From contig JADYYH010000080.1 of NCBI GenBank assembly GCA_020853775.1, positions 1-37,184 of the forward strand: a DNA stretch of 37,184 bases, in the 5' to 3' direction. The stretch comes from Nitrospira sp. GTDB taxonomy: Bacteria; Nitrospirota; Nitrospiria; Nitrospirales; Nitrospiraceae. Every line of letters begins with the position of its first letter. The stretch's first letter is position 1. This document shows, piece by piece, positions 1-37,184 of the stretch. Position numbers and translations under genes: made by a program. Below the pieces are notes generated by a model that was given only the letters and a program-made list of their open reading frames with translations, ran no database searches and was not told where the DNA came from.

Positions 1-132
1 GGCCAGACGCCGGACCAGGTCTATTATGCCCATCTGACGACACGGCAAACCGCCGCGTAGTTAGGCATCCGCCAGGCGCCACTTAAGAATGGGCAGAAAC
101 TGTCCAACCAACCGGAGCCACCTCTGGAAGCA
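1..132 (+). mobile_element. Right end of an IS3-family-like insertion sequence (partial)
   Basis: The first 60 bases, read in frame 1, give 19 residues and a stop. They begin GQTPDQVYYA, which resembles the extreme C-terminus of IS3-family OrfB transposases (a TP-x-x-VY motif just before the end). The 70 bases after the stop, with ACTGTCCAACCAACCGG and CCACCTCTG, resemble the right inverted repeat of this family and end in CA at 131-132, as IS3-family ends do. The element enters from outside the window, so its length, left end and target duplication cannot be seen. The family call rests on recognition of short motifs only. Confidence 0.6.
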
Positions 133-636
133 ATGGCCGAGCAAGCGAACCGGGTGCCTAAGTGGAATGATACTTTGATAGAACGCCTGCGAAGCGGGCG
201 TGGCAGCGCGATAAGTGGGCAGAAGCGCGGGCGCGGCGTAGAGGACTTCGTCGAAACCGTCGTCACTAAAGTCTTTGGAAATGACTACGATTGCCGCTGC
301 ACATTCACGGGACAGCGGAATATGACTGCAAAGTGTGATTTTGCTATTCCATCCAAAGGCGCGCCACGAATAGTAATTGAATCCAAGGGCTATGGAGCTA
401 CAGGCTCTAAGATGACGGATATTATTGGCGACATTGAGAAAATTATTGAGGCTAAAAGGCCTGATACCGCGTTCTTATTCTTCACGGATGGAATGACTTG
501 GAACCAAAGGAAGAGTGATTTTAGGAGAATAGTGGAATATCAAAACAACGGCGATATTACGCGTATATATACCAAGTCCATGTCAGACCAGTTCGAAGCT
601 GATCTAATACAATTAAAGCACGAACATGGTTTGTAA
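133..636 (+). pseudogene. C-terminal fragment of a DpnII-like type II restriction endonuclease
   Basis: The 167-residue product carries a PD-(D/E)xK-type nuclease core: CDFAIP (Asp of the motif) followed about 13 residues later by VIESKGYGATGSKMTD, where E-S-K is the ExK part. This pattern, with the following IIGDIEKI and FFTDGMTW segments, resembles the C-terminal half of DpnII/MjaIII-type restriction enzymes. Full-length relatives are nearly twice as long, and the reading frame starts exactly where the IS end stops, so the N-terminal half appears to be missing, probably through the insertion. No partner methyltransferase is visible. The sequence is clearly AT-richer than the main part of the window, consistent with horizontal transfer. 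The fragment keeps the catalytic core and an ATG, so a truncated protein could still be made. Confidence 0.6.
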
Positions 637-1204
637 TTCCTAGCCTCTTGCTCCCAACCTCAATTAAGCGAATGAAACGAGCACGATAATTAAGCCAGCC
701 TTTGGCCCTATTACCCCTTTATGATCTTGCCAAGACCTCAGCAATAAGATGGTTGGTAATTTGAGGAAGAGGGCGAAATATTTAAAGCTACTTCCGGGAT
801 GAGGGGGCTTCGCCTCAGAACACTCTGCACTCCTGCGGCTTCCCCTGAATCTGCAAACCTTTTTTGTAGTTCTTCTTGTCGCAATGACGTGTTGGCTCTT
901 ATGGAGCAGCCTACAAACGCGACGCGGTGATTTTCTATACACGGCAGGATGACTTATATGAAGCGTTTGAATATCATCTCATCGTCATGCGAGGACACAG
1001 CCGGAGCCTGAGAAATGGAAGCAATTAAAACGGACTCACCGGCCACGCAAGACATGGGGATACACCAAAAAGTCATGATATATTTGCGTGAAATTTTCGC
1101 GGGCCACTGTACTCCAATGCCTGCTGCGATTGGCGAGCGATACATCGAATATACGTATAGTGTTGGCAAGTTAAAGATGCCAACTAGTACCTGGAGGCGA
1201 ATCT
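637..1204. other. Gene-poor stretch of 568 bp after the restriction fragment
   Basis: No reading frame here has a convincing start, ribosome binding site or recognisable product. The central part (about 780-900) holds a degenerate dispersed repeat. The last 60 bp contain the AGGCG/GGAGG-type ribosome binding site for the lipoprotein gene that follows. Base composition is AT-rich like the flanking genes. Confidence 0.5.
780..905 (-). repeat. Degenerate dispersed intergenic repeat (possible)
   Basis: Read on the minus strand, the segment runs from CGTCATTGCGACAAGAAGAAC through AGGTTTGCAGATTCAGG to GTTCTGAGGCGAAGCCCCCT. Phrases like cgtcattgcga...gaag and the translated SECSEAKPPH are familiar from dispersed noncoding repeats that are often mis-called as small proteins. 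No second copy occurs in this window, so the assignment depends on recognition alone. Confidence 0.3.
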
Positions 1205-2788
1205 ATGCGCGCATTGTGGGCGATTGTGTGTTTGCTACTTCTTGCTGGATGCGCCACGGAAGCAATTGAAAAGGCCCGAGACTTACAGAGCCGTGGTCGA
1301 CATGCCGAAGCGGGTGATTCTTTTGTGGAAGCAGCCACTGCCTCCAGAATATATGGGCTGTTTTCCTATGAAAAAATTAGTGATTATTATAGCAACGCCG
1401 CCTCGGAGTTTTCCAAGGCAGGAGATCACTCGAAGGCTGCAAATGCAGCTCAGCGGTGTATCAGAGTCAGTGAGATAGGTCTGCAAGCTATTGCTGAGAG
1501 CAAGGAAGACTTTAATAACTCCAATCATAACGATACTCTTGCGGTTGGATTTAAATGCAAATTAATGTTTGCATCTTCGAAAGCGCAGATTGCTGATTGG
1601 GAACCATTGTACAAAGTTATGCAGGAGTTTCTTCAGTTAAATCCTCGCGATACATATCATGTGAGCTATCGTGGTAGGGATCAAGATAGTCAGGAGTGGG
1701 CTATGGAGGTACTAAAGACCAGAGATCCTGAATTACTTGCTCGGGTAAATGCTCACATGCGAGCTTCTATTGCTTACGTTCACAATGAAGATATTCAAGA
1801 GGCGCAGCGCGAAAAAGAAAAAGAAGCCGATCGGGAGCGTAAGAAAGAGCAACGGCAAGAGTACGAGCGGCAGCATCCGGAGATTGCCCGCGCGCGGGAG
1901 GCGGAAATTACCCGTGCGGCCCGTGCGCGGGAGGCGGAGGCGGCTGCCCACCAAAAATTCGACCGGTGCAAATCTAACTGCGACAGTCAGACGCTTCCTT
2001 GCATCGCAGCATGCTATGGTAATTCGAACGATCCGATGTGCCCGTTACGATGCCAAGTAACCCTCGAAACATGCAAGACCGGCTGTGAGGAACAGCGGGA
2101 CGCTCTGATTGCTGGAGCGGGAGGTACACCTTTGGGCACGAGCAACAGTGGAACCGCAGCGTTATTGCAAGGCATGGTAGCGGTGGGGGATAGCCTAGCA
2201 GCTGGCAAGCCGCTTCCCCCTCACGGGGCGAGCGAATTTGCCGCTGCAGCGGCCCCACCGACCGTACCGTCTGCCGGATCGGGGAACTTAGCGCTTCAGC
2301 AGAGCCAACCCTCAGCCAACGGACTTCCGTCATCGGGAACAAGCGGATTCCCTGCTGCAGCGACCTCACCATATGGGGGACCTACTCATTCATGCCCGAC
2401 TTCGTTGGCTCACTTGGCGAATCAGCTTCCCCAGTATGATGTGCCCGATTTACAACAAGCTCGGTCTGCAATTCTCCAGCTCAGTACCACCGCAATGTAT
2501 CAGCGGATGCTTGCCTCGGGCATTACGCCGGCGAACGGTGCAAAGATGGCAATCCAGGACGCACAAAAGATAGCGGAGCAAAGAGAGATTGCTAAACAGT
2601 GCATACGGCAAACGGCAGCCAACCCCGAGTCAGTAATTTCCTCACTTGAGCATGGGACGTATCGATCTCCTAACCGGGCTGCTGGTGGAGTGCTAGATGG
2701 GTGCGCACAAGGATACGTGCTTATGCACTATTCGGCAGTCGCAGCGAAAGCAAGTGCGGTCGCCATCGCCTGCATGGCCAAACAATAG
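1205..2788 (+). CDS. Lipoprotein with charged coiled coil and eight-cysteine segment, function unknown
   Basis: The start at 1205 is supported by a GGAGG sequence about 9 bases upstream and by a classical lipoprotein signal: a short basic N-terminus, a hydrophobic stretch and the lipobox LAGC with Cys16. Residues 17-170 are helical and alanine-rich with TPR-like spacing. Residues about 198-253 form a very charged Glu/Arg/Lys coiled coil. Directly after it, residues about 256-295 contain eight cysteines in CxxxC-like spacing, suggesting disulfides or metal binding outside the cytoplasm. A Gly/Ala/Pro/Ser-rich linker (about 300-400) leads to a C-terminal helical domain. The next gene starts 7 bases after the stop, so the two are probably one operon. 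I do not recognise the family. The nearest neighbour upstream is a restriction-gene remnant, so this may be island cargo. Confidence 0.8.
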   Translation: MRALWAIVCLLLLAGCATEAIEKARDLQSRGRHAEAGDSFVEAATASRIYGLFSYEKISDYYSNAASEFSKAGDHSKAANAAQRCIRVSEIGLQAIAESKEDFNNSNHNDTLAVGFKCKLMFASSKAQIADWEPLYKVMQEFLQLNPRDTYHVSYRGRDQDSQEWAMEVLKTRDPELLARVNAHMRASIAYVHNEDIQEAQREKEKEADRERKKEQRQEYERQHPEIARAREAEITRAARAREAEAAAHQKFDRCKSNCDSQTLPCIAACYGNSNDPMCPLRCQVTLETCKTGCEEQRDALIAGAGGTPLGTSNSGTAALLQGMVAVGDSLAAGKPLPPHGASEFAAAAAPPTVPSAGSGNLALQQSQPSANGLPSSGTSGFPAAATSPYGGPTHSCPTSLAHLANQLPQYDVPDLQQARSAILQLSTTAMYQRMLASGITPANGAKMAIQDAQKIAEQREIAKQCIRQTAANPESVISSLEHGTYRSPNRAAGGVLDGCAQGYVLMHYSAVAAKASAVAIACMAKQ

Positions 2789-2795
2789 ATTCGAT

Positions 2796-3755
2796 ATGAA
2801 CTATATCCGTTGTTTGTTCGCTGCAATAATTTCTATAGTCCCCACACTCGCGCAAGCCGCAGATCTAGAGATAGTGTCGGCCCCACAAAATCCAACACCT
2901 CAAGAATGTGCGGCTATTGCCGGTCATAACTCACGGGTACAACAGAGCCTCGTCGCACAACACGAGCGATGTCTTAGCGGTTCGGCTTCGGCTACTTTGG
3001 GGGAGTACAAACGTGCCAACCCTTGCTCGAAGTTAGCCTGTCGTTCAATCCATCTTCAAATGGACTCGGTTCGTGAACGGATCGCTGCTATCGCAGGTGA
3101 CTGTCAATCTCGTATTTCAATGGAAACGAAAATTGGCTTACATGACAATGCTGGTCAAAATGCTGCAGAAGACGTGACCACCCAAACGGAAGTTAAGAAG
3201 TGGGCACTGCGGATCGATGACCTATTGAACAAGACTAATCATGTTGTCGAGATCGTCAAAAATCGAGACCGTCCTTGGAACTTAGTAGAGCCCGCATGGG
3301 GCGAAGCAGCAGCGAAAATCAGGGAAGAATTTGCGGATCGCATTTCAGGTGGAGCTACCAAAGACAACTTGGACTGGAGTGTCTACGACCTAATTTTTAA
3401 CAAAGCATACGATGCACAGATTGGGAACGCACAAGCAGCGGGCAATCCACTTGCAAGAATAATTAATGAAGCGATGCTATCACGCTTACATACAATATCT
3501 GCCGATGTTTATGGGCAGCTTGATCGGACGTTAATGGAAATAGAGCGTGATTCAGCACAATTTCCGACGCCGTCAACGAGTCGCCATCCTAAAAGCTCTA
3601 ATGCTAGCCGTAGTAACTCGCCAGAAGGATTTAAACCAACTAGTCGCTCGCAGGAGTGCGCAATCTTTCAGGATATGGAAGGGAGCTCTGCCCTCCTTGA
3701 TAACGATCCAGGCACTTGGATGGCCCTTAACGATCAGTGCAATGGCGCACGATAA
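2796..3755 (+). CDS. Secreted protein of unknown function, operon partner of the lipoprotein
   Basis: The frame is open from 2697, but the ATG at 2796 is preferred because it begins a normal signal peptide (MNYIRCLFAAIISIVP, then an AQA-A cleavage site near residue 20) and lies 7 bases after the previous stop. The mature part of about 300 residues is soluble and helical. It has cysteines in an N-terminal region (PQECAAIAG, NPCSKLACRSI, GDCQS) and a Ser/Pro-rich tail with a short Cys-containing end. It shares the Cys-rich, extracytoplasmic character of the upstream lipoprotein, so the two proteins may interact; that is inference. No family was recognised. Codon use and AT content match the lipoprotein gene rather than the genes after 3897. 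Confidence 0.75.
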   Translation: MNYIRCLFAAIISIVPTLAQAADLEIVSAPQNPTPQECAAIAGHNSRVQQSLVAQHERCLSGSASATLGEYKRANPCSKLACRSIHLQMDSVRERIAAIAGDCQSRISMETKIGLHDNAGQNAAEDVTTQTEVKKWALRIDDLLNKTNHVVEIVKNRDRPWNLVEPAWGEAAAKIREEFADRISGGATKDNLDWSVYDLIFNKAYDAQIGNAQAAGNPLARIINEAMLSRLHTISADVYGQLDRTLMEIERDSAQFPTPSTSRHPKSSNASRSNSPEGFKPTSRSQECAIFQDMEGSSALLDNDPGTWMALNDQCNGAR

Positions 3756-3896
3756 GGTGCGCTACTATACGGCTGAACTTCGATTCTCACTGCAAACGGT
3801 TCAAAGGGGGCGGGAGTCTTTATTTCAGGCTCCTCACACGGCTTCACACACCACGCCTCCCGACCACTCTTCTCCAGTCCTGAACGCCGCAGGCCC

Positions 3897-5366
3897 CTAT
3901 CTTGCCTTCTGGAGATAGATCAGTCCGGCACCCGCGAAGGGCACGGTGAGCATGCGTTCTCCACCTCCAGCGAGGCTTTCGTCCTGTTTCGTTGTCCCAG
4001 TTTCAAGTTCGATCCACTCCACCTGAAACGAGCCGCTCGCGCCGGTCAGATTGACGGTCACCGGCCGAGTTGTTCTGACATCCTCTGACTGCGTTAACGA
4101 AGCGCCGGCGGGGACATACACGAGATACTCCCGTCCTGAATCCGCCAGACAGTAGCCGGTCGAGGCCAGGTCCCCTTGTGGGGTCACACGCCCGAGGTCA
4201 AGCCGTTCGGCCCAGCGCCGTGCTTCTCCCATGGCGACACGCGCGCGCTCATGAATCGGTTCGTTCAGGACGGGCTCCCCGATCGTAAGTTCGTGCAAGG
4301 CGCCGAGCGGATCCATGTAAATCGGGTTGTAGCCCCGGAAAAAACTCTCCCAGACAAAGTCCCGGTCGCCGCCGATCCCGTGAATGTGATCGGTATCGAG
4401 GAGCATGACCTTGCGGCCGTCGGCCACCGGAGGATTGCGCGCATACTTGGTATAGCCGCCGGGAGAAATCCAGTCGGCCTCGCTGTCGAACAGGACAGCA
4501 TTGTCGCCACCGCCGAATTCCCCGAGTTGGAAGAATGTCATCCCGACCGGATGGGCCACGAAGTCTCGCTCGCGCTCATATTGTTTGATGAAGCGAATGA
4601 GGTGGTATTGCCAACCCACCGATTCCGGAGTGGCCTCGTTCACCACCTCATACAGGACGTTGTCTAAATCGTGCAGCGTCTCCAGCACCTGTCGGACATA
4701 GGCCTCTTGAATCTGTAATACGTGAGCCTCAGAAGATCGATGCACTTCCAAACCCAGCCCGTCGCCGTTGGCGTCACCGTCGATGCCGTTCACATTATTC
4801 TCGCCGTTCAGCGGATGCGCCTTCCATGCTCCCGGGGTCACCACGCTGAACCCTTGGAAGAACATCACCGAGACATAGATGCCGCGCTGCCCCGCTTGCT
4901 TCACCCTCGCTCGAAGCCGTTCGAAGTACGCCGGGTCGAAACGGGACAGATCCAATCGTGGCCCACCGTCTAAGGCGAGGCCCGGCCCGGTCCGCAGATA
5001 CGGCAGCGGTGCGATATCCTTTTCATTGGGGGGAGGATTCATGAGCCACCCGCCGTCTGAATGGATCGATTCAGTGACCCACATGCGGATGAAATTATGA
5101 TGCAGCGTGGTCAGACGATCAAGATAGGCCGGATAGTCGAACACCTGCGTGACATCCTGAAAGTTTTCCCAGGTGTGCGAACCGGTGACGTAGACGATAC
5201 GGTTGTCGGCATCGGCGAAATACCGTGGGTTGTCAGGGGACTGTCGTAGTGGCCCGTGAGTTGGCAACTGCTGCGGGGAATCCCCGGCCCGACCTTCCGC
5301 TTGGCCGGCGCCGCACAGCAACAGGACAGTCACGATACATTGCAGTATGTTTAAGTAACGCACCAT
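3897..5366 (-). CDS. Exported glycoside hydrolase, apiosidase-like (GH140/DUF4038 type)
   Basis: The protein is an exported (beta/alpha)8-barrel glycosidase of the DUF4038/GH140-like kind, acting on an unidentified carbohydrate. The N-terminus is a signal sequence ending near GAGQAEG. The barrel starts with NPRYFAD and VTGSHTWENFQD and continues with FIRMWV and LYEVVNEA, where the Asn-Glu pair is the typical acid/base site of clan GH-A enzymes. The segment LLDTDHIHG near MDPLG is usual in this group. The last 90 residues resemble the beta-sandwich often annotated as a putative collagen-binding domain. The frame opens at 5441, but the ATG at 5366 is preferred because GGAGG lies immediately upstream and the signal peptide then has normal length (489 residues in all). 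It is the last gene of a long minus-strand run and has no sugar-transport partner nearby. Confidence 0.8.
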   Translation of the reverse strand: MVRYLNILQCIVTVLLLCGAGQAEGRAGDSPQQLPTHGPLRQSPDNPRYFADADNRIVYVTGSHTWENFQDVTQVFDYPAYLDRLTTLHHNFIRMWVTESIHSDGGWLMNPPPNEKDIAPLPYLRTGPGLALDGGPRLDLSRFDPAYFERLRARVKQAGQRGIYVSVMFFQGFSVVTPGAWKAHPLNGENNVNGIDGDANGDGLGLEVHRSSEAHVLQIQEAYVRQVLETLHDLDNVLYEVVNEATPESVGWQYHLIRFIKQYERERDFVAHPVGMTFFQLGEFGGGDNAVLFDSEADWISPGGYTKYARNPPVADGRKVMLLDTDHIHGIGGDRDFVWESFFRGYNPIYMDPLGALHELTIGEPVLNEPIHERARVAMGEARRWAERLDLGRVTPQGDLASTGYCLADSGREYLVYVPAGASLTQSEDVRTTRPVTVNLTGASGSFQVEWIELETGTTKQDESLAGGGERMLTVPFAGAGLIYLQKAR

Positions 5367-5479
5367 CGTCCTCCACCGGCAGCGCATCTTGCGCATCGGA
5401 AATTCACGCCGCAGCGATGAACGAGTCTCATCACGTTGCATGATGAGGGCTGACCCATCCAGAGTCCATGCGAGGGGCG

Positions 5480-6382
5480 TTAGTGGTAGATGATCCGGCG
5501 CTCGCGGATATGCGCTTGTTTGATCCGGGGTTCACCGTCACGCAGTTCCCACCACTGAAACGTCTCCGTAATCCAATTCCCCGCCGTATCGTAGGCATAC
5601 CGGTAAGTCTTGCGGTCGGTGAGCCGTCCGGCGGCATCATAGCTGCGTTCTTCGATCTGACTACCGCGGTCATCGTAGCGAAACTCCGAATGCCCTTGTC
5701 TCCGTCCTCGCAGGTCCGACACGATTTTTTGCTGCACGTGCCCGCGGTCGTCGTAGGTGATCGCCACATCATGCCCCACGTCGAATCGGTCCGTCGTGAC
5801 GATCTGCTGCCCCGCTGCGTCATACCGATAATTCCGTTCGAATCGTTCCTCTATCAGACGCCCGGCGGCATCATAGGTGTACAGGTTCCGGTTCACGACC
5901 TGCACCGCATTGTAATGAAGGCCTCGCCTGAGTCGCCGAGACGCATCATAGTCATAGAGGGATACATTCTCGAACGTCCCATCGCCCCATGCCGACAACT
6001 CGGCCGACCGATTGCCCTGCGCATCATAGACCGCACGCGTTTCTTTCACGAGTTCGCCCCGTGCATCGCGGATCACTTCGGCGACACGTCTTCCATCCTG
6101 GTTGTAGACATATGTAAATCCTAGCGGCCATATGCCTTGGGGCGTGTCTTTCCCGCCCTGAACCCGTTCGAGAATATGCCCCTGCGGATCGTAGTAATCG
6201 GTTTGCGTCACGAGGCTGTCTACGGTTTCAACGGACCGAACGGTTCCGATCAATCCGTCTTCCTCCCTGACCGTGAGTTGGGCAGAAAGAACAGGCAGTG
6301 GTAGGCCCGCCGACTCGAAGGTGAACAGGCAGAGGAACAGCATGAGCGGAGAAAGCACCGCCCGATTCCATTGCCACCGCAT
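5480..6382 (-). CDS. Small exported YD-repeat (RHS-like) protein
   Basis: The product has about 300 residues, with a hydrophobic signal sequence (LSPLMLFLCLF) and then a series of YD-type repeats such as YTYDAAGRL, YRYDAAGQQ, RYDDRGSQ, SYDAAGRL and AYDTAGNW, spaced by about 20 residues. YD repeats form the beta-spiral shell of RHS and teneurin proteins. Here there are too few for a closed shell, and there is neither an RHS core-associated autoproteolysis motif nor a toxin tip, so this is a mini-YD protein of unknown role. The frame opens at 6484, inside fabI, but the ATG at 6382 begins the signal sequence and lies 58 bases after the fabI stop. No strong ribosome binding site is visible, so the start is uncertain. 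Confidence 0.75.
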   Translation of the reverse strand: MRWQWNRAVLSPLMLFLCLFTFESAGLPLPVLSAQLTVREEDGLIGTVRSVETVDSLVTQTDYYDPQGHILERVQGGKDTPQGIWPLGFTYVYNQDGRRVAEVIRDARGELVKETRAVYDAQGNRSAELSAWGDGTFENVSLYDYDASRRLRRGLHYNAVQVVNRNLYTYDAAGRLIEERFERNYRYDAAGQQIVTTDRFDVGHDVAITYDDRGHVQQKIVSDLRGRRQGHSEFRYDDRGSQIEERSYDAAGRLTDRKTYRYAYDTAGNWITETFQWWELRDGEPRIKQAHIRERRIIYH

Positions 6383-6440
6383 CTCGAATGAATCCGAGAC
6401 AACGCGCAGCAGGGATCGGGCGGACAGGATGGTCGGCTTC

Positions 6441-7220
6441 CTAGTCGACGGAAGCCAGGGAGCCGAGAATATGATATCCCCCATCGACGTAGATCACCTC
6501 TCCGGTGATGCCGCGGCCTAACGGACTGACGAGGAACAGCGCCGTGTCGCCGACTTCGCCCTGCTCGGTCGCCCGCCGCAGCGGCGCGAACGCGCGATGG
6601 TGGTCGACCATTTTGCTGATGCCGGACACCCCGCGTGCCGCCAGCGTTTTGATCGGTCCTGCGGATACGGCATTCACCCGGATATTCTTCGGGCCGAGGT
6701 CGTGGGCCAGATAGCGCACCGTCGCTTCAAGCGCGGCTTTGGCCACACCCATCACATTGTAGTGCGGGACGACCCGCTCGCTGCCGAGGTAGGTCAGCGT
6801 GACGACTGAACCGCCTTCCGTCATCAACGGCATCGCAGCCCGCGTCACGGCGACGAGGGAATAGGCGCTCACGTCGAGGGCCGTCGCAAATCCCTGGCGG
6901 GTGGTGTTCACAAATTCCCCGGTGAGTTCTTCGCGCGGGGCAAAGGCGAGCGAGTGGACGACAAAATCCAATCGGCCGAGTTTCTCCGAAGCCTGTTGCA
7001 TCATAGCGGCGATCTGGCTGTCATCGCCAACATCACAGACGCAGGCCGAAGCGCCCGGAAGGGTCTGCACCAATTCTTCGACGTTTTCGCGCAACCGTTC
7101 GTTCTGATAACTGAACAGCATCTGCGCGCCTTCCCGTGCGGCAGCCTGCGCGATGGCCCAGGCGATACTGTGCTTATTGGCCACACCGATGATCAGTCCC
7201 TTTTTACCTTCTAGCAACAT
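6441..7220 (-). CDS. fabI: Enoyl-[acyl-carrier-protein] reductase (NADH)
   Basis: FabI reduces trans-2-enoyl-ACP to acyl-ACP in the last step of each cycle of type II fatty-acid synthesis in the cytoplasm. At 259 residues it has the usual size. The nucleotide-binding segment GVANKHSIAWAIA (residues 12-24) is the FabI form of the short-chain dehydrogenase glycine motif. Tyr144, Tyr154 and Lys161 (TYLGSE and YNVMGVAK) match the catalytic Tyr-x6-Tyr/Lys arrangement. The C-terminal GEVIYVDGGYHI segment is also typical. An AAGGAG lies about 11 bases before the ATG. The neighbours on both sides encode exported proteins not obviously linked to lipid synthesis. Another fatty-acid gene, accD, is 22 kb away in the window. 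Confidence 0.95.
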   Translation of the reverse strand: MLLEGKKGLIIGVANKHSIAWAIAQAAAREGAQMLFSYQNERLRENVEELVQTLPGASACVCDVGDDSQIAAMMQQASEKLGRLDFVVHSLAFAPREELTGEFVNTTRQGFATALDVSAYSLVAVTRAAMPLMTEGGSVVTLTYLGSERVVPHYNVMGVAKAALEATVRYLAHDLGPKNIRVNAVSAGPIKTLAARGVSGISKMVDHHRAFAPLRRATEQGEVGDTALFLVSPLGRGITGEVIYVDGGYHILGSLASVD

Positions 7221-7381
7221 ACCGGCTTGTGCTCCTTCAATGAGAGGTCACCTGATTGGGCGCTGAACATACCATGATTCGCCTCCGGAGTGAATTGCCA
7301 CGCCTTCTTCACGGTGAGCAGGACGGGGTCTCCCATTCGACTGCGCGCGGTGCGCGAGCAGGAAGGGGATTGCAGCCACAC

Positions 7382-8248
7382 TCACAGCTTCTTTCGCACT
7401 TCTTTCCAATCCTTCGCCCCCTTGGCTTTGCGTGGCAGTTCGCCTTTGGGCAATTCCGGGACCACCACGACCTCCATGCGATGCTGCAAGAGCATGTCTG
7501 CAAACGCTCTCGTGCTCCCGATGCCGGATTTCATGGTCGTCCACCCGTTATTTTTCAACGCATCGAGGGTCGCATTCAGCCCTCCTGGTGTCGGCGTCGC
7601 CACGAACCCGGCAGGAAACTGATGCGCCCCCAGCCAGCGACGCACCTGCTCACTGGAGGCATGGCCCATCGGACCTTGTTCGTGACTCCAGACATAGACC
7701 ACGTTGTAATAGTACTGCGTCAGCCGGGACAATTCCTCGGCCGCCTCTGGAACCGGCATGAGCCCCGCGCCAACCGTTGTTTCCATCACGGGGGACTGTG
7801 CCGGAACTGCCGAAGCGGGAGCCGGTTGGATGAGCGCGTCTACTTCGACCACCACAATCGGACGCCGGCGTTCCCACACACACAGGGTTGCGTCAACTTT
7901 CTCCGCCGCAACGGGCGCGTCCGGATCGACCGACACGCTGATCACATTGGTGCCCCGCATTTTCGCCAGATAGTCAAACGAGACCTGTCCGCGCTCATCG
8001 GTTTTGCCCGTGGCGACTTCCTTGCCGTCGATCTGCAGATGCAGCACCACACCGCTCGACGGCGGACCTGCAGCCGTTACCGCAACCTGCGCTTCGATAC
8101 GAACCGCATGATTCGGCAACGTCAGGGCATCGCGCACGATCAACGTACCGGGGACCTTGCCGGCGGACTCGGCAGTCGTCGCGATCCCGATACAGGCCAA
8201 GAGAATCAAGCCAAATGTGCGCAATCCCGGACGAACACCTGTTGTCAT
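7382..8248 (-). CDS. Exported protein with Ig-like domain and degenerate HAD-like domain
   Basis: After a signal sequence (residues 1-29, ending TAESAG), residues about 33-118 form an Ig-like beta-sandwich with VVLHLQIDGKEVATGKTDERGQVSF, typical of bacterial Ig-like repeats. The second half reads like a HAD-superfamily fold: a hydrophobic strand then VEVDAL (Glu135, Asp137) where HAD motif I has DxD, a strand ending VYVWS (Ser188) at the motif II position, and SGIGSTRAFAD (241-251) resembling the motif III/IV region. The nucleophile Asp appears changed to Glu, so phosphatase activity is doubtful. The HAD reading is my inference from motif order; the safe call is exported protein of unknown function. 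The ATG at 8248 is preferred over 8281 because it gives a normal signal peptide. Confidence 0.65.
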   Translation of the reverse strand: MTTGVRPGLRTFGLILLACIGIATTAESAGKVPGTLIVRDALTLPNHAVRIEAQVAVTAAGPPSSGVVLHLQIDGKEVATGKTDERGQVSFDYLAKMRGTNVISVSVDPDAPVAAEKVDATLCVWERRRPIVVVEVDALIQPAPASAVPAQSPVMETTVGAGLMPVPEAAEELSRLTQYYYNVVYVWSHEQGPMGHASSEQVRRWLGAHQFPAGFVATPTPGGLNATLDALKNNGWTTMKSGIGSTRAFADMLLQHRMEVVVVPELPKGELPRKAKGAKDWKEVRKKL

Positions 8249-8287
8249 GATTCGGTTGGCTTTGTCTGCTGAGCACCACATGCGTGA

Positions 8288-8530
8288 TTAAGAAAACAGT
8301 CCGCGGTCGCGGCTGACGGTGAGATAGGTATCCCCCATACAGAACAACACGAGGCCGAGCAACGGCACGAGGGCGAACGACAACCAGCTCATCCACACGA
8401 TGATCAGCAGCAAGCCTGCTGCAAGGAGCGGCCCGCCGCGCTTTTCACCGATATAGAGATGACCGAGCCCTGGCACGAGAGACAAGGCCGCAGCGCGGAG
8501 AGCATGGGATGGTTTTTCCAGCGGGTCCAT
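8288..8530 (-). CDS. Small TM2-like membrane protein
   Basis: The product has 80 residues. The segment SLVPGLGHLYIGEKRGG (about 17-33) is the signature found in TM2-type and related small membrane proteins. Two hydrophobic helices follow, about 34-52 and 54-66. The tail is short and polar. No catalytic residues are seen, and the role of such proteins is generally unknown. It lies between the exported HAD-like protein (39 bases) and bcp (48 bases), all on the minus strand. No good ribosome binding site precedes the only ATG, so translation could depend on the upstream gene. Confidence 0.7.
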   Translation of the reverse strand: MDPLEKPSHALRAAALSLVPGLGHLYIGEKRGGPLLAAGLLLIIVWMSWLSFALVPLLGLVLFCMGDTYLTVSRDRGLFS

Positions 8531-8578
8531 AGGAGCTACAGAGGAGTGAGCGACGCAACCGCCGCAACGGAACAGGGG

Positions 8579-9046
8579 CTAGGCCTTCAGTGCCGCCAAG
8601 ACCTCTTCGACATGACCGGGCACCTTGACCTTCCTGAACGCGGCCTTGATCCGGCCCGCTGCATCGATGACAAAGGTGCTGCGCTCAATGCCCATGTATC
8701 TGCGGCCGTACATGCTTTTTTCTTTATAGACTTCGTAGGCCGTGCTCACCGCCGCATCTTCATCGCTCAGCAGCGCAAACGGCAGTCCATACTTGGCGAT
8801 AAATTTCTGGTGAGACGCCTTGCCGTCCTTGCTGACCCCGATCACCACGGCTCCGGCCTTCTTGATTGCCGCCAGCGAATCGCGAAAATCACAGGCCTCC
8901 TTGGTACATCCCGACGTATCGTCTTTGGGATAAAAGTAGAGCACCACCTGTTTGCCCTTCAAACTCTTGAGCGTCACAAGGGTGCCGTCTTGATCGGGAA
9001 GGGAAAACTCCGGCGCCTTCGCCCCGACTTCTACTCCAGCTGCCAT
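8579..9046 (-). CDS. bcp: Thiol peroxidase of the Bcp/PrxQ family
   Basis: This peroxiredoxin reduces hydrogen peroxide and organic hydroperoxides using thioredoxin as reductant. The AhpC/TSA fold is clear: VGAKAPEFSLPDQDG at the start, VVLYFYPKDDTSGCTKEAC with peroxidatic Cys47 and resolving Cys52 (the five-residue spacing of PrxQ), and ERSTFVID further on. The frame is open to 9127, but that extension overlaps the preceding lipoprotein gene and is unlike the family; the ATG at 9046 gives the usual 155 residues and has AAGGAG about 11 bases upstream. A thioredoxin that could reduce it is encoded at 24795-25142. Confidence 0.92.
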   Translation of the reverse strand: MAAGVEVGAKAPEFSLPDQDGTLVTLKSLKGKQVVLYFYPKDDTSGCTKEACDFRDSLAAIKKAGAVVIGVSKDGKASHQKFIAKYGLPFALLSDEDAAVSTAYEVYKEKSMYGRRYMGIERSTFVIDAAGRIKAAFRKVKVPGHVEEVLAALKA

Positions 9047-9080
9047 ATCGCGTCGTTCTCCTTCAAAATTGCCGTCGCCG

Positions 9081-9521
9081 TTAGCGCGGGCCGCTGCCGA
9101 TTGTGGGCCTTCTCGTCCCGTAGGCATGTTCCCTCGCCGGGCCCTTGGGGGCTTCCGGATTCCCGAACGGACGCAATGCCGGAGAGTCCCAGATAACTTT
9201 ATCGCCGGGAGCCAGATTTGCCGCCTCGATGAATTCCTGGCGGGCCTGATCGGTTTGTCCCAACGCGTTCAGCGCCAACCCGTAATTGTAATGCGCCTGC
9301 CCGGAATCCGGCACGGCTTTGATCACCTGTCCGAACAGATCTTTAGCTTCGGCCATTTGGCCGCTCAGAAATGCCTGCCTGCCTTGATTGTTCAGCGTGT
9401 TCACATCGGCCTTGGCTCCGTAAGCCAGTTCGAGAGGCACGAGCGGTTTGGGCTTCTCATGGGCACAGGCTGAAAACGACAACACCACCACTGACAGGGC
9501 TATCCAGAGACTGACTCTCAT
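9081..9521 (-). CDS. TPR-containing lipoprotein
   Basis: The product has 146 residues. A basic start and a hydrophobic stretch end in the lipobox-like SFSAC, so the protein is probably lipid-anchored in the envelope. The mature part carries at least two tetratricopeptide repeats (LNNQGRQAFLSGQMAEAKDLF and AHYNYGLALNALGQTDQARQEF), which normally bind other proteins. The ATG at 9521 is chosen because GAGG lies 8 bases upstream; the frame itself opens at 9617. It precedes bcp by 34 bases. Its partner is unknown. Confidence 0.8.
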   Translation of the reverse strand: MRVSLWIALSVVVLSFSACAHEKPKPLVPLELAYGAKADVNTLNNQGRQAFLSGQMAEAKDLFGQVIKAVPDSGQAHYNYGLALNALGQTDQARQEFIEAANLAPGDKVIWDSPALRPFGNPEAPKGPAREHAYGTRRPTIGSGPR

Positions 9522-9556
9522 CACCGTCACCTCGTTCATATCGTTCGCCAGCGTGG

Positions 9557-9832
9557 TTACGGCTTGGCGCGTTTTTGCTGTTCTTCTTCGGACGTTTTGC
9601 GATACATCACGTCCCATTCGGGACTGCCTTCCACGATTTGTCTCGAATAGGACGCCAGCTTCGCCCGCACCTTTTTATCGATGTCGGCTTCCAATGCAAG
9701 TTCAGCGGCCACCACGCGTTTAACCTCGCGCAACACCTTGCCATCATCTTCAGTCAACCTGCACTGAGCGCTTTTCTTTAACGCGCCGAGTATTAAATGG
9801 GCCAGGTGGCTGGCTTTGTCATCACTGATCAC
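9557..9832 (-). CDS. DUF507 family protein (second of a tandem pair)
   Basis: The 91-residue product matches the DUF507 pattern: an N-terminal SDDKASHLAHLIL, a helical middle and a C-terminal Y-x-R-x-I...PEWDVMYRKT element. The frame begins at 9865 directly after the upstream stop, but the GTG at 9832 is preferred because it aligns with the family start and has GGGAG 8 bases upstream. DUF507 has no established function. Its neighbour is a paralogue of the same fold, a tandem arrangement I associate with Nitrospirota and deltaproteobacterial genomes. Expression is probably coupled to that gene. Confidence 0.8.
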   Translation of the reverse strand: MISDDKASHLAHLILGALKKSAQCRLTEDDGKVLREVKRVVAAELALEADIDKKVRAKLASYSRQIVEGSPEWDVMYRKTSEEEQQKRAKP

Positions 9833-9865
9833 GGTTAGGGCTCCCGTCGCGAGTGGCGCCGCCAC

Positions 9866-10147
9866 TCATAAGATGATCCCGCGCTCACGCACCAGTTTCT
9901 GTTTGATCATCGTGAACATCTTCTGATAGTCGACCTGGCCTTGCTCGATCTGCCGTTCATAGGGCTGCATCATCCGGCGCACTTCGGCATTGAGGCGATC
10001 TTCCACCATGAGCTCCTCTGTCATCGTGTGTTCCAACGACTCGCGGAGCGCCTTGCGATCACCGGTCACCTCGAGGAAGCTCAATTCGTGCAATCGAGCG
10101 ATCACCGAATCCGCCATATGATGCACCCGCTCTTTCGCCAATCTCAT
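9866..10147 (-). CDS. DUF507 family protein (first of a tandem pair)
   Basis: The 93-residue protein starts MRLAKERVHHMAD, the usual DUF507 beginning, and ends with YERQIEQGQVDYQKMFTMIKQKLVRERGIIL, the usual end with its conserved Arg-Gly. It is highly helical and charged. GAGGAG lies about 9 bases before the ATG. The second copy follows after about 33 bases, and the two diverge enough that they probably form a hetero-pair rather than being a recent duplication; this is inference. Confidence 0.85.
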   Translation of the reverse strand: MRLAKERVHHMADSVIARLHELSFLEVTGDRKALRESLEHTMTEELMVEDRLNAEVRRMMQPYERQIEQGQVDYQKMFTMIKQKLVRERGIIL

Positions 10148-10183
10148 GGCCCTTACTCCTCGGTCGAATGTTCCGTCGAACTT

Positions 10184-10594
10184 CTACCCGACCGGTTGCG
10201 CCGGCTCGATGCGTTCGACCCGGATCGTGCTGGCGTTCATAGCCTGCCGCAATGTCGCGGCATCACCCAGAACCCGTCCTACGACGTTCACCCGATCGGC
10301 AGGCACTGGGTCCGCCCCCATGCTCATCGGCGTGCGTCCAAAGAAGATGGCCAAGACCTGGCCGGCTCCCCAGAAGGCCACGTCGCCGATTTTGACTTGC
10401 GTCGTCGCCGTTTCGCGATGATCTTTCACGCCGGGAATCTTAAAATAGAACTCTTCGCCCCAGACATTCAACGGTCCCTCCGCCGGCAAGGCCCGATAGA
10501 GTTCCTCAGCGGTTTTTGTCCCCTTCAGTTCGGCCTCCAATTGGATGCCGCCGACCTTGATTCGAATTCGTTTCCTCGTCCCGTTCGTGGTCAT
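10184..10594 (-). CDS. Cyclophilin-like fold protein (TM1367/DUF369 type)
   Basis: The 136-residue protein matches the cyclophilin-like beta-barrel family typified by TM1367: RIKVGGIQLEAEL, TAEELYRALP, NVWGEEFYFKIP, VKIGDVAFWGAG and LAIFFGRTPMS occur in the family order. The family lacks demonstrated prolyl isomerase activity and its function is unknown. GAGGG lies 4-8 bases before the ATG at 10594. It is the first gene of the long minus-strand run and is divergent from the RNase H-like gene. Confidence 0.8.
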   Translation of the reverse strand: MTTNGTRKRIRIKVGGIQLEAELKGTKTAEELYRALPAEGPLNVWGEEFYFKIPGVKDHRETATTQVKIGDVAFWGAGQVLAIFFGRTPMSMGADPVPADRVNVVGRVLGDAATLRQAMNASTIRVERIEPAQPVG

Positions 10595-10668
10595 GATCCC
10601 TCATCCCCGCCGTGATACGCTGCGCCGCACTATAATGACGAAACTCCGCACCAGTCGCGGACTCTAAC

Positions 10669-10698
10669 TTGTTTATCCCTTGAAATCAAGGTTACAAT
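10669..10698 (+). promoter_or_regulatory. Predicted sigma-70-type promoter of the RNase H-like gene
   Basis: TTGTTT (10669-10674) and TACAAT (10693-10698) are separated by 18 bases and lie 28 bases before the ATG at 10727. The -10 box matches 5 of 6 consensus bases and the -35 box 4 of 6. A reverse TATAGT at about 10629-10634 could serve the divergent cyclophilin-like gene, but its -35 is poor. Confidence 0.4.
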
Positions 10699-10726
10699 CC
10701 TGCCCGGTCGATTCCAGGCCGCCCCT

Positions 10727-11500
10727 ATGCTGACATCCACGTTTGTTCATTTGAAAGGTATCGGGCCGGCCACTGAGCGGCGTCTGTGGGAACAGGGCAT
10801 CGCCGATTGGACGACCTTCCGACGGGAGTCGCAATTGACCGGCATCGCGCCGGCTCGTAAAGCCGCCTATGACATCGAGCTGGCCCTCGCGCAAGACCAC
10901 CTCGACCTCCATAACCCTCGCTATTTCGCAGACTGTCTCCACACCCGCGACCATTGGCGCTTGTTCCGGACCTTCGGTGCACGCGCGCTCTACCTCGACA
11001 TTGAAACCACAGGACTCTCGGCCCGCGAGGGGCAGGTGACCATCGTCGGGCTTCATCGCCAGGGGCGGATGCGCACCTTGATCCATGGCCAGAATCTCAC
11101 CCAGGACGCCATTCAAGAGGAACTCGATCAAGCCGACCTCCTCATCACATTTTTCGGGACGGTCTTCGACATGCCGTATCTGCAAACCTGCTTTAGCGGC
11201 TTGCGCCTGTCGATCCCCCATTTCGATCTCTGCTTTGCGGCTCGACGCGTCGGCTTGCAAGGGGGATTGAAGTCTATCGAACGGGAGTTAGACATCGCAC
11301 GGGACACCGATCTGCTGCAGCTCGATGGATTGGAAGCCGTTCGATTGTGGCAGCATTACCGCGCGGGCCACGACGCCGCCCTGGATCAGCTCGTTCGCTA
11401 TAACGCCGCCGACACGCAAAACCTGGAGCCCCTCGCGACCTGCCTGTACGAGCGGCTGGCTTTGCGATACGGACCGCAGTCTCTCGGTCTGGTCGGATAA
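10727..11500 (+). CDS. RNase H-like 3'-5' exonuclease with helix-hairpin-helix start (YprB type)
   Basis: Residues 1-60 contain a helix-hairpin-helix-like segment (LKGIGPATERRLWEQGI) usual for DNA contact. A DEDD-type nuclease domain follows: LYLDIETTGL (Asp91, Glu93), ITFFGTVFDMPYL, IPHFDLCFAARR and a final RYNAADTQNLEPLA with the last conserved Asp. This is the arrangement of the RNase_H_2/YprB group, presumed to degrade nucleic acid in repair. Usual metal-binding acids are present, so it is probably active. A phosphatase gene starts one base after its stop, indicating translational coupling. Confidence 0.85.
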   Translation: MLTSTFVHLKGIGPATERRLWEQGIADWTTFRRESQLTGIAPARKAAYDIELALAQDHLDLHNPRYFADCLHTRDHWRLFRTFGARALYLDIETTGLSAREGQVTIVGLHRQGRMRTLIHGQNLTQDAIQEELDQADLLITFFGTVFDMPYLQTCFSGLRLSIPHFDLCFAARRVGLQGGLKSIERELDIARDTDLLQLDGLEAVRLWQHYRAGHDAALDQLVRYNAADTQNLEPLATCLYERLALRYGPQSLGLVG

Positions 11501-11501
11501 C

Positions 11502-12308
11502 GTGAGCACCGCGTCAGAGAGGTGGGACTGGATAGGATACGGGCACACAGACCGTGGACTGGTCCGCTCGACCAATCAGGATGCCTTCCTCGTCGACAAC
11601 CGGCGCCGCCTGTGGGCTGTCGCCGATGGTATGGGAGGACATCCCGGCGGAGACGTGGCCAGCCGCATCGTCATGGATACCCTCGCCGACTTTTCACCAA
11701 CCCTCCTTCGCAGCTCCGAGAACCCCGACGAGGACCATACCGGGCAACAGTCCTTTCTCCTGACCACCATGGCAGAGCAGGCGCATGCGGCCGTCCGCGC
11801 CTATGCCGATCGTCACCCGTCCTTCTACGGGATGGGAACGACTCTGGTGATGGCCCATCCGATGACTCTGCCCGCCCCGCGACTCCTCGTGCTCAATGTC
11901 GGCGACTGCCGGGCCTATCTCGTCCGGTCGGGACACATCACGCAGTTGACTCGCGACCACACCCTTATTGACGACGCTGTGCGCGAGGGCCGCCTCACTC
12001 CTGAGCAAGCGGCCCGGCATCCGGACCGCCACGTCCTGACCAGGGCGATCGGGCTCGGACCCGTCCTCCAGAGCGATCTCTTTCTTGTCGATATCTGCAT
12101 CCGCGATGTGCTGTTGCTCTGTTCCGACGGACTCACCAACATGCTGCCGGACAAACGCATACTGGAGATCGCCCATTCGCACAGAGACACTCCCCCCCTC
12201 GCGGCTCAGGCCCTCGTTCAAGCGGCGCTCGACACCGGCGGCATCGATAACGTCACCGTCGTGGCCTGCGCCATGACCGGCCTGCCCGACCAGGCAAATA
12301 TCCATTGA
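11502..12308 (+). CDS. PP2C-family serine/threonine protein phosphatase
   Basis: This metal-dependent phosphatase shows the standard motifs: GHTDRGLVRSTNQDAF (Asn25-Gln-Asp27), VADGMGGHPGGDVAS, GMGTTLV, NVGDCRAYLVRSG, LTRAIG, LLCSDGLTNML and GGIDNVTVV with the last metal-binding Asp. Length (268 residues) equals that of stand-alone bacterial Stp/PrpC enzymes. The start is the GTG at 11502, one base after the RNase H stop; upstream codons of the same frame lie inside the previous gene. No cognate Ser/Thr kinase occurs in the window. Confidence 0.92.
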   Translation: MSTASERWDWIGYGHTDRGLVRSTNQDAFLVDNRRRLWAVADGMGGHPGGDVASRIVMDTLADFSPTLLRSSENPDEDHTGQQSFLLTTMAEQAHAAVRAYADRHPSFYGMGTTLVMAHPMTLPAPRLLVLNVGDCRAYLVRSGHITQLTRDHTLIDDAVREGRLTPEQAARHPDRHVLTRAIGLGPVLQSDLFLVDICIRDVLLLCSDGLTNMLPDKRILEIAHSHRDTPPLAAQALVQAALDTGGIDNVTVVACAMTGLPDQANIH

Positions 12309-12356
12309 CAGTGCCTCAAGGCACCAGGTAGCCTCAAGTCAATGTACCCGCTGAGT

Positions 12357-12373
12357 GAGGCCTTTGAGGCCTC
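12357..12373 (+). repeat. Perfect hairpin GAGGCC/GGCCTC ahead of the SnoaL-like gene
   Basis: GAGGCC (12357-12362), a TTTGA loop and GGCCTC (12368-12373) form a perfect 6-bp stem just before the ATG at 12375, overlapping its likely ribosome binding site. It could modulate translation. No T-run follows, so it is not a normal terminator. Confidence 0.4.
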
Positions 12374-12374
12374 T

Positions 12375-13304
12375 ATGTGCCCGCTTCCTATGAACCGACA
12401 ACGGCATCACCATCGTCCATTCAGGCTTCCGGTCCGGGAGTGGCTCCTACTCGGCCCGCTCCTGGCAATAATATTGTGCGCTCCGGCGGCACGTGCCGAG
12501 GAGCCGCATGATCCGGAAGCCACCCTGCGCACGCTCGTTCGGGCGAATGCCGAGCGAGACCTCGCGACCATGTCGAAATATATGTCGCACGACGTGGATG
12601 CCATCGGCTATACGATCGATGGCCGCAAATATGTCGGATGGCCGGAATTCGCGACCGACATGCGCAGCGAATTCGATTCGGTGGTCAAGCTGGAAATCCC
12701 CATCATCTCCCTACGCATGTGGAGGAACGGGGGTGCGGCCTGGTTCGCCATGGAATTAGACTATATTCGCTACAGCAATCCCGGCGATCTCACCCAACGC
12801 ATGGTCCTTCCACTCCGGGAAACCGGTGTGTTGGAGCGACGGGACGGCCGATGGATCCTCGTGGCCTGGCATGAATCCACACGTCATCATGATAGCGCAA
12901 CGGAACAGGCGGCCGCCGACCGCTTGGCGCTGCTGCACCGGGCCTCGGATACGCAGCCGACGGTTCCGAACGGCGTCGATCTGAGCGGCCAATGGGAAGT
13001 CACGGAAATCGAAGACAATAAAAAGTACGTCGCCACGCTGAACGCCCAGGGCACCGGTCCCTACACCTGGCAAGAGGGACAATTTTCTACGACCAGCTTC
13101 AACGATCGACGTTGGCAAGGCACGTGGAAGCAAACGGGAAACGATCGCGAGGGTGCCTTTGAAGTCATTCTCTCGGAGGATGGCACGGAAGCCAAAGGCA
13201 TCTGGTGGTACGTGCGTGTCGGCACCCGAGACAACATCCCGCCCCGGCAACATGGCGGCAGCTACGTGTGGAAACGACTCACCCCGACTCCGACAGCTCC
13301 TTAA
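12375..13304 (+). CDS. Exported SnoaL/DUF4440-like protein with C-terminal beta domain
   Basis: The N-terminus is a signal peptide with a basic, His-rich start and hydrophobic core, cleaved near ARAEE. Residues about 40-180 look like an NTF2/SnoaL fold of the DUF4440 kind: ATLRTLVRANAERDLATMSKYMS, then GGAAWFAMELDY and a GRWILVAWHES strand. The last 110 residues start with LSGQWEVTEI and contain several short strands resembling a lipocalin-like or META-like beta barrel. The function is unknown. Three in-frame ATGs are possible (12342, 12375, 12390); 12375 is chosen because TGAGG lies 5 bases upstream, though that site sits in a hairpin. Confidence 0.7.
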   Translation: MCPLPMNRQRHHHRPFRLPVREWLLLGPLLAIILCAPAARAEEPHDPEATLRTLVRANAERDLATMSKYMSHDVDAIGYTIDGRKYVGWPEFATDMRSEFDSVVKLEIPIISLRMWRNGGAAWFAMELDYIRYSNPGDLTQRMVLPLRETGVLERRDGRWILVAWHESTRHHDSATEQAAADRLALLHRASDTQPTVPNGVDLSGQWEVTEIEDNKKYVATLNAQGTGPYTWQEGQFSTTSFNDRRWQGTWKQTGNDREGAFEVILSEDGTEAKGIWWYVRVGTRDNIPPRQHGGSYVWKRLTPTPTAP

Positions 13305-13379
13305 CGGACGGGCGGTTACTCCCTACAGAGCTTTACACACACTCATGGACGGCCGGTCTGTTACAACGAGGAGGGGCCT

Positions 13380-14381
13380 ATGAATCGTGCGCTTTTATTA
13401 GTAGTCCTGTTATTGGGCGTCACGAGTACGGTGTATGCCGACGGCGGACATGATCATCACGCCATTCCCACCATGCCGAGTTTAGGCCAGACGAAACTCA
13501 CCATCGAGGACCAGACCGTCACGCTCACATTTGGTCCCGTCGATCTCCCGACCGGCCACGACGGCGATCTGGCCTCCAGTATGCCCAAGAAGGTGTTCCA
13601 ACTGCCCGAGGACACCTACATGATCGGGTACAAATCCGAGGTCTTTAGCAAGGATGGCAAACCGCTCCCGAAGAATTATCTCCATCACATTCTCATGTTG
13701 AACAATGACAAACCCAGCGTTTCGTGCGATGGCGAACCCTTGTTTTTTGCCGGAGCCGGACTCGAAATGACCGAAGCCCGTTTCCCGGACGGATACGGAG
13801 TGAAGTTGGGCAAAGGACAAAACCTGATGTCCGTGGTGGCCTTCTATCACAAGGCTCCGCCGACGAAAGACGTGATGGCTCGCTTCACGATGTACGTCGC
13901 ACCGAAGGGCGCGAAGGTACAGGAGATGGACGTCTACCAGGTGGGCGTGAACATTGTGTGTTACAGCAAATTCGCGCAACGGGGCCCGGACCAGACGGAT
14001 GAAGGCATCGAAATCAAGCCGGGAGTCTCGGTCCTCTCCGCACCCCTGAAATTCAATATGGATGGTTGCGTCAAGTTTGCCTATCCCCACGGACATGACG
14101 AGTTGCTCATGGTAGCGCTGGAGAATAAGACCGCCAACGAGACGCTCCTCCGCACTGTCCCCGAAGTCGATGCCGACGGCACGTTCAGGGACTTCCGACC
14201 CCATCAGGTCTATCGGGACAGCAAAGGATTTCCAGTGACGAAGCAGGATAACTACGAAATGGTCATGGTTCATCATCACCTACTGCAAAACCCTAACATC
14301 CAACATGGCATGGGCAACTATCTGCTCTATATGACGCCTGGCAGCTGCCCGCAGTCATCGACCACCGCTTCGGCGCATTAG
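13380..14381 (+). CDS. Exported His-rich protein, PHM/Nod19-like beta-sandwich (putative metal binding)
   Basis: A strong GAGGAGG lies 6-8 bases before the ATG, and the first 20 residues are a signal peptide ending VYADG. The start of the mature protein is HDHHAIP, a likely metal ligand cluster. The body contains NYLHHILMLNN followed by PLFFAGAGLEM and FPDGYGVKLGKGQ, a series that recalls the plant Nod19 and copper-dependent PHM-like beta-sandwich families, where a His-His-hydrophobic motif binds copper. Further His groups are AFYHKA, YPHGHDE and VHHHLLQ. Paired cysteines (CDGEP, IVCYS, DGCVKF, GSCPQ) fit an extracytoplasmic protein. Copper binding is inference, and the family call is tentative. 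Confidence 0.6.
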   Translation: MNRALLLVVLLLGVTSTVYADGGHDHHAIPTMPSLGQTKLTIEDQTVTLTFGPVDLPTGHDGDLASSMPKKVFQLPEDTYMIGYKSEVFSKDGKPLPKNYLHHILMLNNDKPSVSCDGEPLFFAGAGLEMTEARFPDGYGVKLGKGQNLMSVVAFYHKAPPTKDVMARFTMYVAPKGAKVQEMDVYQVGVNIVCYSKFAQRGPDQTDEGIEIKPGVSVLSAPLKFNMDGCVKFAYPHGHDELLMVALENKTANETLLRTVPEVDADGTFRDFRPHQVYRDSKGFPVTKQDNYEMVMVHHHLLQNPNIQHGMGNYLLYMTPGSCPQSSTTASAH

Positions 14382-14395
14382 GCGAACCTTGGGTG

Positions 14396-14421
14396 CCCCC
14401 ACAGTGCGGCCGCTGTGGGGG
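14396..14421 (+). terminator. Strong GC hairpin after the PHM-like gene
   Basis: CCCCCACAG (14396-14404) and CTGTGGGGG (14413-14421) pair perfectly over 9 bp with an 8-base loop, 15 bases after the stop codon. No T-run follows, so it may be a terminator of the L-shaped kind or simply an RNA-stabilising 3' structure. Confidence 0.45.
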
Positions 14422-14742
14422 ACTACCCCCGATCAGACATCGAGACTGGCACAGGAGACGTACGAGACCCGGTTCCAATCCGAACACTTCCCCCGCCTCG
14501 CCCCCTCTCGGGCTTCATCAGTTTTCCAATTTGGTTCCTTCTTCCCCTACCGAAGTGGAACCGCCCCCTCGGCGGCGGACTGGGATTCTCAAGAAGGTGT
14601 ATGATATTGAACCACTCATGCAGACTAATCAGCTGGGGAAGAACAGATTTGTCTGCCTGAGAGAAAGATCATGTTCATCACTGTACGGTGGTGCATTCCC
14701 CGGGGCCCATACAGCCTCCGGGCATGCTGAACGCGCCCCGGC
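14422..14742. other. Intergenic stretch before the large signalling gene
   Basis: No gene is visible between the hairpin and the GTG at 14743. Short overlapping frames here lack family resemblance and ribosome binding sites. The segment has a 6-bp inverted pair GCAGAC/GTCTGC around 14630-14656 and no clear -35/-10 or -24/-12 promoter. It probably contains the leader of the large gene. Confidence 0.4.
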
Positions 14743-17700
14743 GTGAAGACCATGAGCTCTTCCATGTCCTTGCCTGAACCTTCGCTGCAGATCCTCCTCA
14801 TCAATGAGAATCCCGACGAAATCAAGTTGGTGACCACCAGCTTACGAAGCTTCTTCGTCGGTTGCCGCATCGAAGCCGGCTACTCATCCGACGATGCCCT
14901 TGCCTTCAGCCGCCAGGGTGACTGGCAAATCATCCTCATCGATCAGGATCTGAGGCCGGAACGAGGGCTCGATTTGCTGGCACGACTTCGTCGCAACGCC
15001 CCCTACGCCGCGATTCTGCTTCAGACCAACGACAGTGACTCACACACCGCCGTGCAAGCGCTCCAACAGGGAGCCGATTTTTTGCTTTTCAAACGATCTC
15101 CCGGGTTTATCACAGAGCTCCTCTTTTCGGTGCAGGAAGCCCTCGAAAAACGCGACCTGCAAATGAAGCTCGACCACACATTTCAACGCCACCTGCGCGT
15201 GATCGAAACACTGAGTGATTTATTGTACGAGCTCGATGCAGAAGGTCGTTTTGTTTATGTAAGCCCGACGGTCACCGTGATGCTCGGATACACGGCGGAG
15301 GAACTTGCCGGCCGGCACTACTCGCTCTTACTTCCTCCTCAACAGGAATCAGCCGCGCGTTTCCGGTTGAATGAACGCCGAGCCGGCAGTCGTTCAACGC
15401 GCCGAATGGAACTGACTCTGTACCGGAAGCCCCCTCCAGATGTTCCGCCGGCACCTCTCATTGTGGAAGTCACGGCTAAGGGACTCTTCGACTCCACGAA
15501 TCGGTATCTGGGAACGGTCGGATTGTTACGCGATCTGTCTCAACAAAAGGCCCAACAGACCCGCCTGGCGGAACTGGAATCGCGCCTTCAAGAAACCGAT
15601 CGTCAACTCACCCTCTCGCGTGAGGCGGCCCGTGTGTCTCGCCAGTTGCAACAACCGCTTACGTCCTTACTTCAGGACTCACAACGATTGCTGATATCGA
15701 TTCAAGACAGCCGGATCGAGCAACATGTTGAGACGATGGTCGCCCAGGTATCACAAGCGAGCCGACTGGGACACCAGCTGGCCGAAGCGATCCATGCCCC
15801 CACGACAGAAATGGTTCCTCTCGACCTCGATGACGTACTTCAGGCGGTTGCTCGGACAACACAAGGTGAGACCCAGGCCCCAGGCTTCCTGCTCACCACC
15901 CACTTTGCAGGCAACCTTCCCGTCATCCGTGGTTCGCGTTCGGCCCTGGAAACCCTTGCTCACACCCTGCTCACCTATGCCTCTCAATCCGCATCCCGCA
16001 ACATGACTCCCAGGCTCGTATTGCAAACAGCGGCATTGACCGTAGATAGTTCGGGAACTCACCCGCAACACGTGGGTTCGCCCTCGCAGCCGGTTCGTAC
16101 CTATGCAAGCTTTACGATCCGGGGAAGTGCCGGCGCTCTGCGTCTGCCGTCGGACAGTCAATCAACGCACGATCGTCCGGCGGAGAGTTTGTTTCACGCA
16201 CATCGCATCGTTCAGGCGCATCGAGGCGCCATCGAAGTCGAACATACACCTGAAAGTGGCGTAGCCATCACCGTTCGCATTCCGGCTTCGGACGACTTCT
16301 CGCGGAGCGGATCACCGGAGCCACCGGCCTCGCCGCCCCCGTTCGATAATCAGACGCCAACGGGATACATTCCCCACCAACACCCTGAACGTCGCAGGTC
16401 AGAGCGCAAGCCGTTTTCTTTACCCATCCAATTGTCGATCGGCGGCACGACTCTTCGTGGCCTATTACGCAATATGAGTACGGAAGGGGCGCTCCTGACT
16501 ATCCGAGGAATGGAGGCTTCCATCCATCTGCAGCCGGCCTATGTCGTCATCAAGACACCGGTCAGTTTTCTTGAACTTCAGGGAGTAGTGCATGAGCGGC
16601 CCTCCGCCTCAACCGAATTGTCCCTGCCAGCCATTAAGGATTTCGTGATTTCGTTTTCTCTGGCCGTTGACAATGAGCGCAATGTACTCCGGTCGCTGCT
16701 TGAAGGCCTGCAGGAGGGGTCTCCGCAGATCACCTTCGAAGGATTAATTCTTCCGATCCCCCCAGCAGCAACGAGCCGCGAGCGTGAACCTCTCCCATCC
16801 TCAGCCATGCCGGAAGATCGGCGCGAAACCATTCGACTGAGCATCTCCTGCCCCGTACAGATGACGGAATCTCCAACGGGCTCACCGCATTCGATCGGCA
16901 GGATCATCAATCTCAATGTGAACGGAGCTTGCATCGAGGTGCCTGCAGCTGCCGTCTTAGCCGGACATTCGCCGCTCATCCATCTCGACCTGATGGAATC
17001 GACCGTCATCGCATCCGGCACCTCGCCATCACCTGGGATCGATCAATCATTGCCGGCACAGATCGTCTGGAGACGTCCGGCGGAGATGATCTCGGCACAC
17101 CGCCCCGCGGCAACGGAAGAACAACGACATCGGATCGGGATACGCTTTGGCAGTTTGTCCTCCACGCAAGAGCAGAGATTACGTAGCATCATGGAAACCG
17201 AGTTCCGCGCAGAGCAGAATCTGGCCGAATCCGAGTGGGACGCCCCTGTCCTCACCGAGTCACGCACCCTACGCGACCGTGAAGGCTATACGATTGCGTT
17301 ACGGCATGACTTTCCTACGCAAGGCGGCGGAGCGCACGATCCGCTGGTGCTCCTCTGCCCGGGATACGGCACAACGCAACACGCCTACATTGCCTTGGCT
17401 TATATGCTGGCTGGCCGCGGATTTCATGTGCTGCGATACGATCACAGCCGCCATATCGGTCTGAGCGATGGCGACCCCTCGCAGACCACGTTCACCTCCC
17501 TTGAAGACGACCTCGATACGGTGTTGAGCTTCGTCCAAGAACATTGGCCGGAACGGCCTCTCACTCTCGTGGCACCAGACCTTCTCGGTCGAATCGCTTT
17601 ACGAAGACGGGATTGGCACAGATGGATTCGTCGCCTCCTGCTTGTTAATCCGACACTCGATCTCGGACAGTGCCTGCAAAACCTGCATCAGCGGGATCTG

Positions 17701-18948
17701 TTACACGAACATCTCAGCGGCACGCGCCTGGGACTGGGGAATTTGTTCGGCATTCCGCTCGACATCGACCATTTTCTGGCCGACGCGGTTGCCGCTCAGT
17801 ATTCGGATGTCACAGTCCTGCAGGATGAGCTGACCCACTGTGGAACAGACGTGGTTCTTCTAACCGGTGGACAAGATGGCCCTGATGGCTCGATTCCCGC
17901 CCCTTCCCCGATCCTTGTCAATGATGTCCTCTCTCGGCTTGGCGCGAAAGGCAAGAAAGTGCTGTTACCATCGTCGACCCTGGCGGCAGGTCCTGTTCCC
18001 CCGCCGACTCTGCGTGCAAGCTGGCAACAGCTTGCACACCTTTGCCAAGCGGGACAGGCGCTTCATGAACCAGGGACCGTCATGCTTCGGCCGCTCTTAC
18101 AGGCAACCTCCACTCGGGCCCGGTTCGAGCGCGATCAGCTTCGCCACAAACAGGGCATCGGCACCGCAAGCAGCGAACGGCTCTGGACGGCACACACTGA
18201 TCTCACCCGCGCCATGGATGAGCTGCCGTCACATTGGCATTCGATCGATCAGCTCTATCAACTCCTGCAACCGCTCGATGGAAACCTGGCGCTCCTGGAC
18301 ATCGGATGCGGCATGCATTCCTTCGCCCGGTTACTCCTACTCAATCTGTCATACCGCCTGCGCGCGCAAACCTGGCAGCATACTCAACCGCTCCGGTATG
18401 TCGGCCTCGACTTCTCCCCTGGCGCGCTGCACGCTGCGCGAGCCTCGACACAAGAGGCGTTACAACACCTCGACAAGTTGTTTTCCGGACGTGTTGCTTC
18501 ACCAACTCCCGTCACTCAGCAATGGATTCTCGGCCGCTCAGCAGACACGCTGCCCTGTGCAGACCGCTCCTTTGATCGTGTGGTGGCGAATTTCTCGCTC
18601 AGTTTTGCACGGTCACCAATGCAGATGTTGAGGGAGCTCTTCCGCGTTCTTCGGCCCGGCGGAAAACTTATCTTGAAAGCTTTCACGCCGACCGCCGATC
18701 TGGCTCGCCTCTACAGACCGTCCTTACATGAACTCGGCATCGATGCGTTTTCGGGAGCGCCACGCTTGGCCTTGCACCGCATGGCACAGTGCTGTGTGGC
18801 GCTACGTACAGGACAATTGCACACGTTTGAAGAAGACAGCCTGACCACTCAGCTTTCGCGCGTCACACCGCTTGCGCCACGGCTCGTTCGTACCCTCGCT
18901 GGACAGATTCTGCTCGCCGCCGCTGAAAAACCTGATTCCTCTAGCTGA
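14743..18948 (+). CDS. Receiver-PAS-pseudokinase-PilZ-PilZ-alpha/beta hydrolase-methyltransferase fusion
   Basis: The product has 1401 residues in one uninterrupted frame. Domains in order: receiver (about 16-137; Asp67 the likely phospho-acceptor, but the usual acidic pair is NE, as in LLINENPDE); PAS (150-266, DLLYELDAEGRF and LGYTAEEL); a coiled segment and histidine-kinase-like part (270-513) with Arg300 where the H-box has His (SRQLQQPLTSL) and no N, G1 or G2 boxes; PilZ 1 (about 547-646; RRSER 551-555 and NMSTEG 577-582); PilZ 2 (about 690-820; RETIR 694-698 and NLNVNG 723-728); LuxD-like alpha/beta hydrolase (about 837-1112; LLCPGYGTTQHAY); class I SAM methyltransferase (about 1137-1401; DIGCG 1186-1190, VLRPGGKLILKAF). 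The PilZ motifs suit cyclic-di-GMP binding, and the methyltransferase SAM motif looks intact. The hydrolase has Asp946 and Thr1079 where LuxD has Ser and His. Start is GTG; an ATG at 14752 is an alternative. Confidence 0.85.
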   Translation: MKTMSSSMSLPEPSLQILLINENPDEIKLVTTSLRSFFVGCRIEAGYSSDDALAFSRQGDWQIILIDQDLRPERGLDLLARLRRNAPYAAILLQTNDSDSHTAVQALQQGADFLLFKRSPGFITELLFSVQEALEKRDLQMKLDHTFQRHLRVIETLSDLLYELDAEGRFVYVSPTVTVMLGYTAEELAGRHYSLLLPPQQESAARFRLNERRAGSRSTRRMELTLYRKPPPDVPPAPLIVEVTAKGLFDSTNRYLGTVGLLRDLSQQKAQQTRLAELESRLQETDRQLTLSREAARVSRQLQQPLTSLLQDSQRLLISIQDSRIEQHVETMVAQVSQASRLGHQLAEAIHAPTTEMVPLDLDDVLQAVARTTQGETQAPGFLLTTHFAGNLPVIRGSRSALETLAHTLLTYASQSASRNMTPRLVLQTAALTVDSSGTHPQHVGSPSQPVRTYASFTIRGSAGALRLPSDSQSTHDRPAESLFHAHRIVQAHRGAIEVEHTPESGVAITVRIPASDDFSRSGSPEPPASPPPFDNQTPTGYIPHQHPERRRSERKPFSLPIQLSIGGTTLRGLLRNMSTEGALLTIRGMEASIHLQPAYVVIKTPVSFLELQGVVHERPSASTELSLPAIKDFVISFSLAVDNERNVLRSLLEGLQEGSPQITFEGLILPIPPAATSREREPLPSSAMPEDRRETIRLSISCPVQMTESPTGSPHSIGRIINLNVNGACIEVPAAAVLAGHSPLIHLDLMESTVIASGTSPSPGIDQSLPAQIVWRRPAEMISAHRPAATEEQRHRIGIRFGSLSSTQEQRLRSIMETEFRAEQNLAESEWDAPVLTESRTLRDREGYTIALRHDFPTQGGGAHDPLVLLCPGYGTTQHAYIALAYMLAGRGFHVLRYDHSRHIGLSDGDPSQTTFTSLEDDLDTVLSFVQEHWPERPLTLVAPDLLGRIALRRRDWHRWIRRLLLVNPTLDLGQCLQNLHQRDLLHEHLSGTRLGLGNLFGIPLDIDHFLADAVAAQYSDVTVLQDELTHCGTDVVLLTGGQDGPDGSIPAPSPILVNDVLSRLGAKGKKVLLPSSTLAAGPVPPPTLRASWQQLAHLCQAGQALHEPGTVMLRPLLQATSTRARFERDQLRHKQGIGTASSERLWTAHTDLTRAMDELPSHWHSIDQLYQLLQPLDGNLALLDIGCGMHSFARLLLLNLSYRLRAQTWQHTQPLRYVGLDFSPGALHAARASTQEALQHLDKLFSGRVASPTPVTQQWILGRSADTLPCADRSFDRVVANFSLSFARSPMQMLRELFRVLRPGGKLILKAFTPTADLARLYRPSLHELGIDAFSGAPRLALHRMAQCCVALRTGQLHTFEEDSLTTQLSRVTPLAPRLVRTLAGQILLAAAEKPDSSS

Positions 18949-19011
18949 AACAATAGGTCGCATATATACTTCACTCACTAGCATAAAACCTGCAGTGAGT
19001 CAGGCGACACC

Positions 19012-20337
19012 GTGGCAAACTGGTGTCTGGCTCGATATTCCTTCCATGGGACTATGACGCTCCACTCCAACAGTCGGCACATGCCCGTCCTTTCAACGTC
19101 CATGGACATCATCAGACTGCTTGGCGATTTTGCCGAGACGTTAGGATCCGCACGGGATGTGTCGTGTCTCGGGAATCCGATTGTGACGACTCTCTCGCAG
19201 CACACTCGGCTGCCCGAAGCAGCGTTATGGATTCGAGCGTCAGCAGATGGACCGTATCGTCTCATTGCATCCCATGGCCACAACGCTCCTTCTTCACTAC
19301 CATCGACCTTGACCGTTGATCACCCACTCGTGATAGGTCTATCTGCCAAGCCCTATGTGGTTCACGGTGGCCATGATCCAGCCTCGTCGGTGGGGTTTGC
19401 CATGACGGCGGTCCGTGCAACCCTGTGTCTCGCGCTACGAAACAAAGGGCGGCTCCTCGGCCTCTGCAGCTTGGGTCCACTCAATACCGACAGCCACTTC
19501 GACCAAGCAAGCATCACCATCGTTGAAACAATCGCGTGCATCGCCGCCAATAGCCTCGATCATCACCTCACGCAAGACGACTTCCGCCGCTCATCCACGC
19601 TGATGAGACGGACAGACCGACTCCGTTCTTTGGAAATCATGGCCGGCGGGTTTGCCCATGAAATCCGCAACCCACTCACATCGATCAAAACGTTCGTCCA
19701 GTTGGCCCCTCAGCGACAACAGGATCCGGTCTTCATCAAAGAGTTCAGTAAGCTGGCTATAGAGGACATTCATCGCATCGAGCGCCTGCTGCATGAGATT
19801 CTCGACTATGCCAGTTACATGACCCCTCGGCCTACCGAGGTAGACGTGAACGACCTCGTCGCCTCCTGTATCGGATTCATCTCATCGAGCGCTGCGCATC
19901 GAGGCATTCAAGTCCAGACGCACCTGTCACCTCAGCTCCCTCTGCTCTTGCTCGATCGCCAACAGATTAAACAAGTGTTGTTGAATTTGCTGCTGAATGC
20001 TCTGGATGCAATGCCCAATGGCAACGGCATTATTCGGGTTCATACGCGTCTCTTGTCGGAAGGGGGTCACCCACCGCGGGTGCAATTGGACGTCGAGGAC
20101 GAAGGATGCGGAATCGCGCCCGATCATCTCGAGCACATTTTCGATCCGTTTTTCAGCACCAAACATTCCAATAGTGCTAGTGAAGGAGCCGGACTCGGGC
20201 TCACCACGGCGCATCAAATTGTTCGTGAGCATGGCGGCACCCTCACAGTCGAAAGTCGCGTAGGAGCAGGCTCCACGTTCTCAGTCCATCTTCCAGTTCC
20301 CGAGACAGGCCCCACAGTGTCAGCAGCACGGGAGTAA
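19012..20337 (+). CDS. GAF-domain sensor histidine kinase (NtrB/AtoS-like)
   Basis: This soluble sensor kinase has a GAF-like sensory domain (about 30-190) followed by an intact transmitter. The H-box FAHEIRNPLTSIKTF carries His216; the N-box is LLNLLLNALDAMP (about 325), G1 is VEDEGCGI (about 361), the F-box FDPFFSTK and G2 GAGLGLTTA (about 393). No membrane helices are seen, so it senses a cytoplasmic signal. The response regulator gene starts one base after its stop, so they form a cognate pair, presumably phosphorylating Asp52 of that regulator. Start GTG at 19012 has only a weak ribosome binding site; ATG codons at 19054 and 19081 are alternatives. Confidence 0.9.
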   Translation: MANWCLARYSFHGTMTLHSNSRHMPVLSTSMDIIRLLGDFAETLGSARDVSCLGNPIVTTLSQHTRLPEAALWIRASADGPYRLIASHGHNAPSSLPSTLTVDHPLVIGLSAKPYVVHGGHDPASSVGFAMTAVRATLCLALRNKGRLLGLCSLGPLNTDSHFDQASITIVETIACIAANSLDHHLTQDDFRRSSTLMRRTDRLRSLEIMAGGFAHEIRNPLTSIKTFVQLAPQRQQDPVFIKEFSKLAIEDIHRIERLLHEILDYASYMTPRPTEVDVNDLVASCIGFISSSAAHRGIQVQTHLSPQLPLLLLDRQQIKQVLLNLLLNALDAMPNGNGIIRVHTRLLSEGGHPPRVQLDVEDEGCGIAPDHLEHIFDPFFSTKHSNSASEGAGLGLTTAHQIVREHGGTLTVESRVGAGSTFSVHLPVPETGPTVSAARE

Positions 20338-20338
20338 T

Positions 20339-21754
20339 ATGAAAAAACGAGTACTACTTGTCGACGATGAGCCGCGTGTCCGAGCCTCGCTGAGAACGGT
20401 CTTGGAGCCGACGTATGAAATTTTGGAAGCGGCGGATGCCACCGAAGGCCTTCGTAGCTTTAAACACGATGCCCCTGATCTCGTGCTCCTGGACGTGATC
20501 CTGCCGGGAACGGATGGTCTGTCGGCACTGCAAACCATGCGTACCGAGAATCGAGCCATCCCCGTGATTATGCTGACCGGCACCAAAGCCGTGAAAACTG
20601 CCGTCGATGCCATGAAGCTCGGAGCCGCCGACTATCTGTCCAAACCCTTCGACGTCGAGGAACTGCAGATCGTCATCGAACGAACACTGGGCAAGCAGGA
20701 ACTCGAGCAGGAAGTCCGCCAATTGCGCGCGCAGGTGGTGCAGCGTTATGCCTTCCACAATCTCATCGGCAAAAGCCCTGCCATGCAGGAAATCTACGCC
20801 AAAATCGAACAAGTGGCAGACAGCCGCACCACCGTGCTGGTGACCGGTGAAAGCGGGACCGGGAAAGAACTGGTCGCCAAAGCGATTCACTACAACAGTG
20901 CCAGGCGGGAACGCCCGTTCGTCGCACTCAATTGCGCGGCCTTGCCGGAAACACTCATCGAAAGCGAATTGTTCGGACATGAAAAGGGTTCATTCACGGA
21001 TGCCACGGCACGCCGAGTGGGGCAGTTCGAATTGGCGCACACGGGCACGCTGTTTCTCGATGAAATCGGCGATCTCAGTCCGGCCACGCAGGCGAAACTT
21101 TTGCGGGTGTTGCAGGAACGGGAATTCACGCGGGTCGGCGGGGTGCAATCCATCAAGGTCGATGTCCGGATCGTCGCGGCGACCAACAAAAACCTCGATG
21201 AGATGGTCAGAAAAAACCAGTTTCGCGAGGACTTGTATTACCGTATCAACGTCATTGCGCTCTACCTCCCGCCCTTACGCGAACGGGGCGAAGACATTGC
21301 CCTGCTCGCCAAGCACTTTCTTTCCAAACGCATTGAGGAAGAGAAACGGCCGTCTCAGGAGTTCACAAAAGACGCGCTCGAATTGATCTCACATTATCCG
21401 TGGCCGGGCAACGTGCGCGAGATGGAAAATATCATCGAACAAGCGTTCATCTGGTCGAAAGGCTCCACGGTGATCACGCCGGAGCACTTGCCGAATATTC
21501 TCCGGACCGATACCCGATCATCGTCCCTTCGAGACGACACCCTCGCCGGACGATTATCGTTGGAAAAGGCCGTCATGGAATTCGAACGCGAAATTATTTT
21601 GGATGCGCTCAAGCGGACGACATACGTACAAACACATGCGGCTACCATGCTGGGCATCAGCCGTCGCATGCTAAAGTATCGCATGGACACCCTGGGAATC
21701 AGTCGGCCTGACAGCGGCGGCGGAAATGCCGAGACGCCACTGCCTCGGGAATGA
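20339..21754 (+). CDS. NtrC-family sigma-54-dependent response regulator
   Basis: The 471-residue protein has a receiver domain (1-120; VLLVDDEPR start, Asp52 in LLDVILPG, Lys in SKPFDVEE), an AAA+ sigma-54 activation domain (about 140-380; Walker A GESGTGKE near 170, Walker B LFLDEIGDL near 239) and a Fis-type helix-turn-helix at the C-terminus (AATMLGISRRMLKYRM). The sigma-54 contact loop reads GSFTDA (217-222) instead of GAFTGA; the essential Thr is kept. GGGAG lies 4 bases before the ATG. It activates unknown sigma-54 promoters by ATP hydrolysis and is the partner of the upstream GAF kinase. Confidence 0.93.
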   Translation: MKKRVLLVDDEPRVRASLRTVLEPTYEILEAADATEGLRSFKHDAPDLVLLDVILPGTDGLSALQTMRTENRAIPVIMLTGTKAVKTAVDAMKLGAADYLSKPFDVEELQIVIERTLGKQELEQEVRQLRAQVVQRYAFHNLIGKSPAMQEIYAKIEQVADSRTTVLVTGESGTGKELVAKAIHYNSARRERPFVALNCAALPETLIESELFGHEKGSFTDATARRVGQFELAHTGTLFLDEIGDLSPATQAKLLRVLQEREFTRVGGVQSIKVDVRIVAATNKNLDEMVRKNQFREDLYYRINVIALYLPPLRERGEDIALLAKHFLSKRIEEEKRPSQEFTKDALELISHYPWPGNVREMENIIEQAFIWSKGSTVITPEHLPNILRTDTRSSSLRDDTLAGRLSLEKAVMEFEREIILDALKRTTYVQTHAATMLGISRRMLKYRMDTLGISRPDSGGGNAETPLPRE

Positions 21755-21761
21755 CACACTC

Positions 21762-21776
21762 TGGCACAACAGTTTC
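21762..21776 (+). promoter_or_regulatory. Possible sigma-54 (-24/-12) element upstream of the HD-GYP gene
   Basis: TGGCAC (21762-21767) matches the -24 element exactly. After five bases comes TTTC instead of TTGC for the -12 element, so the important G at -13 is lost. It lies directly after the sigma-54 activator gene and about 165 bases before the next start. One substituted key base makes this a weak call. Confidence 0.25.
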
Positions 21777-21870
21777 GGCATCTGTCTCACAGTTCTTACA
21801 GTAGGAGCCGCCGTGCCCAAATATCTTGTGGCCTGAAATAGACAGACCTGCTATATATTGTTCGTTTCGC

Positions 21871-21882
21871 GTCTACGTAGAC
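21871..21882. promoter_or_regulatory. Perfect 12-bp palindrome upstream of the HD-GYP gene
   Basis: GTCTACGTAGAC is its own reverse complement and lies 58 bases before the ATG at 21941, in a short noncoding gap preceded by an AT-rich CTATATATTG. It is placed where an operator would be. No second copy was noticed in this window, and a chance occurrence is possible. Confidence 0.35.
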
Positions 21883-21940
21883 GGTACAGGTTTTGCGTTC
21901 CGTTTCTCCTGAAGTTCGCAATACACCGGGAGCAATCTGG

Positions 21941-23083
21941 ATGGGAACTCAGGCATCAGCTGAACACATGAGCACAAAACCGTCGGTCCTGGTCGTCGAC
22001 GACGAAACAGGCCCGCGGGACGCGTTGAAAGTGATCCTTCGCCCCTTCTTCACCATTCACTCTGCCGACAACGCCAAATCCGCACTCCGGGTTCTGAAGG
22101 ACCAGCACATCGATCTCATCACCCTGGACCAGAAATTACCCGACCGTCAAGGCATCGACCTCCTGCAGGATATCAAGCAGGACTACGCCGACATTGAAGT
22201 CATCATCATTACTGGCTACGGCAGCCTGAAGTCCGCTATGGAAGGCATCCGGCACGGCGCGGCAGGGTATCTTCTCAAGCCGTTCAATGTAACGGAGCTG
22301 ATCACGCTGATCAATCAGACCCTGGAGAAGAAACAGCGACTCGACTACTTACGATCGTTTCTGAAAACGTCGACCGCCTTGTGGGGCACCGAAGAGGAAG
22401 TGGCGCAAGCGTGGAAGGATTTGCAAGCGAACTACTTCACGATCGGCAATTCCTCCACTGAAGCGATCGGAGGCCCAGGGGACGTCACAGCGCTCATTCC
22501 ATTGTTATCCGACTTGCTTGAAGCGAAGGACCGCCAGCTCCTCAACCATTGCAGCCGAGTAAGTTTCTATGCATCGCTTCTCGCGAACCAGCTGACGCTG
22601 CCGCTGCCCGACCAAAAGGCTTTGGCGCTGGGAGCGTTCCTGCATGATATCGGCAAGATCAGTCTCTCCAGCTACAAGTATTCAGCGGATGACGATGAGA
22701 ACCTGAAAACCAACACCCATGGAAGAGAATGTTTCGAGGCAGGGGCCCGGATGCTGTTACCGCTTGGCTTCCAAGCAGAGGTCGGGCAAATCGTGGCCTA
22801 TCATCAGGAGCGCTTCGACGGTGTCGGCAATCCACACGGCCTGGAAGGCGAAGGCATCCCGCTGTTGGCACGAATCGTCGCCATCGCGCAGGCATTCGAC
22901 AACCTGACGGTGGATATGCCGGGGCATCAACCGACATCCATCGATGAAGCCATTCGGCAAATTCTGCTGCAAGCCGAGACGCACTTCGATCCCAAGTTGA
23001 CGGAGCTCTTTGCGCAGGTGGTGCGGGAATGTAAGTCTTCTCTGCCGGCGCTCGCGATTGCCAAGACCTCGTCGACCAGCTGA
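21941..23083 (+). CDS. Response regulator with HD-GYP-type output domain (RpfG-like, degenerate motif)
   Basis: The receiver domain (about 11-130) has the VLVVDDE acidic pair, Asp63 (TLDQKLPD) and a LLKPFN lysine. The second half is an HD domain of HD-GYP kind, the family that degrades cyclic-di-GMP: FLHDIGK (His235-Asp236), a THGRECFEAG segment and YHQERFDGVGNP. The canonical HHE...GYP is here HQE...GNP (Gln289, Asn297), and the later Asp of aDaFDaL is Gln317, so several metal or signature residues are replaced. Activity is therefore uncertain, and it could act as a cyclic-di-GMP sensor or adaptor. The frame opens with a TTG at 21893, but the ATG at 21941 has GGGAG 8 bases upstream and is preferred (380 residues). 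Confidence 0.88.
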   Translation: MGTQASAEHMSTKPSVLVVDDETGPRDALKVILRPFFTIHSADNAKSALRVLKDQHIDLITLDQKLPDRQGIDLLQDIKQDYADIEVIIITGYGSLKSAMEGIRHGAAGYLLKPFNVTELITLINQTLEKKQRLDYLRSFLKTSTALWGTEEEVAQAWKDLQANYFTIGNSSTEAIGGPGDVTALIPLLSDLLEAKDRQLLNHCSRVSFYASLLANQLTLPLPDQKALALGAFLHDIGKISLSSYKYSADDDENLKTNTHGRECFEAGARMLLPLGFQAEVGQIVAYHQERFDGVGNPHGLEGEGIPLLARIVAIAQAFDNLTVDMPGHQPTSIDEAIRQILLQAETHFDPKLTELFAQVVRECKSSLPALAIAKTSSTS

Positions 23084-23090
23084 TCCGGCG

Positions 23091-24776
23091 TTACCGCCGT
23101 TCCTTCGCGCTCGCAATCATTTCAGCCGCCGCCGCGCGCGCCTTCTTGGTCACCGTCACCCCGGCCAACATCCGCGCCACTTCTTCTTCCCGTTCATCGA
23201 GACTCAGCAAGCGAACTTGCGTCACCGTTCGATTCTGCCGCACCTGCTTTTCCACGAGATAATGCGCATGCGCCTGAGAGCCCACTTGAGGAAGGTGGGT
23301 GACGCATAACACCTGGTGGTGGCGACTGAGATTTCTGAGGCGCGCCCCCATCACGTCGGCGACGGCGCCCCCGACACCGGCATCGACCTCGTCGAAAATC
23401 AGCACCGGCACTCGATCGCTCTCAGCCAGAATCGTTTTTAACGCCAGCATGACCCGCGACAATTCTCCTCCCGAGGCCACTTTTGCCAGCGGTTTGAGCG
23501 GTTCTCCGGGATTCGCCGAAAACATACACTCCACCGTATCCTGCCCGGCCTGACCGAATGGCGCATCACCGGACAGACGCGAGACCTCCACGCTGAAACG
23601 AGTTCGCTCCATCCGGAGGGCTCCCAGCTCCTTCATGACCTGAACCGTTAATTTCTTCGCCGCGTCAAGCCGCTCGCGAGACAGACGCTCCGCCACATCG
23701 CGTAGGCTACGCGCCCCCTGCTCGACCGCTTGAGTGAGCTCGTGCACGTGTGTCTCCGCATGATCCAATTGAGCCAGCTGCGCGCGGAGAGAATCCTGCA
23801 AAGCCAGTGCAGCGGCCAGCGAACCGCCATATTTTTTTACAAGTCGGTGAAGTCGGTCCAGCCGCTGCTCTATCTCCAGCAAGCGGCCCGGATTGGCCTC
23901 CACATCATCGCGGTACCGGCGGACTTGTTCAGCGAGGTCCTTCAGCGGGACGACCGCGTCTTCCAGCGTGTTGGCCCACTCGATCGTCGTGGCGTCGATC
24001 GACTCCATTTTGGAAACCAGTTTCCGGGCACCAGCCAACAGACTCAAGACTCCTTGGTCGTCTGCGTACAGCATGCCATGGAGTTGCTCGGAGAAATCTC
24101 GAAGTTGCTGGCTGTGCATCAACCGGGGACGTTCCTGCTCGAGTCGCCCATCTTCGCCAGCCTCGAGACTCGCATCCGTCAGTTCCTGGAATTGAAACCG
24201 CAGGAGATCCTCCCGCTCTCGACGCTGGGCGATCTGCGCCGTGAGGGTCTCCAGGTCGGCCACACGGTCCAGCCAATGCCGATAGGCAATCTGATAGTCC
24301 TGCCGGAGCGCGTGAAGGCCGCCGAACGCGTCCAGCGCGTCCATTTGAGCGGAAGACGACAACAGAGATTGCTGTTCGTGTTGCCCGTGAACGTCCACCA
24401 GTGCGCCGCCTAATTCTTCCAGCAGATGGACCGGGCAGAGGTTGCCGTTGAGATAGGTACGATTGCGGCCCGAGCGGGAGATGATGCGTCGAATGAGAAT
24501 ATCCGTCTCGCCCTCGCGCGCAAAGCCTTTGCTGTGCAACAACGCAAGGAGCGGATGGTCAGGCGCCAGTTGAAACGCCGCTTCGAGCTCCGCCTCTTCG
24601 GCCTGAGCACGAATGTGTTCGGCGGAAGCACGGCCTCCGACCAGAAGGGTGACGGCATCGATGAGGAGAGATTTTCCGGCGCCGGTTTCACCGGTAAACA
24701 CAATGAAACCGGCGCCGAAGGTGACGGCCAGCTGCTCGATGACACCGAAATTCGAGATGCGCAGCTCGGTCAGCAT
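23091..24776 (-). CDS. recN: DNA repair protein RecN
   Basis: RecN is an SMC-like ATPase acting in double-strand break repair. The 561-residue protein starts with MLTELRISNFGVIE and has Walker A GETGAGKS at 29-36. A long coiled-coil middle (about 160-370, broken near 280) links this to the C-terminal ATPase half with KVASGGELSRVMLALK (signature), LIFDEVDAGVGG (Walker B) and VTHLPQV. Length equals that of the usual family member. It follows trxA by 18 bases and is the last gene of the minus-strand block. No LexA-type operator was recognised before it. Confidence 0.96.
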   Translation of the reverse strand: MLTELRISNFGVIEQLAVTFGAGFIVFTGETGAGKSLLIDAVTLLVGGRASAEHIRAQAEEAELEAAFQLAPDHPLLALLHSKGFAREGETDILIRRIISRSGRNRTYLNGNLCPVHLLEELGGALVDVHGQHEQQSLLSSSAQMDALDAFGGLHALRQDYQIAYRHWLDRVADLETLTAQIAQRREREDLLRFQFQELTDASLEAGEDGRLEQERPRLMHSQQLRDFSEQLHGMLYADDQGVLSLLAGARKLVSKMESIDATTIEWANTLEDAVVPLKDLAEQVRRYRDDVEANPGRLLEIEQRLDRLHRLVKKYGGSLAAALALQDSLRAQLAQLDHAETHVHELTQAVEQGARSLRDVAERLSRERLDAAKKLTVQVMKELGALRMERTRFSVEVSRLSGDAPFGQAGQDTVECMFSANPGEPLKPLAKVASGGELSRVMLALKTILAESDRVPVLIFDEVDAGVGGAVADVMGARLRNLSRHHQVLCVTHLPQVGSQAHAHYLVEKQVRQNRTVTQVRLLSLDEREEEVARMLAGVTVTKKARAAAAEMIASAKERR

Positions 24777-24794
24777 GCCGCTGAGAGTCTGGCG

Positions 24795-25142
24795 CTAGGC
24801 GGCGCCTGAATGTTGAGCGAGGAGCGTGTCGATGATCTCTTTAAACTGGCGTTTGGGACGCGCACCGACCAACCGTTCGACGGCCTGACCGTTCTTGAAG
24901 AACAAAATGGTCGGAATGCTCATCACTTGATAGCGGCCGGCGATTTCCGGGTTTTCATCGGTATTGAGTTTACGAACTTTCACTTTACCGGCATATTCCG
25001 TCGCCAGTTCATCGACGATCGGAGCGACCATCTGACAGGGGCCACACCACACGGCCCAAAAATCTACCATGACCAATTCGGATGCCTTCATGACATCCTC
25101 ATCCCACGTTGCATCCGTCGCTTTCAACGCATCGCCTGCCAC
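24795..25142 (-). CDS. trxA: Thioredoxin
   Basis: This small thiol-disulfide oxidoreductase has the FWAVWCGPC active site with Cys33 and Cys36, the cis-Pro segment SIPTILFFKNG and the usual length (115 residues). The frame opens at 25205, but the GTG at 25142 is preferred: AAGGAGG lies 6-7 bases upstream and the N-terminus then matches other thioredoxins. It is probably the electron donor of the Bcp peroxidase encoded at 8579-9046 and of ribonucleotide reductase elsewhere. It sits between an exported TPR-like protein and recN. Confidence 0.94.
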   Translation of the reverse strand: MAGDALKATDATWDEDVMKASELVMVDFWAVWCGPCQMVAPIVDELATEYAGKVKVRKLNTDENPEIAGRYQVMSIPTILFFKNGQAVERLVGARPKRQFKEIIDTLLAQHSGAA

Positions 25143-25244
25143 AATCCCCTCCTTCTCTACCCGCGTCCTGCTGTCTGGTTCACATCCTGAAGCGGCTTCA
25201 GGCACTATTTGTCATCCTATAACATGGTTTTACGGAGAGTCAAA

Positions 25245-25811
25245 TCACGGCCTCACCCATTGCCACTGAGGAGGCGCTCCCGACCACCAGTCATCCGGTC
25301 GTGCCTGTCGCCATGCCGCCTGCTCCTGCCACAGCTGCGTGACGAGGCGCTCATCCAAGCGCGCAGCCATCGCCGCAGTCACAGCTGCCTGTCGTTGCAC
25401 AGCTTGCTGGATGACCTCTTTGGCAATCCGTGCGAGGACGTCCGGCGGATCGAGCAAATCCTCGACCCGTCCCGTCGACAAATTCACATAGAGCTGCTCG
25501 ACCCGAACCCATTGATCGGTGTTCGCCAAGTGTTGCAGATAGCCGTCGAGCGCATGGTAGGCATAGGTCAGATAGACATAACTCCGCGCGGAGGGCGCAT
25601 CCCTCACTTCTGCCTGACAGGCCTCCAGCGCTTGACGATAGTCACCTGCCTGCAAAAATACCGCGGCGCGCGCTAAATGCACCGGGCGTTCTGCAGCGGT
25701 AAGACCGGGTGCATAGATTTCCTGCAGAGCGATGGCCAATACCAGAAGACAAGTCGCCAGAACGGTGCGCCGGCTGAGTCGAACTCCAGATGCACACTTC
25801 GTTTCGGTCAT
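25245..25811 (-). CDS. Exported TPR-like protein of unknown function
   Basis: The product has 188 residues. A basic N-terminus and a hydrophobic segment (RRTVLATCLLVLAIAL) indicate export or a membrane anchor. The next part, VHLARAAVFLQAGDYRQALEACQAEV and SYVYLTYAYHALDGYLQ, resembles two tetratricopeptide repeats. The tail is helical and Gln/Trp-rich, ending WSGAPPQWQWVRP. The ATG at 25811 gives a normal signal sequence; the frame also extends upstream into lptD. It starts 43 bases after the lptD stop. A role in envelope assembly is suggested by position only. Confidence 0.7.
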   Translation of the reverse strand: MTETKCASGVRLSRRTVLATCLLVLAIALQEIYAPGLTAAERPVHLARAAVFLQAGDYRQALEACQAEVRDAPSARSYVYLTYAYHALDGYLQHLANTDQWVRVEQLYVNLSTGRVEDLLDPPDVLARIAKEVIQQAVQRQAAVTAAMAARLDERLVTQLWQEQAAWRQARPDDWWSGAPPQWQWVRP

Positions 25812-25854
25812 GCTAGCAATGCCACTGAGAGATGGAATCCAACCGGCCGTTTCG

Positions 25855-28341
25855 CTAATAACGCCCGAATGGCATCGATTGCACAGGGAGCGCGTTTTGG
25901 ACGCGGCCATAGGGCCCACCAGGGGCAGCCCACGGCAACCCACGGTCTCCGACCAGCAACGGACCCAGGATGGTCCTCGCCACGATCGTGCCGAAGTTTT
26001 CCGTCCAGCCGATGCCCGTCATGCTGAACATGAAGGAATAACTCTGCCGATCCGGGAACTGCAGGTAGTACAGTCCGAGCGACCAGCACTTACAGGGGTT
26101 TTGATACAGCGCCACCACATCGAATTCCGGACTGCGTCCGCCTTTCACATCGTAGTACCCCTTCGCCCCGACGGTCCACCCCCAAGGCGTCCGGAATCCG
26201 CCGCCGGCCGTGGCGAACTGAATCTCCTTCGTGGGCGCATAGACTTCATTGAAGGAAATCGGATTCCAGATATCGCCGCGCCGGACTCGATTGCCGTCAT
26301 GACTGAACCGTTGCCCGACCTCGATATACCAGTAATTCGATTGCTGGACCCGAAGGTCGGTATTCCACTGGCTGAACGTCCCGCGATACGGATCGAGAAA
26401 CGCATCCACCGACAAATAGGAATTCGTCGGCGGCAGCATCTGTCCGCCTGTCACATTCTTTCCGAGCGCTTCGTTGAGGCCGGGAGGACGAAAGAACTCC
26501 GGCGCCGTGTTGCCGATCACCGCCCGCATCCAGATATCCGACATTTTCCGTCCCTGCACGTCTACCGTCGCCGGCTGCAAGGGCTGCGTCAAGGAGCCCA
26601 GAAACGGCAATACACCGGGCGTAAATTCGCGCGCCCGCGTCTGCACCGCCCCCACGTGATAACTTTGCGCCACGGTCAGATCTAGCCAATTGAAACTCTT
26701 CCCATCGAGTTGTTGCTCCAACAACTTGGTACGGAGCGCATAGGTCAGCAAATTTTTCTTCGGAATATCGTCGATCTGATCGATCTGCGCAATCTGGCTT
26801 TGATCGCTGCCCGGCACATACTCATAGGTGACGCTGGGTTCAATCGTGTGGAGAAAACTCCCACCCTCTCCGCCGGTGTAGCGGCGGCTCAATTTTGATG
26901 TGGCATCCAGTGCGGCCCAAAACGTCTCGCGATGCAAGGGACTGGCCTCTTGAATCCCGCGCGTATAATAGAGTTGCTTATATTTGAAGTGCGGCGTGAC
27001 ACCGATCACATGCCCGACATCCATCACATCGGTGGTGAGGCCCGGCATGAAATCCATGCGATTCACCGCGAACCCCTGTTCGCGATAAAAGTTCACGAAG
27101 TTCGTATCGAGATTCAACAGCAACGGCATCCCGAACGGCGACGTATTCGGCAGGACGTACCCCACTTCGGGAAGGCGTTGAAACGTGTCGGGGCCGCCGG
27201 AATTCAAGGGCTGGAGATATTGCCCGAGAAAATAGGCGCTGCCGTATGGCAGCCGCTGCGTGGCCAGCAAGGCCGATTCTCCGCTGGGCGAGGCCCGCTG
27301 CGCGCCTGAGTTGCTTAATTGCTGGAGATACTGACGGTCGGAGACGAACGACGCTTGTCCGCGCACCAAGAGGGTGTCCGTCACTTGTTGGACATGCCGG
27401 CCGGTGATCAAGCCGCGCAGACGCCGCTCATCCGAGCTGACCTGATCAACCCCCGACACATTGGGCAACTTGGTCTGCTGCAGGAAACTCGCAAACCATT
27501 GCCCGCTCGACCGTCGATTGAGGTAATAGCGATAGGTAAAATCGCTGCCGTACCCCAGGTTGTTGTAGTACGACGGCGCGATCGTCAGATCCTGACTGGG
27601 GTTGATCGCCCAGAAATATCCCTGCTGATAATGCAACCCGAACCGGTTGTCGTAGCCGGGCGTCGGAATGAGAAACCCGCTATGCCGCTGGCTCAGCGGA
27701 TACGTCAGGGTCGGCACAGGGATAATGGGCGTATCACGCGCACAGAGCCATGCCCGTTTCATGCCGATGCTTTCGCCTGCGTTCACATCGAGATCCTCAA
27801 ACGTAAATCGCCAGGCCGGCACTTCGCCGTCCTTCGCATCACAATTGGTAAAAGTGCCTTCCTTGATCCGGTAATGATCCTCCGACAACCTTCGAATACT
27901 CCGGCCGGTAAAAAATGAATTACTCGGCCGGATAAACATCGACCCGTTGGCAACCACGCCGCCTTCGGTGTTCACATTCAATTCCAGCCGTTCCGATTTG
28001 AGATCGGAGCTCGCATCCCAGAAATGCACACGGCCCGTGGCCGTCAGCGTGCCGGGCAAGGCGTTGATCGTCACATGGTCCGCGGTCAACCGCAGATTGC
28101 CTTGCGTCACCACCACGGACCCGTCCGCCTCATAGACCTCCCGCTCTTGGAGATGGTCGATGCGCTCAGCGGTGACCGTCAGAGGCTGGTTTGTCGGTGA
28201 CACGGTGGTGACGGTCGATTCCCCCCACGCCCAGGGCGAGCAGACGAGAAGAAGACCGAGAAAAAGAGAAACGGACAGGGCAGAGGGAAACCGGCTGATC
28301 AGGCGCGGCCACGTTGAAAACGGATACCGGTCTGGCCCCAT
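25855..28341 (-). CDS. lptD: LPS-assembly protein LptD (outer-membrane barrel)
   Basis: LptD is the outer-membrane channel that inserts lipopolysaccharide. After a signal peptide (ending PWAWGES), residues about 50-190 form the OstA/LptA-like periplasmic domain (LTVTAERIDHLQEREVYEADG, LRLTADHVTINALPG). The long remainder is the beta-barrel with many alternating aromatic strands such as GLHYQQGYFWAINPSQD. Cysteines in FTNCDAKDG and in the NPCKC segment near the C-terminus could form the inter-domain disulfides known from this family. Length (828 residues) is usual. Translation is coupled to folC: the ATG at 28341 overlaps the region of the folC stop, and a GTG at 28350 is an alternative. It implies an LPS-bearing outer membrane. 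Confidence 0.92.
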   Translation of the reverse strand: MGPDRYPFSTWPRLISRFPSALSVSLFLGLLLVCSPWAWGESTVTTVSPTNQPLTVTAERIDHLQEREVYEADGSVVVTQGNLRLTADHVTINALPGTLTATGRVHFWDASSDLKSERLELNVNTEGGVVANGSMFIRPSNSFFTGRSIRRLSEDHYRIKEGTFTNCDAKDGEVPAWRFTFEDLDVNAGESIGMKRAWLCARDTPIIPVPTLTYPLSQRHSGFLIPTPGYDNRFGLHYQQGYFWAINPSQDLTIAPSYYNNLGYGSDFTYRYYLNRRSSGQWFASFLQQTKLPNVSGVDQVSSDERRLRGLITGRHVQQVTDTLLVRGQASFVSDRQYLQQLSNSGAQRASPSGESALLATQRLPYGSAYFLGQYLQPLNSGGPDTFQRLPEVGYVLPNTSPFGMPLLLNLDTNFVNFYREQGFAVNRMDFMPGLTTDVMDVGHVIGVTPHFKYKQLYYTRGIQEASPLHRETFWAALDATSKLSRRYTGGEGGSFLHTIEPSVTYEYVPGSDQSQIAQIDQIDDIPKKNLLTYALRTKLLEQQLDGKSFNWLDLTVAQSYHVGAVQTRAREFTPGVLPFLGSLTQPLQPATVDVQGRKMSDIWMRAVIGNTAPEFFRPPGLNEALGKNVTGGQMLPPTNSYLSVDAFLDPYRGTFSQWNTDLRVQQSNYWYIEVGQRFSHDGNRVRRGDIWNPISFNEVYAPTKEIQFATAGGGFRTPWGWTVGAKGYYDVKGGRSPEFDVVALYQNPCKCWSLGLYYLQFPDRQSYSFMFSMTGIGWTENFGTIVARTILGPLLVGDRGLPWAAPGGPYGRVQNALPVQSMPFGRY

Positions 28342-28342
28342 C

Positions 28343-29638
28343 TCAACCACGAACAGGTGAGAGGGAGTCCCCTCGAAGAAGGGCCTTGATCTCGCCGACC
28401 AGCATCAAGGAGCCCGTGACACAAATCAGATCGGACGCAGCGGCTGCCTGCTTGGCCATGGCCAAGGCATCCGACGGGGTCGGCGCGACCTGCGCGAAAG
28501 GTGCGTCCTGTTCCAGTAACAGGCGGAGTTCCGCCCCGGTCGCGGCGCGAGGAAGATCCGCTTGGGTCAGGATCAGCGCATCGACCAGCGGCAGGAGCGG
28601 TGCAAGAAATTCGCGCGGATGCTTATCACGCATCATTCCCACAATCAGGCTGACTCGCGCGGCAGGCCTGGCCCGTCGCCACCCGGCCAGATACTCTGCG
28701 AGGACCGCCGCAGCCGCAGGATTATGCGCCCCGTCCACCATCACCGTCGGCTCCTGGCCGACAACCTCCAACCGCCCTTCCCAGGCAACATGCTGCAGCC
28801 CCGCACGGACCGCCGTCTCCGTCACTGCGACGCCGCGCTCACGCGCCAACTCGATCAGAGCCAGGGAGCAGGCGAGATTATCGAGTTGAAATCGCCCCTG
28901 CAGGGGACAACTCACATGCTCCGCTCGTAGCGTGAGACCTGAGTACTGGCAGTCCGCCGGTGAAGATCCCTCACAACGGAAGTCCCGATCAAGACGAAAG
29001 ACCGGAGCGCCTACAGTGGCTGCGCGGTCCTCAATCACTCGACGAGCCGGTTCGCCGATGCGGCCCAACACCACCGGCACGGCTGGCTTGATAATGCCCG
29101 CCTTTTCCATCGCAATCGCTTCTATCGTCGATCCCAGATAGGCTTCATGATCGAGGCCGATCGTCGTGATGGCGGTGGCCAATGGCTCCACGACATTCGT
29201 GGCGTCGAACCGACCTCCCAAGCCGACCTCGAGCACAGCGACATCCACCTGACATGCCGCAAAATAGTGGAACGCGAGCGCCGTGGTGAACTCAAAAAAT
29301 GTCGGGGCCAGATCCGGCGCGGAGGCCGCGTGCAATATTTCAACCCCGTCGATCACGCGCGACTCGGGAATCATCTCACCGTTGACGCGAATGCGCTCGC
29401 GAAAGTCGATCAGGTGCGGCGAGGTATAGAGCCCCACCCGATGGCCTGACGCCTGCAGAACCGACGCAGCCATCGCCGCGGTCGAGCCCTTCCCGTTCGT
29501 GCCGCCGATGTGCAACACGGGGTATCGACGATGCGGATCGCCTACCCGTCCGAGCAGGGCGCGAATCGTGTCGAGGCCTAACTTGATCCCGTGCTGTTGC
29601 AAGCCATACAGAAATTGCACGGTGGAGGGATACGTCAT
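28343..29638 (-). CDS. folC: Bifunctional dihydrofolate/folylpolyglutamate synthase
   Basis: FolC adds glutamate to dihydropteroate and to folates in the cytoplasm. The motifs are clear: HIGGTNGKGST (P-loop, about residues 43-53), LYTSPHLIDFRERIRVNGE, FFEFTTALAF, LEVGLGGRFDATNVV, GLDHEAYLG, MVDGAHNPAAA and a final VTGSLMLVGE. The frame opens at 29713, but the ATG at 29638 gives the standard MTYPSTVQFLYGL beginning (431 residues). It lies downstream of accD, a classical gene pair in bacteria, and its stop overlaps the lptD start. Confidence 0.94.
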   Translation of the reverse strand: MTYPSTVQFLYGLQQHGIKLGLDTIRALLGRVGDPHRRYPVLHIGGTNGKGSTAAMAASVLQASGHRVGLYTSPHLIDFRERIRVNGEMIPESRVIDGVEILHAASAPDLAPTFFEFTTALAFHYFAACQVDVAVLEVGLGGRFDATNVVEPLATAITTIGLDHEAYLGSTIEAIAMEKAGIIKPAVPVVLGRIGEPARRVIEDRAATVGAPVFRLDRDFRCEGSSPADCQYSGLTLRAEHVSCPLQGRFQLDNLACSLALIELARERGVAVTETAVRAGLQHVAWEGRLEVVGQEPTVMVDGAHNPAAAAVLAEYLAGWRRARPAARVSLIVGMMRDKHPREFLAPLLPLVDALILTQADLPRAATGAELRLLLEQDAPFAQVAPTPSDALAMAKQAAAASDLICVTGSLMLVGEIKALLRGDSLSPVRG

Positions 29639-29808
29639 TGTGGTCACGAGAGACTCACCTAGCATGTTGACATCGAGGCTTCCAGCAGGATGCGCCCACA
29701 GATCGTCCGACAAGACCGCAGCGAGCAGGGAGGCAGGGCGTACGGAGTTGGCCCGTCGAGCCGCCGCGCACCATGATCACGTCCACGGCAGAATGTTTCC
29801 GCATCCTG

Positions 29809-30645
29809 CTAGAAATGACCGACCAAGGTGCTGACGGCCTCTTTCAACTGCTTTCGCTCGACAATCATGTCGATCATCCCATGGTCGAGCAAAAACTCCG
29901 CTCGCTGAAACTGATCCGGCAATTGCTGTTTAATCGTCTGCTCAATAACCCGTGGGCCTGCAAATCCGATCAACGCCTTTGGCTCGGCAATAATGACGTC
30001 GCCGAGCATGGCGATGCTTGCCGTCACGCCGCCGAAAGTCGGATCCGCCAGTATCGAGATGAAGGGCAGCTTGGCTTCGCCCAATTTCGCGACCGCCGCC
30101 GACGTTTTCGCCATTTGCATCAGCGACAGGATACCCTCCTGCATGCGGGCGCCGCCGGAGGCCGTCACAAGGATCAAGGGCATGCGCAATTCCAGGGCGC
30201 GATCCACCGCGCGGCAGATCTTTTCCCCCACCACGGAGCCCATGCTGCCGCCCATAAATCCGAAATCGAACACACAAAGCGCGACCTTTCGCCCATTGAT
30301 GACGCCCTGGCCGATGACCATGGCATCCTTTCGACCCGTCTTTTCCTGCTGCGCCTTGATCCGGTCTTTATAGGTGCGGGTATCCTGAAACTGCAGCGGG
30401 TCCTGCGGTTCGAGCTCGGAGTCCCATTCTTTGAAGGTGCCGAGATCGACCAATAGATTGATGCGTTCAATGACCGAGATGGGAAAATGATAATCGCACT
30501 TTGGGCAGACCTTGTTGTTGCGGTCCACTTCCTTGCGATAGACGATCTCCCGGCAATGATTACACTTCAGCCACATCCCCTCCGCTGTTTTCGAGCGTTT
30601 GGGAGGCTCCGCTTCCTCGGTTTTTCCTTTTTTAAACCAAGCCAT
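29809..30645 (-). CDS. accD: Acetyl-CoA carboxylase carboxyltransferase subunit beta
   Basis: AccD is one subunit of the carboxyltransferase that makes malonyl-CoA for fatty-acid synthesis. The N-terminal zinc ribbon has Cys28, Cys31, Cys47 and Cys50. The carboxyltransferase core shows [37 protein letters not shown] and [12 protein letters not shown]. Length (278 residues) is usual. It starts 10 bases after the stop of the metallo-beta-lactamase gene, so both are probably transcribed together. Confidence 0.96.
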
Positions 30646-30655
30646 CTGTGCTCAC

Positions 30656-31444
30656 CTATAGTACAAGGGTTTGGCCCTCTTCAAGCGCGGTCAAATGACG
30701 AATGGCGAGTCGTCCGAGTTCCTGCCGGATCTGCTCTCGAAACCGCGGCTTTAAATGGTACGCATACACGGGCAACTCCGGTCTCGCGATTTTGGCGAAC
30801 TCTTGGGCCAACAATGCCGGCGTGAGGTGTTTCGCCACTCGCGCCAATTCGGCCATCTCGTCGGGAAACGAACTTTCAATAAACGCGGCTTGCAATCCGT
30901 CCGCCTCTCCCGCCGCCTGCCAGAGCGCGTCCGTCCGATAGGTGTCGCCGCTAAACAGCACCGTCCTGGAGGCCTCGCGGAGGAGAAAGCCCACCGTCGG
31001 CACCACATGGTTCACCGGAATCGGCGTCACCCCCAACCCGCACAGGAGTGTTTCCTGGCCGGGGAAAAGTTCACGGGACACGAATAGGGGCCTGGCAGGA
31101 TCCGGCAACCGAAAAAAATCCGGGTAGACCGTGCCATTAAAAATATGTCTGCGCAACCCGTCCAGGACTTCGGGAATCGCCGCGATGACGACCGGCGTAT
31201 CAACCTCGCCGACCAGGTTATCGGCCAAGGTCGGCAACTCGCGAATATGATCAAAATGCGCGTGCGTCAGTAGCACCACCCGGATCCGTCGTTGCTCGTC
31301 CAGGTACAGCCTGGATCCGACCGTTCCGGCATCCACCAGCAAGCGGTCGTTGATCAGAAAACCGCAGGTCCCGCACTGAATGGGGCCATTTTCGCCTAGA
31401 ACGAGCTGCCCGGATCCGTGGCAACCCAACACACGCACCCTCAT
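30656..31444 (-). CDS. Metallo-beta-lactamase-fold hydrolase, class II cyclic-nucleotide phosphodiesterase-like
   Basis: The 262-residue protein has the metal site THAHFDH (60-66) of the metallo-beta-lactamase fold, with GCHGSG near the start, LVDAGTVGS, NHVVPTVGFLL and FSGDTYRTD, the order seen in class II 3',5'-cyclic-nucleotide phosphodiesterases (yeast PDE1 type). A role in cAMP or cGMP breakdown follows from family resemblance, but many relatives have other phosphodiester substrates, so the substrate is not certain. It is the first gene of the accD-folC-lptD block. Confidence 0.82.
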   Translation of the reverse strand: MRVRVLGCHGSGQLVLGENGPIQCGTCGFLINDRLLVDAGTVGSRLYLDEQRRIRVVLLTHAHFDHIRELPTLADNLVGEVDTPVVIAAIPEVLDGLRRHIFNGTVYPDFFRLPDPARPLFVSRELFPGQETLLCGLGVTPIPVNHVVPTVGFLLREASRTVLFSGDTYRTDALWQAAGEADGLQAAFIESSFPDEMAELARVAKHLTPALLAQEFAKIARPELPVYAYHLKPRFREQIRQELGRLAIRHLTALEEGQTLVL

Positions 31445-31646
31445 GGCCGTGGCTTTCCGGACCTGCCCCGGCGGATCGGCATTCCCTCACGATATGGTGG
31501 ACGGGTGCTCCGCACTGGGCGGCAGAATAACACACCTCTCCAAAAGGCGCACACAGATTTGCACGGATTCATTCCGCCACCACAGCTGGTCATGAGAGAA
31601 GGGACAAACCTGCGGGAGGCGGCGGGACTATGCACGAACCCGGTGA

Positions 31647-32354
31647 CTAGGACCAGCCACCACCGAGCCCGATTCGCACCATCATCAGCACACCCAAGCC
31701 GATACTGGCGACACAGGCCAGTCCCTGGACCAGCCAATAGGCTCGAGGGCCGACTGTGACGGAATACACCACCGGCAGACTGAGCACCGCCCCGACTCCC
31801 ACCATGCCGAGGATGGAACCGATCCCGAACACGACAATATAGCCGATGCCCTGCGCAATGCCGGTCACCGTGGACAATACCACCAACATCAACGCCGCCG
31901 ATCCGGCCAACCCATGCGCCATCCCGATCAGCAGAGGCCGCAGCGATCCCTGATACCAATGCCCATGCGTGTGATCCGCCTGCAAATGGTGGCTATGCAA
32001 ATGCACGTGCGGCCGTCCGCCATGCTCATGCGCGTGGAGATGCCACTGTTCACGATAGATCCGTCGGGCCAGCGAAAGACCCAGCGCCACCAGCATCCCC
32101 CCGACGGCAAACTCGAACAGATTCGCCATGGATTCAGGAATCGTCAGGTTCAAGGCCAGCAGGAGAGTCCCGACGCACAGCAGCATCAGCGTGTGGCCAA
32201 GCCCCCAGAAAAACCCGATCGAAGTGGACGCCTGAACGGTGGGCCGTTCGGCCAGCACAGTGGACAGGGCGGCAAGGTGATCCGCGTCGAGGGCGTGACG
32301 AAGCCCCAGCACGAATCCAAGGCTTAAAATGGTCAGGGTATGGGGATCAAACAT
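31647..32354 (-). CDS. NiCoT-like nickel/cobalt transporter (UreH/RcnA type)
   Basis: The 235-residue membrane protein has the signature LGLRHALDADHLAA (His20-x4-Asp25-His26) of nickel/cobalt transporters in its first helix and GFFWGLGHTLMLL in the second. About six hydrophobic helices can be counted. A His-rich cytoplasmic or periplasmic loop (about 122-150, WHLHAHEHGGRPHVHLHSHH and following) is likely to bind metal. The frame opens at 32408, but the ATG at 32354 has TGGAG 7 bases upstream and begins at the first helix. It lies downstream of moaA, so a link to metalloenzyme maturation is possible. Import or export direction cannot be told. Confidence 0.8.
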   Translation of the reverse strand: MFDPHTLTILSLGFVLGLRHALDADHLAALSTVLAERPTVQASTSIGFFWGLGHTLMLLCVGTLLLALNLTIPESMANLFEFAVGGMLVALGLSLARRIYREQWHLHAHEHGGRPHVHLHSHHLQADHTHGHWYQGSLRPLLIGMAHGLAGSAALMLVVLSTVTGIAQGIGYIVVFGIGSILGMVGVGAVLSLPVVYSVTVGPRAYWLVQGLACVASIGLGVLMMVRIGLGGGWS

Positions 32355-32414
32355 TGACTGCTCCAGGAGAGGTGCGTCGGCCGATCCGGCAACGGGAGCA
32401 GCACACACTGGCGG

Positions 32415-33479
32415 TCATCCCCCCCGCGCATGCATTTCCAGGTGGGGATCTTCACGGAGTCGATTGATCTCGATGAGGCGCTGTTCACGCAACCCGAGCA
32501 CTTCCAGCGCCTTGCGCTCTTCAGCGCCACGATCGGCCCGTCCCTCCCAGGCGGCGATGATCAACGCTTTTAATTCGTCGCGGGTGCGGCCTTGCCGGAG
32601 CGGCGCCCGGAGATCCAACCCGTCTTTCGCATAGAGGCAGAGATACCACATCCCATCGGCCGTCAACCGGCTGCGATCGCAGGAACGGCAAAAGGGCGTA
32701 GTCGTCGAGGGAATGATGCCGAAGGTGGTGCCATCCGGGAGCACAAACCGCTCCGCCGGCGCGACGCTGTTCTCTATGACCGGCTTGACGTCGCCGTAGT
32801 GGCGACCGATCAGTTCGAGCATCTCCGCCCGCGACAACACTTGCTTCATGGACCAATCCGTGGCGCCGCCGACATCCATATATTCGATGAACCGCACCTC
32901 GCCACCGACCGTTTTGCCATATTCGATGAGGTCGATGAGCTCGTCGTCGTTGTAACCCTTGATGATGACGGTATCGAACTTCAGCGAGGGAAACCCGGCA
33001 TGCACGACGGCCTTGATGCCATCGAACACCTGGTGATGGAGATCCCGTTTGGTCAGCGTACGGAACCGGTCCGCACGGAGGGTATCGAGACTGATGGTCA
33101 CGCGATTCAGTCCGGCGAACGAGAGATCGGCGGCCTGATCGGCCATGAGCACGCCGTTGCTGGTGAGGGCAATCTCGGTAATCCGGCGATTTTCCGAGAG
33201 CTGCCTGACAAATCGCGGTAGGTCCCGACGCAACAGCGGCTCTCCGCCCGTCAGACGAACCTTGTCGACTCCGAGCTCGGTAAACACGGCGGTGAGCTCC
33301 GCCATTTCCTCGAAGGTCAGAATGGTATCGCGAGGCAACCAGGCGTAATCATCCTCGGGCATACAATACTTACACCGGAGATTACAGCGGTCGGTCACCG
33401 ACAGGCGCAGGCTGCGGAGCGGGCGCCCCAACCGGTCGTAGATCGTCGGAACGGGTGTATCGAGCGAGCTGTGGTCCAT
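32415..33479 (-). CDS. moaA: GTP 3',8-cyclase MoaA
   Basis: MoaA is a radical-SAM enzyme that with MoaC converts GTP to cyclic pyranopterin monophosphate, the first stage of molybdenum cofactor synthesis. The first cluster site is CNLRCKYC (Cys32, Cys36, Cys39), followed by RLTGGEPLLRRD. The second cluster is FCRSCDRSRLTADG with a later WYLCLY cysteine. The final residues are HARGG, and the C-terminal Gly-Gly is needed for MoaA activity. The ATG at 33479 gives the normal 354 residues; the open frame upstream overlaps moaE. Confidence 0.96.
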   Translation of the reverse strand: MDHSSLDTPVPTIYDRLGRPLRSLRLSVTDRCNLRCKYCMPEDDYAWLPRDTILTFEEMAELTAVFTELGVDKVRLTGGEPLLRRDLPRFVRQLSENRRITEIALTSNGVLMADQAADLSFAGLNRVTISLDTLRADRFRTLTKRDLHHQVFDGIKAVVHAGFPSLKFDTVIIKGYNDDELIDLIEYGKTVGGEVRFIEYMDVGGATDWSMKQVLSRAEMLELIGRHYGDVKPVIENSVAPAERFVLPDGTTFGIIPSTTTPFCRSCDRSRLTADGMWYLCLYAKDGLDLRAPLRQGRTRDELKALIIAAWEGRADRGAEERKALEVLGLREQRLIEINRLREDPHLEMHARGG

Positions 33480-33526
33480 AATATGTCGAGGACGATGGCC
33501 TCTCCCCGTGCTGCCGCCCGGATGGG

Positions 33527-34000
33527 CTAAGGGTGCTCCTCGACCCACACCTCGCCGTCCGGGGTGTGTTCGAGTTTCCAAATCGGCGTGATTTGCTTCA
33601 ATTCGTCAATGGCCCACTTACAGGCCTGAAAGGCCTCCGCTCGATGTTCCGCGCCGGCAATAATCAAGACGATATTGTCGCCGATGCCGATCTCGCCGTA
33701 CCGGTGCAGGATCAACAGTTCAATGATCCCGAAATCGTTCAACGCGCGTTCACGGATCTCCCGCAATTTTTTCTGCGCCATGCCCTCATAATGTTCGAAG
33801 GTGATGCCGTCGACATCCTTGCCCTTCGAACGGTCCCGGGCCGTCCCCAGAAAGATCGCAATGCCGCCGATGCGTTTGGAACGCGCGCGGACACGGCGAA
33901 GCTCTTCGTCGATCGAGAAATCTTCCCGCTGCACTCGAACCAGCATCGCCTCATCGTCGATGACAGGCTGATCGGGTTTCGTGACCTGTTCAAGACTCAT
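33527..34000 (-). CDS. moaE: Molybdopterin synthase catalytic subunit MoaE
   Basis: MoaE is the large subunit of molybdopterin synthase, which transfers sulfur from thiocarboxylated MoaD to precursor Z. The family motifs are present: GGIAIFLGTARD, LHRYGEIGIGD, HRAEAFQACKWAIDELKQITPIWKLE with the two active-site lysines. There is an N-terminal extension of about 20 residues compared with the E. coli protein. It follows moaD after 148 bases that are filled mostly by a palindromic repeat, and it precedes moaA by 47 bases. Confidence 0.94.
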   Translation of the reverse strand: MSLEQVTKPDQPVIDDEAMLVRVQREDFSIDEELRRVRARSKRIGGIAIFLGTARDRSKGKDVDGITFEHYEGMAQKKLREIRERALNDFGIIELLILHRYGEIGIGDNIVLIIAGAEHRAEAFQACKWAIDELKQITPIWKLEHTPDGEVWVEEHP

Positions 34001-34040
34001 CGATTATGTCCCTCCGGTGTCGCCATGGTGCTCTCGGAAA

Positions 34041-34157
34041 GGATGCTCAACACGTCTGTCCGGCAAGGCCGCAGTGCGCACGGAAGCGAGGCATACGACA
34101 GGTACGTCGAGCCGACGCGCAAAGCGAGAACGCCGCTGGCAGGCTTGTTCAGCATCC
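34041..34157. repeat. Palindromic intergenic element (REP/MITE-like) between moaD and moaE
   Basis: The 117-bp element begins GGATGCTCAACACGTCTGTC and ends with the near-complement of that sequence, GGCAGGCTTGTTCAGCATCC, so its ends are imperfect inverted repeats with about 16 of 20 matches. An inner hairpin occupies about 34087-34112 (GGCATAC...GTACGTCGAGCC). The right part resembles the end of the element at 35508-35630: GCGAGAACGCCGCTGGC here and GCGAGAACAACGCTGGC there. The right end overlaps the moaD stop codon at 34149-34151. Confidence 0.7.
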
Positions 34158-34412
34158 GTCACTTCCGCCGGCAAAGGGCGGCAACAGCGCAATTTCATCT
34201 CCATCGCGCACTTCAAGATCCTCATGCGCGATATCCTGATTGACCGACACGAGGACCTTCTTCTTCTGCAGCAACTCACCGATCTTCGGGTAGGCGGCCT
34301 CGATCACGGCGACCAAGTCCTTCACCCGCTTGCCGTCATGCAGCGCCAGGGACAGTGTGCCCTGGTTCCCCGCCAACATTTTCGTCATGCCGAAGAGTCG
34401 AACCGTTACCAT
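34149..34412 (-). CDS. moaD: Molybdopterin synthase sulfur carrier subunit MoaD with C-terminal extension
   Basis: MoaD is a ubiquitin-like sulfur carrier. The fold is recognisable from VTVRLFGMTKM, VSVNQDIAHEDLEVRDGDEIALLPPFAGG. Usually the protein ends at this Gly-Gly, which MoeB adenylates; here four more residues (SDGC) follow before the stop. The last two codons and the stop (GGA TGC TGA) lie inside the palindromic element at 34041-34157, so the extension probably arose when the element came to lie at the gene end. Either the tail is trimmed or the protein is impaired. The ATG at 34412 is preferred over 34445 because GGAG lies 6 bases upstream. Confidence 0.88.
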   Translation of the reverse strand: MVTVRLFGMTKMLAGNQGTLSLALHDGKRVKDLVAVIEAAYPKIGELLQKKKVLVSVNQDIAHEDLEVRDGDEIALLPPFAGGSDGC

Positions 34413-34445
34413 CTCACGCTCCATCTGCCCCAGCCCACGGGTCAA

Positions 34446-34949
34446 TCATGAGACAGGAACCGGACGTTGATAGGTGCCGGATTTCCCGCCCGATTTCGTC
34501 AACAGACAGATGTCGCCGAAGCTCATGCCTCGATCTACCGCCTTGCACATATCGTAAATCGTCAATGCGGCCACCGAGGCGGCCGTCATGGCTTCCATTT
34601 CAACGCCCGTCGGCCCCGTGGTCTTGGCGGTGGCGCTGATCACAATCGAGCACCGCCCCTCACGGTCCGGCTGATTGATTTCCTGGAACGAAATATCGAC
34701 GCTCGTCAACAAAATGGGATGGCACATGGGAATCAGATCCGGAGTCTTCTTCGCCCCCATGACGCCCGCCACCTGGGCGACCGACAACACATCGCCCTTG
34801 GCGATCTTCCCTTGTTGAATTTTTTCGAGAGTTTCCGGTTGGAGGAAGACAATGGCCTGCGCGGTGGCGAGCCGCTCAGTTGAGGCCTTCGCCCCGACAT
34901 CGACCATCCGCGCCCGCCCCGATTCGTTGAAATGCGTAAACTCGGCCAT
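34446..34949 (-). CDS. moaC: Cyclic pyranopterin monophosphate synthase MoaC
   Basis: MoaC completes the conversion started by MoaA. The 167-residue protein shows FNESGRARMVDVGAK, the KKTPDLIPMCHP segment with conserved His and Cys, GVEMEAMTAASVAALTIYDMCKAVDRGM with the conserved Lys and Asp, and the ending LLTKSGGKSG. All are typical. It is the first gene of the moa cluster (moaC-moaD-moaE-moaA) and is preceded by a strong promoter. Confidence 0.96.
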   Translation of the reverse strand: MAEFTHFNESGRARMVDVGAKASTERLATAQAIVFLQPETLEKIQQGKIAKGDVLSVAQVAGVMGAKKTPDLIPMCHPILLTSVDISFQEINQPDREGRCSIVISATAKTTGPTGVEMEAMTAASVAALTIYDMCKAVDRGMSFGDICLLTKSGGKSGTYQRPVPVS

Positions 34950-34991
34950 TCTTTATGCCAAATCAGCTGGTTGTCGCATCAAAACCGCCGA

Positions 34992-35021
34992 ATTATAGGA
35001 GCCGGGGAAAATGGGAGTCAA
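34992..35021 (-). promoter_or_regulatory. Predicted sigma-70-type promoter of the moa operon
   Basis: Read on the minus strand, TTGACT (35021-35016) and a perfect TATAAT (34997-34992) are separated by 18 bases and lie 43 bases before the moaC ATG. The match is 11 of 12 bases. No molybdenum-cofactor riboswitch structure was recognised in the leader. Confidence 0.65.
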
Positions 35022-35173
35022 GCCACGTTCAGTGATCCACCATCAGCCCGGACGACCGAATCGCACCATTCAATCCACGCAGCCGGCGCCAACCAGATGC
35101 CGTGCAAATGCCGCCGAGGATCGAGTAGAGTGGTCCTTAACCTTAGAAGGTAGCTGAGGCTGTTGGAGGACCC

Positions 35174-35485
35174 ATGTCGACCTTGAGACGACCGGAATTA
35201 GAAAAAGACAATCCCGTGGCCCCGCAGATCTATGTCGGGCCGAGAAGAAAGCGGGCCTTGGCGCGCATGACCGCGGCCATGCCCACCCAGGCCTCGACCG
35301 GCATTGAAGTGGCGTTGCAAAACCTGGCGGATGCGGCGGAAGCGTTCGCGCATAGCCTGCCGCCGACACAGGAGACGGATCGCGAGCGGCAGGCATTGAT
35401 GGAGGCCATCTCGCAAGCGCAGTCCTTTCTGCCGATCGAAATCAGTCCGCCGACCCAAGACCGGACGACGTCACCCCCGCGATAA
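35174..35485 (+). CDS. Small protein of unknown function
   Basis: The product has 103 residues, preceded by TTGGAGGA 4-6 bases before the ATG. No signal peptide or membrane segment is present. The first 35 residues are basic (GPRRKRALARMT); the middle is alanine-rich and helical (IEVALQNLADAAEAFAHSL), and the tail is Pro/Ser/Thr-rich. It is divergent from moaC. I do not recognise a family. Codon use is like its neighbours. Confidence 0.65.
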   Translation: MSTLRRPELEKDNPVAPQIYVGPRRKRALARMTAAMPTQASTGIEVALQNLADAAEAFAHSLPPTQETDRERQALMEAISQAQSFLPIEISPPTQDRTTSPPR

Positions 35486-35507
35486 TCCAGGAGCTCCAGA
35501 CAGACCA

Positions 35508-35630
35508 CGGGATAGCCAAAAAGCCCGTCCAGCGCGGCCGCAGCGAGCGAGGGAGCTCAACGTACCCTTGCGGCACGTTGAGCTTCGGAGCAACGCGAGA
35601 ACAACGCTGGCGGACTTTTTCACCATCCCG
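35508..35630. repeat. Palindromic intergenic element (REP/MITE-like) at the 3' end of the Tim44-like gene
   Basis: The 123-bp element has inverted ends: CGGGATAGCCAAAAAGCCCG at the left, and at the right, read on the other strand, CGGGATGGTGAAAAAGTCCG (16 of 20 identical). An inner perfect 10-bp hairpin is AGCTCAACGT (35554-35563) with ACGTTGAGCT (35575-35584). Its right end touches the stop codon of the Tim44-like gene (35631-35633). It shares the GCGAGAAC..CGCTGGC core with the element at 34041-34157. Confidence 0.75.
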
Positions 35631-36653
35631 TTAAGCAGGCTGCTGAATCGCGGACAGCAGCCACGAGCCGTTCCCGAACCGCATGAACGTCCACACCTCG
35701 GTCGTCTTGGTCGGCTGTTCGTCGTTGCCCTCGACGAGATACCCGGCCTCACCCGGTTGCTTCGTGAGCGAGACCGTGTAATCGCGGGCCGTCCAACTCA
35801 AGCTCACGGTCGCATACTGCGTCGCGCCTTCACTCCACGACTCACGAACTTCTGCCCGTCCCAGTTCCACATCCTCCACCCGATTGGCCACACCCTCACT
35901 GGCCTGTTCAGCCAGGCCGGTGCTGAAATACTCCAGCATTTCAGGCGTCACCAGCCGTCGCAACACGGCCAGATCCTGCCTGCCCCACGCCGTTTGAATG
36001 TCGGTGAGCGACTGTTGAAAGGCGGCCTTATCGGCCGAGGTGATCTCACTGTCTATCGTGGCGGGGCGAAGCGTCGGCGATGACGATTCCGCCAGCAGCG
36101 ATCCGCTCACCGCGCTGGTTCGAGAAAGCCCGGAAAAATTCGGCGCCGGGGTGCGCCGCGAGCGCATGTACCACCATAGGGCACCACCGCCCATGACCAT
36201 CAGCAAGAGCAGCATGCCGTTCGGACCGGACGCGCCCGCGGCCTGTTCGCCCTCACCCCCCTCCGTCGTCCGCGCGCTGCTGTCCGTCGCGCCAAAAATC
36301 ATGTGCCCCAGCCACGTTCCTGCAAGACCTCCGGCGATGCCGGCCAGGAGCGGATTGCGTTGAAACCAGGACGGCTGCGCAGCGGGAGCAGGCCTGGACG
36401 CCGTCGAAGGACTCCCCGCCATCGAAGGCGGCGGAGCGGTGGAAGGCCTGGCCGTTGTGGATTGTTCAATCGGTTTGGCCCCGTTGTCCTGATAGGTCCG
36501 CGATCCGCGACTGCCCATGCTGCCCGAGGAACTGCCGCCGCGCGACCCGCTGGAGAACCCTCCCCCTCCTCCGCGCGCCTTCGCAAAAGACAGAGTCGGC
36601 ACACCGACCAGAGCGAACACCAGACACGCGGCCATGAGTTTCGTTGTATTCAA
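35631..36653 (-). CDS. Tim44-like domain membrane protein
   Basis: The 340-residue protein starts with a signal sequence (LMAACLVFALVGVP, cleaved near SFAKA), then a Gly/Ser-rich segment (GGGGGFSSGSRGG) and a Pro/Ser/Thr/Ala linker. Two hydrophobic stretches, about 103-117 (LLAGIAGGLAGTWLG) and 145-163 (NGMLLLLMVMGGGALWWYM), probably span the membrane. The C-terminal 140 residues form a Tim44-like domain (AAFQQSLTDIQTAWGRQDLAVLRRLVTPEMLEYF to VWTFMR). This architecture is widespread in bacteria with no clear function. The start is the TTG at 36653, supported by AAAGGA 7 bases upstream; the first ATG (36635) has no ribosome binding site. Confidence 0.85.
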   Translation of the reverse strand: MNTTKLMAACLVFALVGVPTLSFAKARGGGGGFSSGSRGGSSSGSMGSRGSRTYQDNGAKPIEQSTTARPSTAPPPSMAGSPSTASRPAPAAQPSWFQRNPLLAGIAGGLAGTWLGHMIFGATDSSARTTEGGEGEQAAGASGPNGMLLLLMVMGGGALWWYMRSRRTPAPNFSGLSRTSAVSGSLLAESSSPTLRPATIDSEITSADKAAFQQSLTDIQTAWGRQDLAVLRRLVTPEMLEYFSTGLAEQASEGVANRVEDVELGRAEVRESWSEGATQYATVSLSWTARDYTVSLTKQPGEAGYLVEGNDEQPTKTTEVWTFMRFGNGSWLLSAIQQPA

Positions 36654-36904
36654 CTTGAAGTCCTTTCTTTTGACGTTCGACGCCGTCTGAAATGTGTCTC
36701 ATCCTACCAGCAATGCCGGTCGAAAACCTAACATTCATCCGGCGTGCTCCCGGCAGACGGAACGGGCTCATCGGCGGAGTGCCGACTACGGAAGCTGGGA
36801 CAGCGCGGTCATGCCCGCTTGCTTCCAGCGGACGAGCCTGACAGCATAGCCTCCACGCGGTCGCCGCGGATCGCGTCACAGCTCGCACAGAACAAGGAGT
36901 CGCC

Positions 36905-37063
36905 GTGAAACAGGGGTATCGCTTGATCGTGGTGGATAAAGACGGAGTGCTCGTGTCTGAATTTCAACTGACCGAGCAGGCGCTGGCTCAACCGGAGGCG
37001 TTCGTCGCTGCGCTGAGGGAATCGATCGAGGAGATCGAGGAGATCGAGGAGGCGGAGCCCTAA
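36905..37063 (+). CDS. Small acidic protein of unknown function (52 residues)
   Basis: GTG at 36905 is preceded by AAGGAG with 5 bases spacing and opens a frame of 52 residues starting with VKQGYRLIVVDKDGVLVSE, which looks like a folded beta-strand pair. It then continues with a helix and an acidic end with three Ile-Glu-Glu repeats encoded by exact ATCGAGGAG repeats. No family was recognised. The gene is divergent from the Tim44-like gene, 251 bases away. A palindromic-type repeat begins right after its stop. Confidence 0.6.
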   Translation: MKQGYRLIVVDKDGVLVSEFQLTEQALAQPEAFVAALRESIEEIEEIEEAEP

Positions 37064-37184
37064 CCCGCATTATTCACGAGAGTTCGTGACGAAACCGCCA
37101 AGACGCCACGCGAGACGGGCGCGCGGAGCTCCGAGAGGTCGAGGCATACTTGAAACAGTATGTTGAGGCCGCGAGGAGCGAGCC
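37064..37184 (+). repeat. Partial intergenic repeat related to the palindromic elements
   Basis: Directly after the stop of the small acidic gene comes CCCGCATTATTCACGAGAG with a perfect hairpin TCACGA (37074-37079)/TCGTGA (37084-37089). Farther on, GAGGCATACTTGAAACAGTATG...GAGGCC forms a hairpin with CATAC/GTATG arms whose sequence resembles the inner hairpin of the element at 34041-34157. The window ends inside the element. Confidence 0.5.

Follow-up and report, generated by a model that had tools for sequence, protein, structure and literature searches.

A seven-domain PilZ fusion protein of Nitrospira, a possible pseudoenzyme hub for cyclic-di-GMP signalling

Introduction

PilZ domains are receptors for cyclic-di-GMP, and a protein in which two of them stand between signal-input modules of the two-component type and modules resembling metabolic enzymes raises the question of whether it acts by catalysis or by binding. 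The gene for such a protein lies in the window analysed here, a stretch of 37,184 nucleotides of a Nitrospira contig. A sequence-only reading had suggested, as a plausible view, that phosphorylation and cyclic-di-GMP control the product's activity as a methyltransferase. The fusion and its three partner genes are composed as follows:

14743 to 18948, + strand: whole fusion gene, receiver-PAS-pseudokinase-PilZ-PilZ-hydrolase-like-methyltransferase-like; 1,401 codons in an uninterrupted frame
14782 to 15162, + strand: receiver domain, residues 14-140; Pfam 2e-10 (match 17-118), structural match to receivers with Z up to 18.8; site counts in the text
15196 to 15534, + strand: PAS domain, residues 152-264; Pfam 1.1e-10
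15538 to 15792, + strand: pseudokinase dimerisation hairpin (DHp), residues 266-350; Arg300 replaces the phospho-acceptor His; dN/dS 0.03-0.14
15811 to 16293, + strand: pseudokinase ATPase-like domain, residues 357-517; N-box Asn and G boxes gone; Z 17.6 against NRII 1r62
16387 to 16722, + strand: PilZ domain 1 (PilZ1); RxxxR (R551, R555) and NMSTEG (577-582)
16816 to 17193, + strand: PilZ domain 2 (PilZ2), residues 692-817, detected by Pfam; RxxxR (R694, R698) and NLNVNG (723-728)
17272 to 18072, + strand: LuxD-like alpha/beta hydrolase remnant, residues 844-1110; Asp946 (17578-17580) in place of the nucleophile Ser, no catalytic acid or His
18130 to 18942, + strand: class I methyltransferase-like domain, residues 1130-1400; motif I LDIGCGMHSF, third Gly replaced by His1192
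19012 to 20337, + strand: partner soluble GAF-HisKA-HATPase histidine kinase, no transmembrane segment
20339 to 21754, + strand: partner NtrC-type sigma-54 activator with receiver
21893 to 23083, + strand: partner receiver-HD protein (HD-GYP-like, GNP variant), likely a cyclic-di-GMP phosphodiesterase

Integrity, distribution and selection of the fusion gene

The fusion is encoded as a single frame in 27 of 29 Nitrospira genomes, the remaining two being interrupted by contig ends, and four of the genomes with the full frame are single-contig assemblies. An assembly join of two genes is thereby ruled out and the continuity of the frame, as originally read, upheld; since this frame is shared and dN/dS lies below 1 in every domain, chance is excluded as well. 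The proposed domain order is likewise real, as judged by Pfam matches and by the predicted structure of residues 1-537. Orthologues show 57-94% identity in most Nitrospira genomes and 50% in the most distant one. Met8 (ATG 14764) is invariant among the 15 orthologues compared, and the true start is probably ATG 14764 or ATG 14752 rather than GTG 14743.

Full-length frames were found in about 74 sampled Nitrospiraceae genomes belonging to seven genus codes. Only 70 of 1,389 positions are invariant, the PilZ ligand residues and Asp946 among them. The dN/dS values are mostly 0.03-0.3 in the receiver, PAS, DHp, PilZ1, hydrolase and methyltransferase domains, which argues against a decaying gene. 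That the protein is an enzyme relic without present function is hardly credible: the relaxed constraint on the ATPase-like domain of the pseudokinase and on PilZ2 (dN/dS up to 0.55 and 0.77, respectively) would fit such a relic, but the selection data for the receiver, PAS, DHp and PilZ1, all strongly constrained, contradict it, as do the many full-length frames, the invariant PilZ motifs and the fixed neighbourhood.

Receiver and pseudokinase domains

The receiver possesses Asp67, Thr95 and Lys117, and its acidic pair is represented by Asn21-Glu22. Among the orthologues, the aspartate is retained in 38 of 39, threonine or serine in 39 of 39 and the lysine in 37 of 39, and the second position of the Mg-binding pair is acidic in 33 of 39. 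Because the first residue of this pair is Asn or Ser in all 39 scored orthologues, gating by receiver phosphorylation appears possible but doubtful.

The kinase-like region gave no match in the Pfam search and is spanned by the NCBIfam profiles AtoS and NifL; in the predicted structure of residues 1-537, it forms a two-helix hairpin and an ATPase-like domain (357-517) that aligns with NtrB/NRII (1r62, Z 17.6). These profiles and the NtrB ATPase fold liken it to sensor kinases of the NifL/AtoS/NtrB type, from which it differs by lacking both the phospho-acceptor histidine and the N-box asparagine. The histidine is replaced by arginine in 27 of 27 Nitrospira orthologues and lost in 11 of 12 others, so that it is present in 1 of 39 overall, and the asparagine is missing from every orthologue scored. 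The initial designation as a pseudokinase was therefore correct.

PilZ domains and cyclic-di-GMP

Pfam detects PilZ with 1.7e-12 for the whole protein, the best stretch being residues 692-817 and the other starting at residue 549. Both ligand motif sets quoted in the sequence-only reading (RRSER/NMSTEG and RETIR/NLNVNG) are present, and R551, R555, G582, R694, R698 and G728 are invariant across 41 orthologues, down to about 30% identity. Within the [D/N]xSxxG motif, the three defining positions are kept in 40, 36 and 41 of the 41 orthologues for PilZ1 (N/D, S and G, respectively) and in 41, 36 and 41 for PilZ2. As judged from these motifs, the two domains most likely bind cyclic-di-GMP.

The alternative of a sensor blind to cyclic-di-GMP, with PilZ domains that recognise a different ligand or have just a structural role, is rather unlikely. 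It would be in line with the Pfam match of PilZ1, which covers only profile positions 1-41, and with PilZ2, which in the window protein has Asn where Ser is usual (NLNVNG) and evolves fast outside the motif (dN/dS 0.2-0.8). The invariance of both RxxxR pairs and of the motif glycines in distant orthologues speaks against it, as does the presence of GGDEF proteins (by profile counts, the genome holds 5 GGDEF domains and 28 PilZ domains above cut-off) and of the neighbouring HD-GYP-like protein.

The hydrolase-like domain

From residue 864 onwards, Pfam assigns a LuxD/S33-type hydrolase (Acyl_transf_2 7.6e-8, Hydrolase_4 2.9e-9). The nearest solved relative is LuxD (2.9e-7), a myristoyl-ACP thioesterase (PDB 1tht; Pfam PF02273). 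The genome that encodes the fusion also encodes a paralogue, a PilZ-PilZ-hydrolase-methyltransferase protein of 910 aa (G000:C34:24799-27528), which aligns with LuxD at 6.2e-17 over 224 residues, including Ser, Asp and His; this alignment was used to set the triad positions. In the fusion, the nucleophile serine is Asp946 in 41 of 41 orthologues and the partner Asp and His are gone, so that none has the LuxD-type Ser-Asp-His triad; LuxD in turn has no PilZ, methyltransferase or receiver domain. The loss of the entire catalytic triad had been overlooked previously. The predicted structure of the PilZ-PilZ-hydrolase-methyltransferase half was too poor (pLDDT 36), and the folds assigned to the hydrolase and methyltransferase domains consequently rest on sequence.

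Asp946, the invariant residue of the nucleophile elbow, might serve as a new nucleophile in an enzyme of the dehalogenase or epoxide hydrolase kind. Hydrolases with an aspartate nucleophile depend on a catalytic histidine, and this residue and the acid are missing throughout the clade, which makes such an activity very improbable.

The methyltransferase-like domain

A Pfam methyltransferase match covers residues 1185-1311 (1.6e-12, 48 bits). In Nitrospira, motif I retains D-x-G-C-G in a non-canonical form, GCGxHSF, in which the third glycine is His in 29 of 29 genomes; the acidic residue after strand 2 (D1223) is retained in 28 of 29, the LPFADxSFD region is kept, and the domain is under purifying selection (dN/dS about 0.13). 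Some active class I methyltransferases lack the third glycine of motif I. In view of the Pfam score, DxGCG, D1223 and the purifying selection, SAM binding may survive in the Nitrospira fusion. In the sister genera, motif I reads VDIDGSNTDL, MDVEVGLGDF or VDAGIGQSDM and the acidic residue is frequently Gly or Arg, so that catalysis is not a function shared by the whole clade. Both the PilZ and the methyltransferase domains of the earlier reading are detected by Pfam. Neither the non-canonical motif in Nitrospira nor its breakdown in the sister genera had been noticed.

The retained residues, the good score, the low dN/dS and the dispensability of the third glycine in some working enzymes favour an active methyltransferase gated by receiver phosphorylation and cyclic-di-GMP, as first proposed. 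This model is poorly supported and we consider it unlikely: it has to accommodate the His found in all Nitrospira, the broken motif of the sister genera, the changed acidic pair of the receiver and a dead hydrolase next door, all residues in question in the two enzyme domains being intact in the paralogue.

The intact paralogue and a series of disarmed relatives

The paralogue shares the C-terminal domain order of the fusion at 31% identity and likewise adjoins a GAF histidine kinase. It differs in keeping every catalytic residue (Ser, Asp, His and GCGNGN in 13 of 13 Nitrospira), in having no receiver, PAS or pseudokinase and in that its kinase has a 7TM region. Among the relatives, hydrolases devoid of nucleophile, acid and His adjoin a kinase without transmembrane segments or no kinase, and all Ser-bearing hydrolases with a scorable neighbour adjoin a multi-TM kinase. 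The loss of the triad and that of the kinase 7TM region may have been one single event; AU tests (p 0.20 and 0.23), with support for a single independent pair, fall short of showing a joint loss repeated independently. A strict rule by which fusion to receiver-PAS entails loss of the catalytic serine was discarded, since L124, L125 and L127 are fused yet retain Ser. An apparent fusion of enzyme and 7TM kinase in L123 (1,666-aa frame) was also rejected, because the sequence at the junction is not in register with the homologous tail in L121, apparently owing to a frameshift in a draft contig.

Genomic neighbourhood

The same gene order, PP2C-SnoaL-secreted-[fusion]-HK-NtrC-RRHD-recN, recurs from genus to genus, which answers the question raised earlier of whether the kinase/NtrC/HD neighbourhood is conserved. 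The identification of neighbours as PrsK/PrsR (PEP-CTERM) was dismissed because they score under the curated NCBIfam cut-offs (TIGR02915, 441 versus 502.6 bits; TIGR02916, 108 versus 300). The window contains 2 sigma-54 promoter matches against 3.1 expected by chance, the 450 bases preceding the fusion in its relatives hold no promoter-like match, and a search of a plasmid collection gave just partial matches to single domains.

Proposed function

We give slightly better than even credence to the fusion being a pseudoenzyme hub: it would sense cyclic-di-GMP together with other inputs and influence the neighbouring two-component circuit through binding. In this view, an enzyme has evolved into a sensor or docking protein. 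This proposal builds on the observed architecture, orthology, synteny, site losses and selection, from which we infer cyclic-di-GMP binding, the partner contacts and the direction of effect. The hub would have originated from PilZ-hydrolase-methyltransferase enzymes adjoining a 7TM sensor kinase, joined N-terminally to a receiver-PAS module, which is also found as a separate neighbouring gene. Its input would be cyclic-di-GMP at the two PilZ domains, with further inputs via receiver and PAS. With the kinase-like and hydrolase-like parts unable to carry out their known reactions and the methyltransferase site impaired, the fusion most likely acts through conformational change: it would bind and modulate the circuit of soluble GAF kinase, NtrC activator and receiver-HD protein, plausibly through its dimerisation hairpin.

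A more specific history appears quite unlikely. The paralogue and its 7TM GAF kinase might preserve an ancestral system in which a cyclic-di-GMP-gated synthase made a lipid-derived signal, e.g. a fatty acid methyl ester, for a membrane receptor kinase of its own; in the window lineage, enzyme and receptor would have been disarmed together, and the dead enzyme would now sense that ligand or cyclic-di-GMP inside the cell and drive the kinase directly. In Ralstonia, the methyltransferase PhcB makes a fatty acid methyl ester signal that is sensed by the histidine kinase PhcS (PMC8578825). This joint occurrence of methyltransferase and sensor kinase resembles the paralogue beside its 7TM kinase, not the fusion, and is drawn on as an analogy only; PhcB-PhcS has neither PilZ nor hydrolase. 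In Pseudomonas aeruginosa, the PilZ adaptor MapZ couples cyclic-di-GMP to a SAM methyltransferase, CheR1 (PMC6370697); these are separate proteins and CheR is a chemotaxis methyltransferase, whereas in the fusion the domains are joined and the methyltransferase is doubtful. Searches of an open-access library for PilZ combined with hydrolase and methyltransferase, LuxD or Nitrospira yielded no description, in agreement with the original remark that this domain order was not known from any described system.

Significance

The fusion is thus a family-wide signalling protein, hitherto without a description that we could find, of the main nitrite-oxidising bacteria. With its relatives it forms a natural series from enzyme to regulator, intact beside a 7TM kinase, partly disarmed, and fully disarmed beside a soluble kinase, and the substrate and signal of the intact sister enzyme are directly testable. 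The locus itself points to a local cyclic-di-GMP circuit composed of a PilZ hub, a kinase, a sigma-54 activator and an HD-GYP-like protein.

Architecture and distribution of the fusion protein

14743-18948, (+) strand, fusion protein: receiver, PAS, pseudokinase, two PilZ domains, LuxD-like hydrolase, class I methyltransferase

Translation of the sequence gives 1,401 open codons, and the start is probably Met8 (position 14764), a residue invariant in 15 orthologues. Pfam detects the receiver, PAS, both PilZ, LuxD/S33-type hydrolase, and class I methyltransferase domains and gives no match for the PAS-to-PilZ stretch, which is spanned by the NifL and AtoS profiles. Residues 1-537 were modelled with a mean pLDDT of 63. 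Besides a hairpin of helices, the model has an ATPase-like domain, in parts of which pLDDT exceeds 80 and which aligns with NtrB/NRII (1r62; Z 17.6, 129 residues, rmsd 2.3). Taken with the Pfam domains, the profiles and this alignment therefore establish all seven domains named in the sequence-only reading.

The frame is not an assembly artefact. The fusion is encoded in 29 of 29 Nitrospira genomes examined; in 27 it is a single frame of 1,402-1,453 codons, and in two, both fragmented assemblies, it is interrupted where a contig ends. Candidatus Nitrospira defluvii and other Nitrospira genomes are among its named relatives. Within a family-wide sample, 107 of 147 genomes match the fusion, about 74 of the 147 near full length (27 Nitrospira; seven genus codes), these matches being 29-45% identical outside the genus. 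One orthologue (G301:C46:30112-34263) has a TAG within the frame and represents a pseudogene or a sequencing error. The architecture was not found in the open-access library searched (subscription journals are mostly outside this coverage) and is apparently undescribed so far. The nearest described link is MapZ (PMC6370697), in which PilZ and methyltransferase are, unlike in the fusion, separate proteins.

Loss of catalytic residues and selection

The source genome also encodes a 910-aa paralogue (G000:C34:24799-27528; PilZ-PilZ-LuxD-like hydrolase-methyltransferase) with intact catalytic residues, and the gene immediately after it codes for a 7TM-GAF histidine kinase; PhcB/PhcS (PMC8578825) is an analogy for this intact paralogue only. 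The paralogue aligns over 224 residues with the solved structure of the LuxD thioesterase, 1tht, and this alignment establishes where Ser, Asp, and His lie; all three are kept in 13 of 13 Nitrospira paralogues, as are GCGNGN and the acidic residue that follows strand 2. Among 41 fusion orthologues compared, the hydrolase Ser is always replaced by Asp, and the acid and His are absent. The kinase His is Arg in 27/27 Nitrospira fusions and is kept in one of 12 others, and the N-box Asn is missing. The receiver retains Asp, Thr/Ser, and Lys; the first position of its acidic pair is Asn or Ser (39/39). Methyltransferase motif I reads GCGxH in all 29 Nitrospira fusions and often GVGxGD, GIGQSD, DGSNTD, or EVGLGD in sister genera, where the strand-2 acidic residue is often Gly or Arg.

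Across the 41 fusion proteins, 70 of the 1,389 positions never vary; these include Asp946 and, in each PilZ motif, the two arginines and the final glycine (R551, R555, and G582 in PilZ1; R694, R698, and G728 in PilZ2). Computed per domain over ten pairs, dN/dS is below 1 throughout: receiver 0.03-0.10, PAS 0.03-0.21, pseudokinase hairpin 0.03-0.14, PilZ1 0.06-0.21, hydrolase-like domain 0.13-0.30, and methyltransferase-like domain 0.11-0.29, with looser constraint in the kinase ATPase-like part (0.24-0.55) and in PilZ2 outside the motif (0.2-0.8). The fusion is thus a maintained protein which has retained its ligand motifs and abandoned its catalytic ones.

The initial interpretation was a methyltransferase gated by phosphorylation and cyclic-di-GMP. 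The main competing reading is a methyltransferase that is still active in Nitrospira, since in this genus the SAM site is altered only in part; the lost kinase and hydrolase residues and the eroded methyltransferase motif make the gated enzyme less likely than a pseudoenzyme hub.

Genomic neighbourhood and kinase partner

13380-14381, secreted protein of 333 aa
21752-21789, inverted repeat TGACACA-N24-TGTCTCA

The fusion is preceded by genes for a RuvC-like protein, a PP2C phosphatase, a SnoaL-like protein, and the secreted protein, and followed by those for a soluble GAF histidine kinase, an NtrC-type activator, and a receiver-HD protein, after which recN, thioredoxin, and LptD lie on the opposite strand. 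Nitrospira shares this order with other genera of the family. The NtrC-type protein is 79-97% identical, the fusion parts mostly 30-50% between genera.

The secreted protein, whose gene almost always lies immediately upstream of the fusion, is 64-96% identical across the family and His-rich (LHH, MVHHH, GHDHH). Searches of Pfam and NCBIfam gave no match to it, and the PDB none that was significant. The inverted repeat begins in the stop codon of the NtrC gene; many relatives have portions of it at the corresponding position, and the genome as a whole contains a single match to the relaxed pattern. It is a possible binding site of the NtrC-type activator.

Kinases adjoining Ser-intact hydrolases have 3-12 hydrophobic segments and, among those scanned, a HisKA_7TM domain. 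Those adjoining hydrolases without catalytic residues are soluble GAF proteins of 418-497 aa with zero hydrophobic segments; in G234, which has such a hydrolase, the neighbouring kinase is absent. So far only the G046 type departs from this: Asn replaces Ser in it, but Asp, His, and the 7TM kinase are retained. The pattern may reflect a single event, because a tree joining all disarmed forms was not rejected (p 0.20, 0.23).

Related arrangements and origin

Trees from which the active-site columns were left out, also when repeated with more rows, group the seven-domain proteins in a single clade (100/97), whose sister is the 1,241-aa form of G030 (100/100). At the cassette position of the fusion, G032 carries two genes. 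One encodes receiver-PAS-PilZ (450 aa), the other PilZ-PilZ-PilZ-hydrolase-methyltransferase (about 1,060 aa), and after them come the genes for the kinase, NtrC, and receiver-HD. Other forms are receiver-PAS-PilZ-PilZ-hydrolase-methyltransferase (G046), receiver-PAS-PilZ-methyltransferase without hydrolase (G187), and fused proteins with intact hydrolase (G237, G238, G245). Shorter relatives of the paralogue type also occur in other families of the phylum.

Three loci of genus code g20 (L119, L120, L122) encode a receiver-PAS-kinase-receiver protein of 669-721 aa that has kept its phospho-acceptor His (RIAHDFNNML) and is possibly related to the N-terminal half of the fusion. In the small genome G035 (1.5 Mb), which belongs to the family, a shikimate-dehydrogenase-like protein carries a fused receiver-PAS module of the same kind (L062:6966-9107).

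Proposed function

The fusion is a real, family-wide signalling protein. Its PilZ pair would bind cyclic-di-GMP, as suggested by five GGDEF domains in the genome and an HD-GYP-like protein in the cassette, and the proposed pseudoenzyme hub would act by binding the neighbouring soluble kinase, the activator, or the receiver-HD protein.
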